Below the pieces are notes generated by a model. That model had not been told where the DNA came from. It worked only from the letters and a program-made list of their open reading frames with translations, and made no database searches. This document shows, piece by piece, positions 1 to 38,617 of a DNA stretch of 38,617 bases. The translations under genes were made by a program, and so were the position numbers. The stretch's first letter is position 1, and every line of letters starts with the position of its first letter. Source of the stretch: Archangium sp. (lineage in GTDB: Bacteria; Myxococcota; Myxococcia; Myxococcales; Myxococcaceae); NCBI GenBank assembly GCA_030695565.1, contig JAUYRZ010000108.1, positions 1 through 38,617 of the forward strand. Direction: 5' to 3'.

Positions 1-111
1 TTCATCTACCGCGGGCCTGAGCTGGTCACCGAGATCCTCAACACGCTGGAAGAGAAGCTGAGTGACCTGAAGCTCGACTCCATCTCGAAAGCCGTCGGCC
101 GAGATTCATGA
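1..111 (+). CDS. pyrD: Dihydroorotate dehydrogenase, C-terminal end (partial)
   Basis: The frame is open from the first base and stops at TGA 109-111, leaving the last 36 residues. The tail begins FIYRGPELVTEILNTLEEKL and ends DSISKAVGRDS. This resembles the end of class 2 (quinone-linked) dihydroorotate dehydrogenases, which usually read 'hIY.GP.LV..I...L...L...G..SI.EAVG'. The enzyme oxidises dihydroorotate to orotate in pyrimidine synthesis at the inner membrane. The FMN-binding and catalytic parts lie outside the window, so the call rests on a short tail. The gene is convergent with the minus-strand gene that stops at 164, and a hairpin lies between them. Confidence 0.6.
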   Translation, partial: FIYRGPELVTEILNTLEEKLSDLKLDSISKAVGRDS

Positions 112-112
112 C

Positions 113-139
113 TTTTTTCCCTCTCCCTTCGGGAGAGGG
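113..139. terminator. T6 run plus 9-bp hairpin between convergent genes
   Basis: Six T (113-118) precede a perfect hairpin: CCCTCTCCC (119-127), loop TTC, GGGAGAGGG (131-139). It lies between the pyrD-like stop (111) and the stop of the convergent gene (164). Neither strand has a U-tract directly after the stem, so it is not a textbook intrinsic terminator. Its position still suggests a transcript-end structure. A near-identical hairpin occurs at 34795-34823, so this is a dispersed intergenic motif. Confidence 0.45.
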
Positions 140-163
140 GACCTCGTTTCGAACTTGTTTTGC

Positions 164-1801
164 CTAAGTCAGAAGCTGGCCCGTGATCGGCAACGCGACG
201 ATCTTCTCTTTCGCCACCCTGCCGTCCTTCAGCCACGCCGCGCCGAAGTCGCGCACGAACGTGTGCAGCACCCGCTGAATCATCGTCTCGAGCTCCGGCC
301 CATCCAGCGCCAGCTTCGCCTGCAGCGTCGCCAACGCCCGTTTCCCCGCCGATGCACGCAGCTTCGGCATCGGCCCCGCGTCATCGAAGATCCGTGAACA
401 CAGCTCAGTCAGCTTGAGCTCAGGGAACGGCGCGACGTCGACCAACTCATCGACCTCCGCTCGCGCAACCGCCGCCGCGAACAAACGCTGCGGGGTGAGC
501 TCAGCCATCGTCGAACCGAACCGCGCGATGATCTCAGCCGGCGACGGAGAGAGCAGCGCCTGAAACACCGCCCGCTGCTGACGGACCCGATGAAGACTCG
601 CTTCCGACTCAGCCAGCTCACGGCGCGCTCTGAACGGCACCGGCTCTGCGCCCGGCACCTTGAGCGCCTTGAGCGGCCGCCGGCCCAACAACGCCGCCAG
701 CGCCGCCGACTCTTCCTCGAGCGCCAACCAGGTCTCGCCGAACCGCGAGCCCTCTTCGTGCACCAGCTTCTCCACCTGCCGCTTGAGCTTGAGCGTCAAC
801 GAGAACCCGCACTGGAACAACGCCCGCAGCGTCGTCTCGCGCACCACGTCGGTGGCCATGGTGGGGTCGCCGCCCGTGTAGTGCTCGAGGCCGAGATCCA
901 GATAGTCGCGCGCGTGCTCCGACAGCCGCTTGATCGCCAGCGGGTCGCCCGGCTCGGCGCCATCGGCCACCAGCACGCAATTGACCAGGTACCGCACCTC
1001 ACCCTCGAGGTTCTGGCGCTCCACCGAATCGAGGCCCTGAAAGGCCGCGGCCACGTAGTCCACCCGGCCCTGCACCGGCGCGAGCGCCGACTTCGGCTTC
1101 ACCTTGGCGATCTTCTCGGGATCGACCCACGCGAAGACCTTCACCGACTCTTCCAGCGGGGGGAACCCGAGGTCTTCCAGGCGCGCACGGCGGAACTGGT
1201 AGGCCGCCTCTTCGAGCTCGGTCACGGCCTCCCAGCGCACCGACTCGAGGAACCGCCCCAGCTCGAAGGGGTTCTGCGTGACGAGGTCGAAGGTCAACCG
1301 GCGCAACGCGGCTTCATCGACCCCATCGATGCGGAACTCGAGGAGGTACCTGCCCTCGGGCATCTCCATCGTGGGGCCTTCGAGGTCGACGTCGGGGTTC
1401 TCCTCGAGATCGTGAATCGTGACGAGCCGCTTGTAGATGAGCTCGAGCACCTCCATGTCGAGGGCGCTCACCTTCTTCAAGAAGTCTTCGTCGTCTTCAC
1501 CGCGGGCCGCGCGCAGCCAGTGCAGCACCTCGAGCGGATCCATTCGATCACGCTGCCACGCCGCCAGATCCACGAACGTGCGGAACTGTTCGGGCGTAGC
1601 GAGCTGCACGATCTCCGTCGAGTCGGGGAGCCCGACGTCGATGATGGTCGAGTACACGTCTTCGGCGGGCAACGAGCGCACCAGCGCCTTGCCGTCGACT
1701 TCCTCCATCATCGCGTCGATGCGGTTCTTCGGGGCGAGCTCGGTCAGACGACGAACCAGCTCCGCCCTGCGCAACAGTCGCTTCTCCTGGCTCGAGCTCA
1801 C
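164..1801 (-). CDS. DUF6178-like conserved protein
   Basis: A soluble, charged protein of 545 residues with no signal peptide or membrane segment. It is mostly Leu/Glu/Arg-rich and probably helical. The start is GTG (MSSSQEKRLLRRAELVRRL). The stretch with 'RSLPAEDVYSTIIDVGLPDS', then 'ATPEQFRTFVDLAAWQRDR' and 'DPLEVLHWLRAA', matches my recollection of the DUF6178 family found in deltaproteobacteria-type genomes, where no function is established. It is last in a minus-strand set after the lipoprotein gene, 32 bp away, so co-transcription is possible. The family name is from memory and the function is unknown. Confidence 0.7.
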   Translation of the reverse strand: MSSSQEKRLLRRAELVRRLTELAPKNRIDAMMEEVDGKALVRSLPAEDVYSTIIDVGLPDSTEIVQLATPEQFRTFVDLAAWQRDRMDPLEVLHWLRAARGEDDEDFLKKVSALDMEVLELIYKRLVTIHDLEENPDVDLEGPTMEMPEGRYLLEFRIDGVDEAALRRLTFDLVTQNPFELGRFLESVRWEAVTELEEAAYQFRRARLEDLGFPPLEESVKVFAWVDPEKIAKVKPKSALAPVQGRVDYVAAAFQGLDSVERQNLEGEVRYLVNCVLVADGAEPGDPLAIKRLSEHARDYLDLGLEHYTGGDPTMATDVVRETTLRALFQCGFSLTLKLKRQVEKLVHEEGSRFGETWLALEEESAALAALLGRRPLKALKVPGAEPVPFRARRELAESEASLHRVRQQRAVFQALLSPSPAEIIARFGSTMAELTPQRLFAAAVARAEVDELVDVAPFPELKLTELCSRIFDDAGPMPKLRASAGKRALATLQAKLALDGPELETMIQRVLHTFVRDFGAAWLKDGRVAKEKIVALPITGQLLT

Positions 1802-1833
1802 GAAGCTGCCCTATTCGCTTCGGGAAGGCAGAG

Positions 1834-3735
1834 CTAGTTGATCCCGCCGCACAGCCACGTGAGGTTGAACCCGCGCAACACCGGCGTGCTCATGCCGTCG
1901 ACCGAGCGCAGCCCGAACTCCACCCGGAGGAAGCGGGTGCGCGGCACGCCTGCCTGAACCAGGTCGGCCGGGGAGGTGGTGAAGGGCCCGTAGCGCACCA
2001 ACGAAGTCGAGTTGAGCTCGGCCAGCGTGTTGGCCGCCTTCACGAAGACCTGGATCGAGGTGTTGGGAGGGGTCAGTGCATCCCACGTGAGAATGCGCCA
2101 CTGGTTGTCGGCATCGCAGGCCTCGAAGTCTTTCCGGTAGGTGCCGCGCGGCGCGGTGAAGTTGCGCAGCTGGTAGCCGGTGAAGTCCGAGTACGTGTAG
2201 AGGCCGCCGGGCTGCTGCGGTGTCCTGGTGATCGCGCCCGTCGCGTTGTCGATCTTGGTGGCGTTGCCCGAGCCGTTGTTCACCCAGGGGTTGCCGTCGG
2301 CGTCGAGCCCCACGCCGATGCTCTGGGCGGTCTGCGCGTCGCTCATGTCGATGAAGTCGGCCGTGCCGTACGGAATGATCGCGCCGGTCTCAGCATCGAA
2401 CCGAATCAGCTGGGCCTTCGCGCCACCGTAGCCCGACATGAAGACCCGGCCATTGGCGTCGACCGCGATGCCGCGACCCCACTCGAAGGCGGTGCCCTGG
2501 GCGCTGCGCGCAGCGCTGAAGTCGAACTTGGTCCACGTGCCCGTCGAGTGATCGTACCGGCAGGCAAACGGGCCCAGCGCCCACCCCGGCAGCCAGACCC
2601 GGTTCTTCGCGTCGATGCCGATGCCGTAGGCCTGGCACTCGGGGCTGTTCTGGATCGCGTCGGTGACCAGGCTGCCGGTGAGCGTGTTGATCAACGCCAG
2701 ATGCGCCACTCCCGGCTCGACCACCCAGAGCCGCTGCAGCCGATCCACGATGGCGCCATACGGGCCGAAGCCGATCTCCACGTAGTTGAGCCCACCGGGC
2801 GAAACGGGGAGCAGCTCGCCGTTGGCCGAGTTGAGCTTGTACATGCGGCGCTCGAAGAAGATGCCCAGCCAGACGTCGCCCGCCGAACCTTCACCACCGG
2901 CCGAGACCGCCAGGGCGCGACCGCCCACCTCGCTGCCCCCCGTGGGCACGGCGCCCACCGGCTTGGTGAAGAGCACGCACTCGTCATAGGTGGCCGGGTT
3001 GGCCACGTCGGTGGGGATGATCATCTCGCCGTCGGCCGGAGAGGTGCTGATCTGCCCGTCGCCGTTGATGTCGCGGCTGGTCTCGATGGTGCCGTTGCCG
3101 TTGCGATCGATGCACGACGAAGGATCGTTGGCGATCTTGGTGACCGAGCCCTGCTTGCCGATGCCGCGGTTGGCCACGAACATGTCGCCGTAGAGATCGA
3201 GCGCGGTGCGGCTGGGGTGCCAGGTCTGATCAGCCCGAATGGTGTGCACGGCGCCCCCCGCACACGGAGGCCCGGAGCTGTTCGCACAGTCTTTGGGGAT
3301 GACGGAGAAGTAGCGGCCCACCTCGCGACCGGTGCGGGTGTCGTACTTCGAGACCCAGCCCTGCGCGTCGTTGGCGATCCACATGAAATAGAACTCGGCC
3401 GAGCCCTGGTTGAGCACCACGTGCCCATTGGGGTCGAGCTTCACGCCGTCGCCCTGCCCGCCCGCGCCACCGTCGAGCGTGAAGCCGCCCGCGTCGGGGC
3501 CGATGCCGATCACCGTGGTGCCGTCACCGGCATCCGACACGACGCCGCCACCACCTGCGCCACCGGTACCACCACCTGCGCCCGTACCGCCGCCGGTGCC
3601 TGCGCCTGAACCGCCATCACCCGTTCCAGCGCCGGTGCCACCGTCTTGTTTGATGACCACCGTATTGCCGCACTGACACTGACAACCGGTCACCGACATC
3701 ACCAACACCAGCACGGACCCATGAACGAGCTTCAT
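1834..3735 (-). CDS. Surface lipoprotein with beta-propeller-like repeats
   Basis: The preferred start is the ATG at 3735, because it puts a signal peptide (MKLVHGSVLVLVMSVTGC) and a lipobox (VTGC) at the N-terminus. An upstream in-frame ATG at 3759 would add eight polar residues. After the lipid Cys comes a Gly/Thr/Asp-rich linker of about 60 residues, then a long beta region with blades of the NHL/virginiamycin-B-lyase type ('GIGIDAKNRVWLPG', 'GIAVDANGRVFMSGYG', 'GVGLDADGNPWVNNG'). An Asp/Asn-rich segment (DRNGNGTIE...DINGDGQIS) looks like paired EF-hand-type calcium loops. It is probably an outer-membrane or surface protein. The ligand is unknown. A TVP-type secretion pathway cannot be judged. 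Confidence 0.75.
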   Translation of the reverse strand: MKLVHGSVLVLVMSVTGCQCQCGNTVVIKQDGGTGAGTGDGGSGAGTGGGTGAGGGTGGAGGGGVVSDAGDGTTVIGIGPDAGGFTLDGGAGGQGDGVKLDPNGHVVLNQGSAEFYFMWIANDAQGWVSKYDTRTGREVGRYFSVIPKDCANSSGPPCAGGAVHTIRADQTWHPSRTALDLYGDMFVANRGIGKQGSVTKIANDPSSCIDRNGNGTIETSRDINGDGQISTSPADGEMIIPTDVANPATYDECVLFTKPVGAVPTGGSEVGGRALAVSAGGEGSAGDVWLGIFFERRMYKLNSANGELLPVSPGGLNYVEIGFGPYGAIVDRLQRLWVVEPGVAHLALINTLTGSLVTDAIQNSPECQAYGIGIDAKNRVWLPGWALGPFACRYDHSTGTWTKFDFSAARSAQGTAFEWGRGIAVDANGRVFMSGYGGAKAQLIRFDAETGAIIPYGTADFIDMSDAQTAQSIGVGLDADGNPWVNNGSGNATKIDNATGAITRTPQQPGGLYTYSDFTGYQLRNFTAPRGTYRKDFEACDADNQWRILTWDALTPPNTSIQVFVKAANTLAELNSTSLVRYGPFTTSPADLVQAGVPRTRFLRVEFGLRSVDGMSTPVLRGFNLTWLCGGIN

Positions 3736-3760
3736 GGGCCGGAGTGTCGGTGGGCCCATG
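3733..3760 (-). promoter_or_regulatory. Inverted repeat enclosing the lipoprotein start codon
   Basis: CATGGGCC (3733-3740) and GGCCCATG (3753-3760) form a perfect 8-bp stem with a 12-base loop. One arm contains the preferred start codon (3735) and the other contains the alternative upstream ATG (3759). No good Shine-Dalgarno sequence precedes the ATG at 3735. In the mRNA this stem would mask the start. Its role is inferred only from position. Confidence 0.3.
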
Positions 3761-3783
3761 ACATCAGGTCAACCGGTTCCCTC

Positions 3784-3803
3784 GTCGCTCCGCCTCGGCC
3801 AGG
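3784..3803 (+). repeat. Short fragment of the stop/start junction repeat
   Basis: About 20 bases (GTCGCTCCGCCTCGGCCAGG) match the left end of the dispersed repeat seen at 7189-7531, with about two differences. It lies just downstream of the engB stop and reads opposite to the flanking minus-strand genes, unlike the full copies. It is too short to be sure it is a true remnant. Confidence 0.4.
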
Positions 3804-3804
3804 G

Positions 3805-4410
3805 CTAACCGATGATGCCCAGCAGCGTGCGCCACACGTCCTGATGACCGATGTCGTCATGCGACGAGAAGCCGAGCAGCGAGTTGTCGGGCAGCTCGAG
3901 CTTCTGCTGAATCTTCAGCAACTGCGGCTTGCGCGCCGACTTGCTGATGCGATCGAGCTTGGTGGCCACCACGAGAATGCGGGGCGGCTTGTCCTGGAGG
4001 AAGTCGAGCATCTCGAGATCGTCGGGCGTGGGGCCGATCTCACCGTCGATGATGCACACCACCACCTTGAGCGTGTGCCGATTGCTCAGGTACGTGTTGA
4101 TCATGCGATCCCAGATCGCGCGCTCCGACTTGGGCACCTTGGCGAAGCCGTAGCCGGGCAGATCGCACAGGCGAACGGTGCGCTTCTTCGCGCGGTGCTC
4201 GAGGGCGACGTCGAAGAAGTTGAGCGTCTTGGTGCGCCCCGGGGTGTTCGACACGCGCACCAGCTTGCGGCGGTTGGCGAGCGTGTTGATCATCGACGAC
4301 TTGCCGACGTTGGAGCGGCCCACGAAGGCCACTTCGGGGATGTTTTCCCGGGGGTAGTCGTCGAGCTGGGTGGCGGTGGTGACGAACTCTGCTGTGAGGA
4401 CTTTGATCAT
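3805..4410 (-). CDS. engB: Ribosome biogenesis GTPase EngB/YsxC
   Basis: A small TRAFAC GTPase needed for large-subunit ribosome assembly. All G motifs are visible: G1 GRSNVGKSS (31-39), G2 in TPGRTKTLNFF, G3 DLPGYG (83-88), G4 TKLD (150-153, where TKAD is more usual) and G5 around FSS (181-183). Its 201 residues are normal for the family. The ATG at 4410 is directly preceded by a copy of the dispersed junction repeat, which separates it from the upstream cytochrome gene. It has no neighbouring ribosomal genes. Confidence 0.95.
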   Translation of the reverse strand: MIKVLTAEFVTTATQLDDYPRENIPEVAFVGRSNVGKSSMINTLANRRKLVRVSNTPGRTKTLNFFDVALEHRAKKRTVRLCDLPGYGFAKVPKSERAIWDRMINTYLSNRHTLKVVVCIIDGEIGPTPDDLEMLDFLQDKPPRILVVATKLDRISKSARKPQLLKIQQKLELPDNSLLGFSSHDDIGHQDVWRTLLGIIG

Positions 4411-4498
4411 GGAACGGAGACGCCAGCAGCCAAGGGCTGCGCGAGACAGACGGGAGCGCAGCGGACGGCTGGCCGAGTCGAAGTGACCCGGATCATGG
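4405..4498 (-). repeat. Junction repeat between cytochrome c stop and engB start
   Basis: The 82 bases between the cytochrome stop (4493-4495) and the engB ATG are a diverged copy of the unit at 7189-7531, read in the direction of transcription. The core is about 4413-4490. It is bounded by an exact 8-bp direct repeat, GATCATGG at 4405-4412 and at 4491-4498. One repeat holds the engB start codon and the other holds the cytochrome stop codon. The hairpin arms are GCAGCC/GGCTGC with a 3-base loop. The equivalent arms elsewhere are GCAGCG/CGCTGC. A likely pre-insertion state is an ATGA overlap of the two genes. Confidence 0.75.
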
Positions 4499-4996
4499 TG
4501 TTTGGGCGAGCTCCGCGGCCTTGAGCGGTGGCATCACCTGCGCCTTGCGCTTTTGCCGCTCGATCGTCCAGTGATCGATCGCCTTGAGCTTGGCGGCGAA
4601 GTCGAAAGGTTTGAGTGAGGGGCTGGCGGCGTCGTGGCAGGCCCGGCAGGACTTCTCTGCGGGGTCGACCAGGCCGACCAGGCGCGCCAGCTCAGGGTCC
4701 TTCATCACGTAGTTGGCCGAATAGAACTGGCCCCCGCCGTGGCAGCTCTCACAGGCCACGTGGGCGGCCTTCTGATCGGTCTGGTTGGGAGAGTGGCACG
4801 ACAGGCAGCGCACGTCCTTCTGCTGCTGCGGGGAGAGCACGTCGCGGGCGCGCGCGTGGCCGGTCGCCTGCCAGGCCGCGTACGCGTCGGGGTGGCAGGC
4901 CTGGCAGCTCTCGGAGCCGAGGAAGTCGTGGGCCCACACAGCCACGCCCCCACATGCGATCGACAGCGCGAGAACTCGAGAAAGCAGCGGACGCAT
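4493..4996 (-). CDS. Periplasmic tetraheme cytochrome c
   Basis: A secreted protein of 167 residues with a signal peptide (MRPLLSRVLALSIACGGVAVWA). It has four CxxCH haem c motifs: CQACH (31-35), CLSCH (64-68), CESCH (82-86) and CRACH (117-121). The spacing and the 'SCQACHPDAYAAWQATGHA' opening resemble the cytochrome c554/multihaem nitrite-reductase-associated electron carrier families. It probably carries electrons in the periplasm. The partner cannot be named because no reductase or oxidase lies nearby. It is divergent from the gene at 5026 with only 29 bp between the start codons. Confidence 0.85.
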   Translation of the reverse strand: MRPLLSRVLALSIACGGVAVWAHDFLGSESCQACHPDAYAAWQATGHARARDVLSPQQQKDVRCLSCHSPNQTDQKAAHVACESCHGGGQFYSANYVMKDPELARLVGLVDPAEKSCRACHDAASPSLKPFDFAAKLKAIDHWTIERQKRKAQVMPPLKAAELAQTP

Positions 4997-5025
4997 CGGC
5001 AGTTGCGTAGCATCGGTCTTCCTCT

Positions 5026-5484
5026 ATGTCGCGTCTCGCCTTCCTGCTCACCCTGGCGCCCCTGCTGGCCTTCGCCAAGCCCTGGCAGGGCATCGTTCCG
5101 GGCGGAGGCTCCAGTGAACTCGATGTGGTCGGCAAGTTCGGTGAACCGACCCGGCGGGTCTCGGCGCGCGGGCAGCTGGTGCTGGTCTTCTCCGGGGTGC
5201 AGGCCATCAAGGGCACGGTGCAGGCGCAGTTCAAGTGCGACCCCGGCACCAAAGAGGTGCAGCGCATCGACGTCTATCCAGAGCCGGTGATCGACCTGTC
5301 GGCCATCGAGAAGAGCTACGGCCGCTCGTGCCAGGCCACCGGGGGCGAAGAGCCCTGCTACTGGCGCAAGGAGACCGCGCAGAAGCACCCCTACTTCCTC
5401 TACTCGAAGCTCGGCCTGGCCATCTTCTTCAAGGACGACGACACGACGGTGCTCTCGTTCGCCTTCTTGCCGCCTCAAGCCTGA
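5026..5484 (+). CDS. Secreted protein of unknown function
   Basis: The protein has 152 residues and a clear signal peptide (MSRLAFLLTLAPLLAFA). The mature part is beta-rich with three Cys (CDPG, SCQATG, EEPCYW) and the segment 'GKFGEPTRR', which recalls small outer-membrane-assembly or lipoprotein folds of the SmpA/BamE kind. That resemblance is weak. Its stop overlaps the coaE start by one base (TGATG), so the two are translationally coupled. Confidence 0.75.
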   Translation: MSRLAFLLTLAPLLAFAKPWQGIVPGGGSSELDVVGKFGEPTRRVSARGQLVLVFSGVQAIKGTVQAQFKCDPGTKEVQRIDVYPEPVIDLSAIEKSYGRSCQATGGEEPCYWRKETAQKHPYFLYSKLGLAIFFKDDDTTVLSFAFLPPQA

Positions 5485-6074
5485 TGCGGCTCTACGGGCT
5501 CACCGGGGGCATCGCTTCGGGCAAGTCGACCGTGTCGGCCTTCTTTCGCGAGGCCGGCATTCCGGTGATCGACGCCGACGCGCTCGCCCGCGAAGTGGTG
5601 GAGCCGGGCCAGCCCGCGCTCGCGGAGATCTCCGCGCGTTTTCCCGGCACCCTCACGGCTGAGGGCACGCTCGATCGCGCGAAGCTGGGTGCGTTGATCT
5701 TCCAGGATCCCGCGGAGCGCGCGGCCCTGGGCGCCATCACCCACCCGCGCATTCAGGCCCTCGCCCTGGAGCGCACCACCGCGCTCGCCGCCACCGGCGC
5801 AACGGCGGCGATCTACGACGCGCCGCTGCTGATCGAGAACAAGCTCTCCGAGGCCATGAACGGCGTCATCCTGGTGACCTGCCCTCCCGAGGTGCAGCTC
5901 GCCCGCTTGATGGCCCGAAACGCGCTCACCGAAGCGCAGGCCCGCCAGCGCATCGACTCACAGATGTCACTGGAGCAGAAGCGGCCGTTCGCCACCTGGC
6001 TCATCGACAATGGGGGCTCGCTGGAGGCCACCCGAGCGCAGGTGAAAAAGGTGATCGCCGGTTGGAAAGAGTAG
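5484..6074 (+). CDS. coaE: Dephospho-CoA kinase
   Basis: It phosphorylates the 3'-OH of dephospho-CoA, the last step of CoA synthesis. The P-loop GGIASGKS is at residues 8-15. The family motif VIDADALAREVVEPG follows at 28-42, and 'THPRI' and 'YDAPLLIENK' complete the signature. Its 196 residues are normal. The ATG at 5484 gives the P-loop its usual position. A longer open frame upstream in the same phase overlaps the preceding gene and is not used. The SDR gene follows after 9 bp. Confidence 0.95.
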   Translation: MRLYGLTGGIASGKSTVSAFFREAGIPVIDADALAREVVEPGQPALAEISARFPGTLTAEGTLDRAKLGALIFQDPAERAALGAITHPRIQALALERTTALAATGATAAIYDAPLLIENKLSEAMNGVILVTCPPEVQLARLMARNALTEAQARQRIDSQMSLEQKRPFATWLIDNGGSLEATRAQVKKVIAGWKE

Positions 6075-6083
6075 GTTCACGCG

Positions 6084-7193
6084 GTGCTCACCGCCTTCGT
6101 CACCGGCTACCCCGGCTTCATCGGCAAGCGGCTGGTCAAATACCTCGCGAAAGAGAACCCCGACGGGCGCATCACGCTGCTCGTGCAGCCGAAGTTCCTC
6201 AAAGAGGCGCAAGGCTACGCGGCGGCCCTCGAGGGCGCGAAGGTCGACGTCATCTCGGGCGACATCGTCGACATGCACCTGGGGCTGGCGGGCCCGGAGT
6301 ACCAACGGCTGGTCGACGAGACGACGCACATCTTCCACCTCGCGGCGGTCAGCTACCTGGGCATGCCCCACGACGTCGCGCGCAAGGTGAACGTCGAAGG
6401 CACCCGCGGCGTGCTCGAGCTGGCGCGCGAGTGCAGCAAGCTCGAACGGTTCGTGCACTACAGCACCACCTACGTCTCCGGCGATCGGGTGGGGGTGGTG
6501 GCGGAAGACGAGCTCGAGCAGGGCCAGGCCTTCCGCAACGCGTACGAAGAGACCAAGTACGAAGCCGAGCGCCTGGTGCGCCGCGCGATGAAACACCTGC
6601 CGATCACCATCATCCGGCCCTCCACCGTGGTGGGCGACTCGGAGACGGGTGAGATCGATCGCTTCGAGGGCCCCTACTACCTCGGCATGTTGCTGGTGCT
6701 CTCGCCGCTGGTGCTGCCGCTGCCGCTTCCCGGTAACGGGGTCGCGCCGCTCAACGTGGTGCCCGTCGACTTCGTGGTCGAGGCGACGTGGGTGCTGGCC
6801 CAGAAATCCGAGGCGATCGGCAAGACCGTACACCTGGTCGACCCGAACCCGATGAGCGCCCGCCGTGTCTACGAACTCATCGCGGAACGCGCGAACAAGA
6901 AGCTGCCCCGCTTCAGCCTCTCGGCGCGCGCAGCCGACCTGTTCTTGCGCATTCCCGGCGTGGAGAAGCTCGCCCGCCCCCAACGCGCGGCGATTCAGTA
7001 CGTGAATCACCTGGTGCTCTACAACTGCCACACCGCGCTCGAGCTGCTCGACGGCACTGGCGTGCGCTGCCCGCCTCTCTCCACCTATCTCGACAAGCTG
7101 ATCGACTTCGCGATGCTCAGCTGGAAAGCGCGGCAAGACGGCGCCGCAGCCGAAGAACTCGATGATCCCCTCGATCGACCTGCACGCTCATGA
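6084..7193 (+). CDS. Extended SDR: NAD(P)-dependent epimerase/acyl-thioester reductase-like
   Basis: An extended short-chain dehydrogenase of 369 residues. It has a Rossmann motif TGYPGFIG (7-14), 'HLAAVSYLG', and the catalytic pair Y154/K158 (YEETK) after a Ser-rich strand (HYSTTYVSGD). The layout 'FVTGYPGFIGKRLVKYL...ITLLVQ' with 'KVNVEGTRGVLELA' and 'IRPSTVVGDSETG' fits both NAD-epimerases and the reductase domain of fatty acyl-CoA reductases. The start is GTG at 6084. Two hotdog dehydratase genes follow, so a role in fatty-acyl or polyketide-type metabolism is a reasonable inference. Its stop codon TGA (7191-7193) lies inside the first repeat unit. Confidence 0.85.
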   Translation: MLTAFVTGYPGFIGKRLVKYLAKENPDGRITLLVQPKFLKEAQGYAAALEGAKVDVISGDIVDMHLGLAGPEYQRLVDETTHIFHLAAVSYLGMPHDVARKVNVEGTRGVLELARECSKLERFVHYSTTYVSGDRVGVVAEDELEQGQAFRNAYEETKYEAERLVRRAMKHLPITIIRPSTVVGDSETGEIDRFEGPYYLGMLLVLSPLVLPLPLPGNGVAPLNVVPVDFVVEATWVLAQKSEAIGKTVHLVDPNPMSARRVYELIAERANKKLPRFSLSARAADLFLRIPGVEKLARPQRAAIQYVNHLVLYNCHTALELLDGTGVRCPPLSTYLDKLIDFAMLSWKARQDGAAAEELDDPLDRPARS

Positions 7194-7531
7194 CTCTGAT
7201 TTCTTGGTCGTTCCGCCTCGGCCAGCTGTCCACTTCGTTCCCATCTGTCTCGCGCAGCGTTCCGCTGCTGGCGGCTCCACTCCATGACTCTGGTCGTTCC
7301 GCCTCGGCCAGCTGTCCGCTTCGCTCCCATCTGTCTCGCGCAGCGTTCCGCTGCTGGCGGCTCACTCCATGACTCTGGTCGTTCCGCCTCGGCCAGCTGT
7401 CCGCTTCGCTCCCATCTGTCTCGCGCAGCGTTCCGCTGCTGGCGGCTCCACTCCATGACTCTGGTCGTTCCGCCTCGGCCAGCTGTCCGCTTCGCTCCCA
7501 TCTGTCCGTTCCGCTGCTGGCGGCTCCACTC
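7189..7531 (+). repeat. Four-unit tandem array of the stop/start junction repeat
   Basis: Four contiguous units start with CATGACT at 7189, 7283, 7368 and 7454, with lengths of about 94, 85, 86 and 78 bp. A further CATGACT at 7532 is the MaoC gene start. Unit 1 has 8 extra bases (ATTTCTTG) after CTCTG. Unit 4 lacks 8 bases (TCGCGCAG), which removes one arm of the hairpin GCAGCG-TTC-CGCTGC present in units 1-3. The array exactly fills the space between the SDR stop (7191-7193) and the MaoC ATG (7533). No spacers separate the units, so it is not CRISPR. Single copies occur at 4405-4498 and 9753-9840. Confidence 0.9.
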
Positions 7532-7532
7532 C

Positions 7533-7925
7533 ATGACTAAGACCTACGCTGTCGGTGACACCTTCACGCTCGTGCGTGCCTGCGACCCCTATCGCCCGAT
7601 TTATTACGCGGCCGCTTCGGGCGACTTCAACCCCATCCACATCGACCCCGCGGTGGGCCAGGAAGCAGGCCTGGGCGGCGCGATCCTCCAGGGCTTGTGC
7701 ACCCTGGGCTGGGCGGTCGACGCGTTCATCGGCTACCTCGGCGATCCAGGCCGGGTCAGCGGCGTGAACGTACGCTTCAGCCGGCCCGTGGCGATCAACG
7801 ACACGGTGACCTTCACCGGCACGGTGATCTCCATCGAGAACGGCACGCTGGTCGCCGAACTCGAAGCGGTCAACCAACGCGACGAGACCGTGCTCAAGGG
7901 CGCCACCGTCGAAGGGCGGGTCTGA
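7533..7925 (+). CDS. MaoC-like hotdog dehydratase (HadB-like)
   Basis: A single hotdog domain of 130 residues. The hydratase-2 motif is intact: YYAAASGDFNPIHIDP, with the catalytic Asp at 31 and His at 36. Such proteins hydrate or dehydrate (3R)-hydroxyacyl thioesters. The start at 7533 is chosen because the family begins just ahead of 'Y.VGD.F'. In-frame ATGs inside the repeat array (for example 7284) would add 83 residues of translated repeat and are not credible. A FAS1-type hotdog gene follows after 2 bp, recalling the mycobacterial HadA-HadB heterodimer, in which only HadB carries the catalytic motif. Confidence 0.9.
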   Translation: MTKTYAVGDTFTLVRACDPYRPIYYAAASGDFNPIHIDPAVGQEAGLGGAILQGLCTLGWAVDAFIGYLGDPGRVSGVNVRFSRPVAINDTVTFTGTVISIENGTLVAELEAVNQRDETVLKGATVEGRV

Positions 7926-7927
7926 TC

Positions 7928-8410
7928 GTGGCTCTCGACAAGAGGTTCATCGGCCGCGAGTACGGGCCGTTCTTCTACGAAGCGGGCCTCGAGAAGATGC
8001 GCGAGTTCGCTTACGCGGTGGGCGGCTCCATCCCCTCCACCGGCTATTCGGCGAAAGGTGCGCCCGAGCGCCTGCACCCCGTGCTCCACGATGAAGTGGC
8101 CGCCAAGGCCTCGGCCTGGGGTTCGGTGATCGCCCTGCCCACCTTCGCGGTCACCTTCGCCATCGCGCCCTTCGGCCGGGCCTGCAGCGATCCCGAGCTC
8201 GCGCTCAACCTGCTGCGGCTGGTGCACGGCGAGCAGTCGTTCGAGTTCTTCGAGGTGGTGCGTTCGGGCGACAAGCTCACCACCAGCGGGAAGATCACCG
8301 ACATCCTCACCAAACGAAGCCTCGACTTCCTCACGGTGACCACCGAGACCACGAACCAGCACGGCAAGCTGGTGGTGCGCGCGAAGTGGACCGCGATCAT
8401 CCGCGGCTGA
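7928..8410 (+). CDS. FAS1-like dehydratase domain protein (HadA-like)
   Basis: A hotdog protein of 160 residues starting at GTG 7928, two bases after the MaoC-like stop. It begins DKRFIGREYGPFFYEAGLEK and contains 'HPVLHDEVAAKASAWG', 'LRLVHGEQSFEFFEVVRSGD' and 'TTETTNQHGKLVV'. This is the pattern of the N-terminal MaoC dehydratase (FAS1_DH_region/HadA) family. It lacks the Asp/His motif of its neighbour, so it probably serves as the non-catalytic, substrate-tunnel partner. Its 3' end overlaps the convergent TPR gene by 14 bp. Confidence 0.85.
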   Translation: MALDKRFIGREYGPFFYEAGLEKMREFAYAVGGSIPSTGYSAKGAPERLHPVLHDEVAAKASAWGSVIALPTFAVTFAIAPFGRACSDPELALNLLRLVHGEQSFEFFEVVRSGDKLTTSGKITDILTKRSLDFLTVTTETTNQHGKLVVRAKWTAIIRG

Positions 8411-9752
8411 TCACGCCCTCTTCCACCAGCTGGGCGAGAATGCGGGCGGTGTCGATGCGCGACATGCCCGAGACCGAAAAGAGATCGTCGAAGCTGACCG
8501 TGCCGTCGATCTGCGCCAGCACGAAACCGGCCCGGTGATCGAGGTTGAGCCAGATGATCTCGTCGTCCTTGAGCAGCACCCGGGGGATCGTGTCGGGTTT
8601 GCCCAGCTTCGACTCGAACATGGCCAGCAGCGTCTTTTCGCTGCGCTCGCGCATGAGCAGCACTTCGGGGTCATCGGGCGCGATCTCCTGCGCCTTGACG
8701 ATCAGCTCCATGGCGCCGCTGTGATCGTCGAGATCGAGCAGGTCACGCGCGCCTCGAAGGATCGTGCGGATCTCTTCTTTGCGTGACGGGGGAGCAGGCG
8801 ACGCCTTCGAGTCGGCCGAGATGAGATCGAGCGCGCGATCACGCCCCACCACCGCCTCGAGCTTGATGCCGGGGTTGCTGCGCTGATCCCAGGCCGACTC
8901 CGCGCGCGGCGCCAATGACGGTGACGGGCGCGGCACCGGCGTGAACTCTTCTTCGACGGTGCGCTGTTCCTGCGGCGGTGGGCTGCTGCTCGCCCACGCC
9001 CACGCCTGGCCCATCGGCTCGGGCCGCACCGGCGCGGGCGCAGCGGCAGGCAAACTGGCAAACAACGGCGGCGTCGAAGGCGAAGGCGTGGGCAACGCCC
9101 CGAAGGTGACCGTCATGGGCGCCGGCTCAGCGGGGCCGGAACCGAACAGCGGGGGCGTCGACGACGGCGGGGCGTCAGGGCCGGCATCCCCCCCCAGCTC
9201 GATGGTTTTGGGCGCGACGGGCACCTCTTCATCGTCGGGGCCAAAGAGCTGCAGCGTGGTGCGGGGCGCTGCGCCCTTCGCGGCGGGGAACAACAGCGTC
9301 GACTTCGGTACGGGCGAGTTGTTGCCCAGCACCACGTTGGAGGACGACGAGGCGGTGTACGGCCTGGGATCTTCGCCGCTCGACGCAGGCATCGGCTGCG
9401 GCACCGGCGTGGCTGCGCCCGTCAAGCGGCCCCAGTCACCCTCGAGGTCGGCTTCGGGGAGCGGCTGGGTCGAAGGGCCCCACTCGACCTGCGTGCGGCG
9501 GTCGGGGCGCTCGAAGGGGTTGGTGCCGATCGAGCTGGCGATCGACGGCGGCGAGGGCGTCTTCGAGGACGCAGCGGGAGGTGCGGTGTCTTCGCCCGGC
9601 GCGGGTGCACCGGCGAGCAACTGGGTTGCTTTCTGATTGCCCGGGTCGAGCTTGAGCGCTCGCTCGAACAACTTCCGGGCGCCTTCGCGATCACCTGACA
9701 GCTTGAGCCAGATTCCCGCTTCGACGAGCTGTGACGCGCGATCGCTGCTCAT
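8397..9752 (-). CDS. TPR protein with Pro-rich linker and C-terminal helical domain
   Basis: A protein of 451 residues in three parts. An N-terminal TPR (about 1-45, 'AGIWLKLSGDREGARKLFERALKLDP') is followed by a low-complexity Pro/Ser/Ala linker (about 50-310). A second TPR-like region ('DLLDLDDHSGAMELIVKAQEIAPDDPEVLLM') leads to a C-terminal module with 'FVLAQIDGTVSFDDLFSVSGMSRIDTARILAQLVEEGVI', which looks like a winged-helix-like segment known from myxobacterial TPR/regulatory proteins. There is no signal peptide. It follows the Hsp70 gene across an 88-bp repeat copy and may act with that chaperone. The function is not known. Confidence 0.8.
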   Translation of the reverse strand: MSSDRASQLVEAGIWLKLSGDREGARKLFERALKLDPGNQKATQLLAGAPAPGEDTAPPAASSKTPSPPSIASSIGTNPFERPDRRTQVEWGPSTQPLPEADLEGDWGRLTGAATPVPQPMPASSGEDPRPYTASSSSNVVLGNNSPVPKSTLLFPAAKGAAPRTTLQLFGPDDEEVPVAPKTIELGGDAGPDAPPSSTPPLFGSGPAEPAPMTVTFGALPTPSPSTPPLFASLPAAAPAPVRPEPMGQAWAWASSSPPPQEQRTVEEEFTPVPRPSPSLAPRAESAWDQRSNPGIKLEAVVGRDRALDLISADSKASPAPPSRKEEIRTILRGARDLLDLDDHSGAMELIVKAQEIAPDDPEVLLMRERSEKTLLAMFESKLGKPDTIPRVLLKDDEIIWLNLDHRAGFVLAQIDGTVSFDDLFSVSGMSRIDTARILAQLVEEGVISRG

Positions 9753-9840
9753 GAGTGGACCCGGTAGCAGCGGAACGCTGCGCGAGACAGACGGGAGCGA
9801 AGCGGACGTCTGGCCGAGGTGGAGCGACCCAGAAACATAG
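9753..9840 (-). repeat. Junction repeat between Hsp70 stop and TPR gene start
   Basis: All 88 bases between the Hsp70 stop (9841) and the ATG at 9752 are one copy of the repeat, read with transcription. By eye it differs from array units at about ten positions. The hairpin GCAGCG-TTC-CGCTGC is intact (plus-strand view near 9767-9781). The left boundary reads CTATGTTTCTGGG and the right boundary CACTCATGAGC. ATG is therefore present at both edges, but there is no exact longer direct repeat as at the other two loci. Confidence 0.8.
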
Positions 9841-11679
<1,839 letters not shown>

Positions 11680-11691
11680 GAGCCCGCTACG

Positions 11692-12636
11692 TTAGAACGG
11701 CCAGAGCTTCTTGCCGTGTTTTTTGACCTCTGGATGGTCAGGGTCGATGCGAACGGCCTCGTCGAAGTGCTTCTTGGCCATCGCCTTCATGCCCGCTTCG
11801 CCCAGCAGCCGGGCGAGGTGCACGCGGAACTCCACGTTCCGGGGCGCTGCCTCGACGGCCTTGAGGGCGAAGCTCGCGGCCTCCCGGGCATCCCCCCGGC
11901 GCTCCAGCAACATCGAGGTCTTGTGAGCGGCCTTGAAGTTGAGTGGGTTCGCATTGACCGCGGTCTTGAGCGCCTGCAGGGCCAGCTCTTCATCGCCCCG
12001 GTTGAGGGCCTCGAGGGCGTGTTTGAAGCTCGACTCGGAGCGCACCAGGTCGGCCCCCTTGCGCACCTCGATCATCATCGCCTTCACCTCGGCGTGCAGC
12101 GGGTCGATCTGCGCGGCGTTGTTCAGGTGCGTGACCGCCTGGCTGTACTCCTGCCTGCCGACGTGCTCCTTGGCCTTGCTCAGGTACTCCTGCACCTTGG
12201 TGGCCTTGGCCAGGTACGGGTGCCGGGCCAGGCGCTGCCGCCGCTCGGAGTCACGGGCCTCTTCGGTCTCGGTGCGCGCTTCGGGCTTGAAGGCGGCGTT
12301 GGTGTTGGTGGTGGCGCGGGCCGCCGCGCGAACGAAGGGGTTGGCGGCGAGATAGACCTCGCGCTTTTCCGGGTCGCTCAGCGTCTGATTCGCCTCGACC
12401 AGCCGCTTGAAGATGCGATCGAGCTTGCCGCGAAAGCTGCCCAGGTTCTTCCCGAAATACTTGTCGGGGTGGAACTTGCGCGAGGCTTCCCGAAACGCCG
12501 CGCGCACCTCATCAGCCGACGCTCCGGAAGGAACGCCGAGGAACTCGAAGAGGTTGTTCGAGGCCACCTTGGCGTCCAGGGCAAGGATCTCCTCCTTGCG
12601 CACGTCGTCGAGGTCGACCTTTTCTTCTACAGCCAC
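11692..12636 (-). CDS. J-domain protein with C-terminal TPRs
   Basis: A protein of 314 residues starting at GTG 12636 with a G-rich ribosome site just upstream. The J domain spans about 25-100, with the HPD motif (KFHPDKYFGKNL, HPD 56-58) that stimulates Hsp70 ATPase. The C-terminal half (about 165-310) holds TPR helices ('EYSQAVTHLNNAAQIDPLHAEV', 'GDEELALQALKTAVNANPLN', 'MKAMAKKHFDEAVRIDPDH'). It has no zinc-finger or Gly/Phe region, so it is a class III J protein. It ends 12 bp before the Hsp70 start, which points to a dedicated pair. Confidence 0.88.
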   Translation of the reverse strand: MAVEEKVDLDDVRKEEILALDAKVASNNLFEFLGVPSGASADEVRAAFREASRKFHPDKYFGKNLGSFRGKLDRIFKRLVEANQTLSDPEKREVYLAANPFVRAAARATTNTNAAFKPEARTETEEARDSERRQRLARHPYLAKATKVQEYLSKAKEHVGRQEYSQAVTHLNNAAQIDPLHAEVKAMMIEVRKGADLVRSESSFKHALEALNRGDEELALQALKTAVNANPLNFKAAHKTSMLLERRGDAREAASFALKAVEAAPRNVEFRVHLARLLGEAGMKAMAKKHFDEAVRIDPDHPEVKKHGKKLWPF

Positions 12637-12666
12637 CTGGAACCCCCGTCCTCGAAGCGTCTCATG

Positions 12667-13889
<1,223 letters not shown>

Positions 13890-13893
<4 letters not shown>

Positions 13894-15221
13894 AGAATGT
13901 ACCGCGAGAGGTCTTCATCCTTGACCAGATCTGACAGCCGGGCCCTGACCAACGCCCCGTCGATACGGTAGTTCTTGTCGACCAGCTCAGAGGCAGAAAA
14001 GGCCACCTCATCGAGCAGGCGCTCCAGCAGGGTGTGCAGCCGGCGCGCTCCGATGTTCTGGGAGCGGTCGTTGACCTGGGCGGCCAACGTGGCGATCTCC
14101 ACCAACGCGTCGTCGGTGAAGGTGAGGTTGACGCCTTCGGTGAAGAGCAGCGCTTCGTACTGCTTGATGAGCGAGTTCTTGGGCTCGCGCAGGATGCGCA
14201 CCAGGTCTTCGTTGGTCAACGCCTCCAACTCGACGCGAATGGGAAAGCGGCCTTGCAGCTCGGGGATCAGATCCGACGGCTTGGACACGTGGAAAGCGCC
14301 GGCCGCGATGAACAGCATGTGATCAGTCTTCACCTGGCCGTACTTGGTGTTGATGGTGCTGCCTTCCACGATGGGCAACAGATCGCGCTGCACCCCTTCA
14401 CGCGAGACCTCGGGCCCACCGGTCTTGCCTTCGCGGCTGGCGATCTTGTCGATCTCGTCGAGGAAGATGATGCCGTCGTTCTCCGCGCGTTTGAGCGCCT
14501 CGCGGTTGACCCGGTCTTGATCGATCAGCTTTCCCGCTTCTTCCTGCTCCAGCACCTTGAGCGCGTCGGCCACGCCCAGCCGGTGTTTGCGGGTGCGGTT
14601 GCCGAAGCCGGGCATGTTCTTGAAGAGGTCCTGGAGGTTGACGCCGACCTCCTCCATGCCCTGCCCCGAGAAGTTCTTCATGAACATCAGGTTGGAGTCC
14701 TGCACCTCGACCTCCACCTGCGTGTCGTCGAGCGTGCCGGCGCGCAGCTGGGCGCGAAGTTTTTCACGTTCACCCTCGGAGAGATGCGGGCTCGCCCGGC
14801 CGTTGCCACCGCGCAGCAGATCCTGCAGGCGATCTTCGGCGTGCTCGAGGGCCCGGCCCTTCACGCGCACCAGCTCTTCATCACGCACCAGGGCGATGGC
14901 GGCCTCCACCAGATCGCGCACCATCGACTCGACGTCGCGGCCCACGTAGCCGACCTCGGTGAACTTGCTGGCCTCGACCTTGATGAACGGCGCCTGCGCC
15001 AGCTTGGCCAGCCTGCGGGCGATCTCGGTCTTCCCCACCCCGGTGGGCCCGATGAGGATGATGTTCTTGGGCGTGATGTCTTCGCGCAGGTCGGGGTTGG
15101 CGTGTTGCCGGCGCCAGCGGTTGCGCAGCGCGATGGCCACCGCCCGTTTCGCGGCGGTCTGCCCAATGATGTAGCGATCGAGCTCGCTGACGATCTCCCG
15201 CGGGGTCAAGGACGAGCGCAT
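13890..15221 (-). CDS. hslU: HslU, ATPase subunit of the HslVU protease
   Basis: An AAA+ unfoldase that feeds substrates into the HslV peptidase. Walker A is GPTGVGKT (58-65) and Walker B is FLDEIDK. The I-domain lies between them. The family-specific opening ([18 protein letters not shown]) and the C-terminal tail ending LSRYIL, which docks into HslV, are both present. Its 443 residues are normal. Its ATG overlaps the hslV stop by one base and its stop overlaps the argD start, so the three genes are tightly coupled. Confidence 0.97.
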
Positions 15222-15739
15222 CAGAGCTCCTCGATGGCGATGTTCTGGTTCGTGTAGATGCAGATGTCGGCGGCGATCTGCAGCGAGGTCTCCACGATCT
15301 GCTTCGCGTCGAGCGCGGAGTGCTGCAGCAGCGCGCGGGCGGCGGCTTGCGCATAGGGGCCGCCGCTGCCCACCGCGGCGATGCCTAAGTCAGGCTCGAC
15401 CACGTCGCCTGCGCCCGAGAGGATGAAGGTCTTCTCTTTGTCGGCCACCACCAGCAGCGCCTCGAGGCGGCGGAGGAAGCGATCGGTGCGCCAGTCTTTG
15501 CCGAGCTCCACGGCGGCGCGGGCGAGGTTCTTCTGGTGCTCCTTGAGCTTGGCCTCGAAACGTTCGAAGAGCGTGAAGGCGTCGGCGGTGCCCCCGGCGA
15601 ACCCGGCGATCACCGAGCCGTCGGCCAGCCTGCGCACCTTGCGGGCGTTGCCCTTCATCACGATCTTGTCGAGCGTGACCTGGCCGTCTCCACCGAGCAC
15701 GACCTTGCCGTCCCGGCGCACACAGAGAATCGTCGTCAT
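15221..15739 (-). CDS. hslV: HslV, peptidase subunit of the HslVU protease
   Basis: A threonine peptidase of the proteasome beta fold. Removal of Met1 exposes the catalytic Thr2 ([22 protein letters not shown]). The typical '[10 protein letters not shown]', '[18 protein letters not shown]' and '[15 protein letters not shown]' follow. Its 172 residues are normal. No Shine-Dalgarno sequence is visible before the ATG, and a TTGACA-type promoter lies close by, so the transcript may be nearly leaderless. Confidence 0.97.
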
Positions 15740-15748
15740 CGCGCGTTC

Positions 15749-15778
15749 TTAACAGCGCACGCGGGCGATGGCTGTCAA
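15749..15778 (-). promoter_or_regulatory. Candidate promoter of hslV
   Basis: On the minus strand TTGACA (15778-15773) is followed by 18 bases and TGTTAA (15754-15749). The -35 is perfect and the -10 matches three of six consensus bases. The -35 overlaps the stop codon of the small membrane protein gene upstream. A start 6-7 bases after the -10 would leave only about 3-5 untranslated bases before the hslV ATG. Confidence 0.4.
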
Positions 15779-16071
15779 GTCGGGGCCGGTACAGCGCGCG
15801 CGCGCCACCCGGAGAACGCCAGCGCGGCCCCACCAGTGAGGAGCACCAGCCCAAGTCCCAGCGCGACGGTGGCCTTGGTGCCCTCTTCTTTGGCGCGCCG
15901 TTCGACGGTGAAGATGGTCTGGCCACCGTAGAGCACGGCCGGGTTACGGCGGGCGCGTTCGGCGGTCTCCGTCTCCTGGGTCGCGTGCCGGCGATAGTCG
16001 GTGGACAGCACGGAGACGAAAGCGCCCACGAGGAGCAACGCGATTCCGAGCATGAGTCGATTGAGGTTCAT
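15775..16071 (-). CDS. Small two-helix membrane protein
   Basis: The protein has 98 residues with two hydrophobic segments: MNLNRLMLGIALLLVGAFVS near the N-terminus and ATVALGLGLVLLTGGAALAF near the C-terminus. About 45 charged residues lie between them. The ATG at 16071 is chosen because it begins the first membrane helix. The longer open frame upstream overlaps the Smr gene in another phase. The family is not recognised. It sits between the Smr gene and hslV on the same strand. Confidence 0.65.
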   Translation of the reverse strand: MNLNRLMLGIALLLVGAFVSVLSTDYRRHATQETETAERARRNPAVLYGGQTIFTVERRAKEEGTKATVALGLGLVLLTGGAALAFSGWRARAVPAPT

Positions 16072-16109
16072 GCCTGCCGAACCCGCGCCGAGCAAATCGG
16101 GTGAAATGT

Positions 16110-16775
16110 TTAGCGCCGCAGCAACACGTAGATCGCGCCCATGCCGCCGTCTTTGGGTTTGGCCGAGCAGAAGCCCAACACCTGCTTGGCCACCCGCCCG
16201 TGCGTGAGCCACTCCTGCGCCCCTCGCTTGAGCACGGGGATCTGGTCGGTCGAGTTGAGCCCGCGCCCGGTGACCACCAGCACGCAGCGGTGACCCGCGA
16301 TGCGGCACTTCTGAATGAAGGCCTCGAGTGAGGGCTTCGCTTGTTCCCGCGTCAGGCCGTGAAGGTCGAGGGTGGCCTGGGTGGTGAAGTCGCCCGCGCG
16401 CAGCTTGCGCATCACGCCCTGGTCGAAGCCGCGCACCGAGCCTTCGACGAACTCATCGGAATCGGAGAGTTCGAACTCGCCCCCGTCGGAGACCAACTCG
16501 GCGAGCCGGGCGAGACTCTCGGCCTCTTCATTGGGGCGCTTGAGCTGCGCGGCGGTGGGCGGCTCGGGCGGGCCCACGCGCTCTTTGACCTGGCGCACCG
16601 GGCCGACCGCGCCCACGGCTTCGAGAAACATCGCCGACTCTTCATCGAGGGGCTTCTCGACCTGCACCTTGCGTTTGGGCGGAGGCGGCGGCGCTGCCTT
16701 CGCTGGAGCCCTGGCCTGCTCGAGCTTCACGCCAGAGAACGGATTGTTGAAGGGCGTTTCTTTCTTCTTCGTCAC
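16110..16775 (-). CDS. Smr-domain protein
   Basis: The C-terminal Smr domain has LDLHGLTREQAKPSLEAFI and 'VLVVTGRGLNS'. Such domains nick or bind DNA/RNA in MutS2 and stand-alone Smr proteins. The N-terminal half is a disordered Pro/Lys/Glu-rich region. The start is taken at GTG 16775 (TKKKETPFNNPFSG) with a GAG-type ribosome site 7 bases upstream. The frame stays open further upstream to about 16892, but there it runs through repeat and relic DNA. The exact nucleic-acid substrate is unknown. Confidence 0.85.
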   Translation of the reverse strand: MTKKKETPFNNPFSGVKLEQARAPAKAAPPPPPKRKVQVEKPLDEESAMFLEAVGAVGPVRQVKERVGPPEPPTAAQLKRPNEEAESLARLAELVSDGGEFELSDSDEFVEGSVRGFDQGVMRKLRAGDFTTQATLDLHGLTREQAKPSLEAFIQKCRIAGHRCVLVVTGRGLNSTDQIPVLKRGAQEWLTHGRVAKQVLGFCSAKPKDGGMGAIYVLLRR

Positions 16776-16846
16776 GGTGTTCTCAATAACCCAGTTCTGG
16801 AAAAGGTTCGGCCCGAGAGCAGTCGGGGCCCGAAGTGCTCCCTCGA

Positions 16847-16876
16847 CCGTTCGCATCGAGCGCAGTCGAGATGCCA
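16847..16876. repeat. Copy of the CCGTTCGCATCGAG motif
   Basis: CCGTTCGCATCGAGCGCAG occurs here and also at 30486, where it forms a long perfect hairpin. In this copy a shorter hairpin is possible between GCATCGA and TCGAGATGC with one bulged base. It is the second dispersed intergenic motif in the window. Confidence 0.5.
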
Positions 16877-16968
16877 CTCGTTGCGCGAGCAAAGGTGGTT
16901 CCTTCGCGAACTCGCCGGCGAAGCTGGTTCCCTGCTCGGGAGGAACGGGGGCGTCACGTGCTCAGGCG

Positions 16969-17213
16969 GCGTGGCCCAACAGCTCCTGAATGCTCCGAAT
17001 GTCGGTCGCCGCCGGCGAGCAGGTGCGTAGCGAACGAGTGGCGCAGCGCATGGGGCGACATCTTCCGGTTGAGCCGGAGCTGAGCGACGGTACTCATCCA
17101 GGTGCCGCTAGACCGAACGCGTGGTGAGCCGCCCCCCGCGAAAATTCAAGAACAGCGCCTGGGGATCCTGCTTCTTGGCCGGCTTGACCAACAACTCACC
17201 CCGTCGCTCCACG
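16969..17213 (-). pseudogene. Decayed duplicate of an internal xerC segment
   Basis: This stretch aligns with 18606-18846 of the intact xerC gene (about residues 188-267), with long identical runs such as GCTTGACCAACAACTCACCC. It is clearly dead. Two single-base indels relative to xerC break the frame (near 17005-17030 and 17080-17100). An in-frame TAG replaces the Glu codon of 'RSVERHL'. Both the N-terminal domain and the catalytic-Tyr end are missing. The 'GELLVKPAKKQDP.ALFLNF' block remains readable. It lies in the same orientation as xerC about 1.6 kb away. Confidence 0.9.
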
Positions 17214-17334
17214 TCCCGGACGCGACGGAGCAACGGCTGCGCATCGTCGTGCTCGGCCGCGAGCCCCGACGTGGCGCTGCTCGACGCCTGCGCGCCGCAA
17301 CCCGACTCTGCATGGGTCACTGACGGTCCCGCAG

Positions 17335-18360
17335 CTACTGTTCGATGCAGTAGAGCGATTTGGTCAGATTGCACTCGTTGCCGAAGAGGGCCGACTGCGT
17401 CCAGTTGGCGTCGCGGGAGTTGTTGTCACCGTCCTGGCCAGTCGCGGTGCTGAGCGCGGAGGTCCAGTTCGAGCAGTGAACGGTGGATCGGGTGCCTCCG
17501 ACGACGGTTCCGGTCCACACGCTCGAGGAGAAATAGGCACCGTCCTCGTCGACCCTGACCTCCTCGAAGGGGAGCGTGGTGAGGTTCGTCTTGTTGTTGA
17601 ACAGCTTGGTCTTTTGTTTGGAGGGGCTGAGCCGGTACCACGGGCCGACGTCAGCGATGCGGCTGATGGCGTCGGTGGTGCCATCCGAGAGCCACGCCTT
17701 CCAGGTCCCACTGACGAGCGCGGCCTGAGCGGCTGTCATGCACTTCTGATCGCCGCCCGTGAGGCCGCCCAAGTTTCCGTTGTACCGCGTCTTGGTGGCG
17801 AAGATGCGCTTGACGGTGGTGCAGGTGTCGGTCTCACAGATCTGGTTCGCCGTGCAGGTGGAGCACGCTCCTCCGGCGGAGCCACAGAGCATCGAGCCGG
17901 TGTTGCTGGGGTACTGACAGCGCCCCGCGGCGTCACAACACCCGTTGCTACACGTCGTGGGTCCGCAGCTCGTGCCTCCGCCGCCGCCTGAGCCGCCGCC
18001 ACCACCACCACCAGCCCCACCGCCGGATCCAGCCGACGTGCACACGCCGAGCTGGCACGTCTGCGCCAGACCACACGCCACGCACAGCTGGGCAGCCCCG
18101 CCACACGCGGCGTTCGAGGCGCCAGTCTGGCAGGCGCCGCTCGCGTCGCAGCAGCCGTTACAGTTGTTCGCGTTGCACAACGACGAGCCGCACTGGCACG
18201 CCGCGTAGGTGCCGTCAGCCTGGCAGCTCTGCGCGCCCATCTTTCCGTCAACGCAGGCGCAGGCGTTGCTCTCGCCCGTCACGCATCGGGTGCTTGGGCC
18301 ACAGCCGCACAGCAAGGCGGCGCTCAGGTGAATCAGCGCGACGTGAAGGAGACGATTCAT
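17335..18360 (-). CDS. Cys-rich lipoprotein with DUF1554/C-type-lectin-like domain
   Basis: A protein of 341 residues from ATG 18360. The signal peptide (MNRLLHVALIHLSAALLCGC) ends in a lipobox. A Cys-rich part (CNANNCNGCCDASGACQ, and later CSNGCCDAAGRC) follows, split by a pure Gly/Ser linker. The C-terminal domain 'RIFATKTRYNGNLGGLTGGD' with 'AAQAALVSGTWKAWLSDGTTDA', 'GPWYRLS' and 'CSNWTSA' matches the DUF1554 (endostatin/C-type-lectin-like) pattern of myxobacterial and leptospiral surface proteins. It lies between a dead and a live copy of xerC sequence, so it may be an acquired cargo gene. The ligand is unknown. Confidence 0.82.
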   Translation of the reverse strand: MNRLLHVALIHLSAALLCGCGPSTRCVTGESNACACVDGKMGAQSCQADGTYAACQCGSSLCNANNCNGCCDASGACQTGASNAACGGAAQLCVACGLAQTCQLGVCTSAGSGGGAGGGGGGGSGGGGGTSCGPTTCSNGCCDAAGRCQYPSNTGSMLCGSAGGACSTCTANQICETDTCTTVKRIFATKTRYNGNLGGLTGGDQKCMTAAQAALVSGTWKAWLSDGTTDAISRIADVGPWYRLSPSKQKTKLFNNKTNLTTLPFEEVRVDEDGAYFSSSVWTGTVVGGTRSTVHCSNWTSALSTATGQDGDNNSRDANWTQSALFGNECNLTKSLYCIEQ

Positions 18361-18401
18361 GGGCGCGCTGCATAGTGCCCGCCTCCCGCGCCAGCAAGCT
18401 C

Positions 18402-18495
18402 GGAACCAGGCCGTCACCGTCGTTGTCGAGCTCAGGGCAGCCGTCTTCGTCGCGAAAGCCGTCCTTGTCCCCGGCGGCGTTCAGACAGGCGTCGG
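18402..18495 (-). pseudogene. Relic of a thrombospondin type 3 repeat protein
   Basis: On the minus strand one frame reads ACLNAAGDKDGFRDEDGCPE followed by LDNDGDGL. This is the calcium-binding TSP3 signature (DxDxDGxxDxxD, CP) common in OmpA-type and adhesin proteins. A stop lies just before it (TGA GCC GAC GCC TGT) and the repeat pattern ends after about 30 residues. Only a fragment is left. It lies between the xerC 3' end and the start of the DUF1554-type lipoprotein gene. Confidence 0.65.
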
Positions 18496-18520
18496 CTCAG
18501 GGTGAGGGCCAAACCACCAC

Positions 18521-19408
18521 TCACGCCCGAGGATGCGACTTGTCGTAGACCGACTGCAGCTGCTCGAACGACACCGCCGTATACCGCTGCGTGGTGCTCA
18601 AGCTCGCGTGACCCAGCAGCTCCTGAATGCTCCGAATGTCCGCCCCGCCCGCCAGCAGATGCGTGGCGAACGAGTGGCGCAGCGCATGCGGCGACATCTT
18701 CCGGTTGAGCCCCAGCTGGGTGACGTACTTGTCCAGGTGGCGCTCGACCGATCGCGTGGTCAGCCGCCCGCCGCGAAAGTTCAGAAACAGCGCCGTGGGA
18801 TCCTGCTTCTTCGCCGGCTTGACCAACAACTCACCCCGCCGCTCCATCCACGTCACCACTGCGGCGATCGCCCCTTCATGCAGCGGGCAGATGCGCTCCT
18901 TGTTGCCCTTGCCCAGCACCCTCACCGTGCGCGCGCGCACGTCGAGATCCTCGAGCGACAACCCGCACAGCTCGCTGACGCGCAGACCGCCGCCGTACAA
19001 GACCTCGAGCATCGCCATGTCGCGCAGGCCAAGGACCTTCTCGGCATCGGGCGCCTCCATCAACGCGAACGCTTCGTCGACGGGCACGGCACGCGGCAGC
19101 CGCTGCGGCAGCTTGGGTGTCTTCACCCGCCGCGCGGGGTTGACCTCGATCACCTTGCGCCGCGTGAGGAACTGAAAGAACGCCTTGATGCCCGCCAGCC
19201 GCCGCGCGCGCGAGGCCGGTGCCAGCGTCACCGACTGCACGCCCAGGAAACCGCGAATGTGCAGGTGCGACGCCTTCTCGGGCGCCACGCCTTGCGGCTC
19301 GAGGTACGCGTAGAACGCCTTGAGATCCTGCGCGTAGGCCCGCAGCGTGTGCGCAGAGACGGCGCGCGAGATCTCCAGGTGCCGCATGAAGTCATCGAGG
19401 TGAGCCAC
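18521..19408 (-). CDS. xerC: Tyrosine recombinase XerC
   Basis: A site-specific recombinase that resolves chromosome dimers at dif. Its 295 residues are normal. The N-terminal SAM-like DNA-binding domain covers about 1-90. The catalytic residues are all present: R143 (GLRVSELCGL), K167 (GKGNKER), H241 and R244 (HALRHSFATH), H267 (LLGHASLSTT) and the nucleophile Y276 (TQRYT). The start is GTG 19408. Its placement near trmFO and hslVU matches the trmFO-xerC-hslV-hslU order of other bacteria, which supports the XerC rather than XerD assignment. Confidence 0.93.
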   Translation of the reverse strand: MAHLDDFMRHLEISRAVSAHTLRAYAQDLKAFYAYLEPQGVAPEKASHLHIRGFLGVQSVTLAPASRARRLAGIKAFFQFLTRRKVIEVNPARRVKTPKLPQRLPRAVPVDEAFALMEAPDAEKVLGLRDMAMLEVLYGGGLRVSELCGLSLEDLDVRARTVRVLGKGNKERICPLHEGAIAAVVTWMERRGELLVKPAKKQDPTALFLNFRGGRLTTRSVERHLDKYVTQLGLNRKMSPHALRHSFATHLLAGGADIRSIQELLGHASLSTTQRYTAVSFEQLQSVYDKSHPRA

Positions 19409-19435
19409 GGCTGGAGACTCTACCGCCCCCCGGAC

Positions 19436-21079
19436 TCAGAGCGACTTCGCGACGTACACCCCGGCCCGGCTCTTCTCGTGCACCAGGTATGCGACCGAAC
19501 CATCGGGCAGCAGCAGCCCGGGCCACTCGACGAACTGGTCGATGATGCGCTGCTCACCCGTCTGCAGGTTGCGCTGCGCCAGATCGAACGTCTGGTCGGT
19601 CAGGTGCGCGAAGGCCAGGAGCGCGCGTTTGCCATCGGCGCTGAAGCGGAAGCCGTAGGTGGCCTCGACTTCTTTCTTCGGCTTCTGCTCTTTGGTCGCC
19701 GTGGCGGAGATCGAATTGAGATCGCACGCCCGCCCTTCCCGCAGGCAATCGGAGCGGAAGTAGAGAACGTCACCGGTCTGCACGAACTGGTACTCGTAGA
19801 GCCAATCCTTCAAGGCAAACGGCTCTTCCGCGCCCACCGGGTAGAGGTACAGCCGGCGGGTCACCTCAGGGCGATCGATGCGTGCGGTGTACGCCAGCGC
19901 CGAACCGCCGGGCGCGAAGAGGAAGTTGGGGCACTGGCGCGCCAACAGCTTGGGCTTACCGTCGGGCATCTCGATCACCGTCAGATCGCCCACGCGCTCG
20001 ACCAGTTTCTTGTCGGTCTGCGACGGGTCGCGGCCCCCCAGGGCCAGCTCGATGTAGTTGTCGCGGTAGACGAACCGTTTGCCGTCGGGCGAGAAGTCGA
20101 AGTCCGACACGTTGGCGCCCAGCTCGCGCGGTTTCCCGTCGGGCAACGCGGCCATCAACAAGGCCCCTTTGTCGGGCCCCGGCACGTTGTCGCGCCACGC
20201 GAGGAACTTGCCGTCGCGGGAGACGCGGTAGCGGTGGCAGTCGTCGCTCAACTTGCGCGACTTGAGGCTGCCCACGTCGAACACGTGCAGCTGGAAGTTG
20301 CGATCGGCCGGAGTGGCGCGCGCGCTGACCACCACGTGTTTGCCGCTGCGGAGCACCGTGTAGTCCGTCACGTGATCCACCAGGCGCCTGGGCTGCGGGC
20401 GCGCCTCGTTCAGATCGACCTGGTAGAGCCCGCCTGCCGAGGAGAACTTCCGCTTGAAGTAGAGGTACCGCCCGTCGGCCGAGAACTCAGCGGTCGAGGC
20501 TTCACCCGCCACCTGGGGAAACGGGCCCGACGGCAGCTTGCCCACGTGCAGCACGCCGCCTTCGATGTACGCGAGCTGGGTGCCGTCATCACTGGGCACG
20601 AAGTAGGTGGCCCGGGTGGCGATGCGCTGACGTTCGGCGTCGAGCTTCTTGGCGTCTTGCACGTAGAGCTCGCCGACCTGCTGGGTGGGATCCCACGCGG
20701 CGGTGAAGATCACCCAGCGCGAGTCAGCCGTGTGCAGCCAGCCGCCGGCCATGTTCGTCACGCCGTTGCCCAGCTTGTGCGGGGCGCCGCCCTTCGACGG
20801 TACGGCCCACAACGCGCCCAGCCGCATCGGCGGCGGCACGCCCTGAATCGGAGGATGCACCGCCTCGAGCAAAACGGTGAGCACCTCGCCATCGGGCGAA
20901 GCACGGAGCTCCTGGCCTTCGCCTTCGAGGCGGCGCTCGCCCATCACGGGCAGCCGGGGCGCGTTCTTCTCTTTTTTCACGCGGGCGATCACGCTCTTCG
21001 GATCACCGGTGGAGGTCTTCTGCTGCTTGCAGCCAGCCAGGGCCAGCAGCGCTGCGGTCACGGCCAGAACCAGACGCAT
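19436..21079 (-). CDS. Lipoprotein with WD40/TolB-like beta-propeller
   Basis: The ATG at 21079 is preferred over the ATG at 21094. It has GGAG nine bases upstream and puts the signal peptide first (MRLVLAVTAALLALAGC, lipobox ALAGC). The remainder of about 530 residues is a series of propeller blades with the usual 'SPDGKRFVYRD', 'SADGRYLYFKR', 'SRDGKFLAWRD' and 'SADGKRALLAF' turns. Such proteins are periplasmic or outer-membrane-anchored scaffolds. The partner is unknown. It sits between trmFO and xerC, and its alternative start directly follows the trmFO stop. Confidence 0.85.
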   Translation of the reverse strand: MRLVLAVTAALLALAGCKQQKTSTGDPKSVIARVKKEKNAPRLPVMGERRLEGEGQELRASPDGEVLTVLLEAVHPPIQGVPPPMRLGALWAVPSKGGAPHKLGNGVTNMAGGWLHTADSRWVIFTAAWDPTQQVGELYVQDAKKLDAERQRIATRATYFVPSDDGTQLAYIEGGVLHVGKLPSGPFPQVAGEASTAEFSADGRYLYFKRKFSSAGGLYQVDLNEARPQPRRLVDHVTDYTVLRSGKHVVVSARATPADRNFQLHVFDVGSLKSRKLSDDCHRYRVSRDGKFLAWRDNVPGPDKGALLMAALPDGKPRELGANVSDFDFSPDGKRFVYRDNYIELALGGRDPSQTDKKLVERVGDLTVIEMPDGKPKLLARQCPNFLFAPGGSALAYTARIDRPEVTRRLYLYPVGAEEPFALKDWLYEYQFVQTGDVLYFRSDCLREGRACDLNSISATATKEQKPKKEVEATYGFRFSADGKRALLAFAHLTDQTFDLAQRNLQTGEQRIIDQFVEWPGLLLPDGSVAYLVHEKSRAGVYVAKSL

Positions 21080-21094
21080 CGAAAGGCACTCCAT

Positions 21095-22456
21095 CTAGGC
21101 CACCACCTTGAGGGGGGCAGCCGTCTGCATGGGGGAAACCGGGTGAGGGGCCGAAGGCGCCCAGACATCGAACTCGCGCACGGCGCGGGCGGCGTACTGC
21201 ACCCGCTTCTCGGCCTTCTTGAAGCGGCCCTCGATGGGCGGAAAGAGCGCGAACACCACGTTGGTGGGCTGGTACCGGTAGCCCTCGGGGTGCGCTTCGC
21301 CGGTGACGTGGCGATAGAGCGCGCCGAGCGCCGTGCCCGCGGGCGGCGGCGAGAACACCGTGCCGGTCAACCGCGCGTGCAGGGCCATCGCGGTGAGGTA
21401 GCCGCAAGCGGTCGACTCCACGTAGCCCTCCACGCCGGTGATCTGCCCGGCAAAGAGAATGCGCGGCTCGTTCTTCAAGGAAAAGTCAGGGTTCAGCAAA
21501 CGCGGGCTGTCGAGGAAGGTGTTGCGGTGGATCTGCCCCATGCGCACCCAGTCGGCGTTCGAAAGGCCGGGGATGAGCCCGAAGATGCGCTTCTGCTCGG
21601 GCCAGGTGAGCCGGGTCTGAAAGCCGACCAGGTTCCACGCGGTGCCGGCCCGATCTTCCATGCGCAGCTGCACCACCGCGTGCGGCTGCAGGCCGGTGCG
21701 GGGATCTCGCAGGCCCACCGGCTTCATCGGCCCGTACGCCAGGGTGTCTTCGCCGCGCGAGGCCATCACTTCGATGGGCAGACAGCCCTCGAAATATTTC
21801 GGTTCTTCGAAGGCGTGCGGGGTCACCTTGGCGCCCGCGTTCAGCTCCTCGACGAAGTGGGTGTACTCGTCTTTCGTGAGCGGCAGGTTGAGGTAGTCGT
21901 CGCCCCCGCCCTTGCCGTAGCGCGACTGGCGAAAGGCGATGCTCATGTCGATCGACTCGGTGGCCACGATGGGCGCGATCGCGTCGTAGAAATAGAGCTT
22001 CTCGCCCACGTGCGGCGCCAGCGCGTCGGTCAACGCCTGCGAGGTGAGCGGGCCGGTGGCGAACACCACCGTTCCTTCCGGCACCGTCAACACTTCACCG
22101 GGCACGATGGTGATGTTCGGGTGCGACGACAGCTGCGCGTGCACGTCGGCCGAGAAGAGCTCGCGATCGACCGCCAACGCGTCACCCGCAGGCACCCGCT
22201 GGCGATCAGCGGCGGAAAGAATGAGCGAGCCCACCCGGCGCAGCTCGGCGTGCAAGAGCCCGATCGCGCTCTCCGGGTTGTCGGAGCGCATGCTGTTGCT
22301 GCACACCAGCTCGGCGAAGTTCGGGCTCTGGTGCGCCGGCGATCGCTTTTCGGGCTTCTGCTCGCGCAAGACCACCCGGTGGCCCAGGCGCGCCAGTTGA
22401 TGAGCGCATTCGGAGCCGGCCAGCCCTGCGCCGATGACGGTGATTGGTTCAGCCAT
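21095..22456 (-). CDS. trmFO: Folate/FAD-dependent tRNA m5U54 methyltransferase TrmFO
   Basis: It methylates U54 of tRNA using methylene-THF and FADH2. The start at 22456 places the FAD motif ([20 protein letters not shown]) at the N-terminus. An earlier in-frame codon adds five residues. The two functional Cys motifs are present: 'LVCSNSMRS' and '[14 protein letters not shown]'. 'YGPMKPVGL', 'QMR'-like 'QLRMEDRAG' and '[13 protein letters not shown]' complete the family pattern. Its 453 residues are normal. It is part of the conserved dprA/trmFO/xerC/hslVU neighbourhood. Confidence 0.96.
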
Positions 22457-22507
22457 GCGTGAGGCCCTCACCCCCGACCGACGGAGGCGAGGCCGCAGTC
22501 GCGCCGG

Positions 22508-23101
22508 TCAGTCTGGGTTTTTCTGCAGGATGATGAAGCGGAAGTTCTCGAGCTCGTTGAGGCCCGCCGTATACAGCACCGACGAGAGCAAGTCGTACGA
22601 CACCCGCTTGTCGCCGATGATCGAGACCTCCCGGTTGAACGGGGAGCCCGGGTTTCGCTCCGCGATGTACTTGAGCTTCTCGACTTCTTTCTTCAGCGCG
22701 GCGTCGAGCGGAAGGATGAGCTTGCCCTGCAGATCGCCCGCGGCGACCGCGGCGTTGATGAGCGTCACCTTCTTCTTGTCGCCCACCATGATCGACTTGG
22801 GCGTCACGGTGATCGCGATGGTGTCTTTGGGCGTGGCGCGCGCGGTCGACATCGGCGGCCGCACGTCTTCAGACGCGGTGACGGTGATCGACGAGGCGCT
22901 GAACGACTTGATGAGGAAGACCAGGATGATGGTCATCAGGTCCATCATCGCGGTGATGTTCAGTTCCTTGATCTCACCTTCGGCTTCGCGGTCGCGGCGC
23001 TTCTTGCGCGCCATCGCCTTGCGAAACCGCATGCGCTGCCGATCTTCATCGGTGATCTCGAGGCCAGAAGCAGCGGGCTGACCGGCAGTCGGAGTCGCCA
23101 T
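22508..23101 (-). CDS. ExbD/TolR-family protein (second copy)
   Basis: A proton-channel stator subunit of 197 residues. A charged cytoplasmic N-terminus (RFRKAMARKKRRDREAEGE) precedes one membrane helix with the essential Asp at 54 (LNITAMMDLMTIILVFLIKS). The periplasmic domain covers about 75-197. The ATG directly follows the TAA of the first ExbD gene, so the two are coupled. With the ExbB/TolQ protein upstream, it forms a one-TolQ/two-TolR set like the myxobacterial AglRQS gliding motor. Identity with Agl proteins cannot be decided here. Confidence 0.88.
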   Translation of the reverse strand: MATPTAGQPAASGLEITDEDRQRMRFRKAMARKKRRDREAEGEIKELNITAMMDLMTIILVFLIKSFSASSITVTASEDVRPPMSTARATPKDTIAITVTPKSIMVGDKKKVTLINAAVAAGDLQGKLILPLDAALKKEVEKLKYIAERNPGSPFNREVSIIGDKRVSYDLLSSVLYTAGLNELENFRFIILQKNPD

Positions 23102-23635
23102 TTAGAAGCTCGCCAGCGTGACGTCGGGGAAGAGCAGCTTGCGGTCGGCCGTCTCGCGCGTGGCATCCATCGTGGAGACCAGCGAGTCGTAGTCGGTGTC
23201 GGCTTCAGCCGCGATGATGACTTTGCTCTCCGTGGGGAAGTTCGCCTTGATCTCCATCATCTTGGCGGTGAGCGCGTCGTAGTCGTAGTTGCCGTCGGCC
23301 TTGCGCGGAATGGTCGGCGCACCTTCGCCGGGCGCCGCCGAAGGTTCGGTCTGGCCGGGCAACACGCCACCGGTGGCCGCGATGAAGAAGCCCGTCTTGG
23401 CCACGGCCACCGTCAAGGTGAGCGCCGGCTTGTCATTCTCGGTGCCGCCCCCCGCCCCCGCGCCGTAGTTGGGCGCGTTGACGTTGAGCATGCCGAAGGT
23501 GGCCAGGCCCGCCATCGACAGGAGCATGAAGATGATCAAGTTCATGAGGATGTCGAGGTACGGGACGATGTTCAGCTCGCCCCCTTCCTCTTCTTCCTTC
23601 GGCTTGATCTTCCGTCTGGAGAAATGGAACGCCAT
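23102..23635 (-). CDS. ExbD/TolR-family protein (first copy)
   Basis: A protein of 177 residues. The short basic/acidic N-terminus (RRKIKPKEEEEGGELNIVP) precedes a single membrane helix with the proton-path Asp at 28 (YLDILMNLIIFMLLSMAGLA). The periplasmic part has a Gly/Ala-rich segment (NYGAGAGGGTEND) and ends 'ETADRKLLFPDVTLASF', as in MotB/TolR-like stator subunits. It differs clearly from its downstream partner, so the two are not a recent duplication. It lies 44 bp after the TolQ-like gene. Confidence 0.88.
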   Translation of the reverse strand: MAFHFSRRKIKPKEEEEGGELNIVPYLDILMNLIIFMLLSMAGLATFGMLNVNAPNYGAGAGGGTENDKPALTLTVAVAKTGFFIAATGGVLPGQTEPSAAPGEGAPTIPRKADGNYDYDALTAKMMEIKANFPTESKVIIAAEADTDYDSLVSTMDATRETADRKLLFPDVTLASF

Positions 23636-23679
23636 AGGTCGGTGAGCTCACCTGACAGCAGGTGGAGCGTCGCGGTTCC

Positions 23680-24414
23680 TTATGAGGCCTTCTCGAAGTC
23701 CATCGCGCTGGTTTCACCGGCGGCGCGACGGCCCAACAGGTTCTCGAGCTTCATCGCCTGAAGCTCGACCGTCTCGACCATCTTCTTGGCGTACGCCGTC
23801 AAGAAGAGGTGCGCGATGATGCAGAGCACGGCGATCGTCAGACCCGTGAACGTGTTGTACATGGCTTCTGAAATGCCCTTGCTGAGCATCGCCTGCTTCT
23901 GATCGGCGGGCACGTTGCCCAGCGAGCGGAAGGTGCCGATCAGACCGAACACGGTGCCGACGAGGCCGACGAGCGTCGCGATGTTGGCGAGCGACCAGAG
24001 CCAGGGGATGCGGGCGCCGATGTGCGGAATGTTCTCGAGGATCGACTCCTCGAGCGCCTTGGCCACTTCGATCTCACCGCGGTTGGCGCGGGTGAGGCCA
24101 GCGCGCACGACCTTCGCCAGGGGCGAGTTGGGCGCTGCGCCACACAGCTTCACGGCGCGGTCGGGGTTGCCCGCCATCACCAACTTGGTGATCTGCTCCA
24201 TGAAGGGGCCGGCGTTCAGGTTGTATCGGAAGAAGAGCGTGATGATGCGCTCGATCACGATGGCCACGGCGGCCGCGAACCAGAAGATGTTGATGTAGAG
24301 GAAGATACCGCCGTCGTGAAAAAACCCGACGATGATGTCTTTCAAACTTTCCTTGGCGGGTTCCGCGGCGAGCACCACGTCAAGAGAGTGCTGCAGCAAA
24401 GACTGGGCGGACAT
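23680..24414 (-). CDS. ExbB/TolQ/MotA-family proton channel protein
   Basis: A protein of 244 residues with three membrane segments (about 36-57, 146-163, 188-206) and a large cytoplasmic loop, as expected for ExbB/TolQ. The family block 'IPWLWSLANIATLVGLVGTVFGLIGTF' and 'MYNTFTGLTIAVLCIIAHLFL' is clear. With the two TolR-like proteins it should form a proton-driven motor at the inner membrane, for cell-envelope energising, gliding or Tol-type functions. A good promoter lies 46-74 bp upstream, so the three genes probably form their own transcript. Confidence 0.9.
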   Translation of the reverse strand: MSAQSLLQHSLDVVLAAEPAKESLKDIIVGFFHDGGIFLYINIFWFAAAVAIVIERIITLFFRYNLNAGPFMEQITKLVMAGNPDRAVKLCGAAPNSPLAKVVRAGLTRANRGEIEVAKALEESILENIPHIGARIPWLWSLANIATLVGLVGTVFGLIGTFRSLGNVPADQKQAMLSKGISEAMYNTFTGLTIAVLCIIAHLFLTAYAKKMVETVELQAMKLENLLGRRAAGETSAMDFEKAS

Positions 24415-24459
24415 GTTGTTTCGGCTTTCCTTTCAGCCAAGCAGTCGAACGACGCGCAG

Positions 24460-24488
24460 TTTCTAGTGGGCGCACTCCACTCCGTCAA
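24460..24488 (-). promoter_or_regulatory. Candidate sigma-70 promoter of the ExbB-ExbD-ExbD operon
   Basis: On the minus strand TTGACG (24488-24483) is followed by 17 bases and TAGAAA (24465-24460). These match five and four of six consensus bases. The start codon of the TolQ-like gene is 46 bases downstream, with AAAGGAAAG as the ribosome site. It lies in the only sizeable gap (86 bp) on this side of dprA. Confidence 0.55.
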
Positions 24489-24500
24489 CATTGGAGATCC

Positions 24501-25610
24501 TCAGCGTTTTTCGTAGCGACGGCCTCCCTTGTGCACGACCGCGCCAAAGACCTCCAATTCCACGAGCACGGCTGACAGTTCGGCTGATGACGTTTCGGGC
24601 AGGGCCTCCAACAAAGCTTCGAAATCGGCCGGCCCGATCCCCAGCAACACGAGCACGTGTCTGGCGAGCTTGCTGAGCTGGGCCAGGTCGATGGCCACCG
24701 CCGCCTTCTGGGAGGACAACGCCCCATCGAGGCCCACCGCACTGACCAGATCGCGCAGGCTGAGGTGCGGTCGGGCCAGACCCTGCTGCAGCAGCTCGTT
24801 CGAGCCCATGGCGCTCTCGTTCCACGGGTCGCCGGGGGTGACGAGCACCGGTCTGCCCTGCTCCAGGGCGTAGGTCGCGGTGTGAAGGGCGCCTGACTTC
24901 TGGGGCGCACGAAAGACCAGCACCGCATCGGCGGAGCCCGAGATGAGCCGGTTGCGCACCTTGAAGCTGTTTTTGTTCGCCCGAAAGCCGGGGGGGAACT
25001 CCGAGAACACCGTGCCACCGTGCTTCAGGATCGCGCGGGTGATCTCACGCTGCCCGAAGTCGATCTCATCGAGCGCTGAACCCAGGAAGGCCCAGGTCTC
25101 TCCCTCCACTGCGAGCGCGCCCCGATGGGCCGCCTGGTCGACGCCCCGCGCCGCTCCCGAGACGATGCCCAACCCGGAGTCGGCCGCTTCAGCCGCGATC
25201 GCCTCGAGCCGTTGCGCCGCGTCGTTGTTGATGCGGCGGGTGCCCACGATCGCCAGCCTGCGCCGCGGCGGCGCGTCGGTGCCGGGGCCAAACGCGAACA
25301 GCAACGCGGGCCCGTTGTGCACCTTCACGAGCCGCGAAGGAAACCCGGGATCGCCGCTGAACAGAATGCGCGCGTGGTGGGCCTTGCAGCGCTGCTCCAC
25401 CCGATCTGCCGCGGCCGCCAGCGTGCCCGCAGACATCACGTGCGCGTAGGTGTCAGCGCGCCACTCGACCTTCGAGGCCCAGGCGGCGACCGGCTTCTCC
25501 AACAACTCGCCCACCGGCCCCGCGCGCTCTTGCACCGCACGCAAGGTGAGGGGGCCGATGCCTTGAATCGACCACAGCGCAGCCGTCGCTCTTCGCTCTG
25601 CCGTGTGCAT
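24501..25610 (-). CDS. dprA: DNA-processing protein DprA
   Basis: It loads RecA on incoming single-stranded DNA during natural transformation. The Rossmann-like core has 'RLAIVGTRRINNDA', 'GLGIVSGAARGVDQAAHRGAL', 'FPPGFRANKNSFKVRNRLISG', 'ALEQGRPVLVTPGD' and 'GSNELLQQG', all in the usual order. Flanking N-terminal (HhH/SAM-like) and C-terminal winged-helix parts are present. Its 369 residues are normal. A hairpin occupies the bases immediately before the ATG. The gene lies downstream of the LysM gene. Confidence 0.95.
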   Translation of the reverse strand: MHTAERRATAALWSIQGIGPLTLRAVQERAGPVGELLEKPVAAWASKVEWRADTYAHVMSAGTLAAAADRVEQRCKAHHARILFSGDPGFPSRLVKVHNGPALLFAFGPGTDAPPRRRLAIVGTRRINNDAAQRLEAIAAEAADSGLGIVSGAARGVDQAAHRGALAVEGETWAFLGSALDEIDFGQREITRAILKHGGTVFSEFPPGFRANKNSFKVRNRLISGSADAVLVFRAPQKSGALHTATYALEQGRPVLVTPGDPWNESAMGSNELLQQGLARPHLSLRDLVSAVGLDGALSSQKAAVAIDLAQLSKLARHVLVLLGIGPADFEALLEALPETSSAELSAVLVELEVFGAVVHKGGRRYEKR

Positions 25611-25611
25611 C

Positions 25612-25631
25612 CCCCTGCTCTACCGCAGGGG
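25612..25631 (-). promoter_or_regulatory. Hairpin abutting the dprA start codon
   Basis: CCCCTGC (25612-25618), loop TCTACC, GCAGGGG (25625-25631): a perfect 7-bp stem ending one base before the dprA ATG (25610-25608). In the mRNA the only ribosome-binding-like run (AGGGGG) is inside the stem. The hairpin could limit dprA translation, or partly terminate read-through from the LysM gene, whose stop is at 25647. No U-tract follows, so translational control seems more likely. This is inferred from position. Confidence 0.45.
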
Positions 25632-25646
25632 TCCGACAACCCGTCT

Positions 25647-26819
25647 TCAGCGGCCGGCGCGGCGCGAGCCCGAAGCGCGAATCTCGGCGTGATCACCGAG
25701 CACGAATTCACGGATCGACTGGGTGACCAGGCACATGGTGACCTTGGCCTTCACTTCGAACGCCACGCACTGCCCGATGTCTTCGATGGGGTATTGTTCA
25801 TCGAGCACAGTCGGCTGCATCAGCGCGTCCTGGGGGAGCGGATCGTGCTGGCGGTAGATGGTGAAGACGTTGCCCATCTTCACGCCGTCGTCGCTGCCCT
25901 TGTCCATGATGGCCAGCGAGTTCTCGCCCAGCATGGTGGGGTAGCGGCGCACGTCGGCGACCACGAAGGCGTCCTTCACGTCGCGCTCGTTGGGGCGCGG
26001 CGCAACGGCGCGCACCACCGGCTCGTTCAGGGGGCCCACCAGGTCACCACGCGCCACCTCGTCGTACTGCTTGGAGATCATCACGGTGGCGCTGTTGTCC
26101 TTGTCGATGCGAATGACCTTCACCTCGGCGAGCACCTCGGTCATGTAACCAATCGGGTCGCGGGTGACGGGGTGGATCACCTCGCCGGCGCGGCGGAAGA
26201 CGAGGTACGTCTCGCCCATGCGCGGCGCCTTCTTGCCGAAACGCACGTAGATGCGATCGGCGTAGCTGAGCATCGCCGACTCGGCGAACGAGCCGAAGAG
26301 CGTGCCCGACTCCTCGACTTCACGATTGGTCACGAAGCCCGGCGAAGCCACCGAGAGCGCGTTCTTGGGGCGGAAGCCGATCTGGCCGAAGACGGTGACC
26401 TTGTCGCCGTACATCTCGCCCTCCTCCACCTCGGTCTCGGGCTGGCCGACCTCGACCTGCGTGGGCACCTCTTCACCCGACGAGAAGAAACGCACCTCGT
26501 TGCCCGGGTAGATCCAGTGAGGGTTGGCGATCTCCGGGTTGTACGACCAGACCTTGGGCCAGTACCACGGGCTGCCGAGGAATTTCTGCGAGAGGTCCCA
26601 CAGGGTGTCGCCCTTCTCGACGGTGTGCTGCGTGCCCGGGGAAGACGCCTTGCCCGTGCTCGACGGCTCACGCGCCTTCTTCTCGGGAGCGATGGTCGAG
26701 CTGCCTTCGGGGGCCACGCTCTCATCGTCGCCGGTGTCTTCCTGGTCGGCCTGCGCGAAGGCGCCGGCGGGCGCGAAGGTGAGCAGCGTGAGTGATGCGG
26801 TCAGCAGCAGGTGGCGCAT
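25647..26819 (-). CDS. Secreted LysM-domain protein
   Basis: A protein of 390 residues with a signal peptide (MRHLLLTASLTLLTFAPAGAFA). A disordered acidic/Ser linker (about 24-62) precedes one LysM domain (64-112, 'HTVEKGDTLWDLSQKFLGSP' and 'NPHWIYPGNEVRF') that binds peptidoglycan. The remaining 275 residues are beta-rich with no recognised family, with 'YPTMLGENSLAIMDKGSDDGVKMGNVFTIYR' recalling a repeated barrel-like segment. It follows the CpoB-like gene by 9 bp. The context (TolQR, CpoB-like, LysM) points to a role in the cell envelope. Confidence 0.88.
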   Translation of the reverse strand: MRHLLLTASLTLLTFAPAGAFAQADQEDTGDDESVAPEGSSTIAPEKKAREPSSTGKASSPGTQHTVEKGDTLWDLSQKFLGSPWYWPKVWSYNPEIANPHWIYPGNEVRFFSSGEEVPTQVEVGQPETEVEEGEMYGDKVTVFGQIGFRPKNALSVASPGFVTNREVEESGTLFGSFAESAMLSYADRIYVRFGKKAPRMGETYLVFRRAGEVIHPVTRDPIGYMTEVLAEVKVIRIDKDNSATVMISKQYDEVARGDLVGPLNEPVVRAVAPRPNERDVKDAFVVADVRRYPTMLGENSLAIMDKGSDDGVKMGNVFTIYRQHDPLPQDALMQPTVLDEQYPIEDIGQCVAFEVKAKVTMCLVTQSIREFVLGDHAEIRASGSRRAGR

Positions 26820-26828
26820 GGGGACCTC

Positions 26829-27683
26829 TTACGGAGAAGCGACGGGAGTCTGAGAAGACGAATGGAGACGGGCCTGGGCCTGGGTGGCCGCCGCGGTGCC
26901 CGGATAGGTGGCGACGATCTTTTCCCACGTGGCGCGCGCTTCACGCGGGCCCTTGAGCTTCATGCGGCAGTCGGCCAGCTTGAGCATCGAGTCGAGCACC
27001 GCGTCGCCCGCCGGGTACTGGGCAATCACCCGCTCGAACGACTGCAGCGCGTGCTCGAAGTCTTTCGCGGCGAAGAAGGCCATGCCCGAGAAGTAGATCG
27101 CGTTGTCGGCCCTGGGGTGCCGGGGCCAGTCGTTGACGAACTGCTGCATCTGCGCGACGCCGGCTTCGGAGTTTCCCGTCTTCATCATCTCGAGGCCGCG
27201 ATCGAACTGCGCTTCGGCCATCGCCAGATCGGCATCGTCGGGGGGCGCTCCGTCTTTGATTTCCTGGGTGATCGGCTCGGGCGGTTCGGCGATCTCCACG
27301 TTCGTCTCGAGCTTCGGCGCGGCTTCTTTGCGCGGCTTCAACTTCACCACCGTCAGCGGCGGCAACGCGCCTGACGACGACGGAGCGTCGGGAGAAGACG
27401 AAGCGCGCGCGTTCTCGCGCGCAGTGGTGGTCGCCGCCGCCGAAGCGGAGCGCGAGACGACCACCTTCTTCTCGGACTCCAACCGATCGACGCGCGTTTC
27501 GAGGCGCGCGTTCTCGGTGCGCAGCGCACGCAACGACGCCAACAGCTCGGCGTGTTCGGCGCGGGTGACGGCATCCGTCGCGCAGGAGAACAGCGCGAGA
27601 CAGGCAGTGGCGAGGATCGGGCGAATGGCAGACAGAGGATAGGGACCCGCTTCTCGAGGGGTCAAGAAAAGGACCCCCCTCAT
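26829..27683 (-). CDS. CpoB/YbgF-like TPR protein, lipoprotein or secreted
   Basis: The order is a hydrophobic leader with a possible lipobox (LALFSC), a coiled coil (ELLASLRALRTENARLETRV and the next dozen residues), a disordered linker and C-terminal TPRs ('MMKTGNSEAGVAQMQQFVNDWP', 'FEHALQSFERVIAQYPAGDAV'). This is the CpoB layout, a periplasmic partner of Tol and peptidoglycan synthases. The start is uncertain. ATG 27683, six bases after the pgeF stop, is the only ATG that includes the leader, but it adds about 15 residues ahead of it. The longer open frame upstream overlaps pgeF and is rejected. Confidence 0.8.
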   Translation of the reverse strand: MRGVLFLTPREAGPYPLSAIRPILATACLALFSCATDAVTRAEHAELLASLRALRTENARLETRVDRLESEKKVVVSRSASAAATTTARENARASSSPDAPSSSGALPPLTVVKLKPRKEAAPKLETNVEIAEPPEPITQEIKDGAPPDDADLAMAEAQFDRGLEMMKTGNSEAGVAQMQQFVNDWPRHPRADNAIYFSGMAFFAAKDFEHALQSFERVIAQYPAGDAVLDSMLKLADCRMKLKGPREARATWEKIVATYPGTAAATQAQARLHSSSQTPVASP

Positions 27684-27688
27684 CGCTG

Positions 27689-28435
27689 CTACAGGGCTGC
27701 AGCGCCCGGCAGCGTGATGAACGAAAGATGCCGCCCGGTGACGCCGTGCTCTCTCCGGTGCGAAAAGAAGCGCGCATCGCACATGGTGCACTGAGGCAAC
27801 ACGGCCACGTGGCCCTCCGGCACGCCCAGCCGGCTGAGGGTCTCCTGGACGGCGAGCGGAAGATCGAGGTGCGGCTTGATCTGCTCGCCCGATCGCACCA
27901 CCACCTTCGCGCCGAAGGCGGCCTCGAAACGCCGCGGCAGATCGCCGTCGACCTCGAAGCAGCAGCGCTGAATGCAGGGGCCAATCGCGAACCGCAGCTG
28001 TGCGAGCTCGCCGCCCCGGGCCACCAGCCGCTCGATGGTGCGGGTGACGATCTCGTTTTCCACCCCGCGCCACCCCGCGTGAACCGCCGCCACCCGGCCG
28101 CCGGGATCCTCGATCAGGATGGGCACACAGTCGGCCGTGCGCACGCCCACCGCGGTGCCGGGCACCTCCGTCCACACCGCGTCGGCTTCGGTTTCGGGGG
28201 TGGCGGCGCTCGCTTCGACCACCCGATCGCCGTGCACCTGCTTCACGAAATGCAGCTTGGAGGGCTCGACGCGGGCCGACGCCGAGAGCCGGGCGAGGTT
28301 CTCCTTCACCGCCAGGGGGTCGTCGCCGACCCCAAAAGAGGTGTTGAGGGAGTCGAAAGGCTTGCCGGACACCCCGCCCGCTCGGGTGGGAAAGCCGTGG
28401 GGAACGCTGATCGATGACGCAGTGAGTAATTCCAC
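27689..28435 (-). CDS. pgeF: Multicopper-oxidase-like/purine nucleosidase-type PgeF (YfiH family)
   Basis: The protein has 248 residues. The metal-site motifs of the family are all present: KQVHGDRV, RTADCVPILIED, AVHAGWRG, IGPCIQRCCFEV and 'CTMCDARFFSHRRE' with 'TGRHLS'. In E. coli this protein prevents misincorporation of Ser into peptidoglycan and other members act on purine nucleosides. Which activity holds here cannot be said. The start is GTG 28435. The 5' end overlaps the divergent diguanylate cyclase frame by 14 bp if that gene begins at 28422. Confidence 0.92.
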   Translation of the reverse strand: MELLTASSISVPHGFPTRAGGVSGKPFDSLNTSFGVGDDPLAVKENLARLSASARVEPSKLHFVKQVHGDRVVEASAATPETEADAVWTEVPGTAVGVRTADCVPILIEDPGGRVAAVHAGWRGVENEIVTRTIERLVARGGELAQLRFAIGPCIQRCCFEVDGDLPRRFEAAFGAKVVVRSGEQIKPHLDLPLAVQETLSRLGVPEGHVAVLPQCTMCDARFFSHRREHGVTGRHLSFITLPGAAAL

Positions 28436-30431
28436 GCTTCACACCTTAGTCCAGCTCAACGATGCTGCCGCCCCACCCGTCGGAAGGCTCACCCTGCGCA
28501 CCATCGGCACCAGACTGTTGATCGCCGTGTCGGTGCCGGCGCTGCTGCTCGCCCTTCTCGGCACGGTGACGACGTGGCGTCGCACCGATCGCGCGGTGCG
28601 TGAGAAGACCCGCACCGACGCGTTGGGCCTCGCGGAGTTCGTGGCCACCAGCTTCGGCGCGGTGGAAGAGACGCCCCCGGGTACCGCGCCCCGGGTGGCG
28701 CACCGCGCGGTCACCAACGCCGTGCGCAGCAACTGGTCGGCGCTCAAGCTGGTGACCGACCTGCGCATCATCGGGCGCGACGGCCAGGTGAAGTGGTCGC
28801 GCCGCATCGAAGAAGAAGACAAGACCTGGCCCGACGCGACGCGGCTGCTGGCCATCGGTGAAGGGCAAGCCACCTTCGAGGCGCCTTCGAGCCCGTTCCC
28901 CTGGAGCAGCGGCGCGGGTGGCGAGGTGCTCTACCCGCTCGGCGGCGTGGCCTGCGGTGGGTGCCACACCGGGCAGTCCACCCTGCGCAGCGGCGTGCTG
29001 CAGCTGAGCATCGACGAGCCGGCGCTGCGCACCGAGGTGGCCCAGGTCTTCTTGAACGCGACCTGGTTCCTCACCCTGTTCGTGCTCACCCTGGGCGCCA
29101 CGGTGGTGCTGGCGGTGCGGGTGTTCGTCAGCCGCCGCATCGCCCGGCTGGCGGCGATCATGAAACGCGCGGAAGACGGAGACCTGGTGGTGCGCGCTCC
29201 GGATCTGGGGCGCGACGAGCTGGGTGGCCTGGCGCTCGCGTTCAACCGCATGTTGGCGCGGCTCACCGATCTCAAGGCCATCGAGATCGACACCCAACGT
29301 GACCTCGAAAGGGCCCGCACCGATCTCGAGCTCAAAGCCGAGCTGGAGAACCGGGTCGCCGAGCTGCAGATTCTCTACGATCTGGCGCGCACCATCGCCT
29401 CGAGCCTCGACCTGAACGAGGTGCTCCAGCGGGTGACCACGGTGGTGCCCATCAAGCTGCAGGTGGCGAAGTTCAGCGTCATGTTGCTCAACGCCGACGG
29501 CAAGCTCGAGGTGCTCAAGGCGCACCCGCCGAACGTGGGCTCCGAAGGGCTCACCTTCGCGATCGGTGAAGGGGTGTGCGGGCGGGCGGCCGAGCTGCGC
29601 CGCAGCTGGTACGTGGCCGACCTCGAGAAAGACGAGCTGTTCCGCGTGCGCGGTGAAGGCATCAAGGAGAACGGCTGCCTGCTCTCCGTGCCCATGGTGC
29701 GCGGTGACGAGCTGCTGGGGGTGCTCAACTTCGAGCGGCCGCGCAAGAGCGACTTCGGCCCCGAAGAGATGGAGTTCTTCGCAGCGGTGGCAGACCAGGT
29801 GGGCCTCGCGGTGCAGAACGCGCGGCTGCACGAGCAGACGGTGGCGTTGTCGATCACCGACCCGCTCACCGGCGTGCCCAACCGGCGTCACCTCTACCAG
29901 CAGCTCGAGGCCGAGATCGCCCGCGCCGCGCGTTTCGACACCCCGCTGACCATGCTGATGATCGACATCGATCACTTCAAACATCTGAACGACGCCGCGG
30001 GCCACTCGGCCGGCGACGACGTGTTGCGGCGGGTCTGCCAGCTGCTCAAGCAGAACCTGCGCAAGGTCGACACGCTGGCGCGCTACGGCGGTGAGGAGTT
30101 CGTGGTGTTGTTGCCGCAGATCTCCCGCGCTGAGAGCCTGGAGGTGGCTGAGAAGCTGCGCCGCAGCATCGCCGAAGGAGACCTGGAGCACGGCAAGACC
30201 CAGCCCGGCGGCAAGGTGACCATCTCGGTGGGCCTGGCCACGTTGCCGCTCGATGCCACCGAGCAGACCCGGTTGATCGACTGCGCCGACTCCGCGCTCT
30301 ACGCCTCGAAGCGCGGCGGCCGCGACAAGGTGACCGCGTATCAACCGGGCATGGAAGCCGAGCCCACCCGGCAACGGGGGCCGCGGGCGCGGGAACGTTC
30401 GGGCGAGCAGCCAGCGCTCAAGCGCCCCTGA
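28422..30431 (+). CDS. Haem c-sensor diguanylate cyclase (HAMP-GAF-GGDEF)
   Basis: About 669 residues from GTG 28422. This start is uncertain because no ATG precedes the first helix. Order: TM1 (about 31-51), a periplasmic sensor (52-212) with one haem c motif CGGCH (178-182), TM2 (213-235), HAMP (236-288), a coiled coil, GAF (about 325-475) and GGDEF. The active site is GGEEF (556-560). An RxxD inhibition site (RKVD, 547-550) lies five residues before it. It should make c-di-GMP from two GTP with product inhibition. The haem motif suggests redox or gas sensing in the periplasm, which is inferred. A basic tail ends the protein. Confidence 0.9.
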   Translation: MSNSTLHTLVQLNDAAAPPVGRLTLRTIGTRLLIAVSVPALLLALLGTVTTWRRTDRAVREKTRTDALGLAEFVATSFGAVEETPPGTAPRVAHRAVTNAVRSNWSALKLVTDLRIIGRDGQVKWSRRIEEEDKTWPDATRLLAIGEGQATFEAPSSPFPWSSGAGGEVLYPLGGVACGGCHTGQSTLRSGVLQLSIDEPALRTEVAQVFLNATWFLTLFVLTLGATVVLAVRVFVSRRIARLAAIMKRAEDGDLVVRAPDLGRDELGGLALAFNRMLARLTDLKAIEIDTQRDLERARTDLELKAELENRVAELQILYDLARTIASSLDLNEVLQRVTTVVPIKLQVAKFSVMLLNADGKLEVLKAHPPNVGSEGLTFAIGEGVCGRAAELRRSWYVADLEKDELFRVRGEGIKENGCLLSVPMVRGDELLGVLNFERPRKSDFGPEEMEFFAAVADQVGLAVQNARLHEQTVALSITDPLTGVPNRRHLYQQLEAEIARAARFDTPLTMLMIDIDHFKHLNDAAGHSAGDDVLRRVCQLLKQNLRKVDTLARYGGEEFVVLLPQISRAESLEVAEKLRRSIAEGDLEHGKTQPGGKVTISVGLATLPLDATEQTRLIDCADSALYASKRGGRDKVTAYQPGMEAEPTRQRGPRARERSGEQPALKRP

Positions 30432-30485
30432 ACCAGGCCCAGCGCGTGATTCGCCGTCGATTTCCTCCGAAGGAACAGACGCACA

Positions 30486-30526
30486 CCGTTCGCATCGAGC
30501 GCAGGCGACCCTCTCGATGCGAACGG
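30486..30526. terminator. 14-bp hairpin between convergent genes
   Basis: CCGTTCGCATCGAG (30486-30499) and CTCGATGCGAACGG (30513-30526) pair perfectly around a 13-base loop. It lies between the cyclase stop (30431) and the rlmE stop (30532), which fits a bidirectional transcript end. There is no U-tract. The left arm recurs at 16847. The remaining bases between the two genes hold nothing else that I can see. Confidence 0.6.
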
Positions 30527-30531
30527 CGCGG

Positions 30532-31125
30532 CTACTTCTTGCTCAGCCCCACCAGATAGATCTCCATGCTCGCCTGCCGGGTCGCGTCGGGCCGCACCAC
30601 CTTCACGTCGCTGAACACCCTCTTCACGTCAGCGCGGAAGGCTTCGAAGTCGCCGCCCATGAAGAGCTTGGCGATGAAGTGACTGCCCGGCTTTCCACGC
30701 GCGCGCGAGATGTCGAGCGCGATGCCCGCGAGCCTGTGTGAACGCGCGAGGTCGACGTCTTTGACCCCGGTCGTCTTGGGCGCGAGATCCGAGACCACCA
30801 CGTCGACCGGGCCCGGGTGCAGCGCCTCGAGCTTCACCGCGAAGTCGTCGGCCAGCACGTCCATCACGGCGGTCTTCACGTTGGGCTTCCCCAACGGCTT
30901 GATGGCCGCCAGATCCACCCCTACCACGAACCCGGTCGGGCCGATCTCGTTGAGGATGATCTGCAAGAAACCGCCGGGCGCCGCCCCCAGGTCGACGACC
31001 GACTGGCCCTTCTCGAAGATGTCGAAGCGTTTGGCGATCTCGTCGATCTTGAAGGCGCTGCGCGCGCGCAGCCCCTCGTCCTTCGCCTTGCGGAAGAAGA
31101 AGTCTTTGGGCTGATACTTCGCCAC
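30532..31125 (-). CDS. rlmE: 23S rRNA 2'-O-ribose methyltransferase RlmE (FtsJ)
   Basis: It methylates U2552 in the A-loop of 23S rRNA. The SAM motif is DLGAAPGG (45-52). The K-D-K-E catalytic tetrad is present at K26 (ARSAFKIDEI), D113 (VVSDLAPKTTG), K153 (FIAKLFMGG) and E188 (SMEIYLVG). Its 197 residues are close to the family norm. The start is GTG 31125, directly after the TAA of the upstream secreted protein gene. Confidence 0.95.
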   Translation of the reverse strand: MAKYQPKDFFFRKAKDEGLRARSAFKIDEIAKRFDIFEKGQSVVDLGAAPGGFLQIILNEIGPTGFVVGVDLAAIKPLGKPNVKTAVMDVLADDFAVKLEALHPGPVDVVVSDLAPKTTGVKDVDLARSHRLAGIALDISRARGKPGSHFIAKLFMGGDFEAFRADVKRVFSDVKVVRPDATRQASMEIYLVGLSKK

Positions 31126-31758
31126 TTAAGGCTTCGACTCGGCCGACAGATCGTCGCCGTTCGCCACGCTCTTCACCTTCTCGAAGAGCTTCAGGTACCG
31201 CGTCGGGCCAAAATCCTTCACCTTGTCGAGGCTGATGCGCCGCGCGCTGGTCGAGCTGACCAGGGCCTGGAAGAGCCGCTGCTGGGGCACGGCCTTGTTC
31301 TGCGCCCAGACCGTCACCGTCGAGGCGACCGGGCAGGCGTCGGTGGCCAGGCGCGCAGCGTACGAGGCCTCGACGGGCAGATCGTTCTGCTCCTCGTTGA
31401 ACCACTGCACGTAGGCGATGGCGTGATCGCCCGAGGTGTCGACCTCGAGTTTGCCCATGCGGCCGGCCAGCTGACCCGAAGCGAAGGTCTCTTTCAGGTT
31501 CGCTTCACACTTGGCCTTGAGATCTCCGGCCGCTTCCACCTTGGTGATCGCCTGCTGCAGATCCTTCAGCTTGAAGCTGGCGTCTTTGGCGATCGCGGGA
31601 AGCCGGGCCTCGGGCTTCATGGCCTGCACGCGCGTGTCGGCCATCGCCAGTTTGTAGTGGAGGTACATCTTGAACTCGTCTTCCGACGCGCCGAGCGGTT
31701 CAGCGGCAAGGGCGGGCACTGCGAAGACGGCGAGCATCAGGGTTGAGAGACGGCGCAT
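31126..31758 (-). CDS. Secreted protein of unknown function
   Basis: The protein has 210 residues and a signal peptide (MRRLSTLMLAVFAVPALA). The mature part is helical and Lys/Ala-rich with two Cys (KCEANL, DACPVAS) and no recognised domain. Its TAA abuts the GTG of rlmE, so the two genes are probably co-transcribed. This is more likely simple gene packing than a shared function. Confidence 0.75.
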   Translation of the reverse strand: MRRLSTLMLAVFAVPALAAEPLGASEDEFKMYLHYKLAMADTRVQAMKPEARLPAIAKDASFKLKDLQQAITKVEAAGDLKAKCEANLKETFASGQLAGRMGKLEVDTSGDHAIAYVQWFNEEQNDLPVEASYAARLATDACPVASTVTVWAQNKAVPQQRLFQALVSSTSARRISLDKVKDFGPTRYLKLFEKVKSVANGDDLSAESKP

Positions 31759-31800
31759 CGGCTACAGACCTCCGGGAGGGGGGTGCGTTATATCCACGCC

Positions 31801-32088
31801 ATGCCCGGCTGTGGAAAGTGCGGAGCGGTTTTGGAAGCGACCTTCAACCAGACGGGCCGTCGCGAGACGTGCCCTGCCTGCGGCTCCGAGCTGCACTCCT
31901 GCATTCACTGCAGGCACTACGACGAGACCGTGGCCAAGGAGTGCAAGGAGCCCTTCGCCGAAGTGCCCGACGACAAGGAGTCGGCCAACTTCTGCGACTT
32001 CTTCCAGCTGGGTGACGGCGCGAACCGTCAATCAGGCCCTGGCAAAGACGCGCTGCTCTCGGCGGCGGAAGCGCTTTTCAAGAAATAG
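31801..32088 (+). CDS. Small zinc-ribbon protein
   Basis: The protein has 95 residues with CxxC pairs at C4/C7, C24/C27 and C34/C37, followed by C48 and C64 in 'HYDETVAKECKEPF' and 'ESANFCDFF'. The first four Cys form a classic zinc ribbon. The later Cys pattern (C-x-E-P...N-F-C-x-F) looks like a second metal site. ATG 31801 is used. GTG 31783 would add six residues and has GGGAGG very close, so the start is not certain. Its 3' end overlaps the convergent metalloprotease gene by 57 bp. The function is unknown. Confidence 0.75.
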   Translation: MPGCGKCGAVLEATFNQTGRRETCPACGSELHSCIHCRHYDETVAKECKEPFAEVPDDKESANFCDFFQLGDGANRQSGPGKDALLSAAEALFKK

Positions 32089-33498
32089 CAGACCCAGCAC
32101 CGGCCAGAGCCCACCTGTCGCAGCGCAGCTGGGCGCTTTGGTCTGCTCACCGCAGGTCACCGGCGCGCACGCTTCACCTTCGGCACACAGCCGCTCTTCA
32201 CACTGGCCCGTCTCGGGCGCGATGAGGGTCACTTCGATCGAACCGTCGTCGAGCACGCGCACGTCGTCGAGCGTGAGCCCCGAGGCCGTGCCCGCGTAGA
32301 GGTTGGTGGAGTTCACCTCGTTCATCTTCGAGAACGGAATGCCCCGCGCGTCGGGCCGGAGGAACGAACCCGTGCCGAAGAGATCGCCGCGGCCGAAACG
32401 CCCGTTGCGTTCGATCTCGAACAGCCCATCGGCCTGCAGCAGGCGGATGTACGGGTGGTACGCGTCGCAGTTTACGCAGTCGAGAATGCGCTCGACGAAG
32501 TTGCCCTCCACTCCGCCCAGCTTCACCGTTCGATCGACGTGAAACACAGCAAGGCCGCGCTCGGGCAACGACTTGTCGAATGAACCACCCGGCCCGCGGT
32601 TCTCGATGAGGAAGTACTCGTCGCCCGTGCCCAGCCGGTACACCTCGCCGCTGGTCTCCACCGGCTTGATGGTGACGCGCTGGCGGCCCTGCACCTGGTG
32701 CCAGTTGGCCCATCGCAGGCGGAACCGCGTCTCGGCATCGGGCAACGGGATGTTGGGGTCGTAGCCCCAGGTGCCCATCACCGAGAGGTAGAGCCCGTCG
32801 TACTTGCCCGACTCGTCGTAGAGATCGGTCAACCCGAGCAGGTGCCCGAACTCGTGCACCATCACGAACTGGTCGTTCTCCCCCGCGATCGCCAGGTGGC
32901 CCACCTTCAGCCCGTCAACCACGAGCGGCCCGCTGGTGCCGCCGTTGAGGTTGTCGCCCCGGTTGAAGTACGCGAACGGGAAAGCGATGCCCCCGAAGGG
33001 CACGTTGGTCAGCAGCATCACCCCGTCGACCCAGCCGTCGGCCACGCCCTTGCGGCCGTTGACGTCCATCGGGGCGAAGTCGAAGCCGGCCTCGTCGGCC
33101 TTCTTCACGGCCTCGCGCATCATGTCCATGCCGGCGGTGAAGGCGCTGATGTCACCGCGCGCGATCTCGCAGGTGGGGAACTGGGCCGCGGGCAGCGGGC
33201 AGCTCGCGTAGGTCACCTTGGGCGTGACGGTGACGCGCGGGCGGTAGCGGCCCAACGAGGCGGTCTCGTAGTACCGCACGAAGCCGTTCGGATCGTCCGG
33301 CGAGAAGAACCGCTGGAGCGCCGCTTCGTCGATGGGCGGAAAACCCGCCACCTCGATGGGGATGAGCACCAGCTTCGCGTCACCCAGGTACGGCGCCTTG
33401 CGAGGGCCTACGTCTTCGCGGACCACGAAGTGATCCATGTAGTCGGCGCGCGCCAGTGAGGCGGCGCAGACCAGGAGCGTCAAAGACAGTCGAAGCAC
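32032..33498 (-). CDS. M6-family metalloprotease with MYXO-CTERM-like tail
   Basis: About 488 residues from GTG 33498, chosen because it starts the signal peptide (VLRLSLTLLVCAASLARA). The zinc motif is HEFGHLLGLTDLYD (HExxHxxGxxD; HEFGH at about 215-219), as in immune-inhibitor-A (M6) proteases. 'LSVMGTWGYDPN' provides the Met-turn. The C-terminus has a Cys-rich stretch (CEERLCAEGEACAPVTCGEQ), then Cys, a hydrophobic segment (GGLWPVLGLLFLE) and Arg-rich FRRREQR, a MYXO-CTERM-type sorting tail. It is probably exported and cell-surface processed. Confidence 0.88.
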   Translation of the reverse strand: MLRLSLTLLVCAASLARADYMDHFVVREDVGPRKAPYLGDAKLVLIPIEVAGFPPIDEAALQRFFSPDDPNGFVRYYETASLGRYRPRVTVTPKVTYASCPLPAAQFPTCEIARGDISAFTAGMDMMREAVKKADEAGFDFAPMDVNGRKGVADGWVDGVMLLTNVPFGGIAFPFAYFNRGDNLNGGTSGPLVVDGLKVGHLAIAGENDQFVMVHEFGHLLGLTDLYDESGKYDGLYLSVMGTWGYDPNIPLPDAETRFRLRWANWHQVQGRQRVTIKPVETSGEVYRLGTGDEYFLIENRGPGGSFDKSLPERGLAVFHVDRTVKLGGVEGNFVERILDCVNCDAYHPYIRLLQADGLFEIERNGRFGRGDLFGTGSFLRPDARGIPFSKMNEVNSTNLYAGTASGLTLDDVRVLDDGSIEVTLIAPETGQCEERLCAEGEACAPVTCGEQTKAPSCAATGGLWPVLGLLFLEKRFRRREQRVFARA

Positions 33499-33544
33499 CC
33501 CGCCGGTGTGACACGGCCACGCCGCGCGGGGCAAGGGTGCACCC

Positions 33545-34684
33545 TCAGAAGCCGGACAGCTTCGAGATGATCTCCTTCATGATCTCCGAGGTGCCGCCGC
33601 CGATGGTGAGCAGGCGCACGTCGCGCCACGCCCGCGCGATCTCGGTCTCTTCGATGTAGCCCATGCCTCCGAAGAACTGCTGGCAGTCGTAGGCCACCTT
33701 CTGCGCGAGATCGCAGGCCACCAACTTGGCCATCGAGATCTCCTTCACCGGGTTCTCCTTCGCCTCGAACAGCTCGACCGCGTGGTACGTGAGCCGCTTG
33801 GCCGCCTCGATGTGCGAGAGGTGCTCGACGAACTTGTGACGCCACACCTGGAACTTGATCAGCGGCTTGCCGAAGGCGCTGCGCTCATTGCCGTACTTGA
33901 TCGCGCCGGCGACCATCTGCTCCATGGCCGCCACGGCCGCGAGCGCCGCGGTGAGCCGCTCGCCCTGGAAGTTCGTCATCACGTGGTAAAAACCTTCGTT
34001 CTCTTCGCCCAGGAGGTAGCGCACCGGCACCCGGCAGTCTTCGAAGAAGAGGATCGCCGTGTCTGAAGAGAGGTTGCCCACCTTGTCGAGCTTCTTGGAG
34101 ACCTGGAACCCCTTCACGTCGGTGGGGAAGGTCAACAACGAGACGCCGCCGTAACCGGGCTCACCGGTGCGCACCGCCAGGGTGATGAAGTCGGCCCGGG
34201 TGCCGTTGGTGATCCACATCTTCGAGCCGTTGATGACGTAGTCGTCGCCCACCCGGCGCGCGGTGGTCTTCAGGTTCGCCACGTCGCTGCCCGCGCCCGG
34301 CTCGCTCACGCCCAGCGCCGCGATCTTCTCGCCGCGCAGCGCAGGCTCGAGGAAGAGCCGCTTCTGCTCGTCGGTGCCCAGCTCGTTGATGATGGGCGTG
34401 GCCATCTGGCCCTGCACCATGAGCGCCATGTTCACCCCGGCGTTGTGGCTGCGCACCAGCTCTTCGCAGAACGCGGCGACGTACCAGTAGTCGAGGCCGC
34501 TCCCGCCGTACCTGGGATCATGGTTGATGCCCAGCAGGCCCAGCTCGCCCGCCTTGGAGAAGATCTCCCGGGGGAAGATGCCGGCGCGATCCCACTCCAG
34601 CGCGTGCGGGGTCAGCTCCTTCTCGACCCACTGGCGGACCGTCTTGCGGAAAGCTTCGTGCTCAGGCGTGAAGAAGTTGGGCAT
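33545..34684 (-). CDS. Acyl-CoA dehydrogenase, long-chain/isovaleryl type
   Basis: An FAD enzyme of 379 residues that oxidises acyl-CoA to enoyl-CoA. Recognised blocks are '[20 protein letters not shown]', '[17 protein letters not shown]' and '[20 protein letters not shown]'. At the usual catalytic position (YEGT in short- and medium-chain enzymes) it has [10 protein letters not shown]. As in LCAD and isovaleryl-CoA dehydrogenase, the base is probably the Glu in '[11 protein letters not shown]'. It ends near the M6 protease gene (46 bp) without a visible link. A promoter with a palindrome lies upstream of the ATG, and GGAG is eight bases before it. Confidence 0.92.
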
Positions 34685-34696
34685 GGCGGGCTCCAG

Positions 34697-34729
34697 TGGT
34701 AAAAGTTGATTTCGGAATCAATATCAAAC
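34697..34729 (-). promoter_or_regulatory. Promoter with 16-bp palindromic operator for the acyl-CoA dehydrogenase
   Basis: TTGATTTCGGAATCAA (34706-34721) is palindromic at seven of eight base pairs. On the minus strand TTGATA (34729-34724), 17 bases and TTTTAC form a possible sigma-70 promoter, and the palindrome lies in its spacer. A repressor bound there would block RNA polymerase, as for TetR- or GntR-type (FadR-like) regulators of fatty-acid genes. The regulator is not in the window. The -10 matches only three of six bases. Confidence 0.45.
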
Positions 34730-34794
34730 CAGGGCCGCAACGCAACGCCGCCATCCACCTCGGCATTGGGGAGTGGTCGCCGGACAGACGAACT

Positions 34795-34823
34795 CCCTCT
34801 CCTTTCGTGGCGAAGGGAGAGGG
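34795..34823. terminator. 13-bp hairpin downstream of the Cys-rich lipoprotein
   Basis: CCCTCTCCTTTCG (34795-34807), loop TGG, CGAAGGGAGAGGG (34811-34823), with one G-U-type mismatch. It lies 34 bases past the stop of the lipoprotein gene (minus strand) and before the acyl-CoA dehydrogenase promoter, so a terminator role is plausible. It has no U-tract. It is the second copy of the motif at 113-139. Confidence 0.5.
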
Positions 34824-34856
34824 AGCGGGTGCAGCCTCAGCGGCGAACGACCGCGT

Positions 34857-36188
34857 TCACTGCGGGTTGCAGTACCCGGTGCCGCTCTGCGCCGTGGGGA
34901 TCGCCAGGCAGGTGCGCGGGCGATCCTGCAGGCACCCGGCCGTGCCCGCCGCGGTGTCGCAGTAGGCGCGGCAGATGCCGGTCTGACCGAGCGCGAGGCC
35001 CAGGCAGTGCAGCGAACGGGCGCCTGGCACCATCGAGAAGCAGGCGGTCGCCGTGGTGCACGCCGAGTCTTCTTCCTTCGTGTCGGTGGGCACCGCGCAG
35101 TACGTCGAAGGGGTCGCCGCCGACGAGTCGAAGTAGCAGTAGTTGCCGGTCTGGCAGTCGGGGCTGCGCACGTCGCACGGGCGGCGGCAGACCTGCTGAA
35201 TCGGGTTCGAGATGCAGATCTCGGCAGGGCTCACCGTGCCACCATCGGCACCCGTCGCCGGAGCGCACAACACGCCCCCGCGCCCACCACACTTGCACAG
35301 GCCGTCTTCGGGGTCGCAGCTGGTGCCACCCGCGCAGAGCCGGGGGCCGCCGTCGGCCAACGCGCACTGCTGCCCACCTTCACACTGCGCCGGAGGGCCG
35401 AGGTTGCAGATCTGGTTGCTGGCGCACGCCGGGCCACCGGGGCCGCCGCACTTGCACTGGCCATCGCCCGGATCGCAGGTCGTGCCGTTGTTGCACGTCA
35501 CGTTGTTGCACAGCCCGCTCACCCGGCAGACGCGCGCGTTGGCAGCGCAGCCGCCGTCACCACCCGCGGGGCAGGCGCAGGCCTGGCCGCTCTGGCAGAC
35601 CACCGCGTTGCACTTGCACAGGCCGTCAGCCGGGTCGCAGACCGACGAGCCGGTGCAGGCCACGCCGGAGCAGTTGTCGGCCACGCAGGTCTTGTTCGAG
35701 GTCGCGTCGATGCTGCACGACTGGCCCACCGCGCAGGTGGTCGAAGCGCACTTGCAGACGCCCGTGGTGGTGTCGCAGGTCTGGTTCAGCGGGCAGGCGA
35801 TCTGGTTGCAGTTCGAGCTCGCCACGCAGGCCTTCGCGTTGGGGTTGCAGGTCTCGGTCGCACCGCAGACGGCGCCGCCGGTACCGCCGCACTTGCACTG
35901 CCCGTCGAGCACGTCGCAGCTGGTGCCCGCCTTGTCGGAGCAGTCGACGTTGTCGCACTTGCGCGTCAAGCAGGTGTTCGAGCCCGGGTCGCAGACCGCA
36001 CCTTCGGCGCAGACCACCCCGCCCCGCCCGCCGCACTTGCAGATGCCATCACCTGGATCGCAGATGGTGGGCGCCGCGCAACGGATGTTGCGATCGACAC
36101 AGATGTTCTTCGGCTCGCCACCACACGACGCGCCCACCACGCCCATCACGCCCGCTGAGATCACCGCCACACACAGATTCTTCCACAT
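34857..36188 (-). CDS. Cys-rich repeat lipoprotein
   Basis: A protein of 443 residues from ATG 36188, with a signal peptide (MWKNLCVAVISAGVMGVVGASC) and a lipobox ending in Cys. The mature part has about nine Cys-rich modules of 35-45 residues built on 'C.....CDP.DG.CKCGG.GG..C', for example CDPGDGICKCGGRGGVVCAE and CDPGDGQCKCGGPGGPACAS. These resemble EGF/dickkopf-like myxobacterial surface repeats. The last 100 residues differ ('RPCDVRSPDCQTGNYCYF', 'CRAYCDTAAGTAGC'). It is probably an outer-membrane-anchored, disulphide-rich protein. It follows the large MYXO-CTERM gene by 44 bp on the same strand. Confidence 0.85.
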   Translation of the reverse strand: MWKNLCVAVISAGVMGVVGASCGGEPKNICVDRNIRCAAPTICDPGDGICKCGGRGGVVCAEGAVCDPGSNTCLTRKCDNVDCSDKAGTSCDVLDGQCKCGGTGGAVCGATETCNPNAKACVASSNCNQIACPLNQTCDTTTGVCKCASTTCAVGQSCSIDATSNKTCVADNCSGVACTGSSVCDPADGLCKCNAVVCQSGQACACPAGGDGGCAANARVCRVSGLCNNVTCNNGTTCDPGDGQCKCGGPGGPACASNQICNLGPPAQCEGGQQCALADGGPRLCAGGTSCDPEDGLCKCGGRGGVLCAPATGADGGTVSPAEICISNPIQQVCRRPCDVRSPDCQTGNYCYFDSSAATPSTYCAVPTDTKEEDSACTTATACFSMVPGARSLHCLGLALGQTGICRAYCDTAAGTAGCLQDRPRTCLAIPTAQSGTGYCNPQ

Positions 36189-36232
36189 GACTTGAGCTTC
36201 TCTTTTCTTCGAAAGGGAGTGCGCCGAAACGA

Positions 36233-38617
36233 TCAACGGCGGCGGCGGCGCAGCGCGAAGCCAGCCAGAGCGAGCGCCAGCAAGGAGGGGTCGAGACCGG
36301 CGGTGCTGCAGCTCGACTTCTCGAGGGCGAAGTCAGGCCGCAGGCGAAGGGCCAGGGCGCGAATGTCTTGCCGCCCGAGGCTGTCGGTCACCTTCACGAG
36401 GAACGTGTAGGTGCCCGTCTCGGCCACCGCGGTGCCCAACACCGTGCCGTCGGCCGCCAGGTTGAGGCCGGCCGGCAGCCGCTGCAACGGCTCGGTGTCC
36501 GCGCACTTGAACTCGCCGGGCCGCAGCGCCTGCTGAATGCAGGGCACCGAGAAGGCGATGCCCACCGCGTCGCTGCCACCGTTGTGCGAGAGGCGCACCT
36601 GGTAGGGCTGATTGACGAAGGCGTCGGGCAGCTGAAGCGTGGTGATGGCCAGACCGTCGCGGTAGCTGACCCTCAGGAGCACGCTGGCGGTGTCTTCGGT
36701 GTCCGTTCCGTCTTTCACCTTGAGGGTCAAGGCGTAGAGGCCGGCGCGGCGCGGCGTGCCGCTCAGGTAGTCGGCCGTGTCGCGGTCATCGATGCCGACG
36801 CCGAAGTCGGCCGGGAACATGATGGGGTTGCCGCCGTCGAAGAGCACCGCGCCCGGCGCGTCGGTGATGTTCTCCGGCAGCTCCTGGAAACGAATGAGCG
36901 ACCACGCGTACGGCGCGCTGCCACCCACCGCGATGAGCGGCTGCAGGTAGTCGCGGCCGACCAGCGCCGTCTCGAGGGCCGAGGTGGCGATCGACAACGA
37001 GGTGGGGGTCACCACGCGCAGGCTCAGCTCCTTCGAGACCGCGGCGCCCGTGGAGTCGGTCACCTGGACGGCGAAGGCGAAGTCACCGGCCATCAGCGGG
37101 CGGCCTTCGAGCAGGCCATCGGTGGCCACCGCGATGCCCGGGGGCAGCTCGTCGAGGTCGAGCGCGCGCCAGATGTACGGCGGCGTGCCGCCCACGGCGA
37201 CCATCGAGGCCGTGTACACCCGGCCGAACTCGGCAGCGGTGAGCGACTGGTCGACGATGACCAGCGGCAGGCCGCCGGGCATCACCTGCAGGCTGAGCAT
37301 GCGCGTGTCGCTCAACGCGCCGCTGGTGACCTTGGCATCGAAGGAGAAGGTGCCCGCAGTCGAAGGTGAACCGACCAGGTCGCCCGCGCTGGAGAGCGTG
37401 AGGCCGGGGGGCAACGCGCCGCCCGTCAGCTCCCAGACGTAGGTGCCCGTGCCGCCGGTGGCCTGCAGCCGCAGCCCGAAGGGCGCGTAGCGGGTGGCGG
37501 TGGGCAGCGCCGCGGTCGAGATGGTCACCGTGCCGGTCGACACCTGCACCGCCGCCGCCTGCGTGAAGCAGTTGTTCACGATGGTGATCTCGTTGCCGCC
37601 GAAGCTCGAGCTGGCGCCATCGAAGTTGACGCACAGGCCCAACCAGTACGAGCCGGGCGGGAGGTCGGCGGGCACGGTGATGCTGTCCATCGCCATGTCC
37701 ACCTGCAGGGGGGTGAGCGCGCCCAGGTTGCCCACCAGCAACGACCGGTCGGCGATCGACACCGACGCGTTGTCCGACAGGAAGTAGGTGTACTTCGCCG
37801 CCAGCGAGGCCGCGTTGCCCAGGTTCTGCAGCGAGCGGCTCACCTGCAACGTGGCGCCCGGCATCGCCGCGGTCGGCGCGGAGAACGCGGAGACCACCAG
37901 GTCGGCCGTGGGCGCTCCGATGGTGACCACCGAGGGTGCAGACACGTTGTTGAGCTCGGCCTTTTCCTGGATCAGTCGATCGGGGTCGACCACCGCGAAG
38001 AGGAAGTAGGAGCTCTGAGTCAACGTCATGGGCAGCGGGGCGTTGAGCACCGCCTGCGCGGCGCCCTGGGCGGGAACAGCGACGCCGGCGCTGGTGCCGA
38101 TGATCGTGTCGGTCATCTCGTTGAGCGTGGCGTCGGTCGAAAGGAAGAAACGAACGTTCACGCTGGGCACGTCGCGCCCTCCGCGGTTCCTGATGCTCGC
38201 CGTCTGCGGGAAAGCGACCCCCGCGTAGCCGGTCTGCGGCGCGGACAACGAGGTGATCTCGAAGTCAGGCAGCGGGTAGAAGTCGATCGCCTGCCCCGCG
38301 GGGTAGGCCCCCGAGGTGCAGCTGGCGCTGCTGGAGCAACTCAGGCCCGGCACGCCCACGGCGGCTTCCTTCTGCAGGCCCACCGAGGCCGAGACGGTGG
38401 CGGGCAATGCGGTGCTGTAGGCGAAACGAATGCGGCCGGTGGTCTCGAACAACATCACCTGGAAGGAGATGCGCGAGGTGGCCGCGTTGGCGCCGAAGTT
38501 ACTCCACTCGAAGGCCATCACCCGGTTCGGGGCGATCCCCGAGACCTGATAGCGATACACGGCAGGCGGCCCTGAGGTGGGCGCGAGCAGCCCGTCCCAC
38601 CAGGGAGCGATGAACGT
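36233..38617 (-). CDS. CARDB/putative-Ig repeat protein with MYXO-CTERM tail (5' end outside window)
   Basis: The frame is open to the right edge (first visible residues TFIAPWWDGLLAPTSGPPAV), so the N-terminus and signal peptide are missing; 794 residues are visible. Order: an N-terminal beta region ('VMAFEWSNFGANAATSRISFQV'), two CARDB-like modules ('DFEITSLSAPQTGYAG', 'ADLVVSAFSAPTAAMPG') and about four putative-Ig (He_PIG) modules ('ATGGTGTYVWELTGGALPPGL', 'AVGGTPPYIWRALD', 'AVGGSAPYAWSLI'). The tail SSCSTAGLDPSLLALALAGF followed by ALRRRRR is a clear MYXO-CTERM signal. It is an exported surface adhesin or scaffold. The ligand is unknown. Confidence 0.85.
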   Translation of the reverse strand, partial: TFIAPWWDGLLAPTSGPPAVYRYQVSGIAPNRVMAFEWSNFGANAATSRISFQVMLFETTGRIRFAYSTALPATVSASVGLQKEAAVGVPGLSCSSSASCTSGAYPAGQAIDFYPLPDFEITSLSAPQTGYAGVAFPQTASIRNRGGRDVPSVNVRFFLSTDATLNEMTDTIIGTSAGVAVPAQGAAQAVLNAPLPMTLTQSSYFLFAVVDPDRLIQEKAELNNVSAPSVVTIGAPTADLVVSAFSAPTAAMPGATLQVSRSLQNLGNAASLAAKYTYFLSDNASVSIADRSLLVGNLGALTPLQVDMAMDSITVPADLPPGSYWLGLCVNFDGASSSFGGNEITIVNNCFTQAAAVQVSTGTVTISTAALPTATRYAPFGLRLQATGGTGTYVWELTGGALPPGLTLSSAGDLVGSPSTAGTFSFDAKVTSGALSDTRMLSLQVMPGGLPLVIVDQSLTAAEFGRVYTASMVAVGGTPPYIWRALDLDELPPGIAVATDGLLEGRPLMAGDFAFAVQVTDSTGAAVSKELSLRVVTPTSLSIATSALETALVGRDYLQPLIAVGGSAPYAWSLIRFQELPENITDAPGAVLFDGGNPIMFPADFGVGIDDRDTADYLSGTPRRAGLYALTLKVKDGTDTEDTASVLLRVSYRDGLAITTLQLPDAFVNQPYQVRLSHNGGSDAVGIAFSVPCIQQALRPGEFKCADTEPLQRLPAGLNLAADGTVLGTAVAETGTYTFLVKVTDSLGRQDIRALALRLRPDFALEKSSCSTAGLDPSLLALALAGFALRRRRR

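Follow-up and report, generated by a model that had tools for sequence, protein, structure and literature searches.

The question raised by this locus is how a tandem repeat came to fill exactly the junction between the stop codon of one gene and the start codon of the next, and how translation might proceed across it. It lies in a window of 38,617 nt, the contig JAUYRZ010000108.1 of Archangium sp. The upstream gene (6084-7193, plus strand) encodes an NAD_binding_4/SDR-type protein (Pfam PF07993, E=1.5e-48), and the downstream gene (7533-7925, plus strand) encodes a MaoC-like dehydratase (PF01575, E=7.8e-21), the start of which was assigned from an alignment of homologues. Counted from ATG to ATG, four units on the plus strand fill the interval 7190-7532: unit 1 at 7190-7283 (94 nt), unit 2 at 7284-7368 (85 nt), unit 3 at 7369-7454 (86 nt, the canonical length), and unit 4 at 7455-7532 (78 nt). 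Tandem Repeats Finder (TRF) reports a period of 86 over 7205-7538, with 4.0 copies and 95% matches. An earlier sequence-only reading had described these end-to-end units and a CATGACT at each junction, and both descriptions stand; CATGACT is the duplicated target followed by the first bases of the element. The same reading correctly recorded an 8-nt gain in unit 1 (after ATGACTCTG, visible in the sequence and by TRF) and an 8-nt loss in unit 4, but overlooked a 1-nt loss in the sequence close to the end of unit 2.

The key feature of the array, absent from that reading, is its reading-frame continuity. The ATG of unit 1 at 7190 overlaps the TGA of the upstream gene (7191-7193). The changes in units 1 and 2 (+8 and -1) compensate for each other, so that the ORF starting at 7190 stays open through both units for 60 codons (7190-7372, plus strand, 60 aa) and stops at the TGA 7370-7372, in a 4-nt overlap with the ATG at 7369. 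Unit 3 then provides a mini-ORF of 29 codons (7369-7458, plus strand, 29 aa), which encodes MTLVVPPRPAVRFAPICLAQRSAAGGSTP and ends at the TGA 7456-7458, again in a 4-nt overlap with the ATG at 7455. Unit 4, with its 8-nt loss, is in frame with the MaoC gene, and its frame reads through into it (7455-7925, plus strand) across the native start at 7533. The chain of coupled ORFs leading into MaoC is thus unbroken despite indels of +8, -1, and -8 nt.

Two single copies occur in the window on the minus strand, each of 86 nt from ATG to ATG: one (4411-4496) separates the stop of a short CxxCH (cytochrome-like) gene from the start codon of a YihA-type GTPase gene, the other (9753-9838) a DnaK-type gene from the start of a TPR-like gene. 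Both had been noticed earlier (4405-4498 and 9753-9840) and are confirmed as homologous copies. The repeat is far beyond chance: this genome and two congeners contain the same sequence at dozens of sites.

Genomic distribution and placement

In the genome of the window the unit has about 40 matches, and G003 and G004, two further members of the genus, have many as well. Among 96 genomes of the GTDB family, the element is found in three, all of one genus, and a fourth has a marginal match of 34 bases. A 24-base core, searched against 84,980 species genomes in a scan that may leave out records of the window's own genome, matched only Archangium sp. C12_metabat.bin.17_sub and Myxococcales bacterium Bin_62_4, both metagenome-assembled. 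The expectation of finding the element across complete Myxococcota genomes is not borne out, as it was found only in one genus. We found no description of such an element in the open-access literature, and its pattern is absent from viral contigs, which led us to reject a phage or virus origin.

Scoring the best candidates per genome, we collected 170 loci that represent 129 distinct arrays in the three genomes, with genes called by a home-made codon-model gene finder; the source genomes are draft assemblies, and several contigs stop within arrays. Ninety-five arrays carry a type-A score, type A being the form found in the window. Of these, 72 terminate precisely at a start codon on the same strand, 13 lie elsewhere, and contig ends truncate the remaining 10, so that 72 of the 85 determinable type-A arrays (85%) directly adjoin an ATG or GTG start and approximately 15% lie away from sense starts; inclusion of weaker matches raises the number at starts to 81. 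Among 52 arrays with a left start codon in register, 18 occupy 4-nt stop/start overlaps, 17 precede genes with a neighbour on the opposite strand, and the remainder have other same-strand spacings. The proposal of an undescribed element placed exactly at stop/start junctions is thus upheld as regards the start codon, whereas the stop codon matters only where stop and start overlap.

Insertion sites tend to have a C preceding the start codon and an A following it; base +4 is A in 30 of 34 non-overlapping sites compared with 42% of ordinary ATG starts. Outside genes, RTGA coincides with a start codon in 189 of 1194 occurrences (16%) and CCRTGA in 55 of 155 (36%). Random placement, suggested earlier as the outcome that would speak against junction specificity, is not what is seen: 72 of 85 arrays are at starts, against a start share of 16-36% at comparable sites outside genes. 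Because this share is low, a target motif combined with purging of insertions within genes does not explain the preference for starts. A few copies are inverted at start codons (L060, L063, L068, and L102), and several of these sites are the palindrome CATG, with an ATG on both strands. One copy, L114:2171-2239, lies at a stop codon and is flanked on either side by TAA instead of RTG, which suggests that triplets other than start codons can also be duplicated.

Empty sites, target duplication, and mobility

Comparison of orthologous loci identified empty sites for all three insertions in the window. At the 4410 start, stop and start simply overlap as ATGA in G004 and G005, which lack the element there; at the 9752 start, the empty sites read TGAcccATGAGC in G003 and TGAcgcATGAGC in G005, and further genomes are also empty; at the 7533 start, the element is absent from G003, G004, and G005. 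Given these empty sites, the state before the array was zero units rather than the single unit assumed in the sequence-only reading. Four further loci have empty partners, one of them a GTGA-element-GTGA site with a single GTGA in the G003 and G004 orthologues. At most of the seven loci examined, relatives show an empty site with one ATGA or GTGA where the filled site has two, which implies that the start codon is duplicated upon insertion. Similarly, of five genes with a right-hand GTG start, four carry a left-hand GTG as well (Fisher p=0.008). The GTGA-GTGA copies with GTGA empty sites disfavour an ATGA carried by the element itself, and a six-base duplication (ATGACT, ATGATC), hinted at by two loci of the window, is not seen in other copies.

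With 129 distinct arrays scattered over non-orthologous sites, and orthologous positions that are empty in relatives, the repeat shows a MITE-type dispersal and is a dispersed, structured, non-autonomous mobile element. Its ends, WTCTGGG... and ...CGCTCC, are not inverted repeats of each other in the alignment, and a limited search found no parent transposon. Mobilization by a Y1/RAYT transposase was rejected, as the Y1 family is missing from G000 and G004 and the only Y1 gene of G003 has no adjacent element copies; IS110 was rejected too, with none in G000, G003, or G004. The carrier genomes have several reverse transcriptases, retron-like and group II-like as judged by eye without a family search, and those fetched (L284-L295) have no element copies beside them. 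G005 has neither the element nor reverse transcriptases.

A second form, type B, has about 80% identity to type A and the same architecture. This form, too, has a precise landmark: its copies occupy the loops of CCCTCTCC...GGGGAGAGGG hairpins or directly follow terminators. In a search of nine genomes it was found only in the three type-A carriers, and its copies are near-identical across the three species (L266, L268, L271, L274, L277, L280, and L283 in G003; L075-L079 and L053 in G000). Some type-A units hold another unit at one fixed internal point, the insert being 87 nt (L111, L118, L152, L193, and L202) or 84 nt (L197, L216, and L225), so that the frame is kept. Each kind of composite recurs at unrelated genes, and the composites therefore seem to move as units. 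L099, L062, and L224 have lost internal sequence or duplicated 38 nt between the CGCTCC repeats of the unit, a pattern consistent with slippage.

Reading frame and proposed translational coupling

From the left RTG the element reads ATG ATC TGG GTC GCT CCG ... GCT CCA TGA, with the TGA supplied by the right-hand ATGA. Given 86 nt between the two RTG copies, the old start thus becomes the first codon of a mini-ORF, roughly 29 codons long, with a TGA that shares bases with the ATG of the gene (ATGA). The nearest left start forms such a 4-nt overlap with the gene in 63 of 77 arrays. Where the RTG spacing is 86, all 39 of 39 arrays are open to the gene start, in frame with the +1 position of the TGA; the consensus itself accounts for part of this openness, and with this G+C content stops are scarce in every frame. 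At other spacings, one open frame to that TGA is kept in 21 of 34 arrays, as against 2 and 2 for the shifted frames, and 12 of 17 distinct non-chained lengths equal 2 mod 3 (p=0.002), with the reservation that these frame statistics are partly non-independent, nested composites sharing descent. Within arrays at starts, junctions of period 86 keep RTGA (12/12) and those of period 87, which lack it, are fused in frame (6/6), a correlation that could in part reflect two forms of the element end. The frame is broken more often where the upstream gene lies on the other strand.

An SD-like sequence precedes the own start of only one of 81 genes with the element, compared with 36% of controls; such a gene would thus need coupling, with ribosomes arriving from the mini-ORF. 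Termination-reinitiation coupling occurs at ATGA overlaps (PMC6728339) and is almost lost when the gap is approximately 20 nt (PMC10666635). An untranslated insert as long as this element would therefore be predicted to uncouple the genes, an argument central to the mechanism proposed below. The element ORF ends in the same operon-coupling 4-nt overlap (PMC6728339, PMC10666635), with the difference that the overlap here is recreated by a mobile repeat.

Proposed mechanism and competing explanations

We consider the best reading, and a probable one, to be a mobile element that inserts at start codons and preserves translational coupling between stop and start. It joins the observed location, target duplication, mobility, frame continuity, hairpin covariation, and restriction to one genus. 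The element, of about 83 nt plus the duplicated target, would insert in sense orientation at start codons in the context (C)C-RTGA, leaving RTG(A) on each side. The left copy of the start codon would still have its former ribosome-binding context, or the preceding stop where operon genes overlap, and would now open the mini-ORF running through the element. Ribosomes would cross the element by translating this predicted mini-ORF and restart on the gene by termination-reinitiation, and selection would act against loss of frame. Every insertion would recreate the target, so that tandem arrays could arise, their units chained by ATGA overlaps or fused in frame. Somewhat more tentatively, we suggest as a possibility that the insertion machinery specifically recognises start codons, perhaps by way of RNA, of the mRNA under translation, or of locally open DNA, and that the length and frame of the element evolved to regenerate coupling, rendering it nearly invisible to the host.

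An ordinary MITE- or REP-like repeat with a short CCRTGA target, whose genic insertions are purged and whose insertions at starts are tolerated, would involve neither start recognition nor frame selection. The CC-RTGA motif with its target duplication agrees with this explanation, as do the two hairpins, a property of REP-like repeats, and the sister type B family in intergenic hairpins away from starts. We nevertheless regard it as unlikely, since outside genes non-start sites outnumber start sites (1005 versus 189 for RTGA, 100 versus 55 for CCRTGA) and almost no type-A copies are found there, and since the frame is kept at altered lengths. The resemblance to REP/REPIN sequences mobilized by RAYT (Y1), which carry GTAG and CGTC tags, extends to a short, intergenic, hairpin-forming, multicopy, and non-autonomous nature (PMC3733652). 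In contrast to them, the myxobacterial element has a duplicated RTG(A), start-codon placement, head-to-tail arrays, and no Y1 in two of three hosts. As to tags, its consensus has no GTAG and has a CGTC that lies within hairpin 1. MITEs of DDE transposons are likewise short and non-autonomous, with target duplication and nested and tandem copies, whereas the present element has no visible terminal inverted repeats and no parent transposase was found; start-codon specificity of MITEs was not found in a review (PMC10969869). Rickettsia palindromic elements (RPEs), discussed in the same review, are short palindromic mobile repeats that are compatible with the reading frame and encode peptides. RPEs, which differ in sequence and host, enter genes as in-frame protein additions, whereas the copies described here sit at gene starts, not within genes, and add a separate upstream mini-ORF.

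Compensatory changes occur in 8 of the 12 pairs of the two hairpins, and none of 500 shuffles reaches the observed values, a constraint that could act on RNA or on single-stranded DNA. Together with the fixed position before the start codon, this covariation might point to a cis-regulatory RNA leader, attenuator or riboswitch-like, retained upstream of genes for regulation. Such a leader is very improbable, as close relatives differ in its presence at orthologous loci, the neighbouring genes examined are unrelated, and only three genomes of the family carry it; Rfam covariance models gave one chance-level match elsewhere in 3800-10400 and none to the element, so a known structured RNA family was rejected. 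Even less credible is a family of short genes under selection for the encoded peptide (MIWVAPPRPDVRFAPVCLAQRSAATGSAP). Most copies do have an ORF with a start and a stop, yet variability is lowest at codon position 3 (entropy 0.32 versus 0.41 and 0.45), and peptide-coding selection was rejected on this ground; moreover, the minus-strand copy at 9753-9838 and the first ORF of the array use other frames while keeping the coupling, and Pfam gives no convincing match.

Returning to the proposed start-codon-inserting element, its sequence features are those of a repeat that appears to enter the control points of genes without breaking translation. Mobile repeats are usually viewed as surviving by landing in unused DNA; this one strikes where a gene is most sensitive, and a translatable bridge seems to be what lets it survive. 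Its filled and empty orthologous sites constitute natural experiments on termination-reinitiation, and its placement raises the question of what can recognise a start codon in DNA.
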